Program-made: the position numbers and the translations under genes
Source of the DNA: Henricia sp. BOLD:AAB3569
Lineage: Eukaryota > Echinodermata > Asteroidea > Spinulosida > Echinasteridae
Assembly: GCA_037783545.1 (NCBI GenBank)
Contig: JBBELK010000525.1
Location: 682,001-746,000 of the forward strand
Direction: 5' to 3'
Length of the DNA: 64,000 nt
Notes under the pieces: model-generated
The model's database searches: none
What the model was told of the DNA's origin: nothing
Seen by the model: only the letters and a program-made list of their open reading frames with translations
Shown: one piece after another, positions 1-64,000 of the stretch
Layout: each line of letters starts with the position of its first letter
How positions within the stretch are numbered: position 1 is the first letter of the stretch

Positions 1-402
1 AACCCAACCTAACTGCTGGGGGTAAACCTGCGATGGACTGGTATCCCATCCAAGGGGAGTAGCAATGCTCCTCACTCCATGCCATAGAAACTAACAACCT
101 GTTGGGGAACCCAACCTAACTGCTAGGAGTAAACCTGAGATGGACTGACATCCCATCCAGGGGGAGTAGCAATGCTCCTAGTCACTGGATAGCATGGAAA
201 CTAACAACCTGTTGGGAAACCTAACTAACTGCTGAGGGAAACCTGCAGTGGACTGGTATCCCATCCAGGGGGAGTAGCAATGCTCCTAGTCACTCCATGC
301 CATGAAAACTAACAACCTGTTGGGGGAAACCCAACTAGCTGCTGGGGGTAAACCTGTGATGGACGTAGCCATGCTCCTAGTCACTCCATGCCATGGAAAC
401 TA
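1..402. repeat. tandem repeat, unit about 108 bp
   Basis: About three and a half imperfect copies begin near 1, 108, 218 and 328. Each starts with AACCCAACCTAACTGCT, continues through a TGGACTGGTATCCCATCC block and a GGGAGTAGCAATGCTCCT block (itself a short inverted repeat), and ends with ACTAACAACCTGTTGGGG. The fourth copy has lost its middle. The array runs off the left edge, so its full length is unknown. No coding function is seen. Confidence 0.85.
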
Positions 403-682
403 GGGATGGGTACCGGTCGTAAGAGCCAGTAGGCTTGTGAAAAAACTTTTCCTTTCACTCTCTGTGCAGCACTTAGCCTAAAAGCTGAACATTTCTAAAA
501 ATGGATTTTGGAAGGAATCTCTGCAAATTCTAATTGAGCATGTTTCATTTTCAGCACTTTAAATATCAAATTCTGTTTTTATCTTCTTTTTTTGGACAAT
601 AAATTAAAAATGTAATTGCTTTTTTGCTTTTAAATCAGCTTTGTCAAATTATACATTTTGTTTTTATTCTTCATCTTTTCAG

Positions 683-830
683 CTGGTTGGCCAGGTTGAC
701 TTCAACGATAAAGCTGTTCAAGCATTAGACAGCTCAGACGGTGGACGGCTCATTGCTGTGGCTGGCTCTTCACCCATTGTCAAGCTAGCTCAGTTACATG
801 TAGCTAGTGGAAGTGACCAAGACATTTCTG
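683..830 (+). CDS. internal exon of a possible WD-repeat protein
   Basis: A pyrimidine-rich tract and AG end at 682 and a GTAAG donor begins at 831, bounding an open 148-bp exon. It encodes 49 residues and ends one base into the next codon. The peptide starts LVGQVDFNDKAVQALDSSDG and continues with a GGRLIAVAGSS stretch followed by a KLAQLHV strand. This alternation (strand, turn, D-G-G, hydrophobic strand, G-S-S) looks like the last two strands of one WD40 blade and the start of another; dynein intermediate chain-like proteins were considered but could not be established. Upstream exons would lie left of the window. Exon status is fairly good from splice sites and composition; the family is a guess. 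Confidence 0.45.
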
Positions 831-1067
831 GTAAGATTGGGAATTCTCGATCGGGGGGCGGTATTCAATTCAATACTTAATCCAAAGATATAAGAATTTT
901 ACTTAGTTTTGGGCCGAAGCAAAATTTTTTACTTCAGTGAAACATATTTAGTATTCAAATGGTTATTTTTGGCAAAGTATTTTACTTAACTTTGAGAAGG
1001 CAGGGAAGCACATTTACCGGTAAGTAAATTATACATACATTTTGGAGAACAGACATGAGAGAGTGAC

Positions 1068-1285
1068 CATAGAGTTAGATATAGAAAACTAGAGTGCGCA
1101 CTCCTAATACATGATTTGCCGATATGGATGCCGCCATTTTGGCGTAATGCTATGGGTGCACGGTGGGCAAAGGGGTGTTGCTCACTTTGCACTCATACAT
1201 GGCGCCGCCCACATCAGCACAGTCCACACACGTGACTTGAATAGCCAGTATACACACTCTAGTTTTCTAAATATCTAACTCTATG
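1068..1285. repeat. short foldback repeat
   Basis: CATAGAGTTAGATAT at 1068 is repeated in inverse at 1271-1285, and the match continues inward through GAAAACTAGAGTG. The 218-bp unit is probably a MITE. The centre is GC-richer and holds no credible gene. Bases 831-1067 and 1286-1600 are AT-rich with nothing recognisable. Confidence 0.55.
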
Positions 1286-1599
1286 CCTGTGACAATGAGA
1301 AACCACTCTGGGTATGGTTGCAAATAAATTAAAAATAAAAAACTAAATAAAAATTAGCAAATAAACAATCCCAAATAATACCAGTTGATGAATTAATTTA
1401 CTAACAGTAACAGCATATACAGAGATACATGGTAAAACTACCGGTACATACCAGTAACAATTCAGTACAATTTCCTGTTATAGGCAAACCATGCATAATA
1501 GTAATCCCATTGGGCCATTAAAATCATCACCTTGAAATTAAAGTTTTCCTTCTGGTTTTCAAAATTGCATGTACATGTAGTACTGTATGTATGTAGGTA

Positions 1600-2040
1600 T
1601 TAAGGCCCGTTTACACTCGATTCGGCAAAGACGAATCAAACTCCGCAATTTCCAAAAAGGGGAGTTGAAGCCGGGCAGGCACTAAGTGTAAACGCAAAAG
1701 GTGAATTGAAAAAGGCAGATCAGACCCGGGTCGGCTTCGCCTTTTTGAAGTCACCTTTGGCGTAGGGTTGAACCCGGCCTGCAATTGTCAAATCCGCTTG
1801 TAAAGTAAACGCTACCCGAATACAGATTCGGCAATTTGAGTGTCCTTGGGGCGGTGCCTGCTATGTAGATTTAATTGACCAATCTCGCACTAGTGCCGCA
1901 ACATCTAACAGCTCCCCTATGCGCTACAGTTACAATCAGTGGTGACTTTTGCGGTTTCTGAAGTTCAGTTTTGCGGTCGCAATAAAAATGCCGGTTATGT
2001 ATGCATCTTTGCCGGTTCGAGTGTAAACACGGTGTTACTG
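1600..2040. repeat. dispersed foldback repeat with GTTTACACTCGA ends
   Basis: The left end reads GGCCCGTTTACACTCGAT; an inverse GTTCGAGTGTAAACAC lies at about 2015-2031. The inside repeats TTCGGC, CCGGGC and GTGTAAACG words in both orientations. This is the pattern of a non-autonomous DNA element, not of a gene. Boundaries are approximate. Confidence 0.55.
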
Positions 2041-2185
2041 AACAATTTGTATGTGGTTGGCCGATTTTGAACTGCATGTTTAAATCCAGATAGGGGTCTG
2101 GATGTGAATAATTGCTGGAGATGAAGCTGAGGGAATGGATGATACATCCAGGCCCCTAGCAGGTTTTAAATGTACTGTTTATTAA

Positions 2186-2514
2186 AGACAGATTACATGA
2201 TTACAATATCATTACATAACTAAAGAATAATGTTGATAAACTGCCTTGTAGAAATTTCAGCTACATACATGTAGATGTTTAATACTTCAGAAAACCTGAA
2301 AAAAAATTCATGCATGTTTTTTGTGTTGAATGAATGATGTGTTTTTAAAAAAAAGCACCTTCAGTTGGCGATTTCTCCCACAAATTATGTACCATTTTAC
2401 ACAGGTAAAAAATCGTGCGGTATTTGTTACCATTGCTATCAACACTTTTGGTCAGGTTTTTCTTGTCAACTCGTGAAGTAAAATTTTGGTTCACTGCAAA
2501 TGATGACTAGGGCT
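2186..2514. mobile_element. TTAA-flanked MITE, AGACAGATTACATGATT family
   Basis: TTAA flanks both sides (2182-2185 and 2515-2518). The left end AGACAGATTACATGATT recurs, inverted, at 10399-10415, at the end of the second element near 10 kb. Inner words such as GCACCTTCAGTTGGC and TGTTACCATTGCTATCAAC recur near 10.2, 20.5, 22.5, 23.1 and 50.1 kb. No transposase is present. TTAA duplications are typical of piggyBac- and Kolobok-type elements; the assignment is inference. Confidence 0.7.
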
Positions 2515-3716
2515 TTAATACCAGCGAAGTGAGCAAAGCATACATTTATTCCCATTCATCAATACCTTTTATAAGTTGGCAAAAATCCTCAAATTTTGCA
2601 ACAATGAACTTCAGCGTTTGGCCATTTTGTGTACAGTTTGCCTGTCCATATGGGTCTTTGTCTGCCGCAATTTCTGCGTATTACCACATAAAATTGTTTT
2701 CTTAGGGGGATTCAAACTTTGCCTTTTTGCGCGTAATTACGACGCGCATCGCTATAAGAAAAAGCGGTGTACAGGGAATTTGGAATGAAATTACTGGCTG
2801 AAAAACACAATCACAAAACACTGTCCGACCAAGTTGACATTCGGTGATTTTCAGTGCCTCATTTCAATCATATGAAAACGCTCAGTGTGAATCCACTCAC
2901 TGTATACATTCATTTGCGTGATGTGTGTATGCGAACGCAACAAGTGAACCTGCTAGTATTAAATCCACCTTGATAAAGAGGCCACCTGTTTATAGTGGCC
3001 ACTCATCTTTGGTCTCAAATGCCATGTGTATATTGCTTAAGCAACCTCTATAAAGAGGCCACCTGTTTATAGTGGCCAGGTTTTTTTTACAGTCCCGGGG
3101 GTGGCCACTATATACAAGTTTCACAATGGTACTTCATGGGGCTATTTCTAAAACTAAACGTTATGACTTCGGCCAAATAAAAAAAATTGTCTGAAATTGG
3201 ATTCCAAAATTTGATATCCCAGACCTTCAAAAACACAAGAGCTGAGCTCTTACGGAAACACGCACGAGGCCTTGTGTTTGGATATAACAAAAAGATTGGA
3301 ATGCGTCGGGCTGGTGGAGTATTGAGCTTGTGGAAGTGCGATATTGATCCTCGCCATGGGTTACCACGGACCAATCAGAGCATAGACACCTGTTGCATGG
3401 CATACCACACAAGCCCTGGATGTAATCATGCCATTGTCTATCTAGTCATATGTGGGATTGATGCACAAACTGGGCCCATACAACCAGGTTCATATACTGC
3501 TTGTACACGAATGGTATCTCATGCTGTACATGGGATTTTTTTTCCCCGTTCTAACTTGTTTGTGGGAAACCATATGTTTGGTTCAGTATGCACATTTTAA
3601 CATGTGCAAGTCTAAAGTGCATACCATATGTAAAATGTTAATGAAATGGTTACATTTATTTGAAAGAATTTTTAATTTAGAATAAATCTTGTGTGAATTA
3701 ATCTCCATTATAATGT
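2515..3716. other. intergenic/intronic stretch with a short direct repeat
   Basis: No exon is supported here. A block reading AGAGGCCACCTGTTTATAGT is present twice, near 2977 and 3055. The longest open frame (3187-3600) has no family features and ordinary repeat-like composition. Confidence 0.5.
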
Positions 3717-3964
3717 GGGTCTTTCCACAGTAAAGGGGGCATGATTTTGGCAACACCGTACACGGACCATATTTTCGAAGAAATACCTTTGTCTGGTCTC
3801 AAAATAAAAGAAATAAGTTTAAGTTGTTCTGAAGATATAACTTAGGCCCAAAAAGGGTTTCAAATAGTGTGACAACATGCCTTTCTAAAAACCCTGTGTA
3901 CAAATTTCCAATATAACGCTCGTAACCATGACAACCTAAAATGTAACACAAGTGTCCGTCCCGA
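3717..3964. mobile_element. half copy of the GGGTC foldback MITE
   Basis: This starts GGGTCTTTCCACAGTAAAGG and follows the element at 5847 base by base, with small differences, up to the central GTGTCCGTCCCG. The sequence then becomes unrelated, so the right arm is missing. It is a one-armed remnant. Confidence 0.75.
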
Positions 3965-4897
3965 GGGGTGACTGACTATATTGACAAATCCTAAACTGCA
4001 TGGGTTGCCAGTTCTTGTCAAATAATCAAATCTGGTTCATTAATCTGGGTGCGATTTTTGAATTTGCTGCACCAAAACTGACATAACTTTTGATTCGCTT
4101 GACTGATTTTGATGCAATAAAGACTATTTTTCATGAAAGAAGATTCCCTGTGGACCACCAAATTTATTTTCAGCAGGACCAGCAACCTGAGGACCAGTAG
4201 AGTTCTCTAATCTACTGGTCCTTCTGACCAGCATGAAATTCAAGTTAATTTCGACCCCTGCTAGTTTAAAGAAAAATGTGAGAATATTTATTGGAAAAAA
4301 AGTTTAAATACATTTCACACTTTTTATAAAATTGACATTGCTTGTTGCAGAGTCAATTTATGGGCATAATTTCATGCCAAACCCACTTCAGAATTCAACT
4401 GGAATTAGCCATTAACCCACACTTAAAAACGTACATAAATCTACTTTCGTAATACCTCCTTTTATTAGCATTTGAATTATCCTAACCCTCACTGTGTTAA
4501 AAAACAAATCTGTAATTACACTCCAATCTAAGCACCCGATGAAAAATGGCATTGTACAGACATAATAGCCGTTTTTAATAAATATATTGATTAATTCTTC
4601 CGGTTTTTCAATCAATACATGCAACAAGTTATTGACATTTCAGATTGGGGAAACCTTTGTGGTTTGTTTTGTTCTGTTTTTTTAATAACCATAACCAATG
4701 TTTCATCCTGACTGAGATATTTGGACAAATTTAGTTTTAAGCTTTGTTAGAGGGTGACATTAAAATACCTGATTAATTCATGAGAACTGAGCAGGCTAGC
4801 TGATGACTCACTCTTTCCGTCAACAAAATGAAATTCCCAAAGAAGCAACATTTTTGTCATAAGGGTATGGTACATGTACAAAGAGGAAAAAGTTTAA

Positions 4898-5445
4898 AGG
4901 GCCATGATTAGGGATTTTTATTAAGGAAATTTAATATGCTATGAAACTGTTCTACTCAGTTACAGTCATAAAAATCCTATTTGGAGCTTGTTTTGGGGGT
5001 TAAAACAAAGGTGTTTTAGCTTTTATGCTAATGTAATATGCATATTCATGAGCAATGTTGTGATGTCACGAGAGGCAAACACAGGAAAATCACGTTCAGC
5101 TGTGCACAAAAGATTCCACTTTTTTTTCTCTAACTTGCTGAAACTTGTTTGTGTTACATGTTTCTTGTTGTACGCAATGACAAAACTGGGGGTGGAAACT
5201 TGCCACAAATTTGCCACAATTCCAGCTTGAAGTCTTATGTTTTTTCTTTACTTTTCCCTTGTGTCTTCCTAAAGTGACATGCCCCAAACAGCGCCCTCTT
5301 TATGTGATTTACTGCAATGAAATCTTCAAAGTTAAAAAGGCTACCTGATTTTACATCAAAACGAACAATAGTAATATCTTGCTAAACAAGTAATCCATCA
5401 TATGCAGCAAAGACTAGACATAGTTGTTTAGCATGTCATGGCCCT
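4898..5445. mobile_element. TTAA-flanked non-autonomous element, AGGGCCATGA ends
   Basis: The ends AGGGCCATGA and TCATGGCCCT are inverse to one another and are flanked by TTAA on both sides (4894-4897 and 5446-5449). The 548-bp interior is AT-rich and lacks any convincing open frame. Classed by its target duplication; no autonomous partner is visible. Confidence 0.7.
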
Positions 5446-5458
5446 TTAAGGGTTTTAA

Positions 5459-5784
5459 AGGAGCGTGATCACCTCTTATTTTTCCTATGGGTATTGAGAT
5501 TTTGATACCGTATCTTCATTTGTCATATGTTTCTCATTGCCTGGCTGAAATTTCATGCTGACTCCCAGTCTGTATATTTTCAAGGATATCGTCAAAAAAC
5601 CACCAACGTTTTGTAAACTAATTTATCCAGGTCCACAAAGCAGTGCAGTGATTAAACCAACTTTTTTGCTTGGAAATAAAAAATTTCCGGTTTTCTTCCC
5701 ATGTATAGTGTTTTGGGGAGGTATTTTATATCACTGTCTAGTTAGAACGAAATCCATTTTCTTGAAAAATCTGGACAAGCTCTA
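5459..5784. mobile_element. AGGAGCGTG-family TTAA element
   Basis: This begins after TTAA with AGGAGCGTGATCACC and carries the family's core words: GGATATCGTCAAAAAACC, AGCAGTGCAGTGATTA and CGAAATCCATTTTCTTG. The right end (GGACAAGCTCTAAG) is decayed. Other copies lie at 12962, 17614, 18645, 26424/30860, 43176 and 55153, making it one of the commonest repeats in the window. Confidence 0.75.
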
Positions 5785-5846
5785 AGCTTCATACAATGAA
5801 GGTACGCCAACCTAACATTTTCTTTAACAATTTCTGCTCCACAGTT

Positions 5847-6280
5847 GGGTCTTTCCACAGTAAAGGGGGAATTTTGGCAACAGACCATATTTTCGAGGAA
5901 ATATCTTCGTCTGCTCTCAAAATAAAAGAAAAAAGTTTCAGTTGTTCTGAAGAGGTAACTTAGGCCCAATAAGGGTTACATATTGTGCGACAACATGCCT
6001 TTTTAAAAACCTTGTGTACAAATTTCCAATATAACGCTCGTAACCGGGACGGCCTAAAATGTAACAAGTGTCCGTCCCGGTTACGCACGTTATATTGGAC
6101 ATTTGTACACAGGATTTTTAAAAAGGCATGTTGTTGAACTTTTTGTATACCCTTTTTGGGCCTAAGTTATCTCTCCAGAACAACTGAAACTTATTTCTTT
6201 TATTTTGAGACCAGACAAAGGTATTTTTTGGAAAACATGGTTTGTGTTGCCAAAATGCCCCCTTTACCGTGGAAAGACTC
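5847..6280. mobile_element. 434-bp foldback MITE, GGGTC ends, 4-bp TSD
   Basis: Nearly the whole element is one inverted repeat. The left arm starts GGGTCTTTCCACAG and the right arm ends GTGGAAAGACTC; the centre reads GTGTCCGTCCCGGTTACG. AGTT is duplicated on the flanks (5843-5846 and 6281-6284). The arms explain two similar open frames on opposite strands, which are not genes. It is the intact relative of the half copy at 3717. Confidence 0.85.
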
Positions 6281-6284
6281 AGTT

Positions 6285-7469
6285 CCATATGTTGAACCTA
6301 GAATTAGAAATAAATATGGCCTGTATTCCCATAATGCGATTTCTGAAACACTCCTTCAAATGAGTGTGATAGTGCAAAAAATTATTAACAGGTTTGCTCG
6401 AAAAGTGCTTTGATGGCGATATCGGACTTTGTGGAATTAAATTAAATGCCTTGTATACACTTATCATGCGGACATCTGTGCTAGAATGGTCCGTTTCCCA
6501 TGATTATCACTATTGTTTGTGCATTAAGTAAACTTTTACAATTGCAGAATGCACGCACTTTCTACCACACACTTTTTGCTGCACTGTCAGCAGAAAATGT
6601 GCGTTTTTTTGCTTTGCGTGTTTGAATGTGGTGACGCAGGCATGTATGCAAAGTTTTGTTTTTAACCAGCTCTTGACCAAAATGTGTGTTAGGCTAGCTT
6701 GGTTGTATCTTTGTGTTGTAGGACTTCGGGTTTGAGTTGGATAAAGCCATCCTGAGATCTTAGGGAATTTCCACTCTGCAAAGCGACGTAACAATACCCT
6801 GAGGAAATACACGCACATTTGTGGTGTGAGCCGGCTGTTGTCTTGAGCCAACTCACGCCCCAGTCATTTTGATGTAATTAAATAAAATTAGTCATGTTTT
6901 GGTCAAAATTCCAAATATCTATATTTTCTAGAAATTTGTTTGAGTTTTTGTTCTTTGTCACGTTAATCATATCGATAATTCCTGCAACATTTGTGTCTAC
7001 TACGCATTTTTTAAACAAAATTAATCAGAGGGATGCGGAACGAGTAACGTAATGTCCTGTTCAATAGAAATAGCGACCAATCGGCGAGCGCGTTAGATCG
7101 GACATGGACCGTGTTTACAAACTGCGTGCACGTGTAGCACTGGTAACAAGGTCGATCGTGGAAACACCGAACGCCACATATAACAAGCCTCATGATTGGT
7201 CTAGAGAGGCGACAAGATTTCTGTCGCTAGTCCCACCGCCAAATGGGGCCTTTTTCAACAGGGCCACTGTACGCAGGAGTGAGGGAGTGCGTTAAAGGGG
7301 CACTGTTGCAAGAGGATGGATAAAGCAGGCATCTTCATGTGTAGCAATGGGATTCTGTCGCAAACTGACTGTTAAATTTAAGAATTAGAGCCCCTTTTCT
7401 GTAACATAATTATCCAATAATTTAAAACCATTTCAGGCCAGTCTGCTCAGTGAACGAGTGGATCTATGT
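6285..7469. other. no gene or clear repeat recognised
   Basis: A 1.2-kb stretch with mixed composition. Short open frames exist on both strands but lack splice signals or protein-family features. A GC-richer patch near 7020-7300 has no recognisable content. Confidence 0.4.
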
Positions 7470-7665
7470 CTAATTTAATATGCAGGAGTTAGTGGGTTCG
7501 AATCCCACAAAAGTTCGCTTCAAGTTTTTAATTCGATACAAATGTCCATAGAGTTCGGGAAATCTGGATGCAGTGAAAAACAACTTGGATCCACCAGGAT
7601 TCGAACCGCAGACAATCTGCAGATGCCCTACCAATTGAGCTATGAAGCCAACTGGTGGTCTTGAA
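7470..7665 (-). repeat. tRNA-derived SINE-like repeat
   Basis: Read on the minus strand, bases near 7590-7650 give an A-box-like TAGCTCAATTGG and a B-box GGTTCGAATCC, followed by CACTGCATCCAGATTTCCCG. The tail is also found on the plus strand at 19488-19512. A second B-box-like GGTTCGAATCCC occurs on the plus strand at about 7495. The fold is incomplete, so this is a SINE or tRNA fossil and not a functional tRNA. Confidence 0.6.
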
Positions 7666-8144
7666 ACATGGTATTGAAGTTGTTGGGATTGGCTATCACA
7701 TGAGCTTATTAACAAGCCCTACAGAGGAATAAACCCTTCAATGGGAAAACCACACGACCCAAATCCCTGCCTGGCTTGCCCCAATCAAGTTTATAATGTG
7801 TCTCAGGAAACTCTTTGTGTAGACTGCATACCATGTTGTGTGAGAACAAATTGTATTTAAGAGATTGTATGGGTATGATGCAATAATTACATTATTTTAA
7901 AATGATGACAATAATCTGGGACATAATCTCGCAAGCCTAAGATTTTCCCACAGAATTACATTGCACATAACTTGAAGGCACTGGTGTTTTTTGCAAAGGA
8001 CACTTCCATTAGAAAATTAATAAGCCTGTGGGAAACCACAAAAGGTACTAATATAGGCCAATTAAAACCAGGGGTGATGGAGGCTTCCCTACAATTTTGA
8101 GCCGTGAACTTATGTAAATTGTCTTTGTTATGTTGCTACTTTAA

Positions 8145-8666
8145 AGGCCCTGTAGATGATCTGTTTTTGAGCGATTCTGCGAATAAAACCATTATAAATC
8201 AAAAGAAAGACATAAACAAACTCATCCGAAGAAATTTCAGCTGTGTCAAATATACCACGTTAAAAAAATAAATGAAAATCCATATGCATTTTCCTGGTCT
8301 TGGCGGGGTGTTTCAAATATTCGTTCTCAGTTGATCGGGTACTATGTGGCTTGCGTCAAGTACTCTGTGGCGCACATACTGCGTGTGTGCGCGATCCATA
8401 AAAATGCATCGCGTTGGAACACGCACACGGAGTACACAGCGCCCATGCATTTTGGACCGCGTAGATGCGAACCAAAAATAAGTAAATCGTTTGCAAACGA
8501 TCTAAATAATTTCATCTTTACGGCTTATTTTCTGGTAAAATTATATAATTTTGAGCGAAAACCCTTCGTTGGATAGTTGCTATTAATTAAATCTTTACTT
8601 TCAGAACTTTTCCCCTGTAAACTCGTCGATTATTTTTGGGGTCATTGCAAATGATACACTGGGCCT
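8145..8666. mobile_element. TTAA-flanked element, AGGCCCTGTAGATGATC family (empty-site copy)
   Basis: TTAA flanks the element at 8141-8144 and 8667-8670. The ends AGGCCCTGTAGATGATC and AATGATACACTGGGCCT are partly inverse. The same element lies, inverted, at 28595-29333, where a MITE has inserted into it. Here the corresponding site GTAGATGCG near 8464 is uninterrupted. There is no coding region. Confidence 0.85.
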
Positions 8667-9247
8667 TTAAGTCCTGCCATATACCCCACTCATTCATCAG
8701 TATACTCAGACCCAGATTTAGCTGCTGTTAATAAGTCTTGACAGACCGCATCCTGAGTTACCTTATCAGCCTTAGGAAACGGCTAAAAGCCATGGGACTG
8801 TTGCAGTGTCTGTGGCCAGGTAGTCCTCCGATATATGACTCATTCCTCTATAAATGCTTGTGTTTCTAACGATGACACATTACCCTCGAGTGGTTTCAAA
8901 TGGCCCAAGACTATAGAACACCTACACGTACAAATACTCAGCCTCATAACCTGCAGGCCACTTGCATGTAATTACAATGTCTTTTCGACACCTGTAATGG
9001 TGCAGTTGTGAATGTTAATTAAAGAAAGGAGGAAAAATGCTTGTATTTTTGCCACATTTTCTAAAAAAGATTTTCTTGTTCCTTAATATAAATTTTAACA
9101 TCGCAGTTTTGTTTTAGCCCCAATGTTTTCTGGCATTTCCTAAAGGTTCTTGTGACAGTGTCCTCATTATTTTTAAGGATACAATTTTAACGATTGAAAA
9201 ATTGGACCCTTTTCTACCATTCACCTAAAAAATGGCAGTGATACATT

Positions 9248-9352
9248 GGCCTTTTACCAAATCACGACTTGGGCTCAGCTAGGCTAAGGCTCTGGCTCCA
9301 TGTAAACCATGGAGCCAGAGCCTGAGCCCAAGTCGAGATTTGGAAAAAGGCC
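9248..9352. repeat. long hairpin, ends GGCCTTTT/AAAAAGGCC
   Basis: GACTTGGGCTCAG and GGCTCTGGCTCCATG on the left pair with CATGGAGCCAGAGCC and GAGCCCAAGTC on the right around a loop of a few bases. The left arm has an extra CTAGGCTA. It could be a tiny MITE or a structured RNA if transcribed; only the sequence symmetry is certain. Confidence 0.7.
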
Positions 9353-9454
9353 ATTATGTTGATCATACTGCTAGATACACAAGTTCTGTCCTTTACCAAA
9401 AAAAGCGGACATTCCCCTCCCCCTTGAGTCTGCTTTGAATATTAACACACGTAG

Positions 9455-9822
9455 GGGTACCGTGGCCGAGCGGTTTAGGTCGTTGACTCGCAGTCATAGG
9501 TGAAAACTTGGGGTTGCAGGTTCGAACCTCCCCACGGCTACGGTACCTGTGCCCTTGGGCAAGGCACTCAACCACACTTGCTCCATCCTTCGGAAGGGAT
9601 GTAAAGCCGTTGGTCCAGTGTGTTAGGTAATGGAAACGCACTCTAAATATCCCAGAGCATTCTTTCGTGAAGAGCAAGGGGGATCATCCCCGGTGTCTCT
9701 GGCCATGCATTTCTAATTCTAATTCTTCATGGGTTTCCTCACACTTGCGAGTGACAGTGCAATGAGCACTATTGAGGAATCCTTGGTATGAATACCAGAA
9801 AGAAATAATAATAATAATAATA
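9455..9822 (+). mobile_element. tRNA-headed SINE with AAT tail
   Basis: The head resembles a class II (Leu/Ser-type) tRNA: GTACCGT and ACGGTAC form a 7-bp acceptor-like stem, with A-box TGGCCGAGCGG and B-box GGTTCGAACCT. After it come a TGCCCTTGGGCAAGGCACT block, a 200-bp body and an (AAT)n tail at about 9804-9822. Head, body and A-rich simple tail are the usual order of a SINE transcribed by RNA polymerase III. No clear target duplication was found. Confidence 0.8.
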
Positions 9823-9837
9823 GTATCTTGGCTTTAA

Positions 9838-10115
9838 AGTCTCATTGTATAATTTGCAATGACCCAATTTTGTTTTTCGTAAGTTGACAAGAAAAACCTT
9901 ACTAAAAGTGGTGATAGCAATGGTAACAAACACCACACTTTTTACCATTCACTTGTACACAAAATCCATAGATTTGAGGTTTTCTGGAGCATTAATGCAT
10001 CTAAGTAGCAAAACAAAAATTAAGGCTAGTTTACCAACATTCTTCCTTAGATATGTTACACTCTTATTCCACGAATCTGTAAAAAGTTTTATCTTGCAAA
10101 TGATACATAGGGCCT
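9838..10115. mobile_element. TTAA element, ATGATACATAGGGCCT end
   Basis: Flanked by TTAA at 9834-9837 and 10116-10119. The interior matches, inverted, the element at 20292-20628 (words TGGTGATAGCAATGGTAACA, ATTCACTTGTACAC, CATCTAAGTAGC). The right TTAA is also the left TTAA of the next element, so the two abut. Confidence 0.75.
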
Positions 10116-10119
10116 TTAA

Positions 10120-10415
10120 AGCCACAAGACAACATGTGTATGCAGTGACCAAAAATTAACAAGAAAAAATGCCACAAAATAGCACTGGTAACAAACACAA
10201 CGTGATTTTTTTTTCCAGTGTAAAATGGTACCTTTGTGGAAGAAATTGCCAACTGAAAGTAATAATAATAACCATTAATTCAACACAAAAAACAAGCATG
10301 GATTTTTCTGAAGTTTTCTGAAGTATTACTGTATCTACACGGCAGTTTATCAACATTATTCAGTTATGAAATGTTGTTCCTGTTTTTAAAAGTTTTCTAA
10401 TCATGTAATCTGTCT
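10120..10415. mobile_element. TTAA element abutting the previous one
   Basis: Lies between TTAA 10116-10119 and TTAA 10416-10419, ending AATCATGTAATCTGTCT, the inverse of the start of the element at 2186. The inner words GGTACCTTTGTGG and AAATTGCCAACTGAAAG are inverse to those in the 2186 copy. Non-coding. Confidence 0.75.
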
Positions 10416-10942
10416 TTAAAACACAGTTCAGTAACTATATATTTGTGTCAGCTATTTTACGTCCTCCACACAGTCACATCTGGAAATTCTACAAAAGGCA
10501 TGCATGTTTCGCAGGATTATTTAATTGTTAACTATTGATTTTTGCCACAAAAATGACAAATCTTTTGAAAACAGAATGCGCAACTAATCCTCAAGTGTTA
10601 TTCCCAAAGGCCATTCAGCAATTTCCGGCTTTGATTGCAAGGCATATTGCATTCATATCCCATTTCAAACTGTTGCATAATTCGGCAAAATATTTTTCAC
10701 ATGTTAGATTTAAAAAATAAAATAACAAATTATTATTCTTCCTTAATCCTACACGCCTTTCGCAGTGATTTGCACGCCCGGTTTTGTCTGCTCAAATCAC
10801 TGCTCAACTTTGCAATGTATCCTACGAAGCGCATGCGTGACGTCACCCAAGGCCAAGATAACAATTTATATGATTGGCCAGATTATGTCACCTGACGCAG
10901 TAAACATGTCACCTCACAAATGTGAACAATATACATATATTT

Positions 10943-11373
10943 GGGTCTGTCCACAGTAATGGGGTACATTTCTGTAACATTCAAGATCGTATGTCCCAGT
11001 TCACTTCAAATGTCTTAATTTTATCTTTAAATTATCAAGCTAAACTGAGCAAATAAGAAAAGTAAAAAAAATAGTCCTACAACATACATTTGTGAAAACC
11101 CTGTGCACAAATTTTCCTATTACGCATACAGTGTATGTAACAAAGACAGAAAAAAATGTCACAAAATTGTCTGTCCACGTTACATACGTAATAGGAAAAT
11201 TTGTACACAAGCTTTTCAAAAATGTTGTGGCAACAATTTCTTACCTTTCTGGGCAAAAGTTATCTCCTGAGAACAAACAAAGGACATTTCTTTAATTCTG
11301 AGATAAACTAAAGACATCTGAAAGGAATTACTGACTTATTTTTCAAATGTACCCCATTACTGTGGACAGACCC
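10943..11373. mobile_element. 431-bp foldback MITE, GGGTCTGTCC ends, ATTT TSD
   Basis: The left end GGGTCTGTCCACAGTAATGG is inverted at the right end (CCATTACTGTGGACAGACCC). The arms continue inward to a centre near GTCTGTCCACGTTAC. ATTT is duplicated at 10939-10942 and 11374-11377. It is related in layout to the elements at 5847 and 22535 but diverged in sequence. Confidence 0.85.
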
Positions 11374-11546
11374 ATTTACAAAATTATCAAAATCTATATT
11401 GTGTGAAAAAGTTTGCTTTGTTAGAAATTACATTAAAATGTTAGATATGCTTGATTTACCAGTACGTAGTTATTGCCAAGGTCAAGTCTGTGTGCTGATT
11501 GTTAATACACCATTATAAAATTTGTATTTATTGTTCACAAATTCAG

Positions 11547-11612
11547 GAAAATCGTCAACAGAGGGATAATGATGATTGGACATCCTTTACAACGTTTTGT
11601 GGTGGAGGTTGA
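11547..11612 (+). CDS. candidate last exon, weak
   Basis: AG at 11545-11546 is followed by 21 open codons reading ENRQQRDNDDWTSFTTFCGG plus one glycine and a stop. The charged-then-aromatic composition is unlike surrounding repeats. The exon ending at 830 leaves a one-base codon remainder, and splicing straight to 11547 would give a different short tail (KSSTEG, stop). So either an exon between them is missed or one reading is wrong. No AATAAA lies close by. Confidence 0.2.
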   Translation, partial: ENRQQRDNDDWTSFTTFCGGG

Positions 11613-11724
11613 CAAAAGAAGCCAGCTGAAATAAGACCTTATCTTCTTAAGTAAGTTGAACAGAATTCTCCCAATGTTGGATTTTTTACTCCATTTGTAC
11701 ATGCACATGTTGAGTTGAAGATAT

Positions 11725-11978
11725 GGGTCACTCTATAAATTTGGGGTCCAACGTGTGACATTTTTCTGTCCCCGTTACACCTGACATACTGCTATTTGCC
11801 ATACAAGTATCATTAAAAATGCCTTCAAAACATGTTTTTATGAATTGTATTTTAAGTAATCACTCTTTGAAATAGAGAGCATTTAAAGAATGTCCTGAAT
11901 TTACAAACTACAACATTTTACAAGATGTCAGATGTAACGGGGACAGAAAAATTGGACCCCAAATTTATAGAATGACCC
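11725..11978. mobile_element. 254-bp MITE, GGGTCACTCTATAAATTTGG ends
   Basis: Ends GGGTCACTCTATAAATTTGG and CCAAATTTATAGAATGACCC are inverse, with an inner GTGTGACATTTTTCTGTCCC block. Flanks ATAT and CTAT are a poor 4-bp duplication. Same subfamily as 28800-29043 and the broken copy at 60049. Confidence 0.8.
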
Positions 11979-12271
11979 CTATGTATATTGAAATTTTATC
12001 ATAAAGTTCAGATGCCCTTTTGTGTATTGTTTTCATTCACACCATATGTTGTGTGTTTTTTATATAAACTGAAGACTGAATCCGTCCAACACTATACAAC
12101 ATATAGTACATATGTATCACAATTAGTGGTGACAGAAATCACATTGTGTGATATTTTGGCTGGTTTACCAGCTTTAGCTTCAAGTTTTTGGGGTTAATTT
12201 GGGTGGGTGTGGTTTGCCAAAGGAGGGGCAGGTTTGCAAAAAAGTAATTGCATTAAAAGAAGTGGCCTTAA

Positions 12272-12522
12272 AGACGGAGGCTCGTCAATACACCACGAAC
12301 AAATTTGTGCCACGAATTTCACCGCTCTCCACACCTCACACTGGCAGCCGCTCTTACGGTGACGTAGGCCATGGTGCAGGCTAATAGCCTAGTCCATTCT
12401 GCAAATAGGTTGTGTATCTTAATAATGAGCCTCCACCCTCTGGTATTGTAAGAGCAGGTGCCCTACTCGGGCAAGGTATGGAGCTCGGTGATTTTTTCAG
12501 GGTGTATTGATGAGCCTCGTCT
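12272..12522. mobile_element. TTAA MITE with 23-bp TIR, AGACGGAGGCTCGTC
   Basis: AGACGGAGGCTCGTCAATAC at the left is matched by GTATTGATGAGCCTCGTCT at the right, and TTAA flanks both (12268-12271, 12523-12526). 251 bp, no coding region. A related end (AGGCACAGGCTCGTCAG) occurs near 48485. Confidence 0.8.
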
Positions 12523-12961
12523 TTAATTTACAGAAATCTATTTCAATTGATTGCAATGTCTTGGTGTAAATAAAATCTTTTGCCATATTGTATATTTTTG
12601 TTCCTTCACAAACGGTTAGGAAGAGAATGTAGATACTGATGTTGGTTGTCCGGTTAATATTGAGTTTTCATGTTTTTATCTTTTCAGCATTGTTAATATT
12701 TAAAAGAAAAATATCCAGGGTATTGGGGAAACTTCCGCTTGATAAGATATTTTAGAGTAATGACTGACGTACATGCGCATTTTTTCGCTGATAAAGCAGA
12801 AAATAGCCCCATATCTCCGTGGACACAAAGTGATTGAAATGCATTGACATTTTCACTAGTTAAATGCCTACACAGAATATCGTATGATCAGAAAAAATGC
12901 TAAATTATTAGTCCTAACATGGAATGTTAGTGCGGTCTTGTTGCAATGATTTTAACATTAT

Positions 12962-13458
12962 AGGAGCCTGACCAGATCACATTTTTGAACCCCCATTTTT
13001 CTCATTGGTGTTGAGATTTTGATACCATGAAAAGAATTAAGAAGTTGATCAGGACTTCAGACTCCTCACAAAATCTTAATTTTTTTCTCACTCAAAATTC
13101 TGGGTTTTTCCCATCAAATTTGCACTTACCGATGCTAGATGAGTCATTTTAAAGAAAACAATTTCTGATCAACTTCTCCCGATATCTTATCATTTGTCAT
13201 ATTTTTCTCATTACTATTCTGAGATTTCGTGCCCTCAATCCGTATTCAGGGATATCGTCAAAAATCCACCGAAATAGTCTTTGAGAAACTAGTTTATCTG
13301 GTTACATAAAGCAGTGCAGTGATCACACGTACCAGCCTTTTTGCTTCCACATCCAAATTGGAGATTGCAAATTTCCCATTTTCTTTCCATGGATATTTTG
13401 GGAAAGTATTAATATTTCGGTGAGAACAAATTAATTTTTAAAAATCTGTCACGCTCAT
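12962..13458. mobile_element. AGGAGCGTG-family element, expanded copy
   Basis: Starts AGGAGCCTGACCAGATCAC and carries the family core (GGATATCGTCA, GCAGTGCAGTGATCAC, TTCTTTCCATGGATA), ending near CACGCTCATTC. A segment around 13050-13190 is extra relative to the 43176 copy. Confidence 0.65.
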
Positions 13459-13496
13459 TCAAATTTAACCCTCCATAGTTTAAATTAATTAATTAA

Positions 13497-14346
13497 CCCT
13501 CCTACTGTTACACCTCTTGAAACAGTCCAGCGTGCCACTGCCTCAGAACCCATGTTAGTCTCGTACCCCGACCTGCTGTGAATGCTCGCACATCAGGTCT
13601 GGGGAATCACGGTGAAAGCTCATCGCTGATAGGTTAAACGCCATTACCCATTCGTGAGCCGTCGTTAATAGTACGTGCACTGTATTGGTCAGTGTTTTAA
13701 ATGCTATGCGGTACCTGTTGTAATTGAATTTGACCGAGATTGGGCGGGATTTCTTCGTGTTTGACGAGGAACAAAGTCATAAAGTAGTGCCAGCTACTAA
13801 ATATGAACCTGTAATGTAATGTGGGCGAAGAAGGTGTCATGTTTCTTGTAAAGACCATTTGGGGTGTGTTATGGTACCGATTCGTGTGCAGCCCTCTGAG
13901 CTTTACCCGTGGTGCTTATGATAATGGCCAAAAGCTTCGCACGGGTCCCGCACCGAAATTCAGTGCCGGCCTCAACCAATCAGTGATGAGCTCTCATCGT
14001 GATTCCCCAGACCTGATGTGCGAGCATCCAGCAGGTCAGGGTACAAGACTAAACCCATAGTGTGTTGTCAGTGGGCCTACTATACCGCCACTGTCTAAAA
14101 CCGTTTTCACTGCACACTGCATATAGCAGTCTAACTACACAAAACAGCTGGGACAGTTTTATGTGGTTTTAACTGTTGCTGGTCAGGATATTTCACCCAT
14201 ATGGGGTTTCCTTTCCACATTAGACTGTGCACAAAACTGCAGTGAATTACAGCTAGTCCTTAGTAGTTTTTAGACTGCTCAAAACCGTCCAGCTGGTTTC
14301 GAGTGGTCTAACTATTGGCCATAGCCGACCAGCAAGAGTAGGAGGG
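13497..14346. mobile_element. TTAA/CCCTCCTACT element, piggyBac-like by its ends
   Basis: TTAA followed by CCCTCCTACT at the left is matched by AGTAGGAGGG followed by TTAA at the right. Inside is a second inverted repeat, about 13556-13640 against 13985-14055, sharing GACCTGCTG and GCTCGCACATCAGGTCTGG words. No transposase is present in 850 bp. TTAA plus CCY ends fit piggyBac-type MITEs. Confidence 0.65.
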
Positions 14347-14350
14347 TTAA

Positions 14351-14737
14351 GGCCTTTTCACACTTGCAAAATCTCGGGGTTGACGCGGGGTTAAAAAAAG
14401 CGACGATTCACACTTGAGAAATTTCAACCCCGCGTCAACCCCGAGATTGCTTTCAACCCAGGTTGAACTCAACCCTGCTCAGGACCAGGGTTAAATTTTT
14501 CACCCCGGGTTGAAAACGGTAGTAGGCCTTTTCACACTTGCACAAGTGTGAATCTTCACTTTTCATCTCAGGGTTGAACTCGCCCCGGGGCGAGATAAAA
14601 GCGGGTTGAGTGAAACAAGTGTGAAACGATGCGGGGTTGAACGCGGGGTTGAAAATTTGCATTTCAACCTGGGGCGGTCGCGGAGCTCGCCCCGGGTTGA
14701 GTTCAACCCAGGTTGAAAGCTCCGGTGGGAAACGGCC
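14351..14737. repeat. GC-rich palindrome-dense repeat
   Basis: GGCCTTTTCACACTTGC occurs twice, and many CCCCGGGGCG, GGGTTGAA and TTCAACCC words face each other. The right end GTGGGAAACGGCC is inverse to the left. A related block lies at 16340-16560. Probably a foldback MITE and a second insertion. Confidence 0.6.
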
Positions 14738-15161
14738 AATAGTGTACGTCCCTACATGTTACCTATCTAGACAAAACCAGGCATGTGCGTTGAAAGAAAA
14801 CTGACTGATGAGGTGTTTTGAAAATCCAGCTGAGCACTTTAGTGTCCTCCAAAGTACAAAGAGATGGAAATGAACAGTTGAATGGTTATCGTTATGAGAC
14901 GAGTTGAAATAAAACCCGCAGGCACCGTTTGTAATCCTACACAATGACAGTTTTCCTGGCAGGCACGATGATTCCATATGGCTCAATGAGTTTGGTGAAA
15001 TTTGATGTAGAAACATATGGAAATAAGTACTTCCTGTCAGAACATGCATTGGTGTGAAGTGGACACATAATTACATTTTGAGGAAACGCATTTTATCATT
15101 ATAACAGAAATATGATCGTTGACATTCTTTATGATGTTTTTGACCTGACACAGGGTTTCTT

Positions 15162-15220
15162 CAGATAAATTGAATATTCACACAGGATGATGGCTTTCAG
15201 AAGAATATTCAATTTATCTG
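15162..15220. repeat. 18-bp-arm hairpin
   Basis: CAGATAAATTGAATATTC at 15162-15179 and its exact inverse at 15203-15220 bracket a 23-base loop. The stretch 14738-16340 otherwise shows no gene; a degenerate B-box-like sequence occurs near 15310. Confidence 0.75.
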
Positions 15221-16339
15221 GAAATATGATCAGATGATTGTAATATTACTCATGTTGAAAGATTTGAACAGTTCATTCAACACTAGGCGAGCTTGGTGGT
15301 TGTTGGAGGTTGTGAGTTTGAGTCCCACCCGATCATGCTGTGAAGTTTTTGCATAGTGTCTTGGGTATAAGCATTGAGTATATACAGTGCTAATCAAGTT
15401 ACTTTTGAAAAAAAGTAACTTGGTTCTCCCCAATGCATACACTACTCACAATAAGTTAGTGATATTGATGTGGTTCAATTTTTGATTTTTTTTTCTTCAA
15501 ATTACCGTTTTCACCTATTCCTGTGACAAGGTGCATGTGTCTGTCATGCAGATACAATTGTCTAATCATATACAAAATCATTTAAGCGGAATGCATACCG
15601 TCAATAAAATATCTGCATGCACCCCACAATATTCCTAACTTATTGTGAGTTGCACAAATTATGGTGCACCATGGAGCTATAAAAAGGACTTTTTTTATCC
15701 ATTGGTGCACATGTACCACCACGAACCCTTGCACCTTGTCCAAAACCAACATGCAAATTGCACATTTGTTGCTTTTCCCCCCAACACACAAGCCAGCTGT
15801 CCGCTTTCCTGTTGTCATTTGTCTTCAGCAAAACATTTTAATCATCATCCATAAATTTGATGCTTCACTCATTAACAGGGACTAGACCATCTGTGTGATT
15901 ATTTAGCTGTTTACTCATTGCAAGGGAAATCCCTGGCATAACATGGTGTGATGTATATTCATCAGGTAATATGCATTAACACGGTGGTGGCCTCATATGC
16001 AGAATACATGTAGCTCATCCGTGTTATCCGTGCGCACGATTCTGAAACAGTGAAAATAGTACCACTTGTTGCTTTGTATAGGCCTATCTGTAAGCACATT
16101 CTGTTTAAAAAGTGGATTTTTTTGCTATCAAAATCTTATTATTAAAAATAGAATATGTATTTGTCGTCAACAGACTTTTTTTCTCTCAATATTATACTGT
16201 ACCTAAATCTTGTTTGAGTATCACTTTTGAACATTTTAAATCGCATTTTCATGTTTTAGCATGGAAACCATGTTCATACGTTTTGGGGCTTTTAATACGC
16301 TCTAGTTTAGTCCTAACAGACTAACCCCGGAGATCACGA

Positions 16340-16560
16340 CACCTCGTCCCTCACCTGAACAAGTGAGAACTCGCCTCTGCCCCTTTCACCACTACCGTCT
16401 TGCCCCGGGGCCAAAATGTTCAACCCTGGTCCCGAGCAGGGTTGAACTCACCCCGGGGAATGAGCAATCTCAGGCGGGGATGAGACTTGCAAGTGGGAAT
16501 CGGGGCTTATTTTCACCCCGTCTTCGCCCCGGGGCCACACTCTAGTGGGAAAAGGCCTCA
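16340..16560. repeat. GC-rich repeat related to 14351-14737
   Basis: Shares GGGTTGAACTC, CCCCGGGG and the GTGGGAAAAGGCC end with the 14.4-kb block. The region 16561-17190 is AT-rich and carries a poly-A tract near 16798 but no gene that I recognise. Confidence 0.5.
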
Positions 16561-17190
16561 TGTGTATTTTATAATTAAAAATGCAATTGTTTATAAATTT
16601 TATAAATCAGCATTCCGTCCTTTTGTAAATGTAAATTTTAATAAAACATGTCAAAGAGAATCCAATTAGTTCTTTTCAAAACATACTTTTATTTTATTTC
16701 TTTTGTGTATTCAAGTATTCAGACTTTAGATAAAATCCCCTTTTATCAATTTTGAATGTATCAATTTTGTATTGCCATCGAAACTGATGCATCCTTTTAA
16801 AAAAAAAAAATCAGAAATCCTACCTTATGCGTAATTTGGACGATAATTTGTATACAGTAATTGTTGGAAATTCTCCTACTCCCCTTTAAACTCGACATTT
16901 AAAGAAAATTTAGCAAGAGAATACGTGTACTTTGTCAGAGCGTTCCTCCTGCACCTAGTCTCCCCTCCAGGCTGTCCAGAGGGAATCAGTTAGCCAGGCA
17001 AGATACTTGTAGCATGCTTTCCTGTCTAGACCCCCTGGGTGACTCACCGTGAGTATAATGATATTACCCCCATGCGCATGGCTTGGGCTTATTTGTTATG
17101 CACCTGCTATTCCAACCCTCCCTTGGATATGTCCCAACATTGTATATATTATGTAGTTTGCGATATATGTATTCTTGCAATAAGGCTTAA

Positions 17191-17609
17191 AGGCAGTATA
17201 CATCATTGGTAATCTCGAAAATCAGAAATGTTCACAGGTTTACGCCTAACTTACACAATATAAACATGATGACCGTAGAAAACTTCCCCTGAAATGGTTT
17301 TGTCTAAAGTGCTATAATCTTTGAGAAAGGAGTAAAACAATTAGTTTTCGTCTCATGAGACGAAAATTCAATTCGCCCCAAAACCATTTCGCCTAAGTGC
17401 CATTTCGCCCTAAATTATCTCATCCAAACACCACATCGCCCAAATGCCACTTCGCCCCAAAACCACTTCGTGCACAGGGCGAAATGACTGCAAACCCTTT
17501 TTTGACTGTTTTCTCAAAAGTTAGACGGGTTGGTTTTAATCATGCATATCTTCAATCACACAGGGGGGTAAAACTATTTGTAACAGTTTACCAATCATGT
17601 ATACTATCT
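17191..17609. mobile_element. TTAA element rich in TTCGCCC words
   Basis: TTAA flanks both ends (17187-17190, 17610-17613). Ends AGGCAGTATACATCATTGG and CCAATCATGTATACTATCT are inverse. The centre repeats CATTTCGCCC, CACTTCGCCCC and AAACCA. A second copy, inverted, is at 60203-60689 inside another MITE in a ligase intron. Confidence 0.8.
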
Positions 17610-17613
17610 TTAA

Positions 17614-17837
17614 AGGAATTGTTCGGAGTTTTCCAGAAAATATATTTCGTTCAAACTATGTAAAGGTAGGCCTATACCTCCCAAAAATACTATCCATGGG
17701 AAGAACATTTGCAATCTCCAATTTGGATGTGGAAACAAAGGATAAATTAGTTTACCAAAACATCGGTGGTTTTTTAATGACAATATCCTTGAAAATTGTT
17801 TTAAGGATTGAGAGCATTCAACTTAGGCCTACTAATT
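17614..17837. mobile_element. AGGAGCGTG-family partial copy, reverse
   Basis: Begins directly after the TTAA that ends the previous element. Contains the family's reverse words CCAATTTGGATGTGG, AAAACATCGGTGG and ATATCCTTGAAAAT, then stops near 17837, about two thirds of full length. Confidence 0.65.
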
Positions 17838-18233
17838 TATAAAGAATTATAATAATTAAATTCAATCCTAAAATCGTGATTTTTTTGTATCATAAAAGGC
17901 GCAAATGATAAAAAAGTAAATGAAAAGTATTTAATTATATAACGTAATGTTACAATTTTACAATATTAAGTTCGGCTTTATATCCCACCATTGAATTTTA
18001 CCTTTTCGTTCCCACCTTCAAATTGCCGCGTGCATGCATTCCGGACAAGAATTTCTCACAGCGTTTAAATTTAATACAAGTTTAATACAAGATTAAACTT
18101 ATCAATTAAAGAGCTTTGTACCACGAGTCCTAAAATCGCGGGTGAAACAAAAGTAACTGTCCTCCAGCGCCGCCGAGGTGCGTGCCTTTAAAGTAAAACC
18201 GGAGTGATTTTTTTTGTCCAGAGACAACACCAA

Positions 18234-18256
18234 CCCCCCCCCCCCCCCCCCCCCCC
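18234..18256 (+). repeat. 23-base C homopolymer
   Basis: An uninterrupted run of 23 C, followed by an A and more C-rich bases. A second run of 18 C is at 18676-18693, inside the next element. Bases 17838-18644 otherwise hold no supported gene. Confidence 0.9.
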
Positions 18257-18644
18257 ACCCCACCCAATGTGTTTCTTTGAATCAATGCGATGTGAAGGGC
18301 TCTTAATTTGATATCTGTTCCGTATGGCTCAAAATATCTTCCCGACAGCTTTTGCGGGTAAAAAAAGACAAATGCCGGCATCAAATTCCCAGCAGACTCG
18401 CGCCGCGTCGGCCTCGACAAAACATGTTTGTCCGTCCGCTACTATTTTTGAGACCTGTTTTTTATACTCCCACACACACACAACACTGTCCTATCTCGGT
18501 GTCGAATTTTTTTTTCGCGCTCAATCTCCGATATTTTCAGTGCCTTCTCGTGATATTCTCTTGCCGTTGTTTACAGCAGATTTGACCCACAAGAGGCTTG
18601 GAGTAGCCACAAACTATATGGTAGTGACATTTTCGGATTTGATT

Positions 18645-18999
18645 GGGGATAGTATGTCCATATCACATTTTGACACCCCCCCCCCCCCCCCCCACCCCCC
18701 CATGGGTGTTCAAATTTGTCTTTTTTCTCATTACCATTCTAAAATTTGGCCCTCTCAAACCGTATATTTTCAAGGATATCATAAAAAAACACCGATGTTT
18801 TGTAAACTACTTTATCCGGTATACTATTAGGCCTACATAAAGCAGTGCAGTGATTAAACCAACCTTTTTGCTTCCACATCCAAATAGGAGATTTAAAATA
18901 TCCTGTTTTCTTCCCATAAATAGTATTTTGGGGAGGTATTTTACATGATTGTTAAGTTACAACGAAATCCATTTTTTGAAAAAAATATTAACAACTCCT
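18645..18999. mobile_element. AGGAGCGTG-family element with a poly-C insert
   Basis: The family core is present (AAGGATATCATAAAAAAAC, GCAGTGCAGTGATTAAACC, TTGCTTCCACATCC) and ends CTCCT followed by TTAA. The first part is interrupted by the C run. A 168-codon frame across it is not a gene. Confidence 0.7.
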
Positions 19000-19424
19000 T
19001 TAAAAACGAACCACTGATCGTGTAACGACTAAACTTGGGATGAGAGAAAAATCGTATCACTGTAAAAATAAATTAGTCAAAACAGCATTATGAGACATCA
19101 TTAACTTAACTTAGTCAAAACTATGTCTCATATGACTAATTAACGTTATTTTGACTAATTTATGTTTACATAAGGGCTCCACGAATTTGTCCTTGCGCGC
19201 GCATCAGGAGCCTGCGCCTTTAATTATAACAGGAAGTACATTATTTTGTGCCGTAACTTGTATCTTGAAACACATAAAACTTATAGGACATCTAAATTCA
19301 TTAAATGGCATGTTTCAAGACCAACATTTTGTGAGGAACAACTGCATTACAGCTAGATTTAATATCGGGTATAGCAGGAACAAACTGCACGAGGAACAAC
19401 AGACTGCACTACCGTGATTCGAGA

Positions 19425-19515
19425 CCACCTGTTGGCTTCATATAGCTCATTGGTCTGCGGTTTGAATCCCAGTGGAGCCAAGTTGCTTTTCACTGCATCC
19501 AGATTTCCCAAACTC
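19425..19515 (+). repeat. tRNA-derived SINE fragment
   Basis: TTGGCTTCATATAGCTCATT resembles an A-box region and GGTTTGAATCCC a B-box. The CACTGCATCCAGATTTCCC tail is the same as in the minus-strand repeat at 7470-7665. A tRNA-like cloverleaf cannot be completed. The flanking 19000-20290 shows no supported gene. Confidence 0.55.
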
Positions 19516-20291
19516 ATGAAACAAATGTTCAACATTTGTCCCTAAATTTTCATCACATATTGCATTTTGGGACCTCAAAACGTTTTATCCTCCGAGTATA
19601 TTTGAGGGTGTGCATGCAAAAATGAGCTCGGTACAAGAAACTGCATGCTAGCATGCGTGTCCCGTACTTTGCTCGTATTTGCTTTGACTGTTGCAATCTC
19701 TGGTATTAGACATTTTGTGAAAGATCGCCTACTGTTTCCCGGAACTCGATTCCCAGTGGATAATTCGGATTGAGACTTTCCGTACCGTGCTGATACGTGT
19801 GCTCGTCACGACTTGACGATACATCACGTCGTAAAACTACATAATGAAGTGCAATTTATTTCCGCAGAAAAAACAACGTTCTTTCAGAGAGGCTCTTTTA
19901 TTGGTTCTAGCAGATTGTTTGTCGAGATGGCCGCACAAGGAGAAGTAGCGAATGTCTGTTGCAAAGTATTTTAATTTGTTCCATTTGCAAGCGAAATAAT
20001 TGAAGTGGATGTGGCATTTGTGATGAACACGGGATATATTTTGTTTCTTCTGTTTATTATTAAATACTAGCATTTGTACTCGCGTGAATTTTGAATCAGT
20101 CGGATTTTTGATAAAATATAATTTTTATTGCCGATATCGTTCCACTGCCCACTGCAAGTTTCGCATCCATAGAGAAAAAACAATTGTAATAAAAGCGTTT
20201 TTCGTCAGAAAACGACCTTTGAGAAGTATTGTTTGATTTCGAATCGTACACGGTCTCATTTTCAATTGAACATGACGAAAACGTCTGTTAA

Positions 20292-20628
20292 AGGCCCTAT
20301 GTATCATTCGCAAGATACAACTTTTTGCAGATTCGTGAAATAAGAGTGTAACACATCTAAGGAAGAACGTTGGTAAACTAGCCTGAAGAAAATTTAGCTA
20401 CTTAGATGCATCAATGCTTCAGAAAACCTTGAAAATCTATATATGGATTTCGTGTACAAGTGAATGGTAAACCACCTTCGGTTGTCAATTTCCAACATGA
20501 AATACCATTTTGGACGGATATAAATTCATGTGGTGTTTGTTGCCATTGCTATCAACACTTTAAGTAAGGTTTTTCTTGTCAACTCATGAAAAACAAAATT
20601 GGGTCATTGCAAATGATACAATGGGCCT
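20292..20628. mobile_element. TTAA element, AGGCCCTATGTATCATT end
   Basis: Flanked by TTAA at 20288-20291 and 20629-20632. Ends AGGCCCTATGTATCATTCGC and AAATGATACAATGGGCCT are inverse. It is the reverse homologue of 9838-10115 over most of its length. Its right TTAA is also the left TTAA of the next element. Confidence 0.8.
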
Positions 20629-20632
20629 TTAA

Positions 20633-21261
20633 AGGGGATTACACCCAAGAAACATTGTGCTGAACCGAAGTGTAACTCCTACATTATTTTTATACAAAGA
20701 ACAAGGAATTTGACCTGCTAAAAATCGAACACGAACTTCACAAAGAATGGCTATGGGCGCCGCCATTTTGTCCGGAAACTGGGCAAAGAATGATATTTTC
20801 GCGGATAACTTCGTGTACTCCGTTTGCTCTGGAGTGGACTTGTTGGGATCCTGAGATAATTTATCGCAGCATGACGACATAACATTATTCAGTGCGAAAT
20901 GTCGCCGCATTTGTCCAACATTCTGGATGTCGTCTTCCTGAGATAATTATCACGGGATGACGACATTTTGCACTGAATATGTCGTCATCCTGCAATAAAT
21001 TACATTGTGTATTTCAGGATCTCAACAAGTCGGATAGCACTTACAGAGCTCCGTGGTACCGCAAACGGAGTACACGAAGGAGTTGTCCGCGAAAACGTCA
21101 TTCTTTGCCCAGTTTCCGGACAAAATGGCGACGCCCATAAGCCACTTTTTGTGAAGTTTGTATCCGATTTTCAGCGAGTCAAATTCCTTGTTCTTTGTAT
21201 ATAACAAAATAATGTACAATGTTCAGTACAATGTCTTTTGTTTCCTGGGTGTAATTTCCCT
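20633..21261. mobile_element. 629-bp foldback element, AGGGGATTACACCC ends
   Basis: Long arms: the left arm contains GAACAAGGAATTTGAC, TTTTGTCCGGAAACTGGGC and GTGTACTCCGTTTGC, all repeated in inverse in the right arm. The centre repeats GATGACGACAT and ATTCAGTGC words. TTAA lies on both sides. The two arm open frames are mirror images and not genes. Confidence 0.8.
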
Positions 21262-21979
21262 TTAAGTTTGTATTTAGATCTAGCGATATGGTTTAAACCA
21301 AAAAACAAAAAAACAAAAATCCGCATCACGGGTAAACCTGAACTAGTCACTTCTCAGTGGACAAAATAAGACGGTTTGAGTGATGGTTCTGACGCATTAG
21401 ACGCAACACTTGTTTGTTTCGTCCGGTACAATAACCTAATCCGATTTACCAAATCGTGGCGTGACGCAAATGTGACGTCACTAGAACTTTATTTTCAACA
21501 TTGCCATACTCAAAATTATTTTACATGGGGCTACTGGTGAAATTTGCAGAAAGTATTAGGCCCTATAGACTGCCGAAGTGAATAGGCCTACGTCATCTTT
21601 TGTTGGTTGCCTAGGCAATTGGCTCTAAACTAAAAATCACTAAACCGTGTCCCTCTGCTTTGAAATAATACTTTTTACGACGGCCATGATAGTTTAGAGT
21701 CAATTGCCATGGCAACCACGTCACACTTCGGCTGTCTATTGTCAGCACAATTGGTTGTTTGCCCATGAACCAATTTCGTGTCCTCACAAAAAGAAACTTT
21801 CCACCCTGATAATTACGTTTTAGTCCGCCTGACTTGTTTCATAATTCTCCCGGAGACCTATTGATTTGATCTTTAAATATATACGCTGCCCGGTGGAGTA
21901 ATTATTAAAAGGTCCTTTATGTCTGAAAATCAATAGAACCGGTTGCTCTAACCCAATGTGCCAGCTTTTTGCGTCTTCG

Positions 21980-22010
21980 TGACGTCATGTTGTGACGTCA
22001 CATGACGTCA
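21980..22010 (+). promoter_or_regulatory. cluster of three CRE palindromes
   Basis: TGACGTCA occurs at 21980-21987, 21993-22000 and 22003-22010, with another at 21473-21480. TGACGTCA is the CREB/ATF consensus site. No transcript can be tied to it from the sequence; it lies between repeats. The stretch 21262-22249 has no other supported gene. Confidence 0.45.
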
Positions 22011-22249
22011 GGCAAAGCGTACGTGAAGCGCGCGATACAGATAAATTGGTTTATTTCCGTATGTGTGCATAACGCAGTCTGTAAAGGCCAATGGAGGCGG
22101 TCGTTTTATACTGTGTTATATCAACAGTTTGTCAGTGTGAATCACACTAATGGTGAGTTTTCTGAATCTGGTTACAGTAATACCAAAATCTATTTTAACA
22201 AAAACATATTTTTCGGGTTTTTATTTAGTATACCTATTTATTTTAATTT

Positions 22250-22530
22250 AGAGATAGATTACATGATTGGAAAACTTTTAAAAACAGGAACAACAACATT
22301 AAATAACTATATTGTTGCTAATTTGTTTTGTAGAAATTTCAGCCACATAGATGCAGTAAAACTGGTTAAAGGTATAGAATACATCATCTGTAGTGACCCC
22401 AATGTTTTTTCAATAGTTGACAAAAAAAACTTACTACATATTAATAACAATGGTATCAAACACCACATGAATTTATTTCTGTCCAAAATGGTATTTTGTG
22501 TGAGAAATTAACAACTGAAGGTGGTTTTCT
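22250..22530. mobile_element. partial AGACAGATTACATGATT-family TTAA element
   Basis: GATAGATTACATGATTGG near 22253 and GAAATTTCAGCCACATAGATG, GGTATCAAACACCACATGAA downstream match the 2186 and 20292 elements. A 169-codon frame over it is an accident of the AT-rich repeat. The copy is cut by the MITE at 22535, and related sequence resumes after 22902. Confidence 0.6.
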
Positions 22531-22534
22531 AAAT

Positions 22535-22898
22535 GGGTCTTTCCACGCTAATGGGCCTATTTGAAAAATAAGTCAATAATTCCTTTCAGATGTCTTCAGT
22601 TTATCTCAAACCTAAAGAAATTCTCTTAATTTTTGCCCCAAAGATAAGAAAATACTGTCACAACATACATTTCTGAAAAGCTTTTGTACAAATTTCCCTA
22701 TAGTGGACAGACAAAATTGTGACATTTTTGTCTGTCCACGTTATACGTACACTGTATATGGAAAAATTGTGCACGGGGTTTTAAGAGATGTATGTTGTGG
22801 CAGCATCTTACCTTTTTGGGCAGTTTAAGATAAACTGAAGACATCTGAAAGGAATATTGACTAATTTTGTAAATAGGCCCATTAGCGTGGAAAGACCC
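22535..22898. mobile_element. 364-bp foldback MITE, AAAT TSD
   Basis: Ends GGGTCTTTCCACGCTAATGG and CCATTAGCGTGGAAAGACCC are exact inverses. AAAT is duplicated at 22531-22534 and 22899-22902. The centre reads GTCTGTCCACGTTATACG, like the 10943 element. It sits inside an older TTAA element. Confidence 0.85.
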
Positions 22899-23331
22899 AA
22901 ATTGCAAAAGACTTTTTTTACCATTCAACTCAATACAAAAGCCATGAATGGAAAGTATTACTGCCTCTAAATGTGGCTGAAATTTCTACACGGCAGTTTT
23001 ATCAACATGGCTTTTAATCACGAATGGAAATAACGGCCTTTGTAACAGTTTACCAATCATGTACTCTATACCTTTAAATGGGTTTCAAACTTTGCAAATG
23101 ATTTTTTTTTTAAATAAAGCACCTTCAGTTGGCAATTTTATACAATTTCGCACGAGAAAAAAATAATGTGGTATTTGTTACCATTGCTATAGTATCAACA
23201 CTTTTAGTCGGGTTTTTCATGTCAACTCGTCAGGTAAAATGTTAGGTAACTGCAAATGATGTAGTGATGCTTTAAGAAGAGCAAATACTTGCACGTTTTC
23301 ATTATGGATGTTGTCACAGTGCTGCTATATA

Positions 23332-23958
23332 CAGGGTGTCCATCAAAAAAGGAAACCCATCTTTAAGTGCAAATTATCAGAAATCTGTGCAATATTTCAA
23401 AAAAAAGGTGTGTATGTAGAAAAGGTCCAGACTGTCCTCTCTCCAATGGTACCAGGGTCATTATGTAACTGTCATGCATGACTGAGCAAACATGGCCATT
23501 ATGAAAGGTGGTGAAATCATCACTTGAAAGTGGGATAAGGGCAATAAAGTGATGAAAGAACACAACATTTAATTTCAAACCTTACCATCGATTGATAAGA
23601 CGAGCAGTCAGAGACATGAGACGACGATGTAAGCTGTGTATTCAGAGAAATGGTGGGCATGCCGAGGGCACACACCCCTGAATTTTTCTGTAAGGTAAGG
23701 AAATGTGTTATTTCATCACTCTATTGCCTTATCCCACTTTCAATTGAAGTGCTAACTTGTCACAGTAATGATTTCACCACCTTTCATAATGGCCATGTTT
23801 GCTCAGTCATGCATGACAGTTACATAAAGACCCTGGTACCATTGGACAGAGGACAGTCTGGACTTTCCCTACATACACACCTCTTTTTAAAATATTGCAC
23901 AGATTTCTAATAATTTGAATTTGAAGGTGGGTTCCTTTTTTTATGGATACGGTACCTG
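23332..23958. mobile_element. TA-flanked, mariner-like foldback element
   Basis: Ends CAGGGTGTCCATCAAAAAAG and TTTTTTTATGGATACGGTACCTG are near-inverse and lie between TA dinucleotides (23330-23331, 23959-23960). Arms of about 200 bp pair, sharing AATGGCCATGTTTGCTCAG and TCATGCATGACAG. The end sequence and TA target resemble mariner ends; there is no transposase. The two similar arm frames are mirror images. Confidence 0.7.
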
Positions 23959-24571
23959 TATAACATATATTAGCATTCGCTTAGTGATAGTTTTACTTCG
24001 ACAAATATTCCTTTTACGTGTATGCCCTTGCTTGGTATATTGGCGTAACCATTCGGAAATCGAACCGCTTCCTAATTGGAAGTGTTAAGTAGTGTCACTT
24101 CTCGAACGATTTCCATCCAATTACTTCCGAATTGCCTGATTCGTGTGCTGCGGCTATACATGCACCAATGTTTCGGCTTTTGAACATCCGGCCGTCAGGC
24201 GGTATAATAAGTTCATGGCAGTACAGCATGGACTGTGCAGGCAAGTATTGCAAATAAAATATGCACTCGGGCTTTCGTTCGCTGGCTTGCGTCATTGCCA
24301 GATGCTGGTGCGGTGGTACAGAATAGGTATAGCTAAAGTGCGGCATGAAGGGAAAAACGATATTTTAGATTTAACGTAAGTTTTATTGTATATAAAGAGT
24401 AATGGCAAAGCATCTCGTGGGCAAATTGGCCCCAGTACAATGATTATACCAAGTAATTCCAATGGTTATTATGCACTATGTATCAAATACTGCGTTCATT
24501 ACTTTACTCTGTTGCGCTTCCATGCAAACTTAGGGGAATGGATTTGAATGGAAAACCTGAGGAAGTATACA

Positions 24572-25240
24572 ACTGTGCCTCATAGCTCAGCTGGTGGAGC
24601 ATCTGCCTGGTTTGTCTGACGTCTTGGGGGGGGGCGGGCTTGAGGGAGTAGGCCCTACACCACTGTACCTCATAGCTCTGCTGGTAATGCATCTGTCCAG
24701 GCTGCCAGAGGTCTTGGGGGGAACCCGAGGGAGTATACCACTGTGCCTCATAGCTCAGCTGGTAGAGCATCTGCCCAGTGTGTCAGAGGTCATGGGGGGA
24801 ATCTGAGGGAGAATACCATGTGCCACTGTGCCTAGCTCTGCTGGTATAGCATCTGCCTGCTGTGTCAGAGATCTTGGGAAAACCTGAGGGAGTAAATATA
24901 CCATTGTCACAGTGCCTCATAGCTCAGCTGGTAGAGCATCTGCCTATAGTGTGTCAGAGATCTTGGGGAAACCTAAGGGAGTAATATACCACTGTGTCTC
25001 ATAGCTCAACTGGTAGAGCATCTGCCTGGTGTGTCAGAGATCTTGGGAAAACCCGAGGGAGTAAATATACCACTGTGTCTTATAGATCAGCTGGTAGTAG
25101 AGCATCTGCCTGGTGTCAGAGTTCTTTTGAAAACCCGAGGGAGTAAATTTATTTTATACCACTGTGCCTCATAGCTCAGCTGGTAGAGCATCTAGTGAGC
25201 CCGTCTCTGGTTCAAATCCGATGATGCCCGTATGATTTTT
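24572..25240 (+). repeat. tandem array of tRNA A-box units
   Basis: Eight imperfect units of 78-90 bp, with CATAGCTC-like anchors at 24581, 24671, 24749, 24831, 24918, 25000, 25081 and 25170. Each holds CATAGCTCAGCTGGTAGAGC, then TGTGTCAGAGATCTTGG, then AACCCGAGGGAGTA. Only the last unit continues into a B-box-like GGTTCAAATCCG followed by CCCGTATGATTTTTT. So the 5' half of a tRNA-derived SINE was amplified in tandem. A single relative lies near 48540-48660. Confidence 0.85.
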
Positions 25241-25249
25241 TTTCTGGAT

Positions 25250-26423
25250 GTGGTCACATTGTATTCGCATATCTGCATCTGCACTTTAACGCGAGGGTCC
25301 CGTGCGTTAAACTGACGCGTATCTCAAAGCACGGTGTAGACAGCACCTGAGGTCTTCGTTAATGTGCTGATGACGCATGGGAAATAACTCAATGCTAAAG
25401 CACTATAGGCCATGTCCATTACCAACACTTGGTGCAACCTTCATGTAATATGCACGTCTTAACTTCAACTACATGCGCGAATTGATAACCGAATACATGT
25501 ACTGTACATCTGGCGGTGCACTGAGAAAGCCCGCTGTGAGGTGTTTTTGGAGGGCGGGAGGAGGAGTCATCGAAAATAATTCCATGTGGGTTTTGTTTCG
25601 CGTCAAAGCAACATTGAATATCCATTGTAACATTGTATACAATGCGATCCTGATATTTGATGACATTTATGATAGGCAACTTCTGTATATAATTTATAAA
25701 ACCGAATTCTGTTGATTTTGTCAAAACCCCAATAAATATGATAATTTTCAAAACTCAACTGAATTGACTTCGTATAATCTCTACTTCCTCCATGTCTGAG
25801 CCTTATGGTATATAATCACAAAATCTGAAAACCAAATCACTGTCCTATGGCAATTAGGCTATACACGCAGATGCACATGCCATTCTTGGGTTTCACTTGG
25901 CTTGACAACGGTTGCTCTCCGCCATTACTGTGTCCATATATGGCACGCCAAAGCGGAAATAATTCAACACTGATAATTTTGCCATCAACCCTGAAAAACA
26001 AGTCTCAACATTTTTTTAAACTTGCCAACAAAAGCACGGTATGCCAGTTTCAAACAGTCTATCAACATTTAAAAGTCATGCCAACTTTTTTTTTCTTGCC
26101 CAACATCTGCGAAAATATGCGTCAACATTAAATTATCAGTGTTTAATTATTTTTCGCTTTGGCGAGCCATAGTATGGACACAGTAATGGCGGATGGCAAC
26201 CGGTTGTCAAGCAGTGAAACCCAAGAATATACGTTACTAATAAGTGCACTCGCTGAAAGTGCCTAAATGGCGTCTTCCTGGTCTTCCGCGCACTGCCGAG
26301 AAGGGTTGCGGGGGTGGTGAGAGGGGAAGGTGAGAGGTATAACGAGTAAGTCGTCTTGCAATGGGGTTTCTCGCAAGTCTTGCGAAACACTCAAAAATGT
26401 GTCCAAAACTCAGTCTCGCTTGA
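25250..26423. other. no gene recognised; two facing blocks
   Basis: Blocks around 25890-25960 and 26150-26230 are inverse to each other (TTGGGTTTCACT, GCCATTACTGTGTCCATA), with AATTATCAGTGTT words between: a further small foldback. Otherwise no exon with splice signals is convincing. Confidence 0.5.
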
Positions 26424-28594
26424 AGGAGGGTGTTCAGGTTTTTCCAGAAATTGGATTTCGTTCTAACCTAACATTCAAATCCATAAGAAGAAAACAGGAA
26501 AATTGCAAATCTCCAATTTGGATGTGGAAGAAAAAAGATTGGTGTAGCCTACAGTCACTGCACTGCATGTTCTGGAAAAATTAGTTTACTTAACATCTAG
26601 TCGGGTATCTATGGGGGACCCCCCGTGCACCCCCCCCCCCAGTACTAAACCAAACCAACTTTTTTAGGTGCATTTTATGGTCCTAAAACACATTTTTGAT
26701 GTTAACAGTAAAAAAAAACCGATGCACTCGGGTTATTCAAAATGGCGGCCAAAATGGCGGCCAAAATGGTCAAAAATCATATATTGGCCAAATAATATGA
26801 TGAAAGCACTTAAAAAACGGCTAGTTATATGTTTTTTACCCTCGCAAATTTATTTCTGGGGTCCCCTTTTTTCTATCAGGCCAATATGGCTGCTAAAAGT
26901 GGCCAACTGTGAGCAAAATGATATATAATGGACAAAAATAATGATAAACACATACATAACAAAGGTTATATTTTTTTGACCCTCGCAAATTTATTTCTGG
27001 GGTTCCCCTTTTTTCTATCATGCTTCAAATTCAAAATGGCGGCCAATATGGAGGCCAATATGGCTGCCAAAATTTGCCAAATATGAGAAAAATGATATAT
27101 AATGGACAAAAATAATAATCAACACATAACAAAAGTTGCACGTTTTTGACCCTCGCAAATTTATTTCTGGGGTCCCCTATTTTACTATCATGCTTCAAGT
27201 TAAATATGGCGGCCAATATGGCGGCCAACATGGCGGCCAATATGAAGAAAAAAAAGATATATAATGGACAAAAAATAATGATAAACACATACATGTACAT
27301 TAAAGGCAACCACCCAGAACTAACCCACACCAACTTATTGGGGAGCTCTTTGTGATATATAGCATATTTTGCATGTTAACAATACAATACAATGAAATGC
27401 TCTGGAGATATCTAAAATGGCGGCCAATATGGCCACTAAAAATGGTCCAAAATGAAAAAGATCATACATGTATATTAGCCAATAATGACAATCATTTATA
27501 AAATTGCTAGTTATGTTTCTTACCCTCGCAAATTTTATTTTTAGGATTTTCTACCATGCTCCAAATTAAAAATGGCTGCCAAAAGTGGCCATTATATGAG
27601 GAGAATGATATATAATGGGCCAAAAATAACCCACAGCTTGAAGATGGCGATCACTGTAGCTGCCAAGAGTGGCTAAATATGAGAAAAAATGACACATAAT
27701 AAAGAGAAAAATTAAAAAAACTGTTGCACCTTCAAGAACTAACGCACACCAACTTTTGGGGTGCCTTTTGATGTCACAAAAACATGTTAATTAAAAAATG
27801 GTCTGGCGATATCCAAGATGGTGGCCAATATGGTCACCAAACATTTTCAAAAATAGAAAAGGTCATATATTTATAGCAAAATAATGATTTAAATGATTAG
27901 TTATATATATTTTTACTCACAAATTTTTATCTGGTGTACGTGCTACTTTGCTACCACGCTTTAAATTCAAGACAGCGATCAATATGGCTGTCAAGTGTAG
28001 CTGAATGTAAGAAAAATGATATCTAATCGGCCAAAAACAAATTATAAAACATAAATTAAATGATGTTGTTCACCCTTATCAGTTGTCATCTTGGTATTCT
28101 TATCATGTTTGAAGTTAAATGAGGCTGGTATGACCACCAAAATGGCTTTTCAGGTCTACAAAAAATTATAAATATCCTAAGTATTTTTTTCCATGATCAC
28201 AACAAATATGATCTAAGAGACACAGATATGGGATAATGAGACAATGGGGTGTTTGTTGTTCGTGAAGAGGGAGTCTAAAGTGGAAAAGAATGATTCCAGA
28301 AAAATCAACGGTATTGAAGTGGGCATAATTATTGGGGTACACAAAATGTGAACAACTCAATACAATTCGAATTTGGATGTGCTTATAGAGCAGTTTAATC
28401 GTACACTCCTCAACATGATAGAAACCAGCAAGCAACATGCAGAAGGATTAGGATGGGCAGTTGTCCTATGCGATATTTCCATACAGATGCATCCCTTGGG
28501 TCTACATGTACTGGAGACACACCTATCCAATATGCCAATGCTACAGTGAGGGAAGTTTCAGTTTCACTGGATCTCTTAGTGGAGGATCCCTTAA

Positions 28595-29333
28595 AGGCCC
28601 AGTGTATCATTTGCAACGACCTCAAAAAGTAATCGACGAGTTTACAGGGGAAAAGTTCTGAAAGTAAAGATTGAATTAATAGCAACTACCCAATGAAAGG
28701 TTTCCGCTCAAAATGATATAATTTTACCAGAAAATAATCCGTAAAGATGAAATTATTTAGATCGTTTGCAAACGATTTACTTATTTTTGGTTCGCATCTG
28801 GGTCTTTCTATAAATTAGGGGTCCAGTGTTGGTGTCCCCCGTTCATTTTACATCTTGTTTTTGTAAATTCAGGACACATTCTTTAAATACTTTCCATCTC
28901 AAAGAGTGAGTACATAAAGTACAATTCATACAAAATGGTTTAAAAGCCATTTTAATGATTTTTGTACGAAAAATAACACATATCAGGTGTAACGGGGGAC
29001 ACCAAATGTCACACTTTTGGACCCCTAATTTATAGAAACACCCATCTACGCGGTCCAAAATGCATGGGCACTGTGTACTGCGTTGATCCAACGCGATGCA
29101 GTATATGATGTGCGCCACAGAGTGCATGACGCAAGCCACATAGTACCCGATCAACTGAGAACAAATATTTGAAACACCCCACCAAGACCAGGAAAACGCA
29201 TATGGATTTTCATGTTTTTTTTAAACGTGTGACAAAGCTGAAATTTCTTGGGATGAGTTTGTTGATGGCTTTCTTTTGATTTATAATGGTTTTATTCGCA
29301 GAATCGCTCAAAAACAGATCATCTGCAGGGCCT
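28595..29333. mobile_element. TTAA element inside the giant foldback (filled-site copy)
   Basis: Inverse homologue of 8145-8666, flanked by TTAA (28591-28594 and 29334-29337). It contains the MITE at 28800-29043; without that and its 4-bp duplication the length is about 491 bp. It occupies the central spacer of the giant foldback. Confidence 0.85.
28800..29043. mobile_element. 244-bp MITE with exact ATCT duplication
   Basis: Ends GGGTCTTTCTATAAATTAGG and CCTAATTTATAGAAACACCC are near-perfect inverses. ATCT stands at 28796-28799 and 29044-29047, while the uninterrupted homologue at about 8464 has a single AGAT (inverse orientation). Same subfamily as 11725-11978. An overlapping minus-strand frame is not a gene. 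Confidence 0.9.
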
Positions 29334-31024
29334 TTAAGCGAGCAAGGGAAAACGCACTAGCCCAGCCAGCACAGTAGACATTTTTCTCATTTGGCCTCTT
29401 TTGGCAGCCATGCTGATCGCATATTATGGAATTTGAAGTAAAAAAGGATAGCATAAAGATGATTGTTGAGGGTAGAAAACATACCAGTAACTAACCATTT
29501 TATTAATTTTTATTGCATCATATGGGTGATATGATTTGTCAGCCATATTGGCCGGCATCTTGGATATCTCAAGGGCCGCAGGGCTTTTCTCAGTTAAAAT
29601 CCAAATAGTTTTCGTGGATCAACGCACCCAAAGGTTGTTATTGGGGTGTGTGTGTGGGGGGAGGGGGGTGGGGGTGGTGGTCATTGAATTCATTTATTTA
29701 ACATATTTTGGCAGCCATATATTGGTTGTATAATAAATGAGGGTCAAGAACATATGAATAGCAATTTAGAAATGCTAATTATTCGCCTTATGATATGCTT
29801 TTAATTTTAGACCATTTTTGGCGGCCATATTGGCCACCATCTTTGTCTCCAGAAGATTTTATTTTAATAATGTTAACATCTAAAACTGTTTCAGAACTCT
29901 AAAAGGCATCATAAAAAGTTGGTGAGGTTAGTTTAGCGGAAGGGGGTTGCATTTAATTTATGCATTATTTTTTTGTCATTGTATATCATTTTTCTTACAT
30001 TTGGCCACTGTTGGCAGCCATATTGGTCGCCAATTTTGAATTTAGAGCATGATGTATTATAGAAAAATAGGGGATGCCAGAACAAAATTTAAAACGGTCA
30101 AAAGCACATAACTAGCAATTTTATAAATGATTTTATCATATTATATTTGGCTAATATATGATCTTTTCCATTTGGGACATATTAGCGGCCATACTGGCCG
30201 CCATCTTGGTCATCTCCAGAGCATTTTATTTTCTTGTTAGCATCCCATATGCTTCAGGATCATAAAAGACACCCTAAAAGGTTGTAAGTTAATTCTGGGG
30301 ATTGCATTTAATGTACATGTATTTTTTTGTCCATTATACATGTATATCATTTTTCTCATATTGGCCACTTTTGGTAGCCATATTGGCCGCCATTTTGAAT
30401 TTGAAGCATGATAGAAAAAAGGGGACCCCAGAAATGAATTTGCGAGGGTCAAAAACATATAACTTTTGTTATGTATGTGTTTATCATTATTTTTGTCCAT
30501 TATATATCATTTTGCTCACAGTTGGCCACTTTTGGCAGCCATATTGGCCTCCATATTGGCCGCCATTTTAAATTTGAAACATGATAGAAAAAAAGGGACC
30601 CCAGAAATAAATTTGCGAGGGTAAAAAACATATAACTAGCCATTTTTTAAGTGCTTTCATCGTATTATTTGGCCAATATATGATTTTTGACCATTTTGGC
30701 CGCCATTTTGGCCGCCATTTTGAATAACCCGAGTGCATCGGTTTTTTTTTACTGTTAACATCAAAAATGTGTTTTAGGACCATAAAATGCACCTAAAAAA
30801 CTTGGTTTGGTTTAGTACTGGGGGGGGTGCACGGGGGGTCCCCCATAGATACCCGACTAATCGGTGGCTTTCTTTTTATGATATCCTTTGGAAATATACG
30901 GATTGAGAGCACGACATTTCAGAATGGTAATGAGAAAAATATGACAAATGATATATCAAAATCTCATGGCCATGGGGTAAGTGAGGGATCAAAAAAGAAA
31001 TGGTCACGCTCTTTATAGCAGCGC

Positions 31025-31536
31025 CAGGGTTGTAATGACTTGGACTCGAGTCGACTCGAGTCCCGATTTTCACTGCAGACTTGACTTGACTTGAGACTCG
31101 AACCTCAAATGACTTGACTTGACTCGGACTCGTACATTTTTTGACTTGGGTCTGCCAAAAATAAAATTTAACTTTTTGTCATTTTGCATGAGGACCGAAC
31201 TGTGTTTCAGCACCAAGCTTTCTTTTAACATGGAGCATTCTTAGCCATATAGCAACAAAAATACTCCACACGAATGCAAGTTTTGCGTTTTGACTCATTT
31301 TGAAATTAGCCTGAAAAAAAGTATTGTTGTGACTACTCGACTTGAACCGACTTGACCAACATGCCTGACTTGACTTAACTTGGGACTCGAAGTTTGACTT
31401 GACTTGACTTGGGAGTCGAAGTTTGACTTGACTTGACTTGGGAGTCGAAGTTTGACTTGACTTGACTTGGGAGTCGAAGTCAGTTTGACTCTACTTGACT
31501 TGGAACTCGAGCAGAGGGAGACTCGTTACAACCCTG
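31025..31536. mobile_element. hAT-like MITE with 8-bp TSD and internal minisatellite
   Basis: Ends CAGGGTTGTAA and TTACAACCCTG; AGCAGCGC is duplicated exactly at 31017-31024 and 31537-31544. An 8-bp duplication with CAGGG ends fits the hAT superfamily. Inside are a 20-bp palindrome of GACTCGAGTC units and several 29-bp repeats made of GACTTGACTTGACTTGGGAG plus TCGAAGTTT, near 31370-31485. No transposase. Confidence 0.9.
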
Positions 31537-31544
31537 AGCAGCGC

Positions 31545-34480
31545 TATTGGTTCGAGATTCTAAATGCGTGCTTATAGAATACGAACAACTGTGTAAGCAA
31601 ATTGGTAGTCAGTGCAGGCTAACTACAAATATAAAGGATTTAGGCTATGCCACCTGCCTCAAAATAATTTGAGCAGTTAGCTCAGTAGCTCAACACCCAC
31701 GCTTTTAACGCCAATCTGTGGCAAAAATAAGAGTCGGGAGCGATGGTTTTAGAATCTCTTGAGCCATGAGGCCGCTGGAAGGAACGAGCACCTGGCGTTC
31801 AGATCGTAAACTTATAAAATGGGGTAATTTTTGGCTTGTACTTGTGGAATAATCAACGCCAATAGCGCGCCAAACATCGTGTTTACGAAGTTCATTGTGC
31901 AGTGAATTAACACGGCGTGTATTTCGGGTTGAATTGCCCGGGGCGCGCCAGGGCAGCTGACCCTCGCGATATACGGTAGCCCGATCTATTCAGCTCAGTT
32001 GAGAAACTCGTGGGAGAAGATTGAAAGAAAGGTTTTCGTAAGTTGGCTCGTGTTAGAAGTCAACAAGCTGGCTGTTGCCGTCCCTTGTTCTCTCTTTTGT
32101 AACAGCACGGGCCGGTGTTGTTTTTAGCATCAGCTGGCAAACTAAGGCACGGTGTGAGGCGAGGCGAGCTGACGGTCCAGTCGCCCCGCCCCGAGTCCAT
32201 GCATGCAGTCGCTCCAACTTTTTCCCAAACAAGCTCGCTTTTTGTTTTGTAGGCTAGATGCGAGACACGGTTGTGGTATATAATGGAACATTTGACCGAT
32301 TTTGTTTCATACAAGAACTGGTTGTCTATTTGACATGACATGAAAACTCAAATTTAATACCTTGATGCCATTGCCAACTTTTGCGCGTTTCGGCCGAAAT
32401 ACATGTACTGCGGTTCTAAAGAAGATTAAAGAACACGCTCGTCGTATAACTTGATATTTTCCTCGAGTATAAGCAAAGACAGCATAAGCCATGCGGGCTT
32501 AAAGAGCCTGTTCGGGGATCATTAAAGTTTATTTTGCGGAATACAGCCTAACAGCTGTCGCTACTCGCGAATGCCTCACACACCGTGCCACGATTCGATC
32601 AGCCGTATGCAGAGCTAGCAGCGTAACAAAGGGCCCAAAGCACGCATTCCTAATTTCCACTCCGAGCAGCCTGATGGCCCTAATATAGTTTCCCTCTATC
32701 CGTGTCGGTCAAATCCATTCTCATTTGCATTACTATACTTGACCCGGGCCGGCAAAGTGACCACTGCGGCGCATTTTAAGTTAATTGGCATGCAAGGTTG
32801 AAGACGAAAAAACGAACGAACATTGTCTTTGTCCAAAGAAACCTGATAGGCCTATAGGCTATGCTGTGCAAGGGTGGTAATCCTCCATACTTTGATATAC
32901 AAATGCATGCAATTCCCACCAAAAACTCACTTTAATTCACGTAACCAAACATTGGTATGAGAGAAAAATCGTAAGGGCCTTGTCGGGATTCGAGCCCGAG
33001 ACCTCGGACTCACTCTACCAGCTGAGCAATAGGGCACAGTGATTTTCCCTATGAACCCATTTTTTTTCTCTCGGTGTTGCATGGGGGCGCAACTGGGCAA
33101 AATAACCAACGCAATATCTTACGAACGCCCTTACGATTTTTCTCTCTTATACCATGCAAGTTTGGTTGTTTCATTTCAATGGTGCATTAGGCACCATACC
33201 AGATATCGCACCTATACATGCATCTCATACCTATACGTTAAGTTAATATGCAACACTCTTATTGTCATTTTCGGTAGGGATTCGAACCTTCAACCCCTGC
33301 TTTCGCTGACCTAACATTAAAAATGACAGATTTTGTTGCACGGTGTTGTGTAGGCTAATCCGGTTCACGGCACGCTCTTGTCAAGCTGCGAGAGTGACGT
33401 CCAGGATCAATACCGTGCTCACGGCGTAAATGAATGGCATAAAGCAACCCAACTATCCAAAGATGGCGGTAGTTAATAATCGGTTTGTTCCGCCTATTTA
33501 GCATTAGCGACAATAATGAGCGAAGGAGTCACAAATAGCGTAACAGATCAATGTGTCAAAATGTGGCCTAATCGGTTTAATTACATTCGTGTTGGCGTAC
33601 GCGTTTATCAAAGTAACTCACTCTTCACACCATTCCGCACAATAACAACGAAATATTGCCATTTTCCACTTTTACATCTGTCGCGAAGAAATTTGTAAGC
33701 AACACCATTGATACAAGAGATACACGCAAAACTTCGCAAAATCTGAGACCATGTCACCTTTGCGACATGTGAATTCGATCCACGACGAACAACATTAAAT
33801 TCCTGTCACAAAATGGCAGTACCATATACAACACCGCTGGAAATATACAGTGCCAAAGTGTGCTCGTTAACATTAACATCGGTTACTTACTTGCAATAGG
33901 GGGCCTATCTTTAAAAGGGTCCGTCAGAAAAATACAATTTTACAACAATTAATATGACATTTACTTGTCATGACAATCTGCATTCATCTTTATTCCCTTA
34001 CCATATACAAGGCAGTAAACAGCTTGGGGGCTTTATAAACGAGCATCCGCGTGAACCATTTGCACAAGTGTAAAAGTAGACTTTACACACGTCAAACAGT
34101 AATTTAGAGGCGGCTTGTTTTACACGTTGATTTTAAAAAGGTTCAACCTTTTCAACAACAGTCGGGATTTGTTTTAGGCCCTACCCCTCGCTGTCATCTC
34201 TTCTCGGAATTCTATTTCCACCGGATGTAAATATTCCCCTAACTACCCAATATAACCCCCTACGGTAACCCCACAATACACCTCTGCTCTGCTTGCAGTT
34301 CCTAAATGATATTAATACCCGTCTGGTTAGAGCCCCATGCATGCTTATACTGAGATATTAATATCAACCAATGGCTTATAGAATGCAGCTTCAGACGTAC
34401 ATCGCTCGCGCTCTGACATCATCGGGCGAGAAACTACCCTCTTACGTTCTCCTCGTCGTTCGCTGCACATGAATGGCCCA
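31545..34480. other. repeat-poor stretch upstream of Tob
   Basis: Noticeably fewer repeats and more CpG than the left half. Apart from the SINE-like block at 32938-33190 and a minus-strand B-box-like GGTTCGAATCCC near 33277, I see no gene. Short frames on both strands lack splice or family support. Confidence 0.4.
32938..33190 (-). repeat. foldback repeat with a tRNA-like core
   Basis: Arms with GAGAGAAAAATCGTAAGGGC (left) and CCCTTACGATTTTTCTCTC (right) are inverse. Within, the minus strand from about 33037 to 32966 reads GCCCTATTGCTCAGCTGGTA (A-box-like) and GGGCTCGAATCCCG (B-box-like). The acceptor stem does not close well, so this is a tRNA-derived mobile repeat rather than a tRNA gene. 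ATGAGAGAAAAATC also occurs at 19040, and its inverse near 48657 and 63140. Confidence 0.65.
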
Positions 34481-34489
34481 AACCGCAGC

Positions 34490-34572
34490 TATAAATAGCC
34501 CCGGCATTGATTGGCTTGCGTGCGTCGCGGGAAAGCAGCGCCTGGAACGACGAGCGAGCCGGACTGACGTCA
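34490..34572 (+). promoter_or_regulatory. promoter-like cluster: TATA box and CRE
   Basis: TATAAATA at 34490-34497 sits in GC-rich surroundings, 67 bases before a perfect TGACGTCA at 34565-34572, with a GATTGGC (inverse CCAAT-type) between. A possible donor CTGCAG/GTGAAA follows at 34911/34912. This could be a distal first exon of Tob or an unrelated transcript. The evidence is motif arrangement only. Confidence 0.35.
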
Positions 34573-34919
34573 GCACGGCCGGGCAGTCGTGTTACCATGC
34601 ACGTCGCACGCTGGAAGATTACGCACTTTGCTTGTTTTTCAAGGTTTGCTTCAATTGAAAACAACCCTGTTTTCTTCCTGCATGGATTTCGCCGCGGGTC
34701 TTCGCGTCGTCGTATCCGCTCAAGATCATAATTCGGCAAATGTCGATGATGTCAATGACTTTTCTCCCTGGAAACGGGACTGCCATAAATACCTCCCATA
34801 GATTTTTGTTGACACTTCGCGCACTGGGAAGTGTTTTCGTCGGTACGTTTACGGCGACTCCTAAATTAATTTATACGCCTGTACTCTTCCGAAAGAGAAA
34901 CTTGACACTGCAGGTGAAA

Positions 34920-37260
34920 ATAACACTTGTTAAAAACAAATCTTTTCTAACATTTATTGTGTGTGTTGTCGGTTCATCGGTGTATGCGTGATCCTGTCCG
35001 ACTATTTTGTAAAGTAATTTGTACAGTATTTCCGCGGCCATACCAAATTTATCTCTCGTCCAAAAGCTTTATCCTTTTTGTGTTAAGTGAGAACGTTGGA
35101 TAGGTTCGTGTGCTGGTAGTTCCATTTACGGTATTAACAGTTTTATTAAGCCAATGGTAGTTGAATTTCAGCGCATGCAAAGTATTAAAAAGACTAAAAT
35201 TTCGAATTATGTCGGACTGCAGGGCCTCACTATTTTCTTTTCGGTTTCGAGTACCGGTCAAACTGCTTCTACATAGGCCTACAGGTGCGTGTTTTGGCGA
35301 CCATAAACAGAAACATGATTGTGACATCACAGGTGATTTAACCAATGAACTCTTTGGTTTCTGACACCCAAAGTCGATCATTGGTTAAAAAAGTGATTAC
35401 GTCACAGATATTGCTGACAAAATGCTTACATACAACTCTGGTATATTACAGAACATACAGAAACAGTCATTTCGCGAGCCGGTTTTGACTGGAGTTCACC
35501 GGAATAACGTGGGACTCCATATGGTGCGAAATGATATCAATATGCACGAATGGCTGTGGTGTGGTTAATTTTTTCCATCAAAATGTGATAAATTGTTATC
35601 TGTAATGACTATTCGATACCGGAACAAAGAAGGAAAGAGAAACAGAGATAGGCTGGAAATTTTAATTTTGACCAAGGAAACACGCCATTCTGATGTATAC
35701 CAAACAATATTTACAAAGTATCATTGGTACATGGCACATATACCGTCAGGCCTGTAAGGCTTACCGTCCTATAATTAATGGCATAAAGGGGGGACATTTT
35801 ATGGGAAGATTTTAATGGGAACGGTATGGTGCAATAGGTTGATGGAATAAGGGGACTGAGAAAAATACATGTAGGCTACGAGTAAAATTTCAAAATAGTC
35901 CTACATGTATCAAATTGGATGAACGGAGGAAAATTTATTTAGAGTTTTGGGAATGGTGTACATGTACATTTCACAACATCGTATATGATGTAGCCTATGG
36001 AGGTGTCGTTTGAATCCAAAATGGCCCAAAGGGTCACACATTTGAGTCGACAAAGGTTCAAGCCTATTCACTAAGGTCGAGTCCCCTAGGTTCCCCTTCA
36101 AATAATCCTAGATCTAATCGCGATGAAAAAGGCTTTACAAAGCTAAAGAGGTGTTTTGTTCTGGGACAGTGGTAGCCTTTTGTCAAGGCCTCGTGAATTT
36201 GGGCGATTTGGTGACTTGAGTAGAGTCTATACGCGCAGAGTGAATTACTCACTTGGCCTTTTTCGAACTGACAGGCAATTCTTATGTTTTTCTTTATTTT
36301 TGCTACCAAAAGTGGTAGCAGAAATCAGCCAGTCACGTGCAGGTCACTCCATGCAAATTACGCAGGGAGCTCCTACAAACAAGGGAGGTAGGCTTACGCT
36401 TTTGAATTTACTGGGTACATTAAACGGCAAATAAATTAAATCAAATGGGAATTATATTAGTTCCGTATAAAATGTTGATGTAATAAACAATTTATGTCAA
36501 ATATAAACGTATTTTCATGAAGCTCGATGGTTTTGTGTCGAAGTAAATATAAGTGCCGTACCTACGTTGGTAATGAACGAGGCCATAACGCCGCAAGCCA
36601 TGTGATTGGTCAATTTGTCCTGCGGGAACTGTACGTGACTTGCATCACACGCGCGCGTGCAAAACAAGCTCCTCGCGCCCATTGGCTCAGTTGAATGTTT
36701 GTTTTCGATTTCTGTTTTCAAAATCTTTACGTGCAGAGTGGGGCGTGGGTAATGTTGTGACGTTGCACATTCGGGTCAACTGCTTGCATGTAATGAATAA
36801 TGTAGCAGTTGCCAGTTCGAAAAAGGCCTTATGGCAAAACAGAAGGCATAGCGTTTGCACAGCCTTCGTATACTCCGCTCAAGACGCCCAAACCCCAAAG
36901 CCATAAGGCCTTGTCAAAAGGCTAGGACAGTGGGGGCTAATATCTATTGTCGCCGTTGGGTGTTCGATCAGTAAGGAGTTCTCATCTTTGTTCCCTGGTC
37001 CCTCTGTTTTGCAACCCCCTTCGCTCTAGACTTCCGGCACGTGGCATCTCTGACCGCAAAATTAGCATAGCAATTGGTCGGAAGAATTACCCTGTGCTTT
37101 AGGAGGCACGCGTTTGCGGTGCACGTGCCGAGCGTGCGACGGGCTGGGACACACACGGGGCTGCGCGCTTTGACCTCCCCGTACCGTATATACACACACA
37201 GTCCTGACAAACACTGCACGGACGTCAACAACACACGATAATTGTCAAATTATGCTTCCG
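34920..37260. other. non-coding stretch upstream of Tob
   Basis: No exon or transposon is clear. GATTGGTCAAT near 36602 is a CCAAT-type box. CpG density is above that of the flanks. Short frames are unsupported. Confidence 0.35.
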
Positions 37261-37269
37261 CTCCGGGCG

Positions 37270-37610
37270 ACCAATCAGCAGCCAGAGTACTTCACTCTCG
37301 CCTCATTATACATTCATGAGCTGTCTTCTAGACCTTTATCAATCCGCAAACTTGAACGATACTCGCGCCTCAAAGGGCTCTATTTTAATATTCCTAAAGA
37401 TCTTTTGTTGTAGTCAAACAAGACCCTTTGTGGCAGCCAGTCTCTTCCGGTCCAGTGTGGTGATATTCGCCATAAAAAAACAGCCCTGATCACTCGACGT
37501 CCAGATGTTGTATTCACGCGAGGTATAGGGTTCATTAATAAAGTAGTTCCGTGACTGGCCGGGTGCGCGTAATGGATAAAAAGCAGCCGCATTTTGTACA
37601 CAGCTGACAT
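37270..37610 (+). promoter_or_regulatory. probable Tob core promoter
   Basis: A CCAAT box (GACCAATCAGCAG) lies near 37270 and a TATA-like GGATAAAAAG at about 37574-37583. Transcription would start some 25-30 bases later, near 37605. It fits the splice structure of the downstream Tob gene: a donor at 37785 and an acceptor before the Tob coding exon. No RNA evidence is available here. Confidence 0.4.
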
Positions 37611-37784
37611 AGAGAATAGAGCAGACGACGTGAACACACGCAAAGCGTTCGCTCATCTACATTCGCAACAAACCACGGCACTCCTGGATTAGAACACAAA
37701 GTAAGGCTTCAAACAGCACAACAGCTGCACGCGAACATTGATCGTTTCGATCTGCACTGACGAAGTCGAATTGGATCACCTAAA
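37605..37784 (+). other. probable 5' non-coding exon of Tob
   Basis: A GT donor (CACCTAAA/GTGAGTATT) follows position 37784, in good agreement with the splice consensus. The matching acceptor CTGCTGCAG/GTCTG is at 39447/39448, 45 bases before the Tob ATG. Many Tob genes keep the whole coding region in the second exon, so this arrangement is expected. The 5' end is a guess from the TATA-like box. Confidence 0.45.
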
Positions 37785-39447
37785 GTGAGTATTATCGTTT
37801 TGGCTTGTTTTTTTTTCATCAAATTTTACTTTTCAATCCTTTGTTTCTAAGTCTTCTTTCTTTGTATCGTAAAATCTGTGCCATTGTAAATGTTGTTTTA
37901 GTACACACTTCCATAAAACAAAAACACAAACCCGTAGTTTGTAATTAATTTTTCTACAGTCGATTAATGTATGAATTAATAATATATTTTCCCTGATTTT
38001 AATTGATAAACAAACAGTTGTTTTGCGGAATTTCTCCGATTTTTACCTCGAACGGTAATTCCGACAGCTTTCAGACATTACCGTTAGTTAAAAACACATT
38101 GGTTAATCCATAGAGCAAGGAAATTGTTTCATTGCACTAATGTTAATTATGCTTTCTCGTGCCTTTCCCACACAAAGGAAAGTACATCATTTTGGCGCGT
38201 TTTGGATGCCCTATTTCATAGTCTTTTGTTCAGATACACACATAGGCCTACATGGTATGTACACAATGCATGCGTCAGGCATTGCCCGTGCCATACATGA
38301 CATGTAACGCATGTAGTGCATGAAGTATCATATCCCACGCATAAAACCTGAATCCCAATGCACATAACAGCGGTGACCATATGGCACAGCCATGTGTTTT
38401 TATATACCATTGTTAGGATCACTTAGGGCTGAATACAGAATGAATACATGTACTATACATTATTATAGTGACTGTCGTGCATACATTTTAATAAAATAAA
38501 TTTCGTTATGCATTTTCTTTTCTGTCGTCTGGGCACATCGCGAATGCCATAGATTCACTTTTGCTTAACTTGAACAGAAACCTAAGAATTTGTTTGTCAG
38601 ATAATGTTTCTGTTTGACTTGGGTAATTGTACATGCTGTAAGCGTTGACATTTTGTTTTATGGTTTGACTTTACATATATTAATTTTCAAAACATTTTCG
38701 GTGTGAAATACGGATGCAGTGTCCTTTTTAAACTTTGCCCCACCTTAAACGCTTTATTTTGTGATCAAAACCTTCAAAAAGGTTGTTATTTCACATTTTA
38801 TTTTTGTTTTGTTTTGGATAACCACACAGAAATTTAATCATTGCTAAAAATCACTTCCCATCAGACCTATAGTCACGTAGGCCTCCGACGACACAGGCAC
38901 TAGAAACAATTAGTCACGAGTCAAAGTTGACCACACAGAAAATGAATGATTATACCAAATCCACCGAGACTAAAACGACATTTTATTTGCCGAGACCTCG
39001 AACTACAAATCCGTCGAGAATTGGATGAATGAATAGAGCTTCCGTACGGCGCAGGTACAGTCATGCCGTACCCGTATAGCCTCTCAAGCTCCTTGTGGTG
39101 CCCGCATCGTGTGCTGGGTGTGACAAGGGTATACTGAACATCGAGGCACTTTTCTTTCAAGGCACACAAGAGACAAGTGTACGGTGAATCATAGGCGAAC
39201 AGATTTCTAAATTTAAATTATTGTCCCTTATCGATGAATGTGTCATCAAAGACAGGGTTGCTAGGGATTTGGAGGCGCGCGTGCGCATGAGCAAGAATGG
39301 GACACGTTATTAAAGGGAATGTATAGTAAAATGTAGTTTTTTCGCATACATGACGGCACGTTGTTTTATATAAGCACCGGTTAATTTAAGAGGAAAACAG
39401 TGATTAAATCGAGCATGTTTTCGTTTTCTTCTTTTTGTCTGCTGCAG
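37785..39447 (+). other. probable first intron of Tob
   Basis: Bounded by the GTGAGT donor and the GCTGCAG acceptor; a TTTTCGTTTTCTTCTTTTTG tract precedes the acceptor. It is AT-rich, with no transposon that I recognise and no coding exon, in contrast to the repeat-packed surroundings. Confidence 0.45.
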
Positions 39448-39492
39448 GTCTGATTATATTTTCTGCGACATCATCATCACCGACCCACCAAC

Positions 39493-40554
39493 ATGAAGGC
39501 GGAGATTCAGTGTGCCATCAACTTTATTCTTGAGCAGCTCTGCTCCACAATTCCACGCCATCAACAAGAACTCTTGGCAACCGAGCTAGACAAATCTCTG
39601 GTCAACAAATTCAACGGTCACTGGTACCCAGCATCCCCCTGCAAAGGCTCGGGATACAGGTGTCTTCGCATTGGGACCAGGGAGATGGATGCCGCTGTTG
39701 CCACGGCTATACAAAGCAGCGGATTGGAGGCAGGGGACCTGACGGAGGCCCTACCGCACGAGCTCAGCATCTGGGTGGATCCAGGCGAGGTGTCGTACCG
39801 CATGGGGGAGAAGGGAACAGTAGCAGTCATCTACGAGGAGAAACGTTTTAAGCCGGCAGGACCCAGCCACGTCCACAGCGAACCGGATCTAACCGGCTCG
39901 GGCCAGTTCAACTTCAACCCCGAGGCTGAGGATTTCCTCCCAATGACAATGGATTCACTGAGCTCCGCCATGAGGGGAATCTCGCTATCACCGGTGTCTG
40001 CCTTAGGATTCCAGCCCATGGTACCACTTGGGATGCCAGCACCTTCCCAGCATCTCCCCCATCCGCAGGCCCTCCACCCGATATCCCCAGCCGTCCCTGC
40101 TCCGACCGCCGCAGTAGCAGCTAAGCCCCGACTACAAGCCGCGCCCGTCTCCCGGCCCTCCTCCCTCACCTTTACCGCCGCCTCCTTCGCCCAGACCAAG
40201 TTCGGATCCACAAAGCTCAAATCCACGGGCAAGAAGGTAAATTTCCAGCAGCTGTCTCCTACGGAGTTTGCCAACTACATGAAGCAGCGCTCGGCCATGA
40301 AGGGGTTTCGCAGCCAGCGATCGCCGGTTGGAAGTCGGGACATCCCGCTCTTCCATGGCAAGGATGATGGTTTCAGCTACTGGGGAGAACCAACCAGTAC
40401 TCCCCAGTCCTACACAACATCTGGTCCAGGATTCGACTCCTACTCCAACCCTCCTACTCATGGTCACGAGTCCTGGATGACCTATGACAACCTCCATGCC
40501 TCGATGCCGTCCACGGAGCAGTATGGCCACCAAGCACTCATTGCCGCCAACTGA
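39493..40554 (+). CDS. TOB1: Tob protein (BTG/Tob antiproliferative family)
   Basis: A single-exon frame of 353 codons, close to the usual length of about 345 for vertebrate Tob1/Tob2. Residues 1-115 form the BTG domain: EIQCAINFILEQL near the start, box A around residues 41-60 (GHWYP, KGSGYRC) and box B around 88-114 (LSIWVDPGEVSYRMGEKG). In this family the domain binds the CAF1/CNOT7 deadenylase. Residues 139-151 (FNFNPEAEDFLPM) form a PAM2 motif, which in Tob binds the MLLE domain of poly(A)-binding protein, linking deadenylase to mRNA tails and restraining growth. Residues 225-246 (LTFTAASFAQTKFGSTKLK) match the conserved Tob block. The C-terminal half is Ser/Pro/Gln-rich and diverged; the second PAM2 of vertebrate Tob is not seen. 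Paralogue choice (Tob1 or Tob2) is not resolved; invertebrates usually have one. Confidence 0.95.
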   Translation: MKAEIQCAINFILEQLCSTIPRHQQELLATELDKSLVNKFNGHWYPASPCKGSGYRCLRIGTREMDAAVATAIQSSGLEAGDLTEALPHELSIWVDPGEVSYRMGEKGTVAVIYEEKRFKPAGPSHVHSEPDLTGSGQFNFNPEAEDFLPMTMDSLSSAMRGISLSPVSALGFQPMVPLGMPAPSQHLPHPQALHPISPAVPAPTAAVAAKPRLQAAPVSRPSSLTFTAASFAQTKFGSTKLKSTGKKVNFQQLSPTEFANYMKQRSAMKGFRSQRSPVGSRDIPLFHGKDDGFSYWGEPTSTPQSYTTSGPGFDSYSNPPTHGHESWMTYDNLHASMPSTEQYGHQALIAAN

Positions 40555-40640
40555 AAACTTTGATTCCAAACACAGCCAAGCATCAGGACATTTTTGTTTT
40601 GACGAAAGCATCAACTTCCTTTAAAAACTCATGAAATAAA
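40555..40640 (+). terminator. start of Tob 3' UTR and first poly(A) signal
   Basis: AATAAA at 40635-40640 lies 81 bases after the stop codon. Tob mRNAs often have much longer, AU-rich 3' UTRs; the next 2 kb is indeed AT-rich with many ATTTA-like words and another AATAAA near 42505, so an extended form is possible. Confidence 0.5.
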
Positions 40641-42574
40641 CATTTTGACGACAGTTTGCTCTCCGCCACCTCGGCAAACCCAAGGCATCGATTAATAAGA
40701 AGAAAAAAAATCTTATTTCGGCCAATGACGTCACTTTTTCTCGCGCCAAGAGAATTTTGTCGATTACATGTAGGCCTATACAGTTTTTCAAATGCAACTG
40801 GCTTAAACATGGCGGCTGTGCAAGCTGTACTATTTAACTCTGAGACCTTTTTGCCTCAGCTTTTTGTATCAACGTAATTTCAGATAATGTAGGTGTACAA
40901 AAAATCAAGTAAATAATTTTCACAATGATAATATTTTTACATTATTTCGATCTGACTGAGCATATTTTTTTAAGTTTGAACAATGAAGCTGTCAGAAATG
41001 TATAAATGGTATTTTGCGATAACTAGTTTAACGGCGTGATGTGAAACGTGCAACCAGAGGCATTCCGTTTATTGATGGCTAGCCTATATATCGCAGGCGG
41101 TATGGGAATGGCAAATGGGAAAAATATTTGCAGTGGCGTGGCGTGTGAGGAATTTGGGATGCGGATTCGAAACGCCAAAATGATCACATCTGATGAAGGT
41201 ATAGCATGCACATTCCACAGTGTATATACCGTCTATGGCTTTTGCCATCTTTTGAAGTTTCAGCTTCGTGTTAGTGGCATTTAGATTTCATTAAAAACGT
41301 TTAAAAGTGCGTTTTTAAATATTAGCAGTTCTGTATACAGCCTTTATCAATATAACAGAAATTCAATCAAGATATCATATTAAAACCAAATGCCCAAACA
41401 GCCGTTGGATATCCCTGGGTGACATTTTAAAGAGCACAAAGAATGCAGTCTACGGCCGTTTCGTGCGGTCCAATGCTGTCTTCGAGAAATGTGACATTTG
41501 GGATTTATCCAGCTGTTTATGACATTAGGTGAGGGGGTTTTACGTGGAATGCCTCTGGTATTTGTCAGAGCGTGGTTTTCATTCGTAAACGGATGACTTA
41601 CAGATTTTTGCTACATTTCGATTAACCACAAGCAGTTAAAACAGGGTTCACGTGGAATTTAAATTTGTGCATTATCCTGGAGAGCTCCGCGAACCAAAAT
41701 GGTTAGTGGGACATTGAAGTCTGTTAGCCTTATTTTTAAATTTTGTAACGATATAGGCCCTATATACATGTATAGTTACTGCTTCGAAAGAAAAATTGTA
41801 TAAATGAAAAAGAATGAAAAATAGAAAAAAAAAAAAAAAACACTAAGTGTAACATGTAGCATTCAGAATCGTAAAACTGTTACATAATTATAACATAAAC
41901 ATAATTGTAAAACACGACACTTTTTTATCTGTACAATTTTCCTATCAGTTTTGGAACTAACACTAAAGGCCTATAGGCCCTAAATATATTTCTGGCGGTT
42001 TCATCTTGCGTAAAACCATAAAAAAAACAGTATTTTGATATTTTCACGCATGACAAAAATACCAAAGCGTTGTTTTATTGTTGATATCATATTTTGTCTG
42101 GTATTTAGGGATTTTGTCATTCTTTTCTATGTTTAATGACCACGAAAATGTGGACATTTTTTGGCGTAAATTACTCAGAATAGATACGTGAAAAGAATTG
42201 GCACGGATTTGCATAATGATCTCGTAACAAAACAGTAGCTACTTCGTTTATATACTAACAAAATGAGATGTCACAAATCTACTGTATTTGATACCAAATT
42301 TCTATTTTAGTACTTTCATTTGAAAAAAAATATAAACTTAGATTTTGAGGTTTTAAATGCAATTTCTTACTATTTTGGTAACATTCTATGAAACGTGTAT
42401 TGTTCGATCAGGAGGTTTTTATTGTGCAATAAGAGACGATATGAAATGGTGCATGTGATCCGTACATGGCTTGACGAGCTTATTTATAATTGACTGAAGT
42501 TAAAATAAAATTTTGTTTTAAAATTGAAGGGAGCTTTATCAAGTGAAGTGAGCCCGTGATAATTATGATAATTT
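40641..42574 (+). other. AT-rich flank, possible extended Tob 3' UTR
   Basis: No other gene is seen. A 14-bp inverted pair (ACCAGAGGCATTCC near 41052, its inverse near 41547) brackets about 500 bases. A CRE palindrome occurs at 40726-40733. Confidence 0.35.
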
Positions 42575-42668
42575 ATGCACGGCACTGGACCCAAATTTCC
42601 CCTATTTCACAATCTATGCCATGGCATAGATTGTGAAATAGGGGAAATTTGGGTCCAGTGCCGTGCAT
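42575..42668. repeat. perfect 94-bp palindrome without spacer
   Basis: Each base from 42575 to 42621 pairs with its partner in 42622-42668, centred on GCCATGGC. I checked all 47 pairs. The ends are ATGCACGGCACTGG and CCAGTGCCGTGCAT. It could be a very young foldback element, a structured RNA if it is in the Tob 3' UTR, or an assembly artefact. An overlapping frame on each strand is an accident of the symmetry. Confidence 0.95.
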
Positions 42669-43175
42669 GCACCGCGTATTCTGAGAATAACGGTAAACTC
42701 CCACACATCGTGTTTGCAACGCCCGCGCGTGAGGGGAGAGTAAATCTCCGCGGAACTTGCGTAATTTTGTCTTGTCCTTTCTCTTTTTTACGTTTTTTAT
42801 GAAAATATTTTGGTAGAAAAAATATACAAAAAAAAATTAGTACTAAAGTGAATGCGTTCTCGTCCACGCTATAGAGTATAGACCTTTTTGATGGCGGCCA
42901 TCTTGGGGCAATCACATTATCAGCGTGCGTCGTGCATGCATGAGAAGGTTCTTTGTGGAGTTTATTGTCACTTCATTTAAATTTATACGAAAACCCACCC
43001 AACATTGCCACTTGCAATGTGCAATTATTGGAATGTTCAAAATGAGACTGGTAGGACAACATGTTCGGAAGGAAATGAGTAGTTGATTATTACTTCAGAC
43101 CTTGTGTACTACTGAGAAAGGCTAAAAAAAACATTATGTTTCCTCACAAAATCTTTATTTTTTTTAACTCCTCAA

Positions 43176-43500
43176 AGGAGCGTGTCCAGATCACATTTTG
43201 ACCCACCCACTTTTTCCATGGATGTTGAGATTTTGATACCATATCAGTTGTCACATTTTTCTCATTACCATTCTGAAATTTCGCGTTCTTATACATAGTC
43301 AAGGATATCATCGAAAAACCATCAATGTTTTGTAAACTAAATTATAAGGCAGTGGAGTAATTACACCAACGTTTTGCTTCCACATCCAAATTTGAGATTG
43401 CAAATTCCCCGTTTTCGTCCCATGGACAGTATTTTGGTGAGATATTTTATATGATGGTTATATGTTAAAACGAAATCCATTTTTTCTGAAAAACGCTCCT
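43176..43500. mobile_element. AGGAGCGTG-family element, most complete copy
   Basis: Starts AGGAGCGTGTCCAGATCAC and ends AAAAACGCTCCT, so the outer 10 bp are inverse (AGGAGCGT/ACGCTCCT). Flanks TCAA (43172-43175) and TTGA (43501-43504) look like a mutated TTAA pair. The core holds GGATATCATCGAAAAACC and TTGCTTCCACATCC. This copy defines the family as about 325 bp. Confidence 0.8.
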
Positions 43501-43504
43501 TTGA

Positions 43505-45584
43505 TTTGGGTTTTTCAATACAACTCTGCACCTACACCGATGCTTTGAGTCATTTTAAAGAGAACAAAAATCGGATAACTTTTCAACTCTTACCACCTCC
43601 CCCACCTCCCTAAGTTTAAATGTTCACCACATGGTGTTTAGACAAGTTACACGCCTAGCCTGCCATAACTCTAACATGCCACATCCATCCCAAACTATTT
43701 TTTTCAACAAAATTGCTGTCTTGTGTACCAACACAGCTAGTAGCTACATGCCAGCCAAATTTTTTAAAAACCACATCACCCAATGGCGTATTCAAGTCCG
43801 GCAGTTTCTGCTCACGTACATGCAAAATACACACTGCCAACATCAATCCAACCACCCACCGTACCCCCGCCCCCGCCCCCGCCCCCTTTTCATGTCAATG
43901 TCCTCGTAGACCTTTGTCTATTACATGTATGTGTTATTTTTGCGTTGAGCCAATCCTCCACCAAAATGCTCACCCATGCAAATTTTAATCACAGATTATG
44001 GAGATGTGCTAGCGGTAGACACGAGTGACATAGGTGTTTCCACGGCAACGCTACATCTAACAGATAATTCTGAAGGTTATCTTTACACTTGAACGTGCAG
44101 CAAACTGTAGGTATAATAGCATGTCGTCAACTGCGGAACATAAGCCTCCCAAGACTTAAAGAGACAATCAAGGGACCTTCTCACCAACGTCTGCCTAAAC
44201 AAAATCAAATCTGACGGCTGACGATGGTCCGGTCGTTGCCTATACATACAGACGATGTCCTACACTATAGGGTGCATGAAAACATTCTCAGGTAGGCCTA
44301 GGCCTATATGTAAATTGGTTTTATACTCGGCAAGATATGTGACAGAGGGACTCCCCCTACTACCCATATTATACATACTGTACATGTACTTCAACACACT
44401 CTTAATTAACCATAACCCCTTGATCCTATTGAAAATCGTGTCCAAATCGGAGGAATAGACTAAAGTTTGACGTCAGATGCCATGGTAATTGGCTCTAAAC
44501 AATCGCTGGTAATCTGCAAGGTCCATTGCTAAAGCGCAGAGAAACGTACAGTTCATCACTGGTTTTAGTGTAGATCCAGTAACCTTGGCAACACACAAAG
44601 CGGACGTTTCCACTTTATTATTTTAATTCTTCATAGGCCTACTAGTCTTGGAATAAGCAAAAGTAAATTAAATTAAATTAATTTAAAACATTTTGTAAAG
44701 ATGTGCTCATTCATAGATGAGCACATCTTTTAAGTACAAAATTCCTTTTTGCGAACACACCACCTCCCCTAAGGCCTGAAAATAATTATTTTAAAATTCC
44801 ATGGATGTCCGAGACACAATGGAACATATTGTGCTGCGATATGGTTGGTATGCACGCAAAACGAGCAACTGCAAAAATGGCGGGAAATTCAAGAATAGGC
44901 TACTAGTCATATACGTTCTACTTCAGCTAAACAGGGGAAAGGGAGTACTGGACACGGATTCTACACTATTTAATTTTGTTAAGCTTTAAAAACTCACCCT
45001 GTCTTGAATGAGGAATAAAACTGCATGAGCGCGTATGTACCACTGCAGGACCGAAGCGAAGCATTACTCCGGAGTTTCACCCATACTCGGTAACAAGAAA
45101 AGGTTCACACCGGACAAAACCTTTGCTTCTGTATCCACGAGGCGAAGTCAATAACGTCCAGTTTGCACCGAGAGGTCTTCTCTTCGTCCTGCAGGATTTT
45201 AAAACTCCAATTCCCCGGTAAAACACAAGCCATTTGCGATGAATTTCGCGTAGTTTAGCTGCATCCGTGCGACACTGCCAACACCACTCCAAAAATACCA
45301 AAAGTACACTTTCGCCGGGTACCAGTTTTGTACAAGACGCACTGCCTACGATGTACCGATTACCAGCGACAAAGCAGACGAAATTTTGGCTGTTGCTGAA
45401 CATTGCACACAAAGTAGCCTACTCCAAGCCAAAATTTGGAGCGCGCGCGCGATTTCTAGTATTGCATAACTTGCGGCTTTGGAATTTGGCTCGTTTTCAA
45501 ACTACGTTCTTTTTGTACGGTTAGGTCAGAGACATGGAGGAACATTTTTCTCCTCCAGGTCTCTGGTTGGGTGTATAGGCCTAA
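43505..45584. other. no gene recognised; small repeats
   Basis: Contains a CCCCCG-type run near 43863-43892, a CRE palindrome at 44468-44475 and the hairpin at 44697-44730. A minus-strand frame at 45077-45412 was examined and shows no family features. Confidence 0.4.
44697..44730. repeat. perfect 14-bp-arm hairpin
   Basis: AAAGATGTGCTCAT and ATGAGCACATCTTT flank a six-base loop. No promoter is associated with it. Confidence 0.8.
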
Positions 45585-45826
45585 CAGGGGCGGATCCAGG
45601 AATTTTTCCAGGGGGGTGGGGGCGGGGGGAGGGGGGAGTTTCGGCCCGTCAGATTTTGTTATATATATATATATACATATATATAAAGTACATGGACATC
45701 TTTTTCTTGCGTAAAAATGGACGTATAATATTAACAAATAACATACTTTGACAAGATTTTCCATTTTTTAAGAGCAGGGGGGCGGGTTTTGACCCCCAAA
45801 CCCCCACCCCCCTGGATCCGCGCCTG
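45585..45826. mobile_element. MITE with CAGGGGCGGATCC ends
   Basis: CAGGGGCGGATCCAGG at the left is met by CCTGGATCCGCGCCTG at the right. G-rich then C-rich arms enclose a TA-repeat (about 45658-45685). CCTAA occurs immediately outside both ends, perhaps a short target duplication. It resembles hAT-type MITEs seen in many animals; overlapping frames are not genes. Confidence 0.7.
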
Positions 45827-46237
45827 CCTAAATACATGGCTGTAAGACAGAAACAAATAACACGAACATAACTTCTTTTCAAAGTCGTATAGCGTCATTC
45901 TAATGGAGACATGGGTCAAGCAGAAGACGTGTAATTATTTTGCTCCAGTGAATAACGGACTGGGGACAATCATTATTATAATCCTGCTTCTTTTTAACAC
46001 AATCATTACTGACAAAGGTTTTCTCTTTTAAACTTTGCATTCCCTTACAGACGTTTTCAAAACAAAATTCAGACAATCGTTTATACTAATCATTCACACG
46101 GAGCCAAACTGACCAGAAATTTACCTTCACCACAGACACAATTTAGCACATCTAAAGCCATTTTTGTTACGAATTTCACGATTAGGTAAGAATTGTTGAG
46201 ACTCTATAGAATGTCTCAGGTTATCTCAACATATCTT

Positions 46238-46516
46238 TTAAGCAGTAATCAGCTGGGCCGGGGTTGAGGACCCGGCGATAGCAAGAGGTTGCATGTCTGT
46301 TAGCCCCGACCAATGCTCTTTCTCCACCGCCGCCATATCTTCATCAATATGAACACACTCGGTGCCCTCAACAACAACAAAAGATCCTGAAAAGCCATTG
46401 ACCATGTTGCTGCGCTGCCATATCTTGAAACCGAATGCCCAAAGTTCCGGCGGGAAATTTGAATAGTAGGAAATCGTACGAAAACAATTGTAGCAAATCG
46501 TACAGTGGGCGCCCAA
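46238..46516 (-). CDS. uncertain open frame, possible captured coding fragment
   Basis: A 92-codon frame whose last 50 residues look more protein-like than those in repeats (SGSFVVVEGTECVHIDEDM, then HWSGLTDMQPLAIAGSS). I recognise no family. It ends at a stop near 46238 and its upstream part enters a MITE region. It could be a transposon passenger or a gene remnant. Confidence 0.2.
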   Translation of the reverse strand: MGAHCTICYNCFRTISYYSNFPPELWAFGFKIWQRSNMVNGFSGSFVVVEGTECVHIDEDMAAVEKEHWSGLTDMQPLAIAGSSTPAQLITA

Positions 46517-46584
46517 AAGATCGTAAAAAGTCTACGACATGCGATAACCTGCGAAGCACTACGAAATCGTAACTGTATCGTACC

Positions 46585-46733
46585 GCGGGCCTCCCACTGT
46601 GCAATTTTTGCCACGAAATTCCAACGATTAGGTACGATTTGGTGAGATTACCAGAGACTGTCTATAGACTCTATACACAATCGTACCAAATCGTTGGAAA
46701 TTCGTGGCAAAAATCGCACAGTGGGAGGCCCGC
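46585..46733. mobile_element. 149-bp foldback, GCGGGCCTCCCACTGTGC ends
   Basis: Arms pair over almost the whole length: GCGGGCCTCCCACTGTGC with GCACAGTGGGAGGCCCGC, then TTTTTGCCACGAA with TTCGTGGCAAAAA. A further GCACAGTGGGAGGC at about 46770 and a decayed relative at 46485-46510 indicate that more ends of the same family are nested here. Confidence 0.8.
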
Positions 46734-46798
46734 TTTAAGGAATCGTTAACAAATCGTAACAAAAAATCGCACAGTGGGAGGCTGGAAGATGCTGGAAA

Positions 46799-47041
46799 AT
46801 GTTATCGCAAAAGAAAACACTAAAATGCTCGGTTTCGTTGGCAATTTTAGCAAGCATCTTAAATAACATTGCCCGCAAATATGCCATGGCCTCCGGCGCA
46901 AAGGGTCTATTCGGAAGCATTGTAGCAAGTTCGGGCGACTCTACAAAAGAATTTGAAGTTGTCATCGAAAACGAGGGTCCGAGTGTTTTTTGTGATAACA
47001 TTTGTGATTACGTTTGGCGTAATACAGTGGCCAGCAACTGA
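46799..47041 (+). CDS. uncertain 80-codon frame next to MITE ends
   Basis: A plus-strand frame with balanced composition (ASGAKGLFGSIVASSGDSTK, then EFEVVIENEGPSVF). The minus strand is also open here. It lies just right of a CACAGTGGGAGGC end, so it may be inside a larger transposon. No family is recognised. Confidence 0.2.
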   Translation: MLSQKKTLKCSVSLAILASILNNIARKYAMASGAKGLFGSIVASSGDSTKEFEVVIENEGPSVFCDNICDYVWRNTVASN

Positions 47042-48480
47042 AACGAGGCTGCCAGTGCATGCCAATTTGATTTTGTCTAAAGTTATAACTATCTCCGACT
47101 GGAATCCCTCGAACGACGTGTAATTTCCGTTTTTCGAGGGACTCTACTAGTTGAATTCTTCTTGTCACTCGAACTTCGTTGGACACGGAGGCGGGGAATT
47201 TTGAGGGGGCGTTTGGTGATTTCCAAACAGAGCTAGACAAATTCTAATCGTCTTCAAAATGAAGCATCTTTTTGCATGAAGCCGTCTTTAGCATTCAGAC
47301 AACACACCCACGCAGGTTTCTGAGAAACTACTCAAGAAGCTATAGCAAACAATCGTCTGCCCTGGCAGTCAACAAGATCTCAAATTCCTTTTTGGCCTTT
47401 TTATGCGACGTTTTTTAGGTGCTCGGCTCTTTGTCCGCGGTTAAATTCATGTAATTGTCATTTTACAAGTGCTAACGATCTGCTTATTTTTAGTTGCGAC
47501 AAAAGGTCGGATATCTTGCCACGAAACAGAAAAAACGACTATTGAATAAATACCATGCACAAATAGTTAATTTCTGCACGTGCACATGGCAACGTGACTG
47601 AAGGCGAGCTAGAAGGAAACCGAAATTGGCATTTGCAAATTTCGAGAGAAATTTTAACCGCTGCATCTGACAATAAAATAGGACCAATATGCAGCAAAAC
47701 CTCAGACCAACCAGAAAACGGTTTTAAGAAATCGCCGACTCGTATAGTTAAGGTGTATATAAATTAGTGCTGGATGGTTTTTGTTTTATCTTTAAAGCGA
47801 AAAAAAGCGAAACTTTTTAGCCAGTGGTGGATGTTTCCCTATCCGTTCAATAAAGTGGTCATCATTATCGTCTCCAGCCAGTATTTTGGTTTATTAGAGT
47901 CCACAAAGCTGACAATAGACCGTATCGAATAGCCGCCATTTCGTGGGGCACCTTTTGTTACTTAAACCGTTCAACAATGGAAGCACAATGTGCAACCATG
48001 CATGTCCTCAAGGAACAAAGAAACTGCCCCACGAATATCATAGTCATATGTAATAGTCTCAAATAATTATGTTTAAACTACATCGTTCACTGACATTAAA
48101 CACTTTTTTTTAACACATCTCCCACGCAAGCCAACTGTTTTCCCATCTGCAAGATTTTCCTCCATTACATTAATCATTGTTTTAGATCCGAACTTGCCAG
48201 TTTAAAAGGGTCTAAATCGCTATTTGGCGCCATTCGTTCAAGAAAGAAAAAAATCTTTGCACGGAATGAGTCTATATTTACGGTTCGTCAGCAAGTGCTT
48301 TTTCACAAAAAGCTGCTAAATTCCATGTAAATTGAGGGCGCTGTTCATAAATGATCATGGAGAAAACCCATACACAAACAAACACACAAACTGCCAAAAT
48401 ATGGATTGCTAAATCTGGGTTTTGGTGAAAAATATTAACATTCGCTTAGTGATAGTTTTACTTCGAGAAATATTCCTTTT
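47042..48480. other. no gene recognised
   Basis: Mixed composition, with no convincing exon and no repeat with both ends visible. Confidence 0.35.
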
Positions 48481-48483
48481 AAA

Positions 48484-48665
48484 GGCACAGGCTCGTCAGC
48501 AATGCGCGCGCGCCAAATTCGTGCCACGAAATACGCAGCTAATAATGTGTGTCAGAGTGTCAGAGGTCTTGGGGAAAACCTGAGGGAGTATACAACTGTG
48601 CCTCATAGCTCAGCTACAGGTCTCCGGTTCAAATTTCTATCGAGGACCGTATGATCTTTCTCTCA
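48484..48665 (+). repeat. tRNA-derived SINE relative of the 24.6-kb array
   Basis: A TTAA-linked AGGCACAGGCTCGTCAG end is followed by CAGAGGTCTTGGGG, GAGGGAGTATACAACTGTG, CTCATAGCTCAGCT and a B-box-like CCGGTTCAAATT, then CCGTATGATC. It gives a single-copy view of the unit amplified at 24572-25240. Confidence 0.65.
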
Positions 48666-49092
48666 TCCTATGTTTGGCTAAATACGGATTGGTATTGATC
48701 AAAATGATGGTACATGTAAAACAGAAAATACATTTCTGACAAATTAACTCATTGAGGCTCTCAGTTGCAACAGAAAAGGGTACAAAATAGTTGGTCTTTA
48801 GAGTTAACGCAGAGCTTTTGTGGGAGTGCCCTCCAAAAATTACCGTTAGAGGAATTATTGAATAGTGTAACGACTCGCAATGCTTTGTGTGCCCCAAATT
48901 TGAAAGGAAATTGTTGGTTTGACTAATCCGACGAATGAAAACTGCGGCGTATCTCCAGGGTGTTTACGGATGTCACAATAGATATACATGTATCATATCA
49001 GTACACCGCAGTAACAATGGAATAACCACAAGAGGGCGGGCTCACTAAATGTTGCTCGGACTACACTATAGAGCCACACGGAGCATGCAACA

Positions 49093-49435
49093 CACGTAGC
49101 TACGGGGAGTGGGGGGCCTGGGGGCACACGCGCTTCCCACTCCCCTTCCCCCAAATTGTCAGTGCACCCCCATGTACCGCCCCCATGTACCGCCCCCTCC
49201 CCCAACGGATGTTTGTTTTTTTTGAAAACGATACACATGTATACCTACCTGAAACTGACTTGATGTCTGCTGAGAGTGCTGGTGCCGTATGCCCTGATTA
49301 TACATGCATATATGCACGTATTGGACCCACACCCCGCCCCCCCCCACCCCCCCACTAAAAAGCAGTGCTCCCCAGCCCCCTCCCCTCCCCCAGCCCCCTC
49401 CCCAGCGAAAAAACCTAGCTACGCCGCTGGTCGTC
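49093..49435. mobile_element. MITE with GTAGCTACG/CGTAGCTAGG-type ends
   Basis: ACGTAGCTACGGGGAGTGG at the left faces CCTAGCTACGCCGCTG at the right; the arms are G-rich and C-rich respectively. Overlapping frames with Gly or Pro runs are shadows of the low-complexity arms. Confidence 0.6.
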
Positions 49436-49584
49436 AGACCTACTGCATTGTATTCTTTTTTTGAAACTAACAACTTTCATATCTAAACAAGAGTTAATTC
49501 TGCACGGCAACATAACCTTTTGGCAAAACAAAACTTGCATTTTATTTGGTAACACTGCACTTTGCCTGTTGACGTAATACACAC

Positions 49585-49704
49585 TAGTCTTGGTGCAAGA
49601 CGATACTGCGTGATATTTGTCACTCACCGACATGTCGGTGAATGTTGGTTAGCGCGCGGCGGTCAGTGACAAATATCACGCAGTATCGTCTTGCACCAAG
49701 ACTA
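49585..49704. mobile_element. 120-bp MITE with 40-bp perfect TIRs and 9-bp TSD
   Basis: The 40-bp left arm, starting TAGTCTTGGTGCAAGACGAT, is repeated exactly in inverse at the right. AATACACAC stands at 49576-49584 and again at 49705-49713. The 40-base centre contains another palindrome (CACCGACATGTCGGTG). A 9-bp duplication is typical of Mutator-type elements. Confidence 0.9.
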
Positions 49705-49924
49705 AATACACACGTGCAAACTGTTTTGCAAGTGCACTTATCCTTAATTATAAACAGCGTGCGCCATTAGAGGGGCTAATACAAAAGCCAAAGATGATCC
49801 TTTCCTTTTTCACTTCTTGGTTACCATGGTAATGCAGTGATTATTGTCTCGAAGACTGACGCAAGTTGTCTTCTTGAAATAAATATCCATGATGGATTGC
49901 TCTTTATGTCACATGTTTTTGTCT

Positions 49925-50125
49925 AAGAAAGATTACATGATTGGAAAACTTTTAAAAACAGGAACAGGATTACATAACTAAAGAATAATGGAGATAAACT
50001 ACCTTGTAGAAGTTTCGGCCACACAGATGCAGTAATACTTCAGAAAATTTGTTCTGCAAACAATTTTTTATATAAAAAAAAAAGCACCTTCAGTTGGCAA
50101 TTTCTCCCACAAAGGTACCATCTTA
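49925..50125. mobile_element. partial TTAA-family element
   Basis: GATTACATGATTGGAAAACT, GCACCTTCAGTTGGCAATTT and CACAAAGGTACCAT match the 2186 family. It is cut at about 50125, where the non-LTR sequence begins, so its second half is missing. Confidence 0.6.
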
Positions 50126-52240
50126 TACGTTTTAAGATTCGAGAATGTAAACCTATTTTCGGTAGACCAATTCTGTAATTTGTTAAGAGACAATTGGAGT
50201 TGACGTTCAATATTTTGCATACGGCTACCTCTTTAGCAAATATAGAAATCATCTACATACAGTTTTAACAATGTTATTAATTTTGATACTGAATAAGAAA
50301 ACAGAAAGGATACTTCCTTGGGGGACACCCATTTATTGTTCATGTGAAGCAGATAGGGTGGACCCTACTTTAACTTTAAAATGTCTGTCAATTTAAAAAT
50401 TTGCAATGAAAATGGGTAGTTCATGAAGGTCTTTCATTATGCCATATTTCCATGTTGTATCGTATGCTTTTTCTAAGTCAAAGAATATTGCAACCGCATG
50501 CTCTTTTTTAATAAAAGCATCTCGGACAAAGGATTATAGTCTTACTAAGTGGTCTGTAGTACTTTCCTGAAGCCACATTGGTAATTATTTATTAGGCCGT
50601 TAGCTTCAAGTACCCAAACAAGTCTATCATTGACCATTCTTTCCATGGTTTTACACAGACAGGAAGTAACTGCTATTGGTCGGTAGTTGGATGGGTTTGT
50701 GTGATCTTTGCCTGGCTTTGGTATAGGAATGATGGTAGCATTTTTCCACGATGGTAGTATGTCACCAGTTTCCCATATGATATTAAGTATGTTCAACAAA
50801 TTATTCAGACATTTCTCGGGTAAATGTTTCAATAATTGATAGTGAATTTGGTCTGGTCCTGTTGCTGTATGTATCATGTGATTTGTTAATAGCAGTGATA
50901 AGTTCTTCAAGTATAAATGGTTGGTTGTAGTTTTCAATATTATTAGAAGCAAAGTTTAGTTGATGTTGTTCGTTCTGTAATTTGATTCTTTGACATTTTT
51001 TTGAGTAGTTTTCTGTAGATGAATTTTCTTCGAATGTTTTTGCTAGTTCCTCTGCTATATCTGTCTTAGTAGTAAGGGTTTCATTATCTTTTTTTAAATG
51101 TTTAACTCCCGGTTTGATCTTTTGACCTTTCATTTTCTGGACCATATTCCAGACTTTACTCAAAGGAGTACGTGAGGTAAGTTTAGACACATATGTTTTC
51201 CAGCTGTTTCTTCTTTTGTGGTTAATAATTTGACGGGCTTTAGCTCTAGTAATTTTAACTTGAGCTAAATTATCTGGTGTTGGCCTGTGATTAAATTTCC
51301 GTTCAGCTTTTTTGCGAGCTTTTCTGGCTTCCTTGCATTCTTGGTCATCCCATGGTAGATGTGGTTGAGATGACCGAGCCGATGTCTTGGGTATTATAGT
51401 ATCATCGGCTATATAGAAATCAAAATGCTGGTATAAGTCTTAATAGGGTCAGCTTCATTGTCGAAGTTTATATTTGTTAATTTTTCATCACAGTGCTTAG
51501 AAAAAGTTTCCCAGTCTGCTTTGTTAAAGTTCCATTTGGGAGTGTATTCTTCAGAGAGTGATTGGTCGTATTCTAGGATGATTGGGAAATGATCGCTTCC
51601 ACATAGGTCATCCCAGACTTCCCATGAGAAGTCTGATACAAGGTCAGGGTCCGTAAGTGTGAGGTCTAATGACGTATAAGAGCCACAACCGGGATGTAGG
51701 TAGGTATGTGATCCATTGTTTAAATAACACAGTGCTTGGTCAGTGATACATTTTTCGAGCAGTCTTCCTTTTGTGTTATATGTATCAGAACCCCAAACAG
51801 GGTGGTGTCCATTAAAATCTCCTATATGGAGTTGGGAGTTGGTTAACAAGGTTATCTAGATCAGTATATGTTTTAAGTTGAAGGTTGGTGGTATATAAAT
51901 GGAACATAAGGTGATTGCTCTATGCAAAGTAATGCGGGCTGCAACAGCCTGCAGATTGGTATTTAGAGTTACATGGCTATGAATAATGCCTTGTTTAACT
52001 AGTAACGAAGAACCTCCTTTGGCTCGTTGTTTATCAGGGTCATAGGTATTATACATATGATATGATTTCAGGTTGATGTTATCAGTTTCTTGTAAGTGGG
52101 TTTCTTGAAGTGCAAACACAGCTGGGTTGTGTGTTTGCACTAAAAGTTTAATTTCGTTAAAGTTGGCTTTAAAACCTCTATACAATTCCACTGAACAATT
52201 TTGGTTTTATTAATTTACGTTGTGGGTCAAGTGTGCTGGT
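50126..52240 (-). pseudogene. non-LTR retrotransposon ORF2 remnant (endonuclease and RT)
   Basis: Pieces in three frames on the minus strand, in order. First, an AP-type endonuclease start (52191-51856: ALQETHLQE, GGSSLLV, CSIYIPP). Next, its end (51849-51409: IGDFNGHHPVWGS, GSDHFPI). Then a linker (51190-50801) and the reverse transcriptase start (50952-50545: ATGPDQIHYQLLK, IPIPKPGKDHTNPSNYRPIA). Further degraded RT words down to about 50130 include FFDLEKAYDTTW, GVPQGSILS and a damaged catalytic VDD region. Frameshifts and stops make it inactive. The RT stops before the thumb: the element's 3' end is lost. In intact relatives the protein nicks target DNA and copies the element's RNA. Jockey/I-like by style; the clade is uncertain. 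Confidence 0.85.
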
Positions 52241-52589
52241 TATGAAAGAGGGTAAGTGTTATTTAATATTAGGTCTGGGAGATCTACTTCTTGTCCTACT
52301 CTTTGAGTTAGTAGTCATTTGCTGTAGTTCCGTATAGTATACGTCCATGTCATCTTCGGTTTCATTATCTAGACTACTGTATTTGTTTTGTAGATTAATT
52401 GGGTTTTTGTTGCCTTTTTTGGTTCGGTTACTGGATTCAGGGTTTATTTTCTTGTTGGAATGTTTTCCTGGTGGTTTTTCTTTGGAGTTACTACTGGTAG
52501 ATGGTTGGTTAGTTGTCTTACTGGTAGTAGGGCGTGTTTTGGTTTGGAAGTTTTCTTGGTCAAGTGGATCGGTCTGACAGCTGGTTGAT

Positions 52590-53634
52590 TTAGTTAGGGG
52601 TCGTTTTGGTTCTGCGATTGGTGACTGTGTAGTTTACTGGCTTTTCAGTTGTGATCCAGGTGAGCTTTGTTTGGCATTTCATATTGCGAGTTTCTTTGGG
52701 TCGTGTTGTTGTTGTTGTTGTTGTTGCTGCTGCTGCTTCTGCTTCTGCTGCTGCTGCTGCTGCATATGTAGGTTTATCAGGGGTGCGAGCTTTAGCCATT
52801 TTCTTTGCTTCTGGATAGCTGATGTTGTTCATGGCTTTCAGATATTGGACTTGTTTTTCCATTTTCCACACAGGACAGTCTCTTGATGAAGCCATATGGT
52901 CACCCTGACAGTTCTTGCATTTTGGGTCTTTTTGACAGTCTTGTCCATTGTGGTCAAGCTCGCAACAGCGGAAGCAACAGGGTCTTCCTCTGCATGCCTG
53001 TAGACCGTGACTAAATTTTTGACATTGGAAACACCTCAGTGGGTTGGGAATATACTTCTCAACTTTTATCCTGAGGTATTCCAGCTTGATGAACTCTGGA
53101 AGTATCGTTGTATCAAAGGTCAGAATATATGTGCCTGTGGCAATGACGTTGTCATTTTTCCTGATGGTTATCCTTTTGACAGTAGTAACACTTTGCGTTG
53201 CTAGATAGTTTAGTATTTCATCCTCTGTTTGGTCGTCTAATTCACGTGTTTTTATAACACCTTTGCTGCTGTTCAACGTTTTGTGTGGTTGGACAATAAC
53301 CGGTATATTGGCCAACTCTTTCATCTTGATGATGTTCTGACTTTGTGTCTCCTCTGCCTGCAGGAGGTTTTCTTAGTTTTTTGACAAATTTTACAATGCC
53401 CACCATGCCCTGAATCGCTTTATCGATAACAAAGGGCGAAAGCTTTGTAATGGGATGGCTGTCATCTGACGAGACTATTTTTAAAAAACCTGTACCAAGT
53501 TTCTTTTGCATTAGTAGAAGATTGTTGCCGAGGATCTGGTTTATCTGGATCTGAATCTGAGTCGGGACGATTTCGTTTGTTTGTGTGGGAGGCCATATTT
53601 GTTTGCATGCTAATTCACCATCTCTGGTCTCCAC
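52590..53634 (-). pseudogene. non-LTR retrotransposon ORF1 (zinc-knuckle protein), frameshifted
   Basis: The N-terminal part (53634 to about 53370; METRDGELACKQIWPP) continues in another frame from about 53370 (KELANIPVIVQPHKTLNSS). Three CCHC-type knuckles follow: CFQCQKFSHGLQAC, CFRCCELDHNGQDC and CKNCQGDHMASSRDC, then a KMEKQVQYLKAMNNISYPEA block typical of ORF1 in Jockey/I-like elements. A GTT/GCT trinucleotide repeat (52707-52763) encodes runs of Ala and Thr near the C-terminus. Such proteins bind the element's RNA. It lies just upstream of the ORF2 remnant in the same direction. Confidence 0.85.
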
Positions 53635-53639
53635 CCACC

Positions 53640-54400
53640 ATGGAGCCCAACAAGGGGATGCACAGAGCTACTCAAAATTGATGTAGTTGCGCACCAGAGA
53701 TACAGGGATGGTATACTCAAACATGATAAAATCATACTTGATTGACCCATGAGCCGCCGCTTACTATGGCTGAGGTTGGAGAAGATTAACTAAACCCGAT
53801 TGATAACTAATAGAGTAAGTACTTGGAAAGTACAGTTGTTATTTGAAGCATCAAATTTATAACCTCAGCACATAGGGCTAGGCACGACCAGCCGATTGAT
53901 CTGAACGGGCCATTCAGACCGCTCGTCTAGATGAAATAAGGGCCAAAGAGGTGTGTTGGATATCATAGGAGCCGCAGCTCCCAGAATCCTCAACCTCCAG
54001 GATCCCGTCTTCCATCGACACGAGTCGCAACTCACGGCAAACGAGTTGCCTCCATTTGTTTCGCCTCTTACGAAATGCAAGGAGGATGCAGGGTACCTAT
54101 TCTAAACCCGGGTACCCACGGGGGTTTTAAAAAAATAAAGGAGGGTAGAAGACATCGATGACGAAGGCCGCAAGCCATCAAGATATTCGCTGGATTCTCC
54201 AACGGCGGCCGCACGGCAGTGCGGTAGGCCATGCACAAACACGGTAAGTGAAAGCATGGCTTCGTTCTAGCCCAGGTTGGACTCCGTACCGTACCGCATA
54301 CTACATATGGGGACGGAGTCATGGGACAGTGACAAAGAATTAGACATTGTACTGGACCAGATGGACGGGGGTTTAGACCGAAGCTGCACAATAATTGGAC
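53640..54400 (-). mobile_element. 5' untranslated region of the non-LTR element
   Basis: GC-richer non-coding sequence upstream of ORF1. On the minus strand it contains GGGTTTAGAATAGGTACC and a hairpin, TTTCG-TAAGAGG-CGAAA, at about 54052-54072. I associate a GTAAGAGGCGA motif with repeats in other invertebrates, from memory and unverified. Short frames here are not genes. The 5' end of the element is approximate. Confidence 0.5.
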
Positions 54401-54837
54401 GGTTCATGGGGGATCTCTATTCTTGCAAAAAGAGTATATAAATAAGAAAAGTGTAAAATTATTTGTTTTCATTTGGTTGAACATTTCTTTGTACTCAATG
54501 GGAAGTGGCGCCTTTTCAGCCGGTTAAATTTTGGGTTGAGAAAGAAAAACCAGCATGGTAACGTTTTTTGCAACTCCGCTTCGCAGAAACAATATTTCCA
54601 GCTCTGACGGAACTGAGGTGACGGGAATGCAGATTAGCCTTCTTACAACCCCGGCCGCAGATCGGAACCGGTCGCTGTCGGTTCTCTACTACTGGTAAAC
54701 AACAGCGCGTCGTCAACTTCCAAACACGTACCCGTCCCACCTGTGACCCATGTCGATGGTAAGCTCGGCACCCGACGGTACTCATCATTGGCTGCATTCA
54801 CGCAAAGCGACAACCAATAGGAAAGCTATAAACTACC
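54401..54837. other. no gene or clear repeat recognised
   Basis: The composition shifts from AT-rich to GC-richer near 54500. A minus-strand frame at 54516-54797 has many Cys, Arg and His residues but no family signature. Confidence 0.35.
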
Positions 54838-55155
54838 CATCTTCCTTTCGCAAGGGTCTTTGCTGCACACCGAGTTTCCCAAAACCCTTGCTGCATCGAG
54901 TTGAGCTAAGCTGTATTTTAGGGCCTCGGGCTGTTCGACCAATGAGAAAAGGTTTTTTTTTTTGACCTGGCACTTTAGTATATCGGCACCGCGATGACCG
55001 CGAGCAACATGCGCGGCGCGTGATTGGTCAGTTGCGATCAATGTCACTTGCTAATCAATATTCATATATATTCCTCAATACAGCCTAGCTCAACTCGTTT
55101 CAGCAAGGGTTTTGGGAAACTCGTTGTGCAGCAAAGACCCTGCGAAAGGAAGATG
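54838..55155. mobile_element. foldback MITE, CCCATCTTCCTTTCGC ends
   Basis: The left arm (CATCTTCCTTTCGCAAGGGT, GGTCTTTGCTGCACA, GAGTTTCCCAAAACCCTTGC) is repeated in inverse at 55076-55155. The unit is about 318 bp, with a GC-rich spacer containing GCGCGGCGCG. The arms pair over some 80 bp. Confidence 0.8.
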
Positions 55156-55363
55156 GTGTAATCACTGCACTGCTTTATGGAACCAGATAAATTAGCTTAC
55201 AAAACATTGGTGGTTTTGTAACGATATCCTTGAAAATATATGGACTAGGAATGCGAAATTTTAGAATGGTGATGAGAAAAATATGACAATTGATATGGTA
55301 TCAAAATCTCAATACCCATGGGAAAAATGGGTCGGGTCAAAAATGTGATCTGGACACGCTCCT
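55153..55363. mobile_element. AGGAGCGTG-family copy, reverse, partial
   Basis: Contains GTAATCACTGCACTGC, AACATTGGTGGTTTTG and ATCTGGACACGCTCCT followed by TTAA. The tandem duplication starting at 55241 begins inside it, so the copy at 57161-57283 has only its right half. Confidence 0.75.
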
Positions 55364-55627
55364 TTAACTAAACAAATTAAAGGTCAAGTTATCACAAAAT
55401 AACGACTCTGGATAAAAATACGGAAATTTAGCAAAAAACAGTTTTTCAAATCCCGCAATTTATTCATCATGAAAAATATTAAAAAGTAGTCTTAACAGTA
55501 ACAAAGAGTATAAGAAGACTTTCATAGCTGTTTTGGGAGAAAATGCGTGAAAAATGTATGTTTTAATTAATAAAATTGATAAACAATTTGCGTAACTGTA
55601 AATTACATTGCTATATTTTGTGAACAG

Positions 55628-56531
55628 TACTGCTGGGCGAATAGCTCGATTAATCGATTGATTGCAAGTACGGTACTCGAACTCGCGATTATAATTTTTA
55701 GCTACTCGATTAATCGCGGCGCTGCGAGTACAGTTACATACTTGCGATTAATCGCGATTTACGCTATACTGTTATACCGTAACAGGCCAGGGGCCAATTT
55801 CATAAAGCTGTTTAGCAAAAAAAATTGCTTAATCAAAAATTTGTTTGCTTTCTAAAAGTGGGTTAGCAGTCAAAATCTTATGTGATGCGTTTACAGTTGA
55901 CTGGTGTAGTGCTATTCTTGGTAAAAACACAAGTTGGCATACAATTTTGACTATTAAACTATTTTTATAAAGCAAACAAATTTTTGATTAAGCAAATTGT
56001 TTGGCTAAACAGCTTAATGAAATTGGCCCCTGTATGTTTGTGTTAAAGCCGAAAGTCCGACAAGCATGTTTTGAGTCACATACCTAACGATGGAGTACGA
56101 CTGCAGCTCCTCAAGCGTCATCTGCAGTGTGAAATACACATTACATACCTCAGACATTGGTTCAATGAACTGTGAATTCACGAATCATTCGTGATTAGTA
56201 TGTTTTTATTCACAGACCCAGCAATTGCACATCTTGACGTGTCATCTGCCGCGTAATGAACCGTTTCATTACGCTACTCATGAATTCGCGATTACCCGCG
56301 ATAAATATGTATGTGACAGGCCTCATTCCACGATCGACAACCTTAAAAGGCAGCCACTGCTGAATTACCCGTTATGTATGCCGACTATTTCAATTCATTG
56401 TGTTCTTTGTATTTTATGGTTTTTTCCCTCCCCTTTTGTTACTTTGCCAACTACTCATGATTAATCGACTACTCGCGAGTAATTGCTGAAACTGCTCGCG
56501 AGTACCAAAATCCACTACTCGCCCAGCGGTA
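55628..56531. mobile_element. hAT-like element, TACTGCTGGGCGAATAG ends (copy 1)
   Basis: Ends TACTGCTGGGCGAATAG and CTACTCGCCCAGCGGTA are inverse with one mismatch pair at each of two sites. GTGAACAG is duplicated at 55620-55627 and 56532-56539. The interior is full of CTCGATTAATCG, ACTCGCGA and TACTCGCGAG words, and an inner MITE lies at 55788-56032. An 8-bp duplication suggests hAT. The 904-bp element contains no transposase. Confidence 0.85.
55788..56032. mobile_element. 245-bp MITE, CAGGGGCCAATTTCAT ends (copy 1)
   Basis: CAGGGGCCAATTTCATAAAG faces CTTAATGAAATTGGCCCCTG; arms continue through GCTGTTTAGC and TTGCTTAATCAAAAATTTG. It sits inside the hAT-like element and is duplicated with it at 57708-57952. 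Confidence 0.85.
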
Positions 56532-57160
56532 GTGAACAGCATTTAAATTGTCCATCGAGACACTCATTTGATGCAACATTTTTTTACTTCAAATGTAAAT
56601 TCATAAGGACGACATGGGGTACGTTATCTTCATGTGTGATTGAGAATGTGTATGATAAAAACAAACCTGTATATTCTGTCGGTCGGACATCCTGGCACTT
56701 TTGTGACCCGTTGTCATATGCTTTTCTATACAGGCATAGGACTGTAACTGGAGTGAAAACAAATTCGTTCATGCTTAGATACATGTACGTGTTGCATAGA
56801 CAACAGCTCTGTTCCTTCGCTGGGCACACCGCCGTTTTCACTCCAGCCCTACCTAAAATGACGTGGCACCGTCAGCTCAGTACCTCATCTACGTTCCGAG
56901 AAAACAATGAAAAACTGTGTCCATGCTTTTAAGAAATTGTGCGAAGCCACTGTCCTGAAGGTATTTAGGCTGGTTCCTTGGCTATACTGCATAGAAAATG
57001 CAGCCATAATAGTCGGGGGCCTAGTTTTGTTCAAATGGGGAAAAAATGCACGCGCACACACATGTATATAAATTCATATTCAGTTATCATTTTCTCAATG
57101 CAATTATCCTTTTTCTCAGAATTATTCAATTGGACAGTTGGAACTACTTCTATCTTCCAT

Positions 57161-59080
57161 TGGACTAGGAATGCGAAATTTTAGAATGGTGATGAGAAAA
57201 ATATGACAATTGATATGGTATCAAAATCTCAATACCCATGGGAAAAATGGGTCGGGTCAAAAATGTGATCTGGACACGCTCCTTTAACTAAACAAATTAA
57301 AGGTCAAGTTATCACAAAATAACGACTCTGGATAAAAATACGGAAATTTAGCAAAAAACAGTTTTTCAAATCCCGCAATTTATTCATCATGAAAAATATT
57401 AAAAAGTAGTCTTAACAGTAACAAAGAGTATAAGAAGACTTTCATAGCTGTTTTGGGAGAAAATGCGTGAAAAATGTATGTTTTAATTAATAAAATTGAT
57501 AAACAATTTGCGTAACTGTAAATTACATTGCTATATTTTGTGAACAGTACTGCTGGGCGAATAGCTCGATTAATCGATTGATTGCAAGTACGGTACTCGA
57601 ACTCGCGATTATAATTTTTAGCTACTCGATTAATCGCGGCGCTGCGAGTACAGTTACATACTTGCGATTAATCGCGATTTACGCTATACTGTTATACCGT
57701 AACAGGCCAGGGGCCAATTTCATAAAGCTGTTTAGCAAAAAAAATTGCTTAATCAAAAATTTGTTTGCTTTCTAAAAGTGGGTTAGCAGTCAAAATCTTA
57801 TGTGATGCGTTTACAGTTGACTGGTGTAGTGCTATTCTTGGTAAAAACACAAGTTGGCATACAATTTTGACTATTAAACTATTTTTATAAAGCAAACAAA
57901 TTTTTGATTAAGCAAATTGTTTGGCTAAACAGCTTAATGAAATTGGCCCCTGTATGTTTGTGTTAAAGCCGAAAGTCCGACAAGCATGTTTTGAGTCACA
58001 TACCTAACGATGGAGTACGACTGCAGCTCCTCAAGCGTCATCTGCAGTGTGAAATACACATTACATACCTCAGACATTGGTTCAATGAACTGTGAATTCA
58101 CGAATCATTCGTGATTAGTATGTTTTTATTCACAGACCCAGCAATTGCACATCTTGACGTGTCATCTGCCGCGTAATGAACCGTTTCATTACGCTACTCA
58201 TGAATTCGCGATTACCCGCGATAAATATGTATGTGACAGGCCTCATTCCACGATCGACAACCTTAAAAGGCAGCCACTGCTGAATTACCCGTTATGTATG
58301 CCGACTATTTCAATTCATTGTGTTCTTTGTATTTTATGGTTTTTTCCCTCCCCTTTTGTTACTTTGCCAACTACTCATGATTAATCGACTACTCGCGAGT
58401 AATTGCTGAAACTGCTCGCGAGTACCAAAATCCACTACTCGCCCAGCGGTAGTGAACAGCATTTAAATTGTCCATCGAGACACTCATTTGATGCAACATT
58501 TTTTTACTTCAAATGTAAATTCATAAGGACGACATGGGGTACGTTATCTTCATGTGTGATTGAGAATGTGTATGATAAAAACAAACCTGTATATTCTGTC
58601 GGTCGGACATCCTGGCACTTTTGTGACCCGTTGTCATATGCTTTTCTATACAGGCATAGGACTGTAACTGGAGTGAAAACAAATTCGTTCATGCTTAGAT
58701 ACATGTACGTGTTGCATAGACAACAGCTCTGTTCCTTCGCTGGGCACACCGCCGTTTTCACTCCAGCCCTACCTAAAATGACGTGGCACCGTCAGCTCAG
58801 TACCTCATCTACGTTCCGAGAAAACAATGAAAAACTGTGTCCATGCTTTTAAGAAATTGTGCGAAGCCACTGTCCTGAAGGTATTTAGGCTGGTTCCTTG
58901 GCTATACTGCATAGAAAATGCAGCCATAATAGTCGGGGGCCTAGTTTTGTTCAAATGGGGAAAAAATGCACGCGCACACACATGTATATAAATTCATATT
59001 CAGTTATCATTTTCTCAATGCAATTATCCTTTTTCTCAGAATTATTCAATTGGACAGTTGGAACTACTTCTATCTTCCAT
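57161..59080. repeat. tandem duplication, unit 2 (1,920 bp)
   Basis: Starts TGGACTAGGAATGCG directly after CTATCTTCCAT, the new junction; ends with the same CTATCTTCCAT before TTGAGTACGG. Almost no microhomology is seen at the junction. No gene lies inside. Confidence 0.95.
57548..58451. mobile_element. hAT-like element (copy 2, by tandem duplication)
   Basis: Identical to 55628-56531, including flanking GTGAACAG copies. It came by duplication of the whole unit and not by a second insertion, because the sequence outside the target duplication is also identical. Confidence 0.9.
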
Positions 59081-59173
59081 TTGAGTACGGTTTTGTCCGG
59101 CTACATGGTTGATTACAATTCCGGGACATTTTAAATCCTGTGTACAGGTTTTAAAGCTGAAAATTTTACATGC

Positions 59174-59348
59174 TGCACGATATGAGACTGAGTGAACCCC
59201 CCTACCACCGCTATACCTCAACACACTCTTCCCTTTTGTTAACGTACGACTCCCCCCCCCCGAAAACCTAAAAGGAAATTCCTTGGATGTTTGACACACA
59301 ATGGGGGAACAATGGAAGGGGGGAGTCACTCGGTCTCATATCATGCAC
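59174..59348. mobile_element. short foldback, ACGATATGAGACTGAGTG arms
   Basis: GATATGAGACTGAGTGA and CCCCCC on the left are met by GGGGGG and GTCACTCGGTCTCATATC on the right. About 175 bp with a C-rich interior. Confidence 0.7.
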
Positions 59349-59845
59349 CAAATGGAGTCGACTCCGATTCCAAAAACGAATCACGATTCCATTCGGAATC
59401 GATTCCATTTAACATGGAAAACATTTACTACATTTAGTGTGTTTGAAACCTAGTTTCCATATCTAATCGTAAAACACACGCAGTTTACGTTGCGGTACTG
59501 TCTGCGTTTGTTGCAATTATATGGGATCCAGGCTTACGTTGACGATACTGCATATTGTGCAGATGACAACCTTTTTGTTTTGGCACCGATTGGCACTTAA
59601 ACGTCTATAAAATGATGTCGGCCTGTGCCAGAGGCTGATTACTCTTGCAGAAGTCAAGTGTTTTGGATACAAAATTACTAGGTAATTTTTGGAATCGGCA
59701 AGTTATCACTAGGAATCAAATCTTGATAAAAGGGAATCGGTTCCTACTGGGAATCGATTCCTCATAAATCTGGAATCGCGATTCCGATTTCTAAGGTGGA
59801 ATCGATTCTACTCGATTCCCGAGTGGAATCGCCCAAGCCTAGTAC
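59349..59845. mobile_element. repeat rich in GGAATCGATTCC palindromes
   Basis: GAATCGATTCC, GGAATCG and CGATTCC words recur in both directions at the two sides. The right end, read in inverse, starts TAGGCTTGGGCGATTCC. It lies just beyond the stop codon of the ligase gene and may fall in that gene's 3' UTR. Probably an hAT-like MITE; boundaries approximate. Confidence 0.55.
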
Positions 59846-59918
59846 AAACATGAAGCCTAGCTTTCGAGGGTTTTGATGAAGACAATTTTTAAAGGGATCT
59901 GTTGTTTTACAGCTACCT

Positions 59919-60008
59919 TTAATAGAAATCTTCACTGTCCTTTGGCTTGAGCACGCCGCTTGCTTTCTGGTTTTTGATCTGGTCTTGATTGTTGTAAAGA
60001 GTTGCAAC
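59919..60008 (-). CDS. LIG1: DNA ligase 1, last coding exon
   Basis: On the minus strand TTTTTCAG ends at 60009 and 30 codons follow, ending with TAA at 59919. The peptide starts VATLYNNQDQIKNQKA and ends KPKDSEDFY. Human ligase 1 ends with a comparable block (VACLYRKQSQIQNQ and an acidic-Tyr tail). The exon joins in phase 0 to the one at 60780-60872. It lies after the catalytic core, in the flexible C-terminus. Confidence 0.9.
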   Translation of the reverse strand, partial: VATLYNNQDQIKNQKASGVLKPKDSEDFY

Positions 60009-60048
60009 CTGAAAAACAAAACAAAACAAAAACATTTTCTTTGTTTAT

Positions 60049-60765
60049 GGGTCTTTTCATAAATTAGGGGTGCAAAAGTGTGATATTTTGGTGTTAATGG
60101 CACATACCCTGTTACACCGGGTATGTGCCATTTGCCATACAAGTATCATTAAAATGGCCTTCAAACCATTTTGTACTCACTGTTTGAGATAGAAGGCATT
60201 TAAAGATATTATACATGATTGGTAAACTGTTACAGATAGTTTTATCCCTCTATGTGATTAAAGATATTCATGATAAAAACCAACCTGAGCAAAAACCAGC
60301 TCTGTACTTCGTCTAACTTTTGAGAAAACAGTAAAAAAAGGGTTTACAGTCATTTCGCCCCAAAACCACTTCGCCCTGAACCACGGCCTGTGCACGAGGG
60401 TATTTTGGGGTTGAGTGGCTTTTGGGCGAAGTAGTGTTTGGACGAAGTGGTTTGGGGGCAAAGTGGTTCAGGACGAAGAGGTCCAGGGTGAAATGGTTTT
60501 AGGGCGAATAGAATTTAAGTCTCGCGAGAAGGAAAAATAATTGTTTTGCTCATTTCTCAAAGATTATAGCACTTCCGACAAAACCATTTCAGGGGAAGTT
60601 TTCTACCGTCATCGTGTTTATATCGTGTAAGTTATGTGTAAATACGGAACATTTCTGATTCTTCGAGATACCGATCAGGTGTACTGCCTTTGAAGAATTT
60701 GTCCTGAATTTACAAAAAACAAAATGTCAGATGTAACATAACATTTTTGTTGTCACAATTTGACC
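60049..60765. mobile_element. GGGTC-family MITE in ligase intron, interrupted
   Basis: The left part (60049-60202) starts GGGTCTTTTCATAAATTAGG and matches the 11725 element through CATACAAGTATCATTAAAA. The right part resumes at about 60694 with TGTCCTGAATTTACAAA and ATGTCAGATGTAAC. The 487 bp between are the TTCGCCC-type TTAA element. The right terminal repeat is decayed. Confidence 0.8.
60203..60689. mobile_element. TTCGCCC-rich TTAA element nested in the MITE
   Basis: Inverse copy of 17191-17609: AGATATTATACATGATTGG at the left and AGGTGTACTGCCT at the right, flanked by TTAA and TTGA. The centre repeats GAAGTGGTTT, GGGCGAA and CATTTCGCCCC words. It lies in the last ligase intron. Confidence 0.85.
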
Positions 60766-60779
60766 TCTGACCTACTGAC

Positions 60780-60872
60780 CTGTGAACTATTGGTAGCTTC
60801 TTCTGGTTTCTTGTCATCCCGAACTCGAAGAAAGCGTGGAAATCGGAGAGAGATACCCTTTTCTGGATCGAC
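60780..60872 (-). CDS. LIG1: DNA ligase 1, exon with motif VI
   Basis: 31 codons in phase 0: [20 protein letters not shown] and then [20 protein letters not shown] is nucleotidyltransferase motif VI, found in ATP-dependent DNA ligases and needed for the enzyme adenylation step. Splice sites are CTAAG/GTCG and CACAG/GTCAGT. It follows the exon ending RAAIGI, as in other animals' ligase 1. Confidence 0.93.
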
Positions 60873-62565
60873 CTTAGTATAGCCAATGAAATAAACATCA
60901 ATTATTTAAAATGCACAGCTTGGAAGTTTGAAAGACAGGAAAAAAGATCAAATGAAACATCTTTATTTTTTTAACACTCCTTTCAGAAAAGAAATGCAAA
61001 TTATACCCTGAAAGACCGAGCAAGCCAAGATATTTAACATTTTATCGGTTAGTAATGTGCATGACCACCTCTTGTGGCAAGGCTGACTACACCAGTCTTC
61101 AAAAGAGTCACTAAGGCAAAGTGCGCCACTCTGCCTGAAGTGCCTTCCTGAGCTCCTGCACTTCTAGGGATGCTTTCCATAAAACAGCTCATCCCACGCA
61201 GGTTGAAACAGGTTGAAAACCCAACAAAATTGATCAGAGCTCTTAATCTGCAAAATATTCCCCCAAACAAAAACAAAACATTTCATGACTGTGGGATCAT
61301 TTTGTTCAAACAAGTTCTCTTGGACCTGGAGGAAATCGATGAAGCAGAACAGTCTTGAAAGCGATTCCAAAGTGATTGGTCGATCGGTGCCTGGTTATCC
61401 ACAAGTTCACAATTTTCAGCAAACTTCTGTTCTTATCAATAAATGTTACTTTAAGGAAATTATGTTAAATTTTTTTTTTAAGAGTAAGGGGGCCATCCAA
61501 AGTTGTCAACATTTTCACAGTTCTACAGCGAGTAGTATTTTTCAAGACCCTCTCCCTCGCCCAAAATATAGGTTTTCCCAGCCAATTTCACCAAGTTTCC
61601 ATTCAATTTAGCGCCGTGCTCATTCAATTTAGAATGAAATTGAATGACCATGCTGATTGTCATTCAACAATCTAAAAGAATCATTCAATTTCAATCTTTG
61701 TGCATGCCACCGTCTTTAAGTTCCGTTCGTCTTTGTAAAAGGTGCTTTTAAATTAAAATTATCGCATCGGTCATTTAATTACGTAGGGACCAGCACAGAG
61801 GGGTCGTTTTGGCATTCATTTTCATTAATGTTGAGACATTTTTCGACGTGGCTATACGTCTGACCGGCTTCTGCTAATTTGAATGCAACATTGAACAATC
61901 GTCAAAATCTTCCCAAAAAAGTAATCTCATAATGCCACATATTAAGCATTGAATGCACCAAAACGAAATAGAATGCATAAAAACGAAAAAGAAAGTTTAC
62001 ACCAAAATGTTGGTTGCCTCAAAATTGAATTTGAATACCACATCCATTGAAAAGGAAAGTTCAGTTTGATTGGGTGTGAAAACAAATCACGTGAAATTGA
62101 ATGACCAAAAACTATGGATGCTAGGATAGGGCGACAATTTGTGTGTAAAAAAGGTATATTAGGGCGACACGCTCAATCATTTGTTTAGGTCAAAAACCAT
62201 TTTTTTTAAATCGAGAACCATTTTTATTAGGTCTAAAACCGTCTCTCTTAGGTCTGTAACCATCTTTGGAAGCTTCGGGTAGAAAAATAAGGTGTCATTT
62301 TGACTCCCCGGGGAGAGTCTTCCCAAAATGTCGCCCTATTGCTGCATCCAGAGTTCTTACAATAACAAAAATTATAACCAGCAAATTGGCCGGGAAAACC
62401 TATAGTATTTATCAGAATTTTTTTCTGGCAGTACCATGAAATGTCAACATTTTACAGTGCATGTAAAGCCCTGCGCGGCCTTCGACCCCCTCCCTCTCCC
62501 TACTCTTTATAGAATCGTGAAAATGGTGACAACTGTGGTCGGCCCCTAAACATAAAATAACTCAC
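60873..62565 (-). other. DNA ligase 1 intron
   Basis: A 1.7-kb intron between the motif VI and OB-fold exons, bounded by GTGAGT and CTAAG on the minus strand. AT-rich; repeated GAATGAAATTGAATGACC and ATTCAATTT words near 61600-62110 suggest an old repeat. No further exon is supported in it. Confidence 0.6.
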
Positions 62566-62763
62566 AATGCCAATGGCAGCTCGATGTGTGGGCGATATAG
62601 ACAGATCAGCCGCTTTGACTTCCCAAACCTGGACAGCATCAAACCAGTGGTCAGGGATGTGGCTTGTGTCATGGCGATAATAGGGGCGGGGCTTATCGAT
62701 GATGTGCGACTTGAAGAACTTGCTGTGTGTGTCCAGCTCTTCGTCTTTTAGACCAGTGCCAAT
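62566..62763 (-). CDS. LIG1: DNA ligase 1, OB-fold exon
   Basis: 66 codons in phase 0, bounded by CTTCCCAG and GTGAGT. They begin [20 protein letters not shown], continue [20 protein letters not shown] and end HRAAIGI. This is the OB-fold portion of the catalytic region, which closes over nicked DNA. The residues follow ligase 1 of other animals rather than ligase 3 or 4. Intron 62764-63280 separates it from the next exon upstream. Confidence 0.95.
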
Positions 62764-63280
62764 CTGGGAAGCAGGAAAGTGAAAGAAAGCGAAGAAATTT
62801 GATGTGTTCGTCAAAAGAAACATGTCCTACTTTTTATCCTAAAATAACTTTGTCATTTGCCAACGGATTTAAACCAAAATTTCAGATCATGAGAACAAGG
62901 CCTGACAAATTTTATTGGGCGACTTGCATAACAAAAAACAGGCGTCCTTCAATGTTAAAGGACGCATGAAATATGATTTTTATTGCATAAAGAAGAGCAT
63001 GTGTTCTACACATTTCGATCAATTTCAGAAAATTTAATAGTTGCGTTTTGGTGTAATTGCAAGTTTTCTATTTTTATGCTAATGAAATTTCCATATTCAT
63101 GAACAAAGCTGTGATGTCATCTCAGGACAACCTTATGATTTTTCTCTCATCACATTTGGTTGTTTCATTTCAATGGTGATTAGGCACCATACCATTACTA
63201 AATACTGTATTTGTTAAACATCAAATTTTAATAAAAGATTTAGGATTTTTAAGCACTGTCTGAGGCGAGTCATCTCTCAC

Positions 63281-63433
63281 CTTACAAATGGTCTGGAATT
63301 CCTCATTTTCCTCATCGTAACAGGCCAATAGAAAGCCTCCGTATGTCCCCGCCCTCTTGCCCCGCCCATGGTAACCGCCAATCACCGCGAGGTCCAAGGT
63401 GTCCCCTACACCTTCCAAGTAGTCTTTTTTCAA
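63281..63433 (-). CDS. LIG1: DNA ligase 1, exon starting in motif V
   Basis: 51 codons in phase 0 between TTTGGCAG and [27 protein letters not shown], then [18 protein letters not shown] and ending [13 protein letters not shown] is the end of motif V; its lysines contact the ATP phosphates in the family. Ligase 1 joins Okazaki fragments in replication and acts in long-patch repair in the nucleus. Upstream exons (adenylation lysine, motifs I-IV, N-terminus) lie beyond the right edge; none was found in 63434-64000. Confidence 0.95.
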
Positions 63434-64000
63434 CTGCCAAAGAAAAGGAAAAACAAAAACACGATATTTTTACTTTCAAATTGTGAATTTATGACAGTTT
63501 TTTATTTTTATTTTTATTTTTAGGGAAGATGACCTAGGGGACCACTGTGATGAAAATTGTGAATTTGAAATACTTCACAGCCAACCCACTCCTTTTTCAC
63601 GGAAAATTGTGTAGCTCACACTTTTGAAAATAGCATAGCTTGTGTGAAATTATCACCAGACTGTTTGTGCAGTTTATGCAATAAAAAATTGGTACAACTT
63701 GGGAAATTCTCATCAAATTGAAGACTAGACAGGGATAGTAAAACAATGAAGTTGAAGTACATGTATATTCGCCATACCACTTCAAAAGTAATTGAATAGT
63801 ATACAAATAATGAATGTTTATGAGTGCAATGGGAGGAATATTTTCATGAGGTGAAAGATGGAATGTTCCATTTAACGAGGTGAAGCCGAGTTGAATGGAA
63901 CACATTCCATCTTTCACCGAATGAAAATATTCCTTCCATTGCACGAATTAAAACATTCATTCTTTGTTTTATATGACAGCCAAGTAGATCCTTGTCATCC
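63434..64000. other. ligase intron sequence with a small foldback
   Basis: AT-rich. GGTGAAAGATGGAATGTTCC near 63851 is met by an inverse GGAACACATTCCATCTTTCACC near 63897, and TGAGTGCAATGG faces CCATTGCACGA: a foldback of roughly 63800-63965. The previous ligase exon lies outside the window. Confidence 0.55.

Follow-up and report, generated by a model that had tools for sequence, protein, structure and literature searches.

A young, gene-less foldback transposon with inward-facing motif arrays in Henricia sp., probably moved by an AcademX-type enzyme

The foldback element and its arms

The window is the whole stretch of 64,000 nucleotides that was analysed, positions 682001-746000 of contig C525 in the 740.7-Mb genome assembly (2,104 contigs) of Henricia sp. 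Within it, 26598..30859 is a whole non-autonomous foldback DNA transposon of 4,262 bp, recognised by its exact inverse ends, a 3-bp duplication and same-ended copies elsewhere. The ends are exactly TAGTCGGGTATC...GATACCCGACTA, the start being TAGTCGGGTATCTATGGGGGACCCCCC and the other end the inverse of TAGTCGGGTATCTATGGGGGACCCCCC, and the flanks repeat ATC as target-site duplications at 26595..26597 on the left and 30860..30862 on the right (neither the element as a whole nor its duplications are assigned a strand). The left outer inverted repeat (26598..26878, + strand) is 97.5% identical over 281 bp to its counterpart on the right (30579..30859, - strand). Between the arms the outermost 40 bp pair with 100% complementarity, and the adjoining 246-nt match is 98% identical; agreement is 88%, gaps allowed, over the outer 520-540 bp (tips included), and 75% in a match of ~750 bp that lies deeper and is offset. 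The original prediction of a 4.26-kb foldback with exact inverse termini, a 3-bp duplication and nearly identical outer ~300 bp is borne out by these ends.

Each arm consists of ~9-10 units, diverged from one another and roughly 100-195 bp long, in + orientation in the left arm (26734..28147) and in - orientation in the right arm (29379..30726), so that the opposing arrays that had been described are indeed present. Units were matched by nhmmer and aligned, the borders of the aligned units being set by hand. The matches start at 26734, 26836, 26976, 27146, 27324, 27520, 27641, 27743, 27916, and 28096 on the + strand, and run from 30726, 30624, 30452, 30211, 30101, 29855, 29719, 29564, and 29458 on the - strand. 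Weaker opposite-strand nhmmer matches occur at the cores of both arms because the core is near-palindromic, and Tandem Repeats Finder reports a 170-bp period at 26878-27291. Seven ATGGCGGC words lie in the left arm (26742..27424, + strand; starts 26742, 26754, 27036, 27206, 27218, 27230, and 27417) and five in the right arm (30197..30718, - strand; lower coordinates 30197, 30386, 30559, 30699, and 30711).

The centre (28148..29378, no strand) is without recognised units or a long ORF. A block of it at 28595-28796 is found in 13 of the 24 copies compared, while the MITE-like nested inverted-repeat insertion at ~28798..29044 (no strand), with ends CTGGGTCTTTCTATAAATTAGGGG and its close inverse, is private to the window copy and missing from the 23 others. 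That the element carries no protein, as had been claimed, agrees with the lack of any stop-to-stop frame of more than 125 codons. A decayed transposase gene in the centre was considered and rejected, since tblastn with the protein of the candidate relative described below (L042) and two of its relatives found nothing in the element, and a Pfam search of one reading found nothing either.

Copies, age and integrity of the family

A pattern search allowing up to 2 mismatches found 208 family ends in the 740.7-Mb genome (102 forward and 106 reverse), where the reversed control pattern had 0 matches. About a hundred copies (~104) are estimated from these 208 ends. When the left end was used as a DNA query, there were 393 candidates, of which 40 were scored, and 158 matches. 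The comparison of copies required both ends and covered 24 of them, the window copy included, with lengths of 3,488-5,342 bp. Perfect 3-bp duplications flank 22 of the 24, with varied triplets (GTC, GAG, AGA, ATG, GTT, and others), the exceptions being L010 (ATA/TAT) and L030 (CCA/ACA). Outside this count stand four loci that retain a single intact end (L034, L035, L037, L039), L032, whose second end is degenerate, and L041, which is two-ended with the duplication TTA and carries a large nested insertion. Other copies with the same ends and their own target duplications had been called for in the original prediction of a non-autonomous element, and both exist.

Long inverted arms can produce assembly errors, and this element has such arms, so an inverted join made during assembly was considered. 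The chance of this is negligible because the same structure recurs at other loci with its own duplications, 24 two-ended copies lying at separate places and 22 of them between perfect repeats of the local triplet. The element is a cut-and-paste DNA transposon and not an assembly inversion.

The likeness of the two arms had been attributed either to youth or to homogenisation. Over the first 300 bp of 48 ends, arm identity within an element averages 97.94% (n = 24) and between elements 97.93% (n = 1,104), and the best or tied match of an end is its own mate for only 1 of the 48. Homogenisation of the two arms within one copy finds no support in this equality and was rejected; the likeness comes from youth. 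That the family is young is supported by the duplications, perfect in 22 of 24 copies, and by the roughly 98% identity across the 48 ends.

A candidate autonomous relative

Two unusually long same-ended pairs, L041 and L042, were picked among the matches listed (100 of the 208 ends). L041 holds a pogo-like ORF of 681 codons (DDE_1 and HTH_psq, with PHD below the cut-off), which was rejected as a driver because it sits in a separate nested insertion; the element sequence on either side of that insertion overlaps by 2 bp. L042 (C522:218671-226194) is 7,524 bp long with the duplication CCA; its 424-bp inverted repeats share 99% identity, and a single frame runs open for 1,575 aa from the first ATG. 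The search for an autonomous relative that had been proposed has thus produced a good candidate, with the same tips and an intact gene.

The ends of L042 and of the window element are 75-78% identical over about 440-510 bp. Taken in steps of 40 bp from the left end, 40/43 positions agree at the tip and 33-36/40 in the steps up to position 160, after which the agreement is mostly lower, and the tip differs only in the length of its C-run, which is 8 in L042 and in the right end of the window element and 11 in its left end. The 22-25% difference over the terminal 440-510 bp means that the family may in practice be moved by another driver than L042. Judged by its ends and open frame, it is a plausible driver of the window family.

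The C-terminal domain of the L042 protein models as a FEN1/EXO1/XPG-type nuclease, a fold assigned by a VIA-align look at the chains ranked by Foldseek, from a model built on three sequences (best of five mean pLDDT 63, the other four 44-53). Against PDB sequences the nuclease region has a best match of E 1.2, to a nanobody, and against Pfam a single weak match in 1 of 3 sequences (DDE_Tnp_1_assoc, E 0.092). The nuclease model has no backing from any sequence search. The whole protein has no Pfam match at E up to 10, a YY1-type zinc finger included, and only chance-level matches in PDB (3kl2, E 1.8). Its alignment with two relatives matches nothing in PDB, the three proteins have two weak Pfam matches (E 0.16 and 1.9), and searches of PHROGs with the protein and its relatives found none. 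A single-sequence model of the supposed transposase core was unusable (pLDDT 35.5); D488, D657, and several E are invariant in the three sequences and are candidates only for a DDD/E core. Near the N-terminus C137, C140, H199, and C202 are conserved in the three sequences and could bind metal. Relatives of the protein are associated with target duplications AGA and CAT, none was confirmed among viral contigs, and for the relative in C306 (42%) no ends were found in the stretches read.

The arrayed motif

The element contains 19 sites of ATGGCNGCC against 0.16 in 200 dinucleotide shuffles, 9 on the + strand, all in the left arm, and 10 on the - strand, all in the right arm. This polarity is general in the family, where ATGGCNGCC faces inward at 269 of 272 left-half sites (3 outward) and at 233 of 234 right-half sites (1 outward) across the 24 copies, with 7-17 motifs per half. 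In L042 there are three ATGGCNGCC words per end, in two cores, again all inward, and the motif pair at 142 and 154 has its counterpart in the window element at 145 and 157 (window positions 26742 and 26754).

The best-conserved stretch of the unit is ATGGC.GCCAATATGGC.GCCAAAA, the remainder being strongly diverged. It is often followed by GTGGCCAA, which makes a run of two or three direct copies spaced by 12-14 bp, noticed earlier as words in a row, and one unit contains three tandem copies of the motif (27206, 27218, 27230). Conservation of the core is a reading of the 60/80% consensus line of an alignment of 18 hand-bordered units and four stretches of L042. The arms might have grown by replication slippage and unequal recombination alone, with the motif a passive part of the unit and without a role of its own. 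Variation of the copies in length (3,488-5,342 bp) and in motifs per half would fit such growth, as would the expansion and contraction of the tandem repeats in the arms of Galileo F, as described in PMC3573991. This explanation is nevertheless improbable, given that the core is the best-conserved part of otherwise diverged units in both arms and in L042, and that one unit holds three motif copies in tandem.

Classification

Long inverted arms with internal tandem repeats that vary in number give the family a foldback-type architecture, and other elements with long inverted arms include Foldback, Tetris, Tm1, and rice Tnr8. The ends and duplications separate the family from several superfamilies. 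Duplications in the P superfamily are 7-8 bp, as against 3 bp in 22 of 24 copies here, where the L042 protein also lacks a Pfam match. The PIF/Harbinger duplication is TWA, which differs from GTC, GAG, AGA, ATG, GTT, and the other triplets of the window family; the TA duplication of Tc1/mariner/pogo differs from its 3 bp, and the CACTA/CACTG ends of CACTA/EnSpm differ from its TAGTC...GACTA.

Academ proteins carry a Cys8 zinc finger. According to PMC10045372, AcademX has duplications of 3 or 4 bp and AcademH of 9 or 10 bp, a difference tied there to an encoded nuclease versus a helicase. The window family resembles AcademX in its 3-bp duplications (22/24), with CCA in L042, and in the nuclease that is modelled at the C-terminus of L042, AcademX having a nuclease by the same account (PMC10045372). 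It differs in that the window copy is a gene-less foldback with ~9-10 motif units per arm, Academ being known here by description. According to PMC10045372, Zator, likewise compared by description, also has 3-bp duplications, and its own transposase is related to the ISAzo13 family. Both Zator and AcademX being at 3 bp, the length of the duplication does not separate them, and it is the predicted nuclease that does so here. An AcademX-type element is the most likely assignment, agreeing on two points at the level tested in a comparison made by description of Academ, the transposase core being a candidate only. The wider PHIS group, with duplications from none to 4 bp (PMC10045372), is as a whole compatible with the window family by duplication length. 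No paper in the collection searched mentions both Academ and foldback.

Mobilisation and a possible docking site

The interpretation preferred for the locus, with a probability of about 0.7, is a gene-less cut-and-paste transposon moved in trans by an L042-type enzyme of the AcademX lineage. The observed base of this mechanism is the tip shared with L042, the polarity of the motif, and the conservation of the core. The L042-type enzyme, if it is a transposase acting on these ends, would recognise and cut the conserved tip. The repeated ATGGCNGCC-type core may then be an accessory docking site for that enzyme or for a partner protein, a role which, on the sequence comparisons made, stands at about even odds. 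The gene-less family would have multiplied this site to ~9-10 units per arm, it is proposed because more sites help an element compete for limited enzyme, and the foldback shape would have arisen incidentally as both ends grew by tandem repetition. There is a precedent in Galileo, of the P superfamily in Drosophila, which likewise has long inverted arms with tandem repeats variable in number and for which those repeats were proposed as secondary transposase sites (PMC3573991).

Two observations were counted against docking. In one relative of the L042 protein (29%) the motif is absent from the flanks read, and ATGGCGGC is common elsewhere in the genome, which points to a host factor.

YY1-type words in the element and the genome

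The arrays had also been read as matching the YY1/Pho consensus. AANATGGCGGC, taken as in the original prediction to be the YY1 consensus, has 12 sites in the element where 200 dinucleotide shuffles average 0.01, and the word is truly enriched. To equate the motif with that consensus is less secure, as the conserved core ATGGCNGCCAANATGGCNGCCAAAA is longer and differently constrained, reaching past the YY1 word on its 3' side (CCAA) and varying in the base after ATGGC.

In the whole genome there are 12,066 AANATGGCGGC, against 378 of AANAGTGCGGC, which has equal composition and CpG number, and 878 of the word read backwards. The backward control has two CpGs to the one of AANATGGCGGC, so that AANAGTGCGGC is the fairer control, although a single word. 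AAAATGGCGGCRYCCAT, an extension of the word, is found 1,131 times (control 0) and AANATGGCGGCCAA 1,067 times (control 1). Among the first 100 of the 1,067 AANATGGCGGCCAA places, at least 77 are in family copies with a listed end and 23 are without, as sorted by eye against the listed ends (100 of 208). With a mean of 12.1 AANATGGCGGC per copy in the 24 copies, the window family is estimated to supply about a tenth of those in the genome (~104 copies x 12.1 vs 12,066), a figure for copies with intact ends that leaves out those with decayed ends. Clusters of the word have thus been spread by the element, as had been suggested, but this accounts for only about a tenth, and by the same estimate about nine tenths lie outside the family, partly in other repeats.

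Such repeats were seen in six stretches of contig C1 that were chosen for paired or arrayed 11-mer sites. The 11-mer is in opposing pairs in four of the six (L054, L055, L057, L058), in a tandem array that repeats about every 191 bp in L053, and in a short direct repeat in L056. L056 and L058 resemble a repeat at 20688-21204 of the window, which has the 11-mer once with a degenerate partner and for which a first look across the genome gave 1,789 candidates, of which 40 were scored. Five YY1-word sites lie in the window outside the element, at least one of them (20768) in a repeat of this type.

The arrays may be sites for a host zinc-finger protein of YY1/Pho type, which would help several transposon families in transcription, chromatin or repair, or mark tolerated DNA, a somewhat unlikely explanation that concerns the role of the motif only and is compatible with the transposon class. 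The 12 exact words in the element, the genome-wide excess of AANATGGCGGC over both controls, the 1,131 AAAATGGCGGCRYCCAT and the opposing pairs in four of the six chosen stretches all speak for a host factor, and the occurrence of the word in different repeats favours it. In the human L1 element a conserved YY1 site acts in two directions, in transcription as well as in repression (PMC9148063). L1 is thus a mobile element that likewise carries the site, although it is a retrotransposon, and the sites here are putative and form arrays in the two arms of a DNA transposon. Against a host factor are the extension of the core beyond the word and the variable base within it, as well as the strict inward polarity, which is expected for transposase ends and would not be needed for a host factor; moreover, enrichment of a word in repeats can come from copying alone, and the matched control is one word. 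The longer core and its fixed place in the ends of L042, almost equally far from the tip, favour a transposase site and make docking of the transposase at least as good an explanation as YY1.

It is also conceivable, if a shade less probable than the host factor itself, that several independent transposon families, this Academ-type foldback included, each gathered the YY1 word subterminally and in opposing orientation, by convergent capture of one host zinc-finger protein. No paper in the collection searched combines YY1, transposable elements, subterminal position, and zinc finger.

Significance

The gene-less foldback is here tied to a plausible driver whose gene is intact and which lies in the same genome, so that one can test directly whether a nuclease-bearing (Academ-type) protein docks on repeated subterminal sites. 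A clean question is raised as to whether the motif is a transposase site or a host YY1 site. The excess of YY1 words across the genome is strong and lies at least partly in repeats, and the YY1 idea would, if true, be the most interesting part. Were convergent capture correct, the mobilome would be the main source of YY1-type sites in this genome, with its ~30-fold excess of the word.

Ends and insertions within the foldback family

The two-ended copy L010 (contig C245, positions 2460586-2465927) is flanked by ATA and TAT, which lie within the palindrome TACATA/TATGTA, and the 3-bp duplication is absent from these flanks; the sequence would possibly fit a 2-bp duplication of TA instead. At positions 201816-201859 of contig C133, two ends of the family stand back to back with an overlap of 2 bases.

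Copies of the family have themselves received insertions. The copy in the window carries a nested inverted-repeat insertion at 28798-29044, with the end CTGGGTCTTTCTATAAATTAGGGGTCC, which is present in this copy only among the 24 two-ended copies compared. A pogo-like element is nested in another two-ended copy, at positions 3200-6679 of L041; the foldback sequences flanking this insertion share a 2-bp overlap. The open frame of the pogo-like element, 681 codons long, has matches to DDE_1 and HTH_psq, with PHD below its cut-off.

The YY1-type word and other repeats

The 11-mer AANATGGCGGC occurs 12,066 times genome-wide against 378 for the one control word used, matched for composition and CpG, an excess of approximately 32-fold. 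A stretch of contig C1 (42380-43120), chosen for paired or arrayed 11-mer sites, is a tandem array of units of approximately 191 bp, each containing AAAATGGCGGC, and has no blastn match to the foldback element of the window at E up to 1.

The window contains a tandem array of TGACTTGACTTGACTTGGGAGTCGAAGTT with a 29 bp unit (31366-31510) and one of an 82 bp unit with GCTCAGCTGGTAGAGC (24572-25193). By eye, the 82 bp unit looks similar to a tRNA; ARAGORN called no tRNA in the window. There is strong strand bias at 51001-53000, with GC skew up to +0.24 and AT skew down to -0.39, and this region, again judged by eye, is perhaps a reverse-strand retroelement remnant. The MITE-like inverted-repeat element at 20688-21204, one arm of which carries GCCGCCATTTTGTCC and the opposite arm a degenerate version of it, probably belongs to a large family, since there are 1,789 first-look candidates genome-wide, 40 of which were scored.
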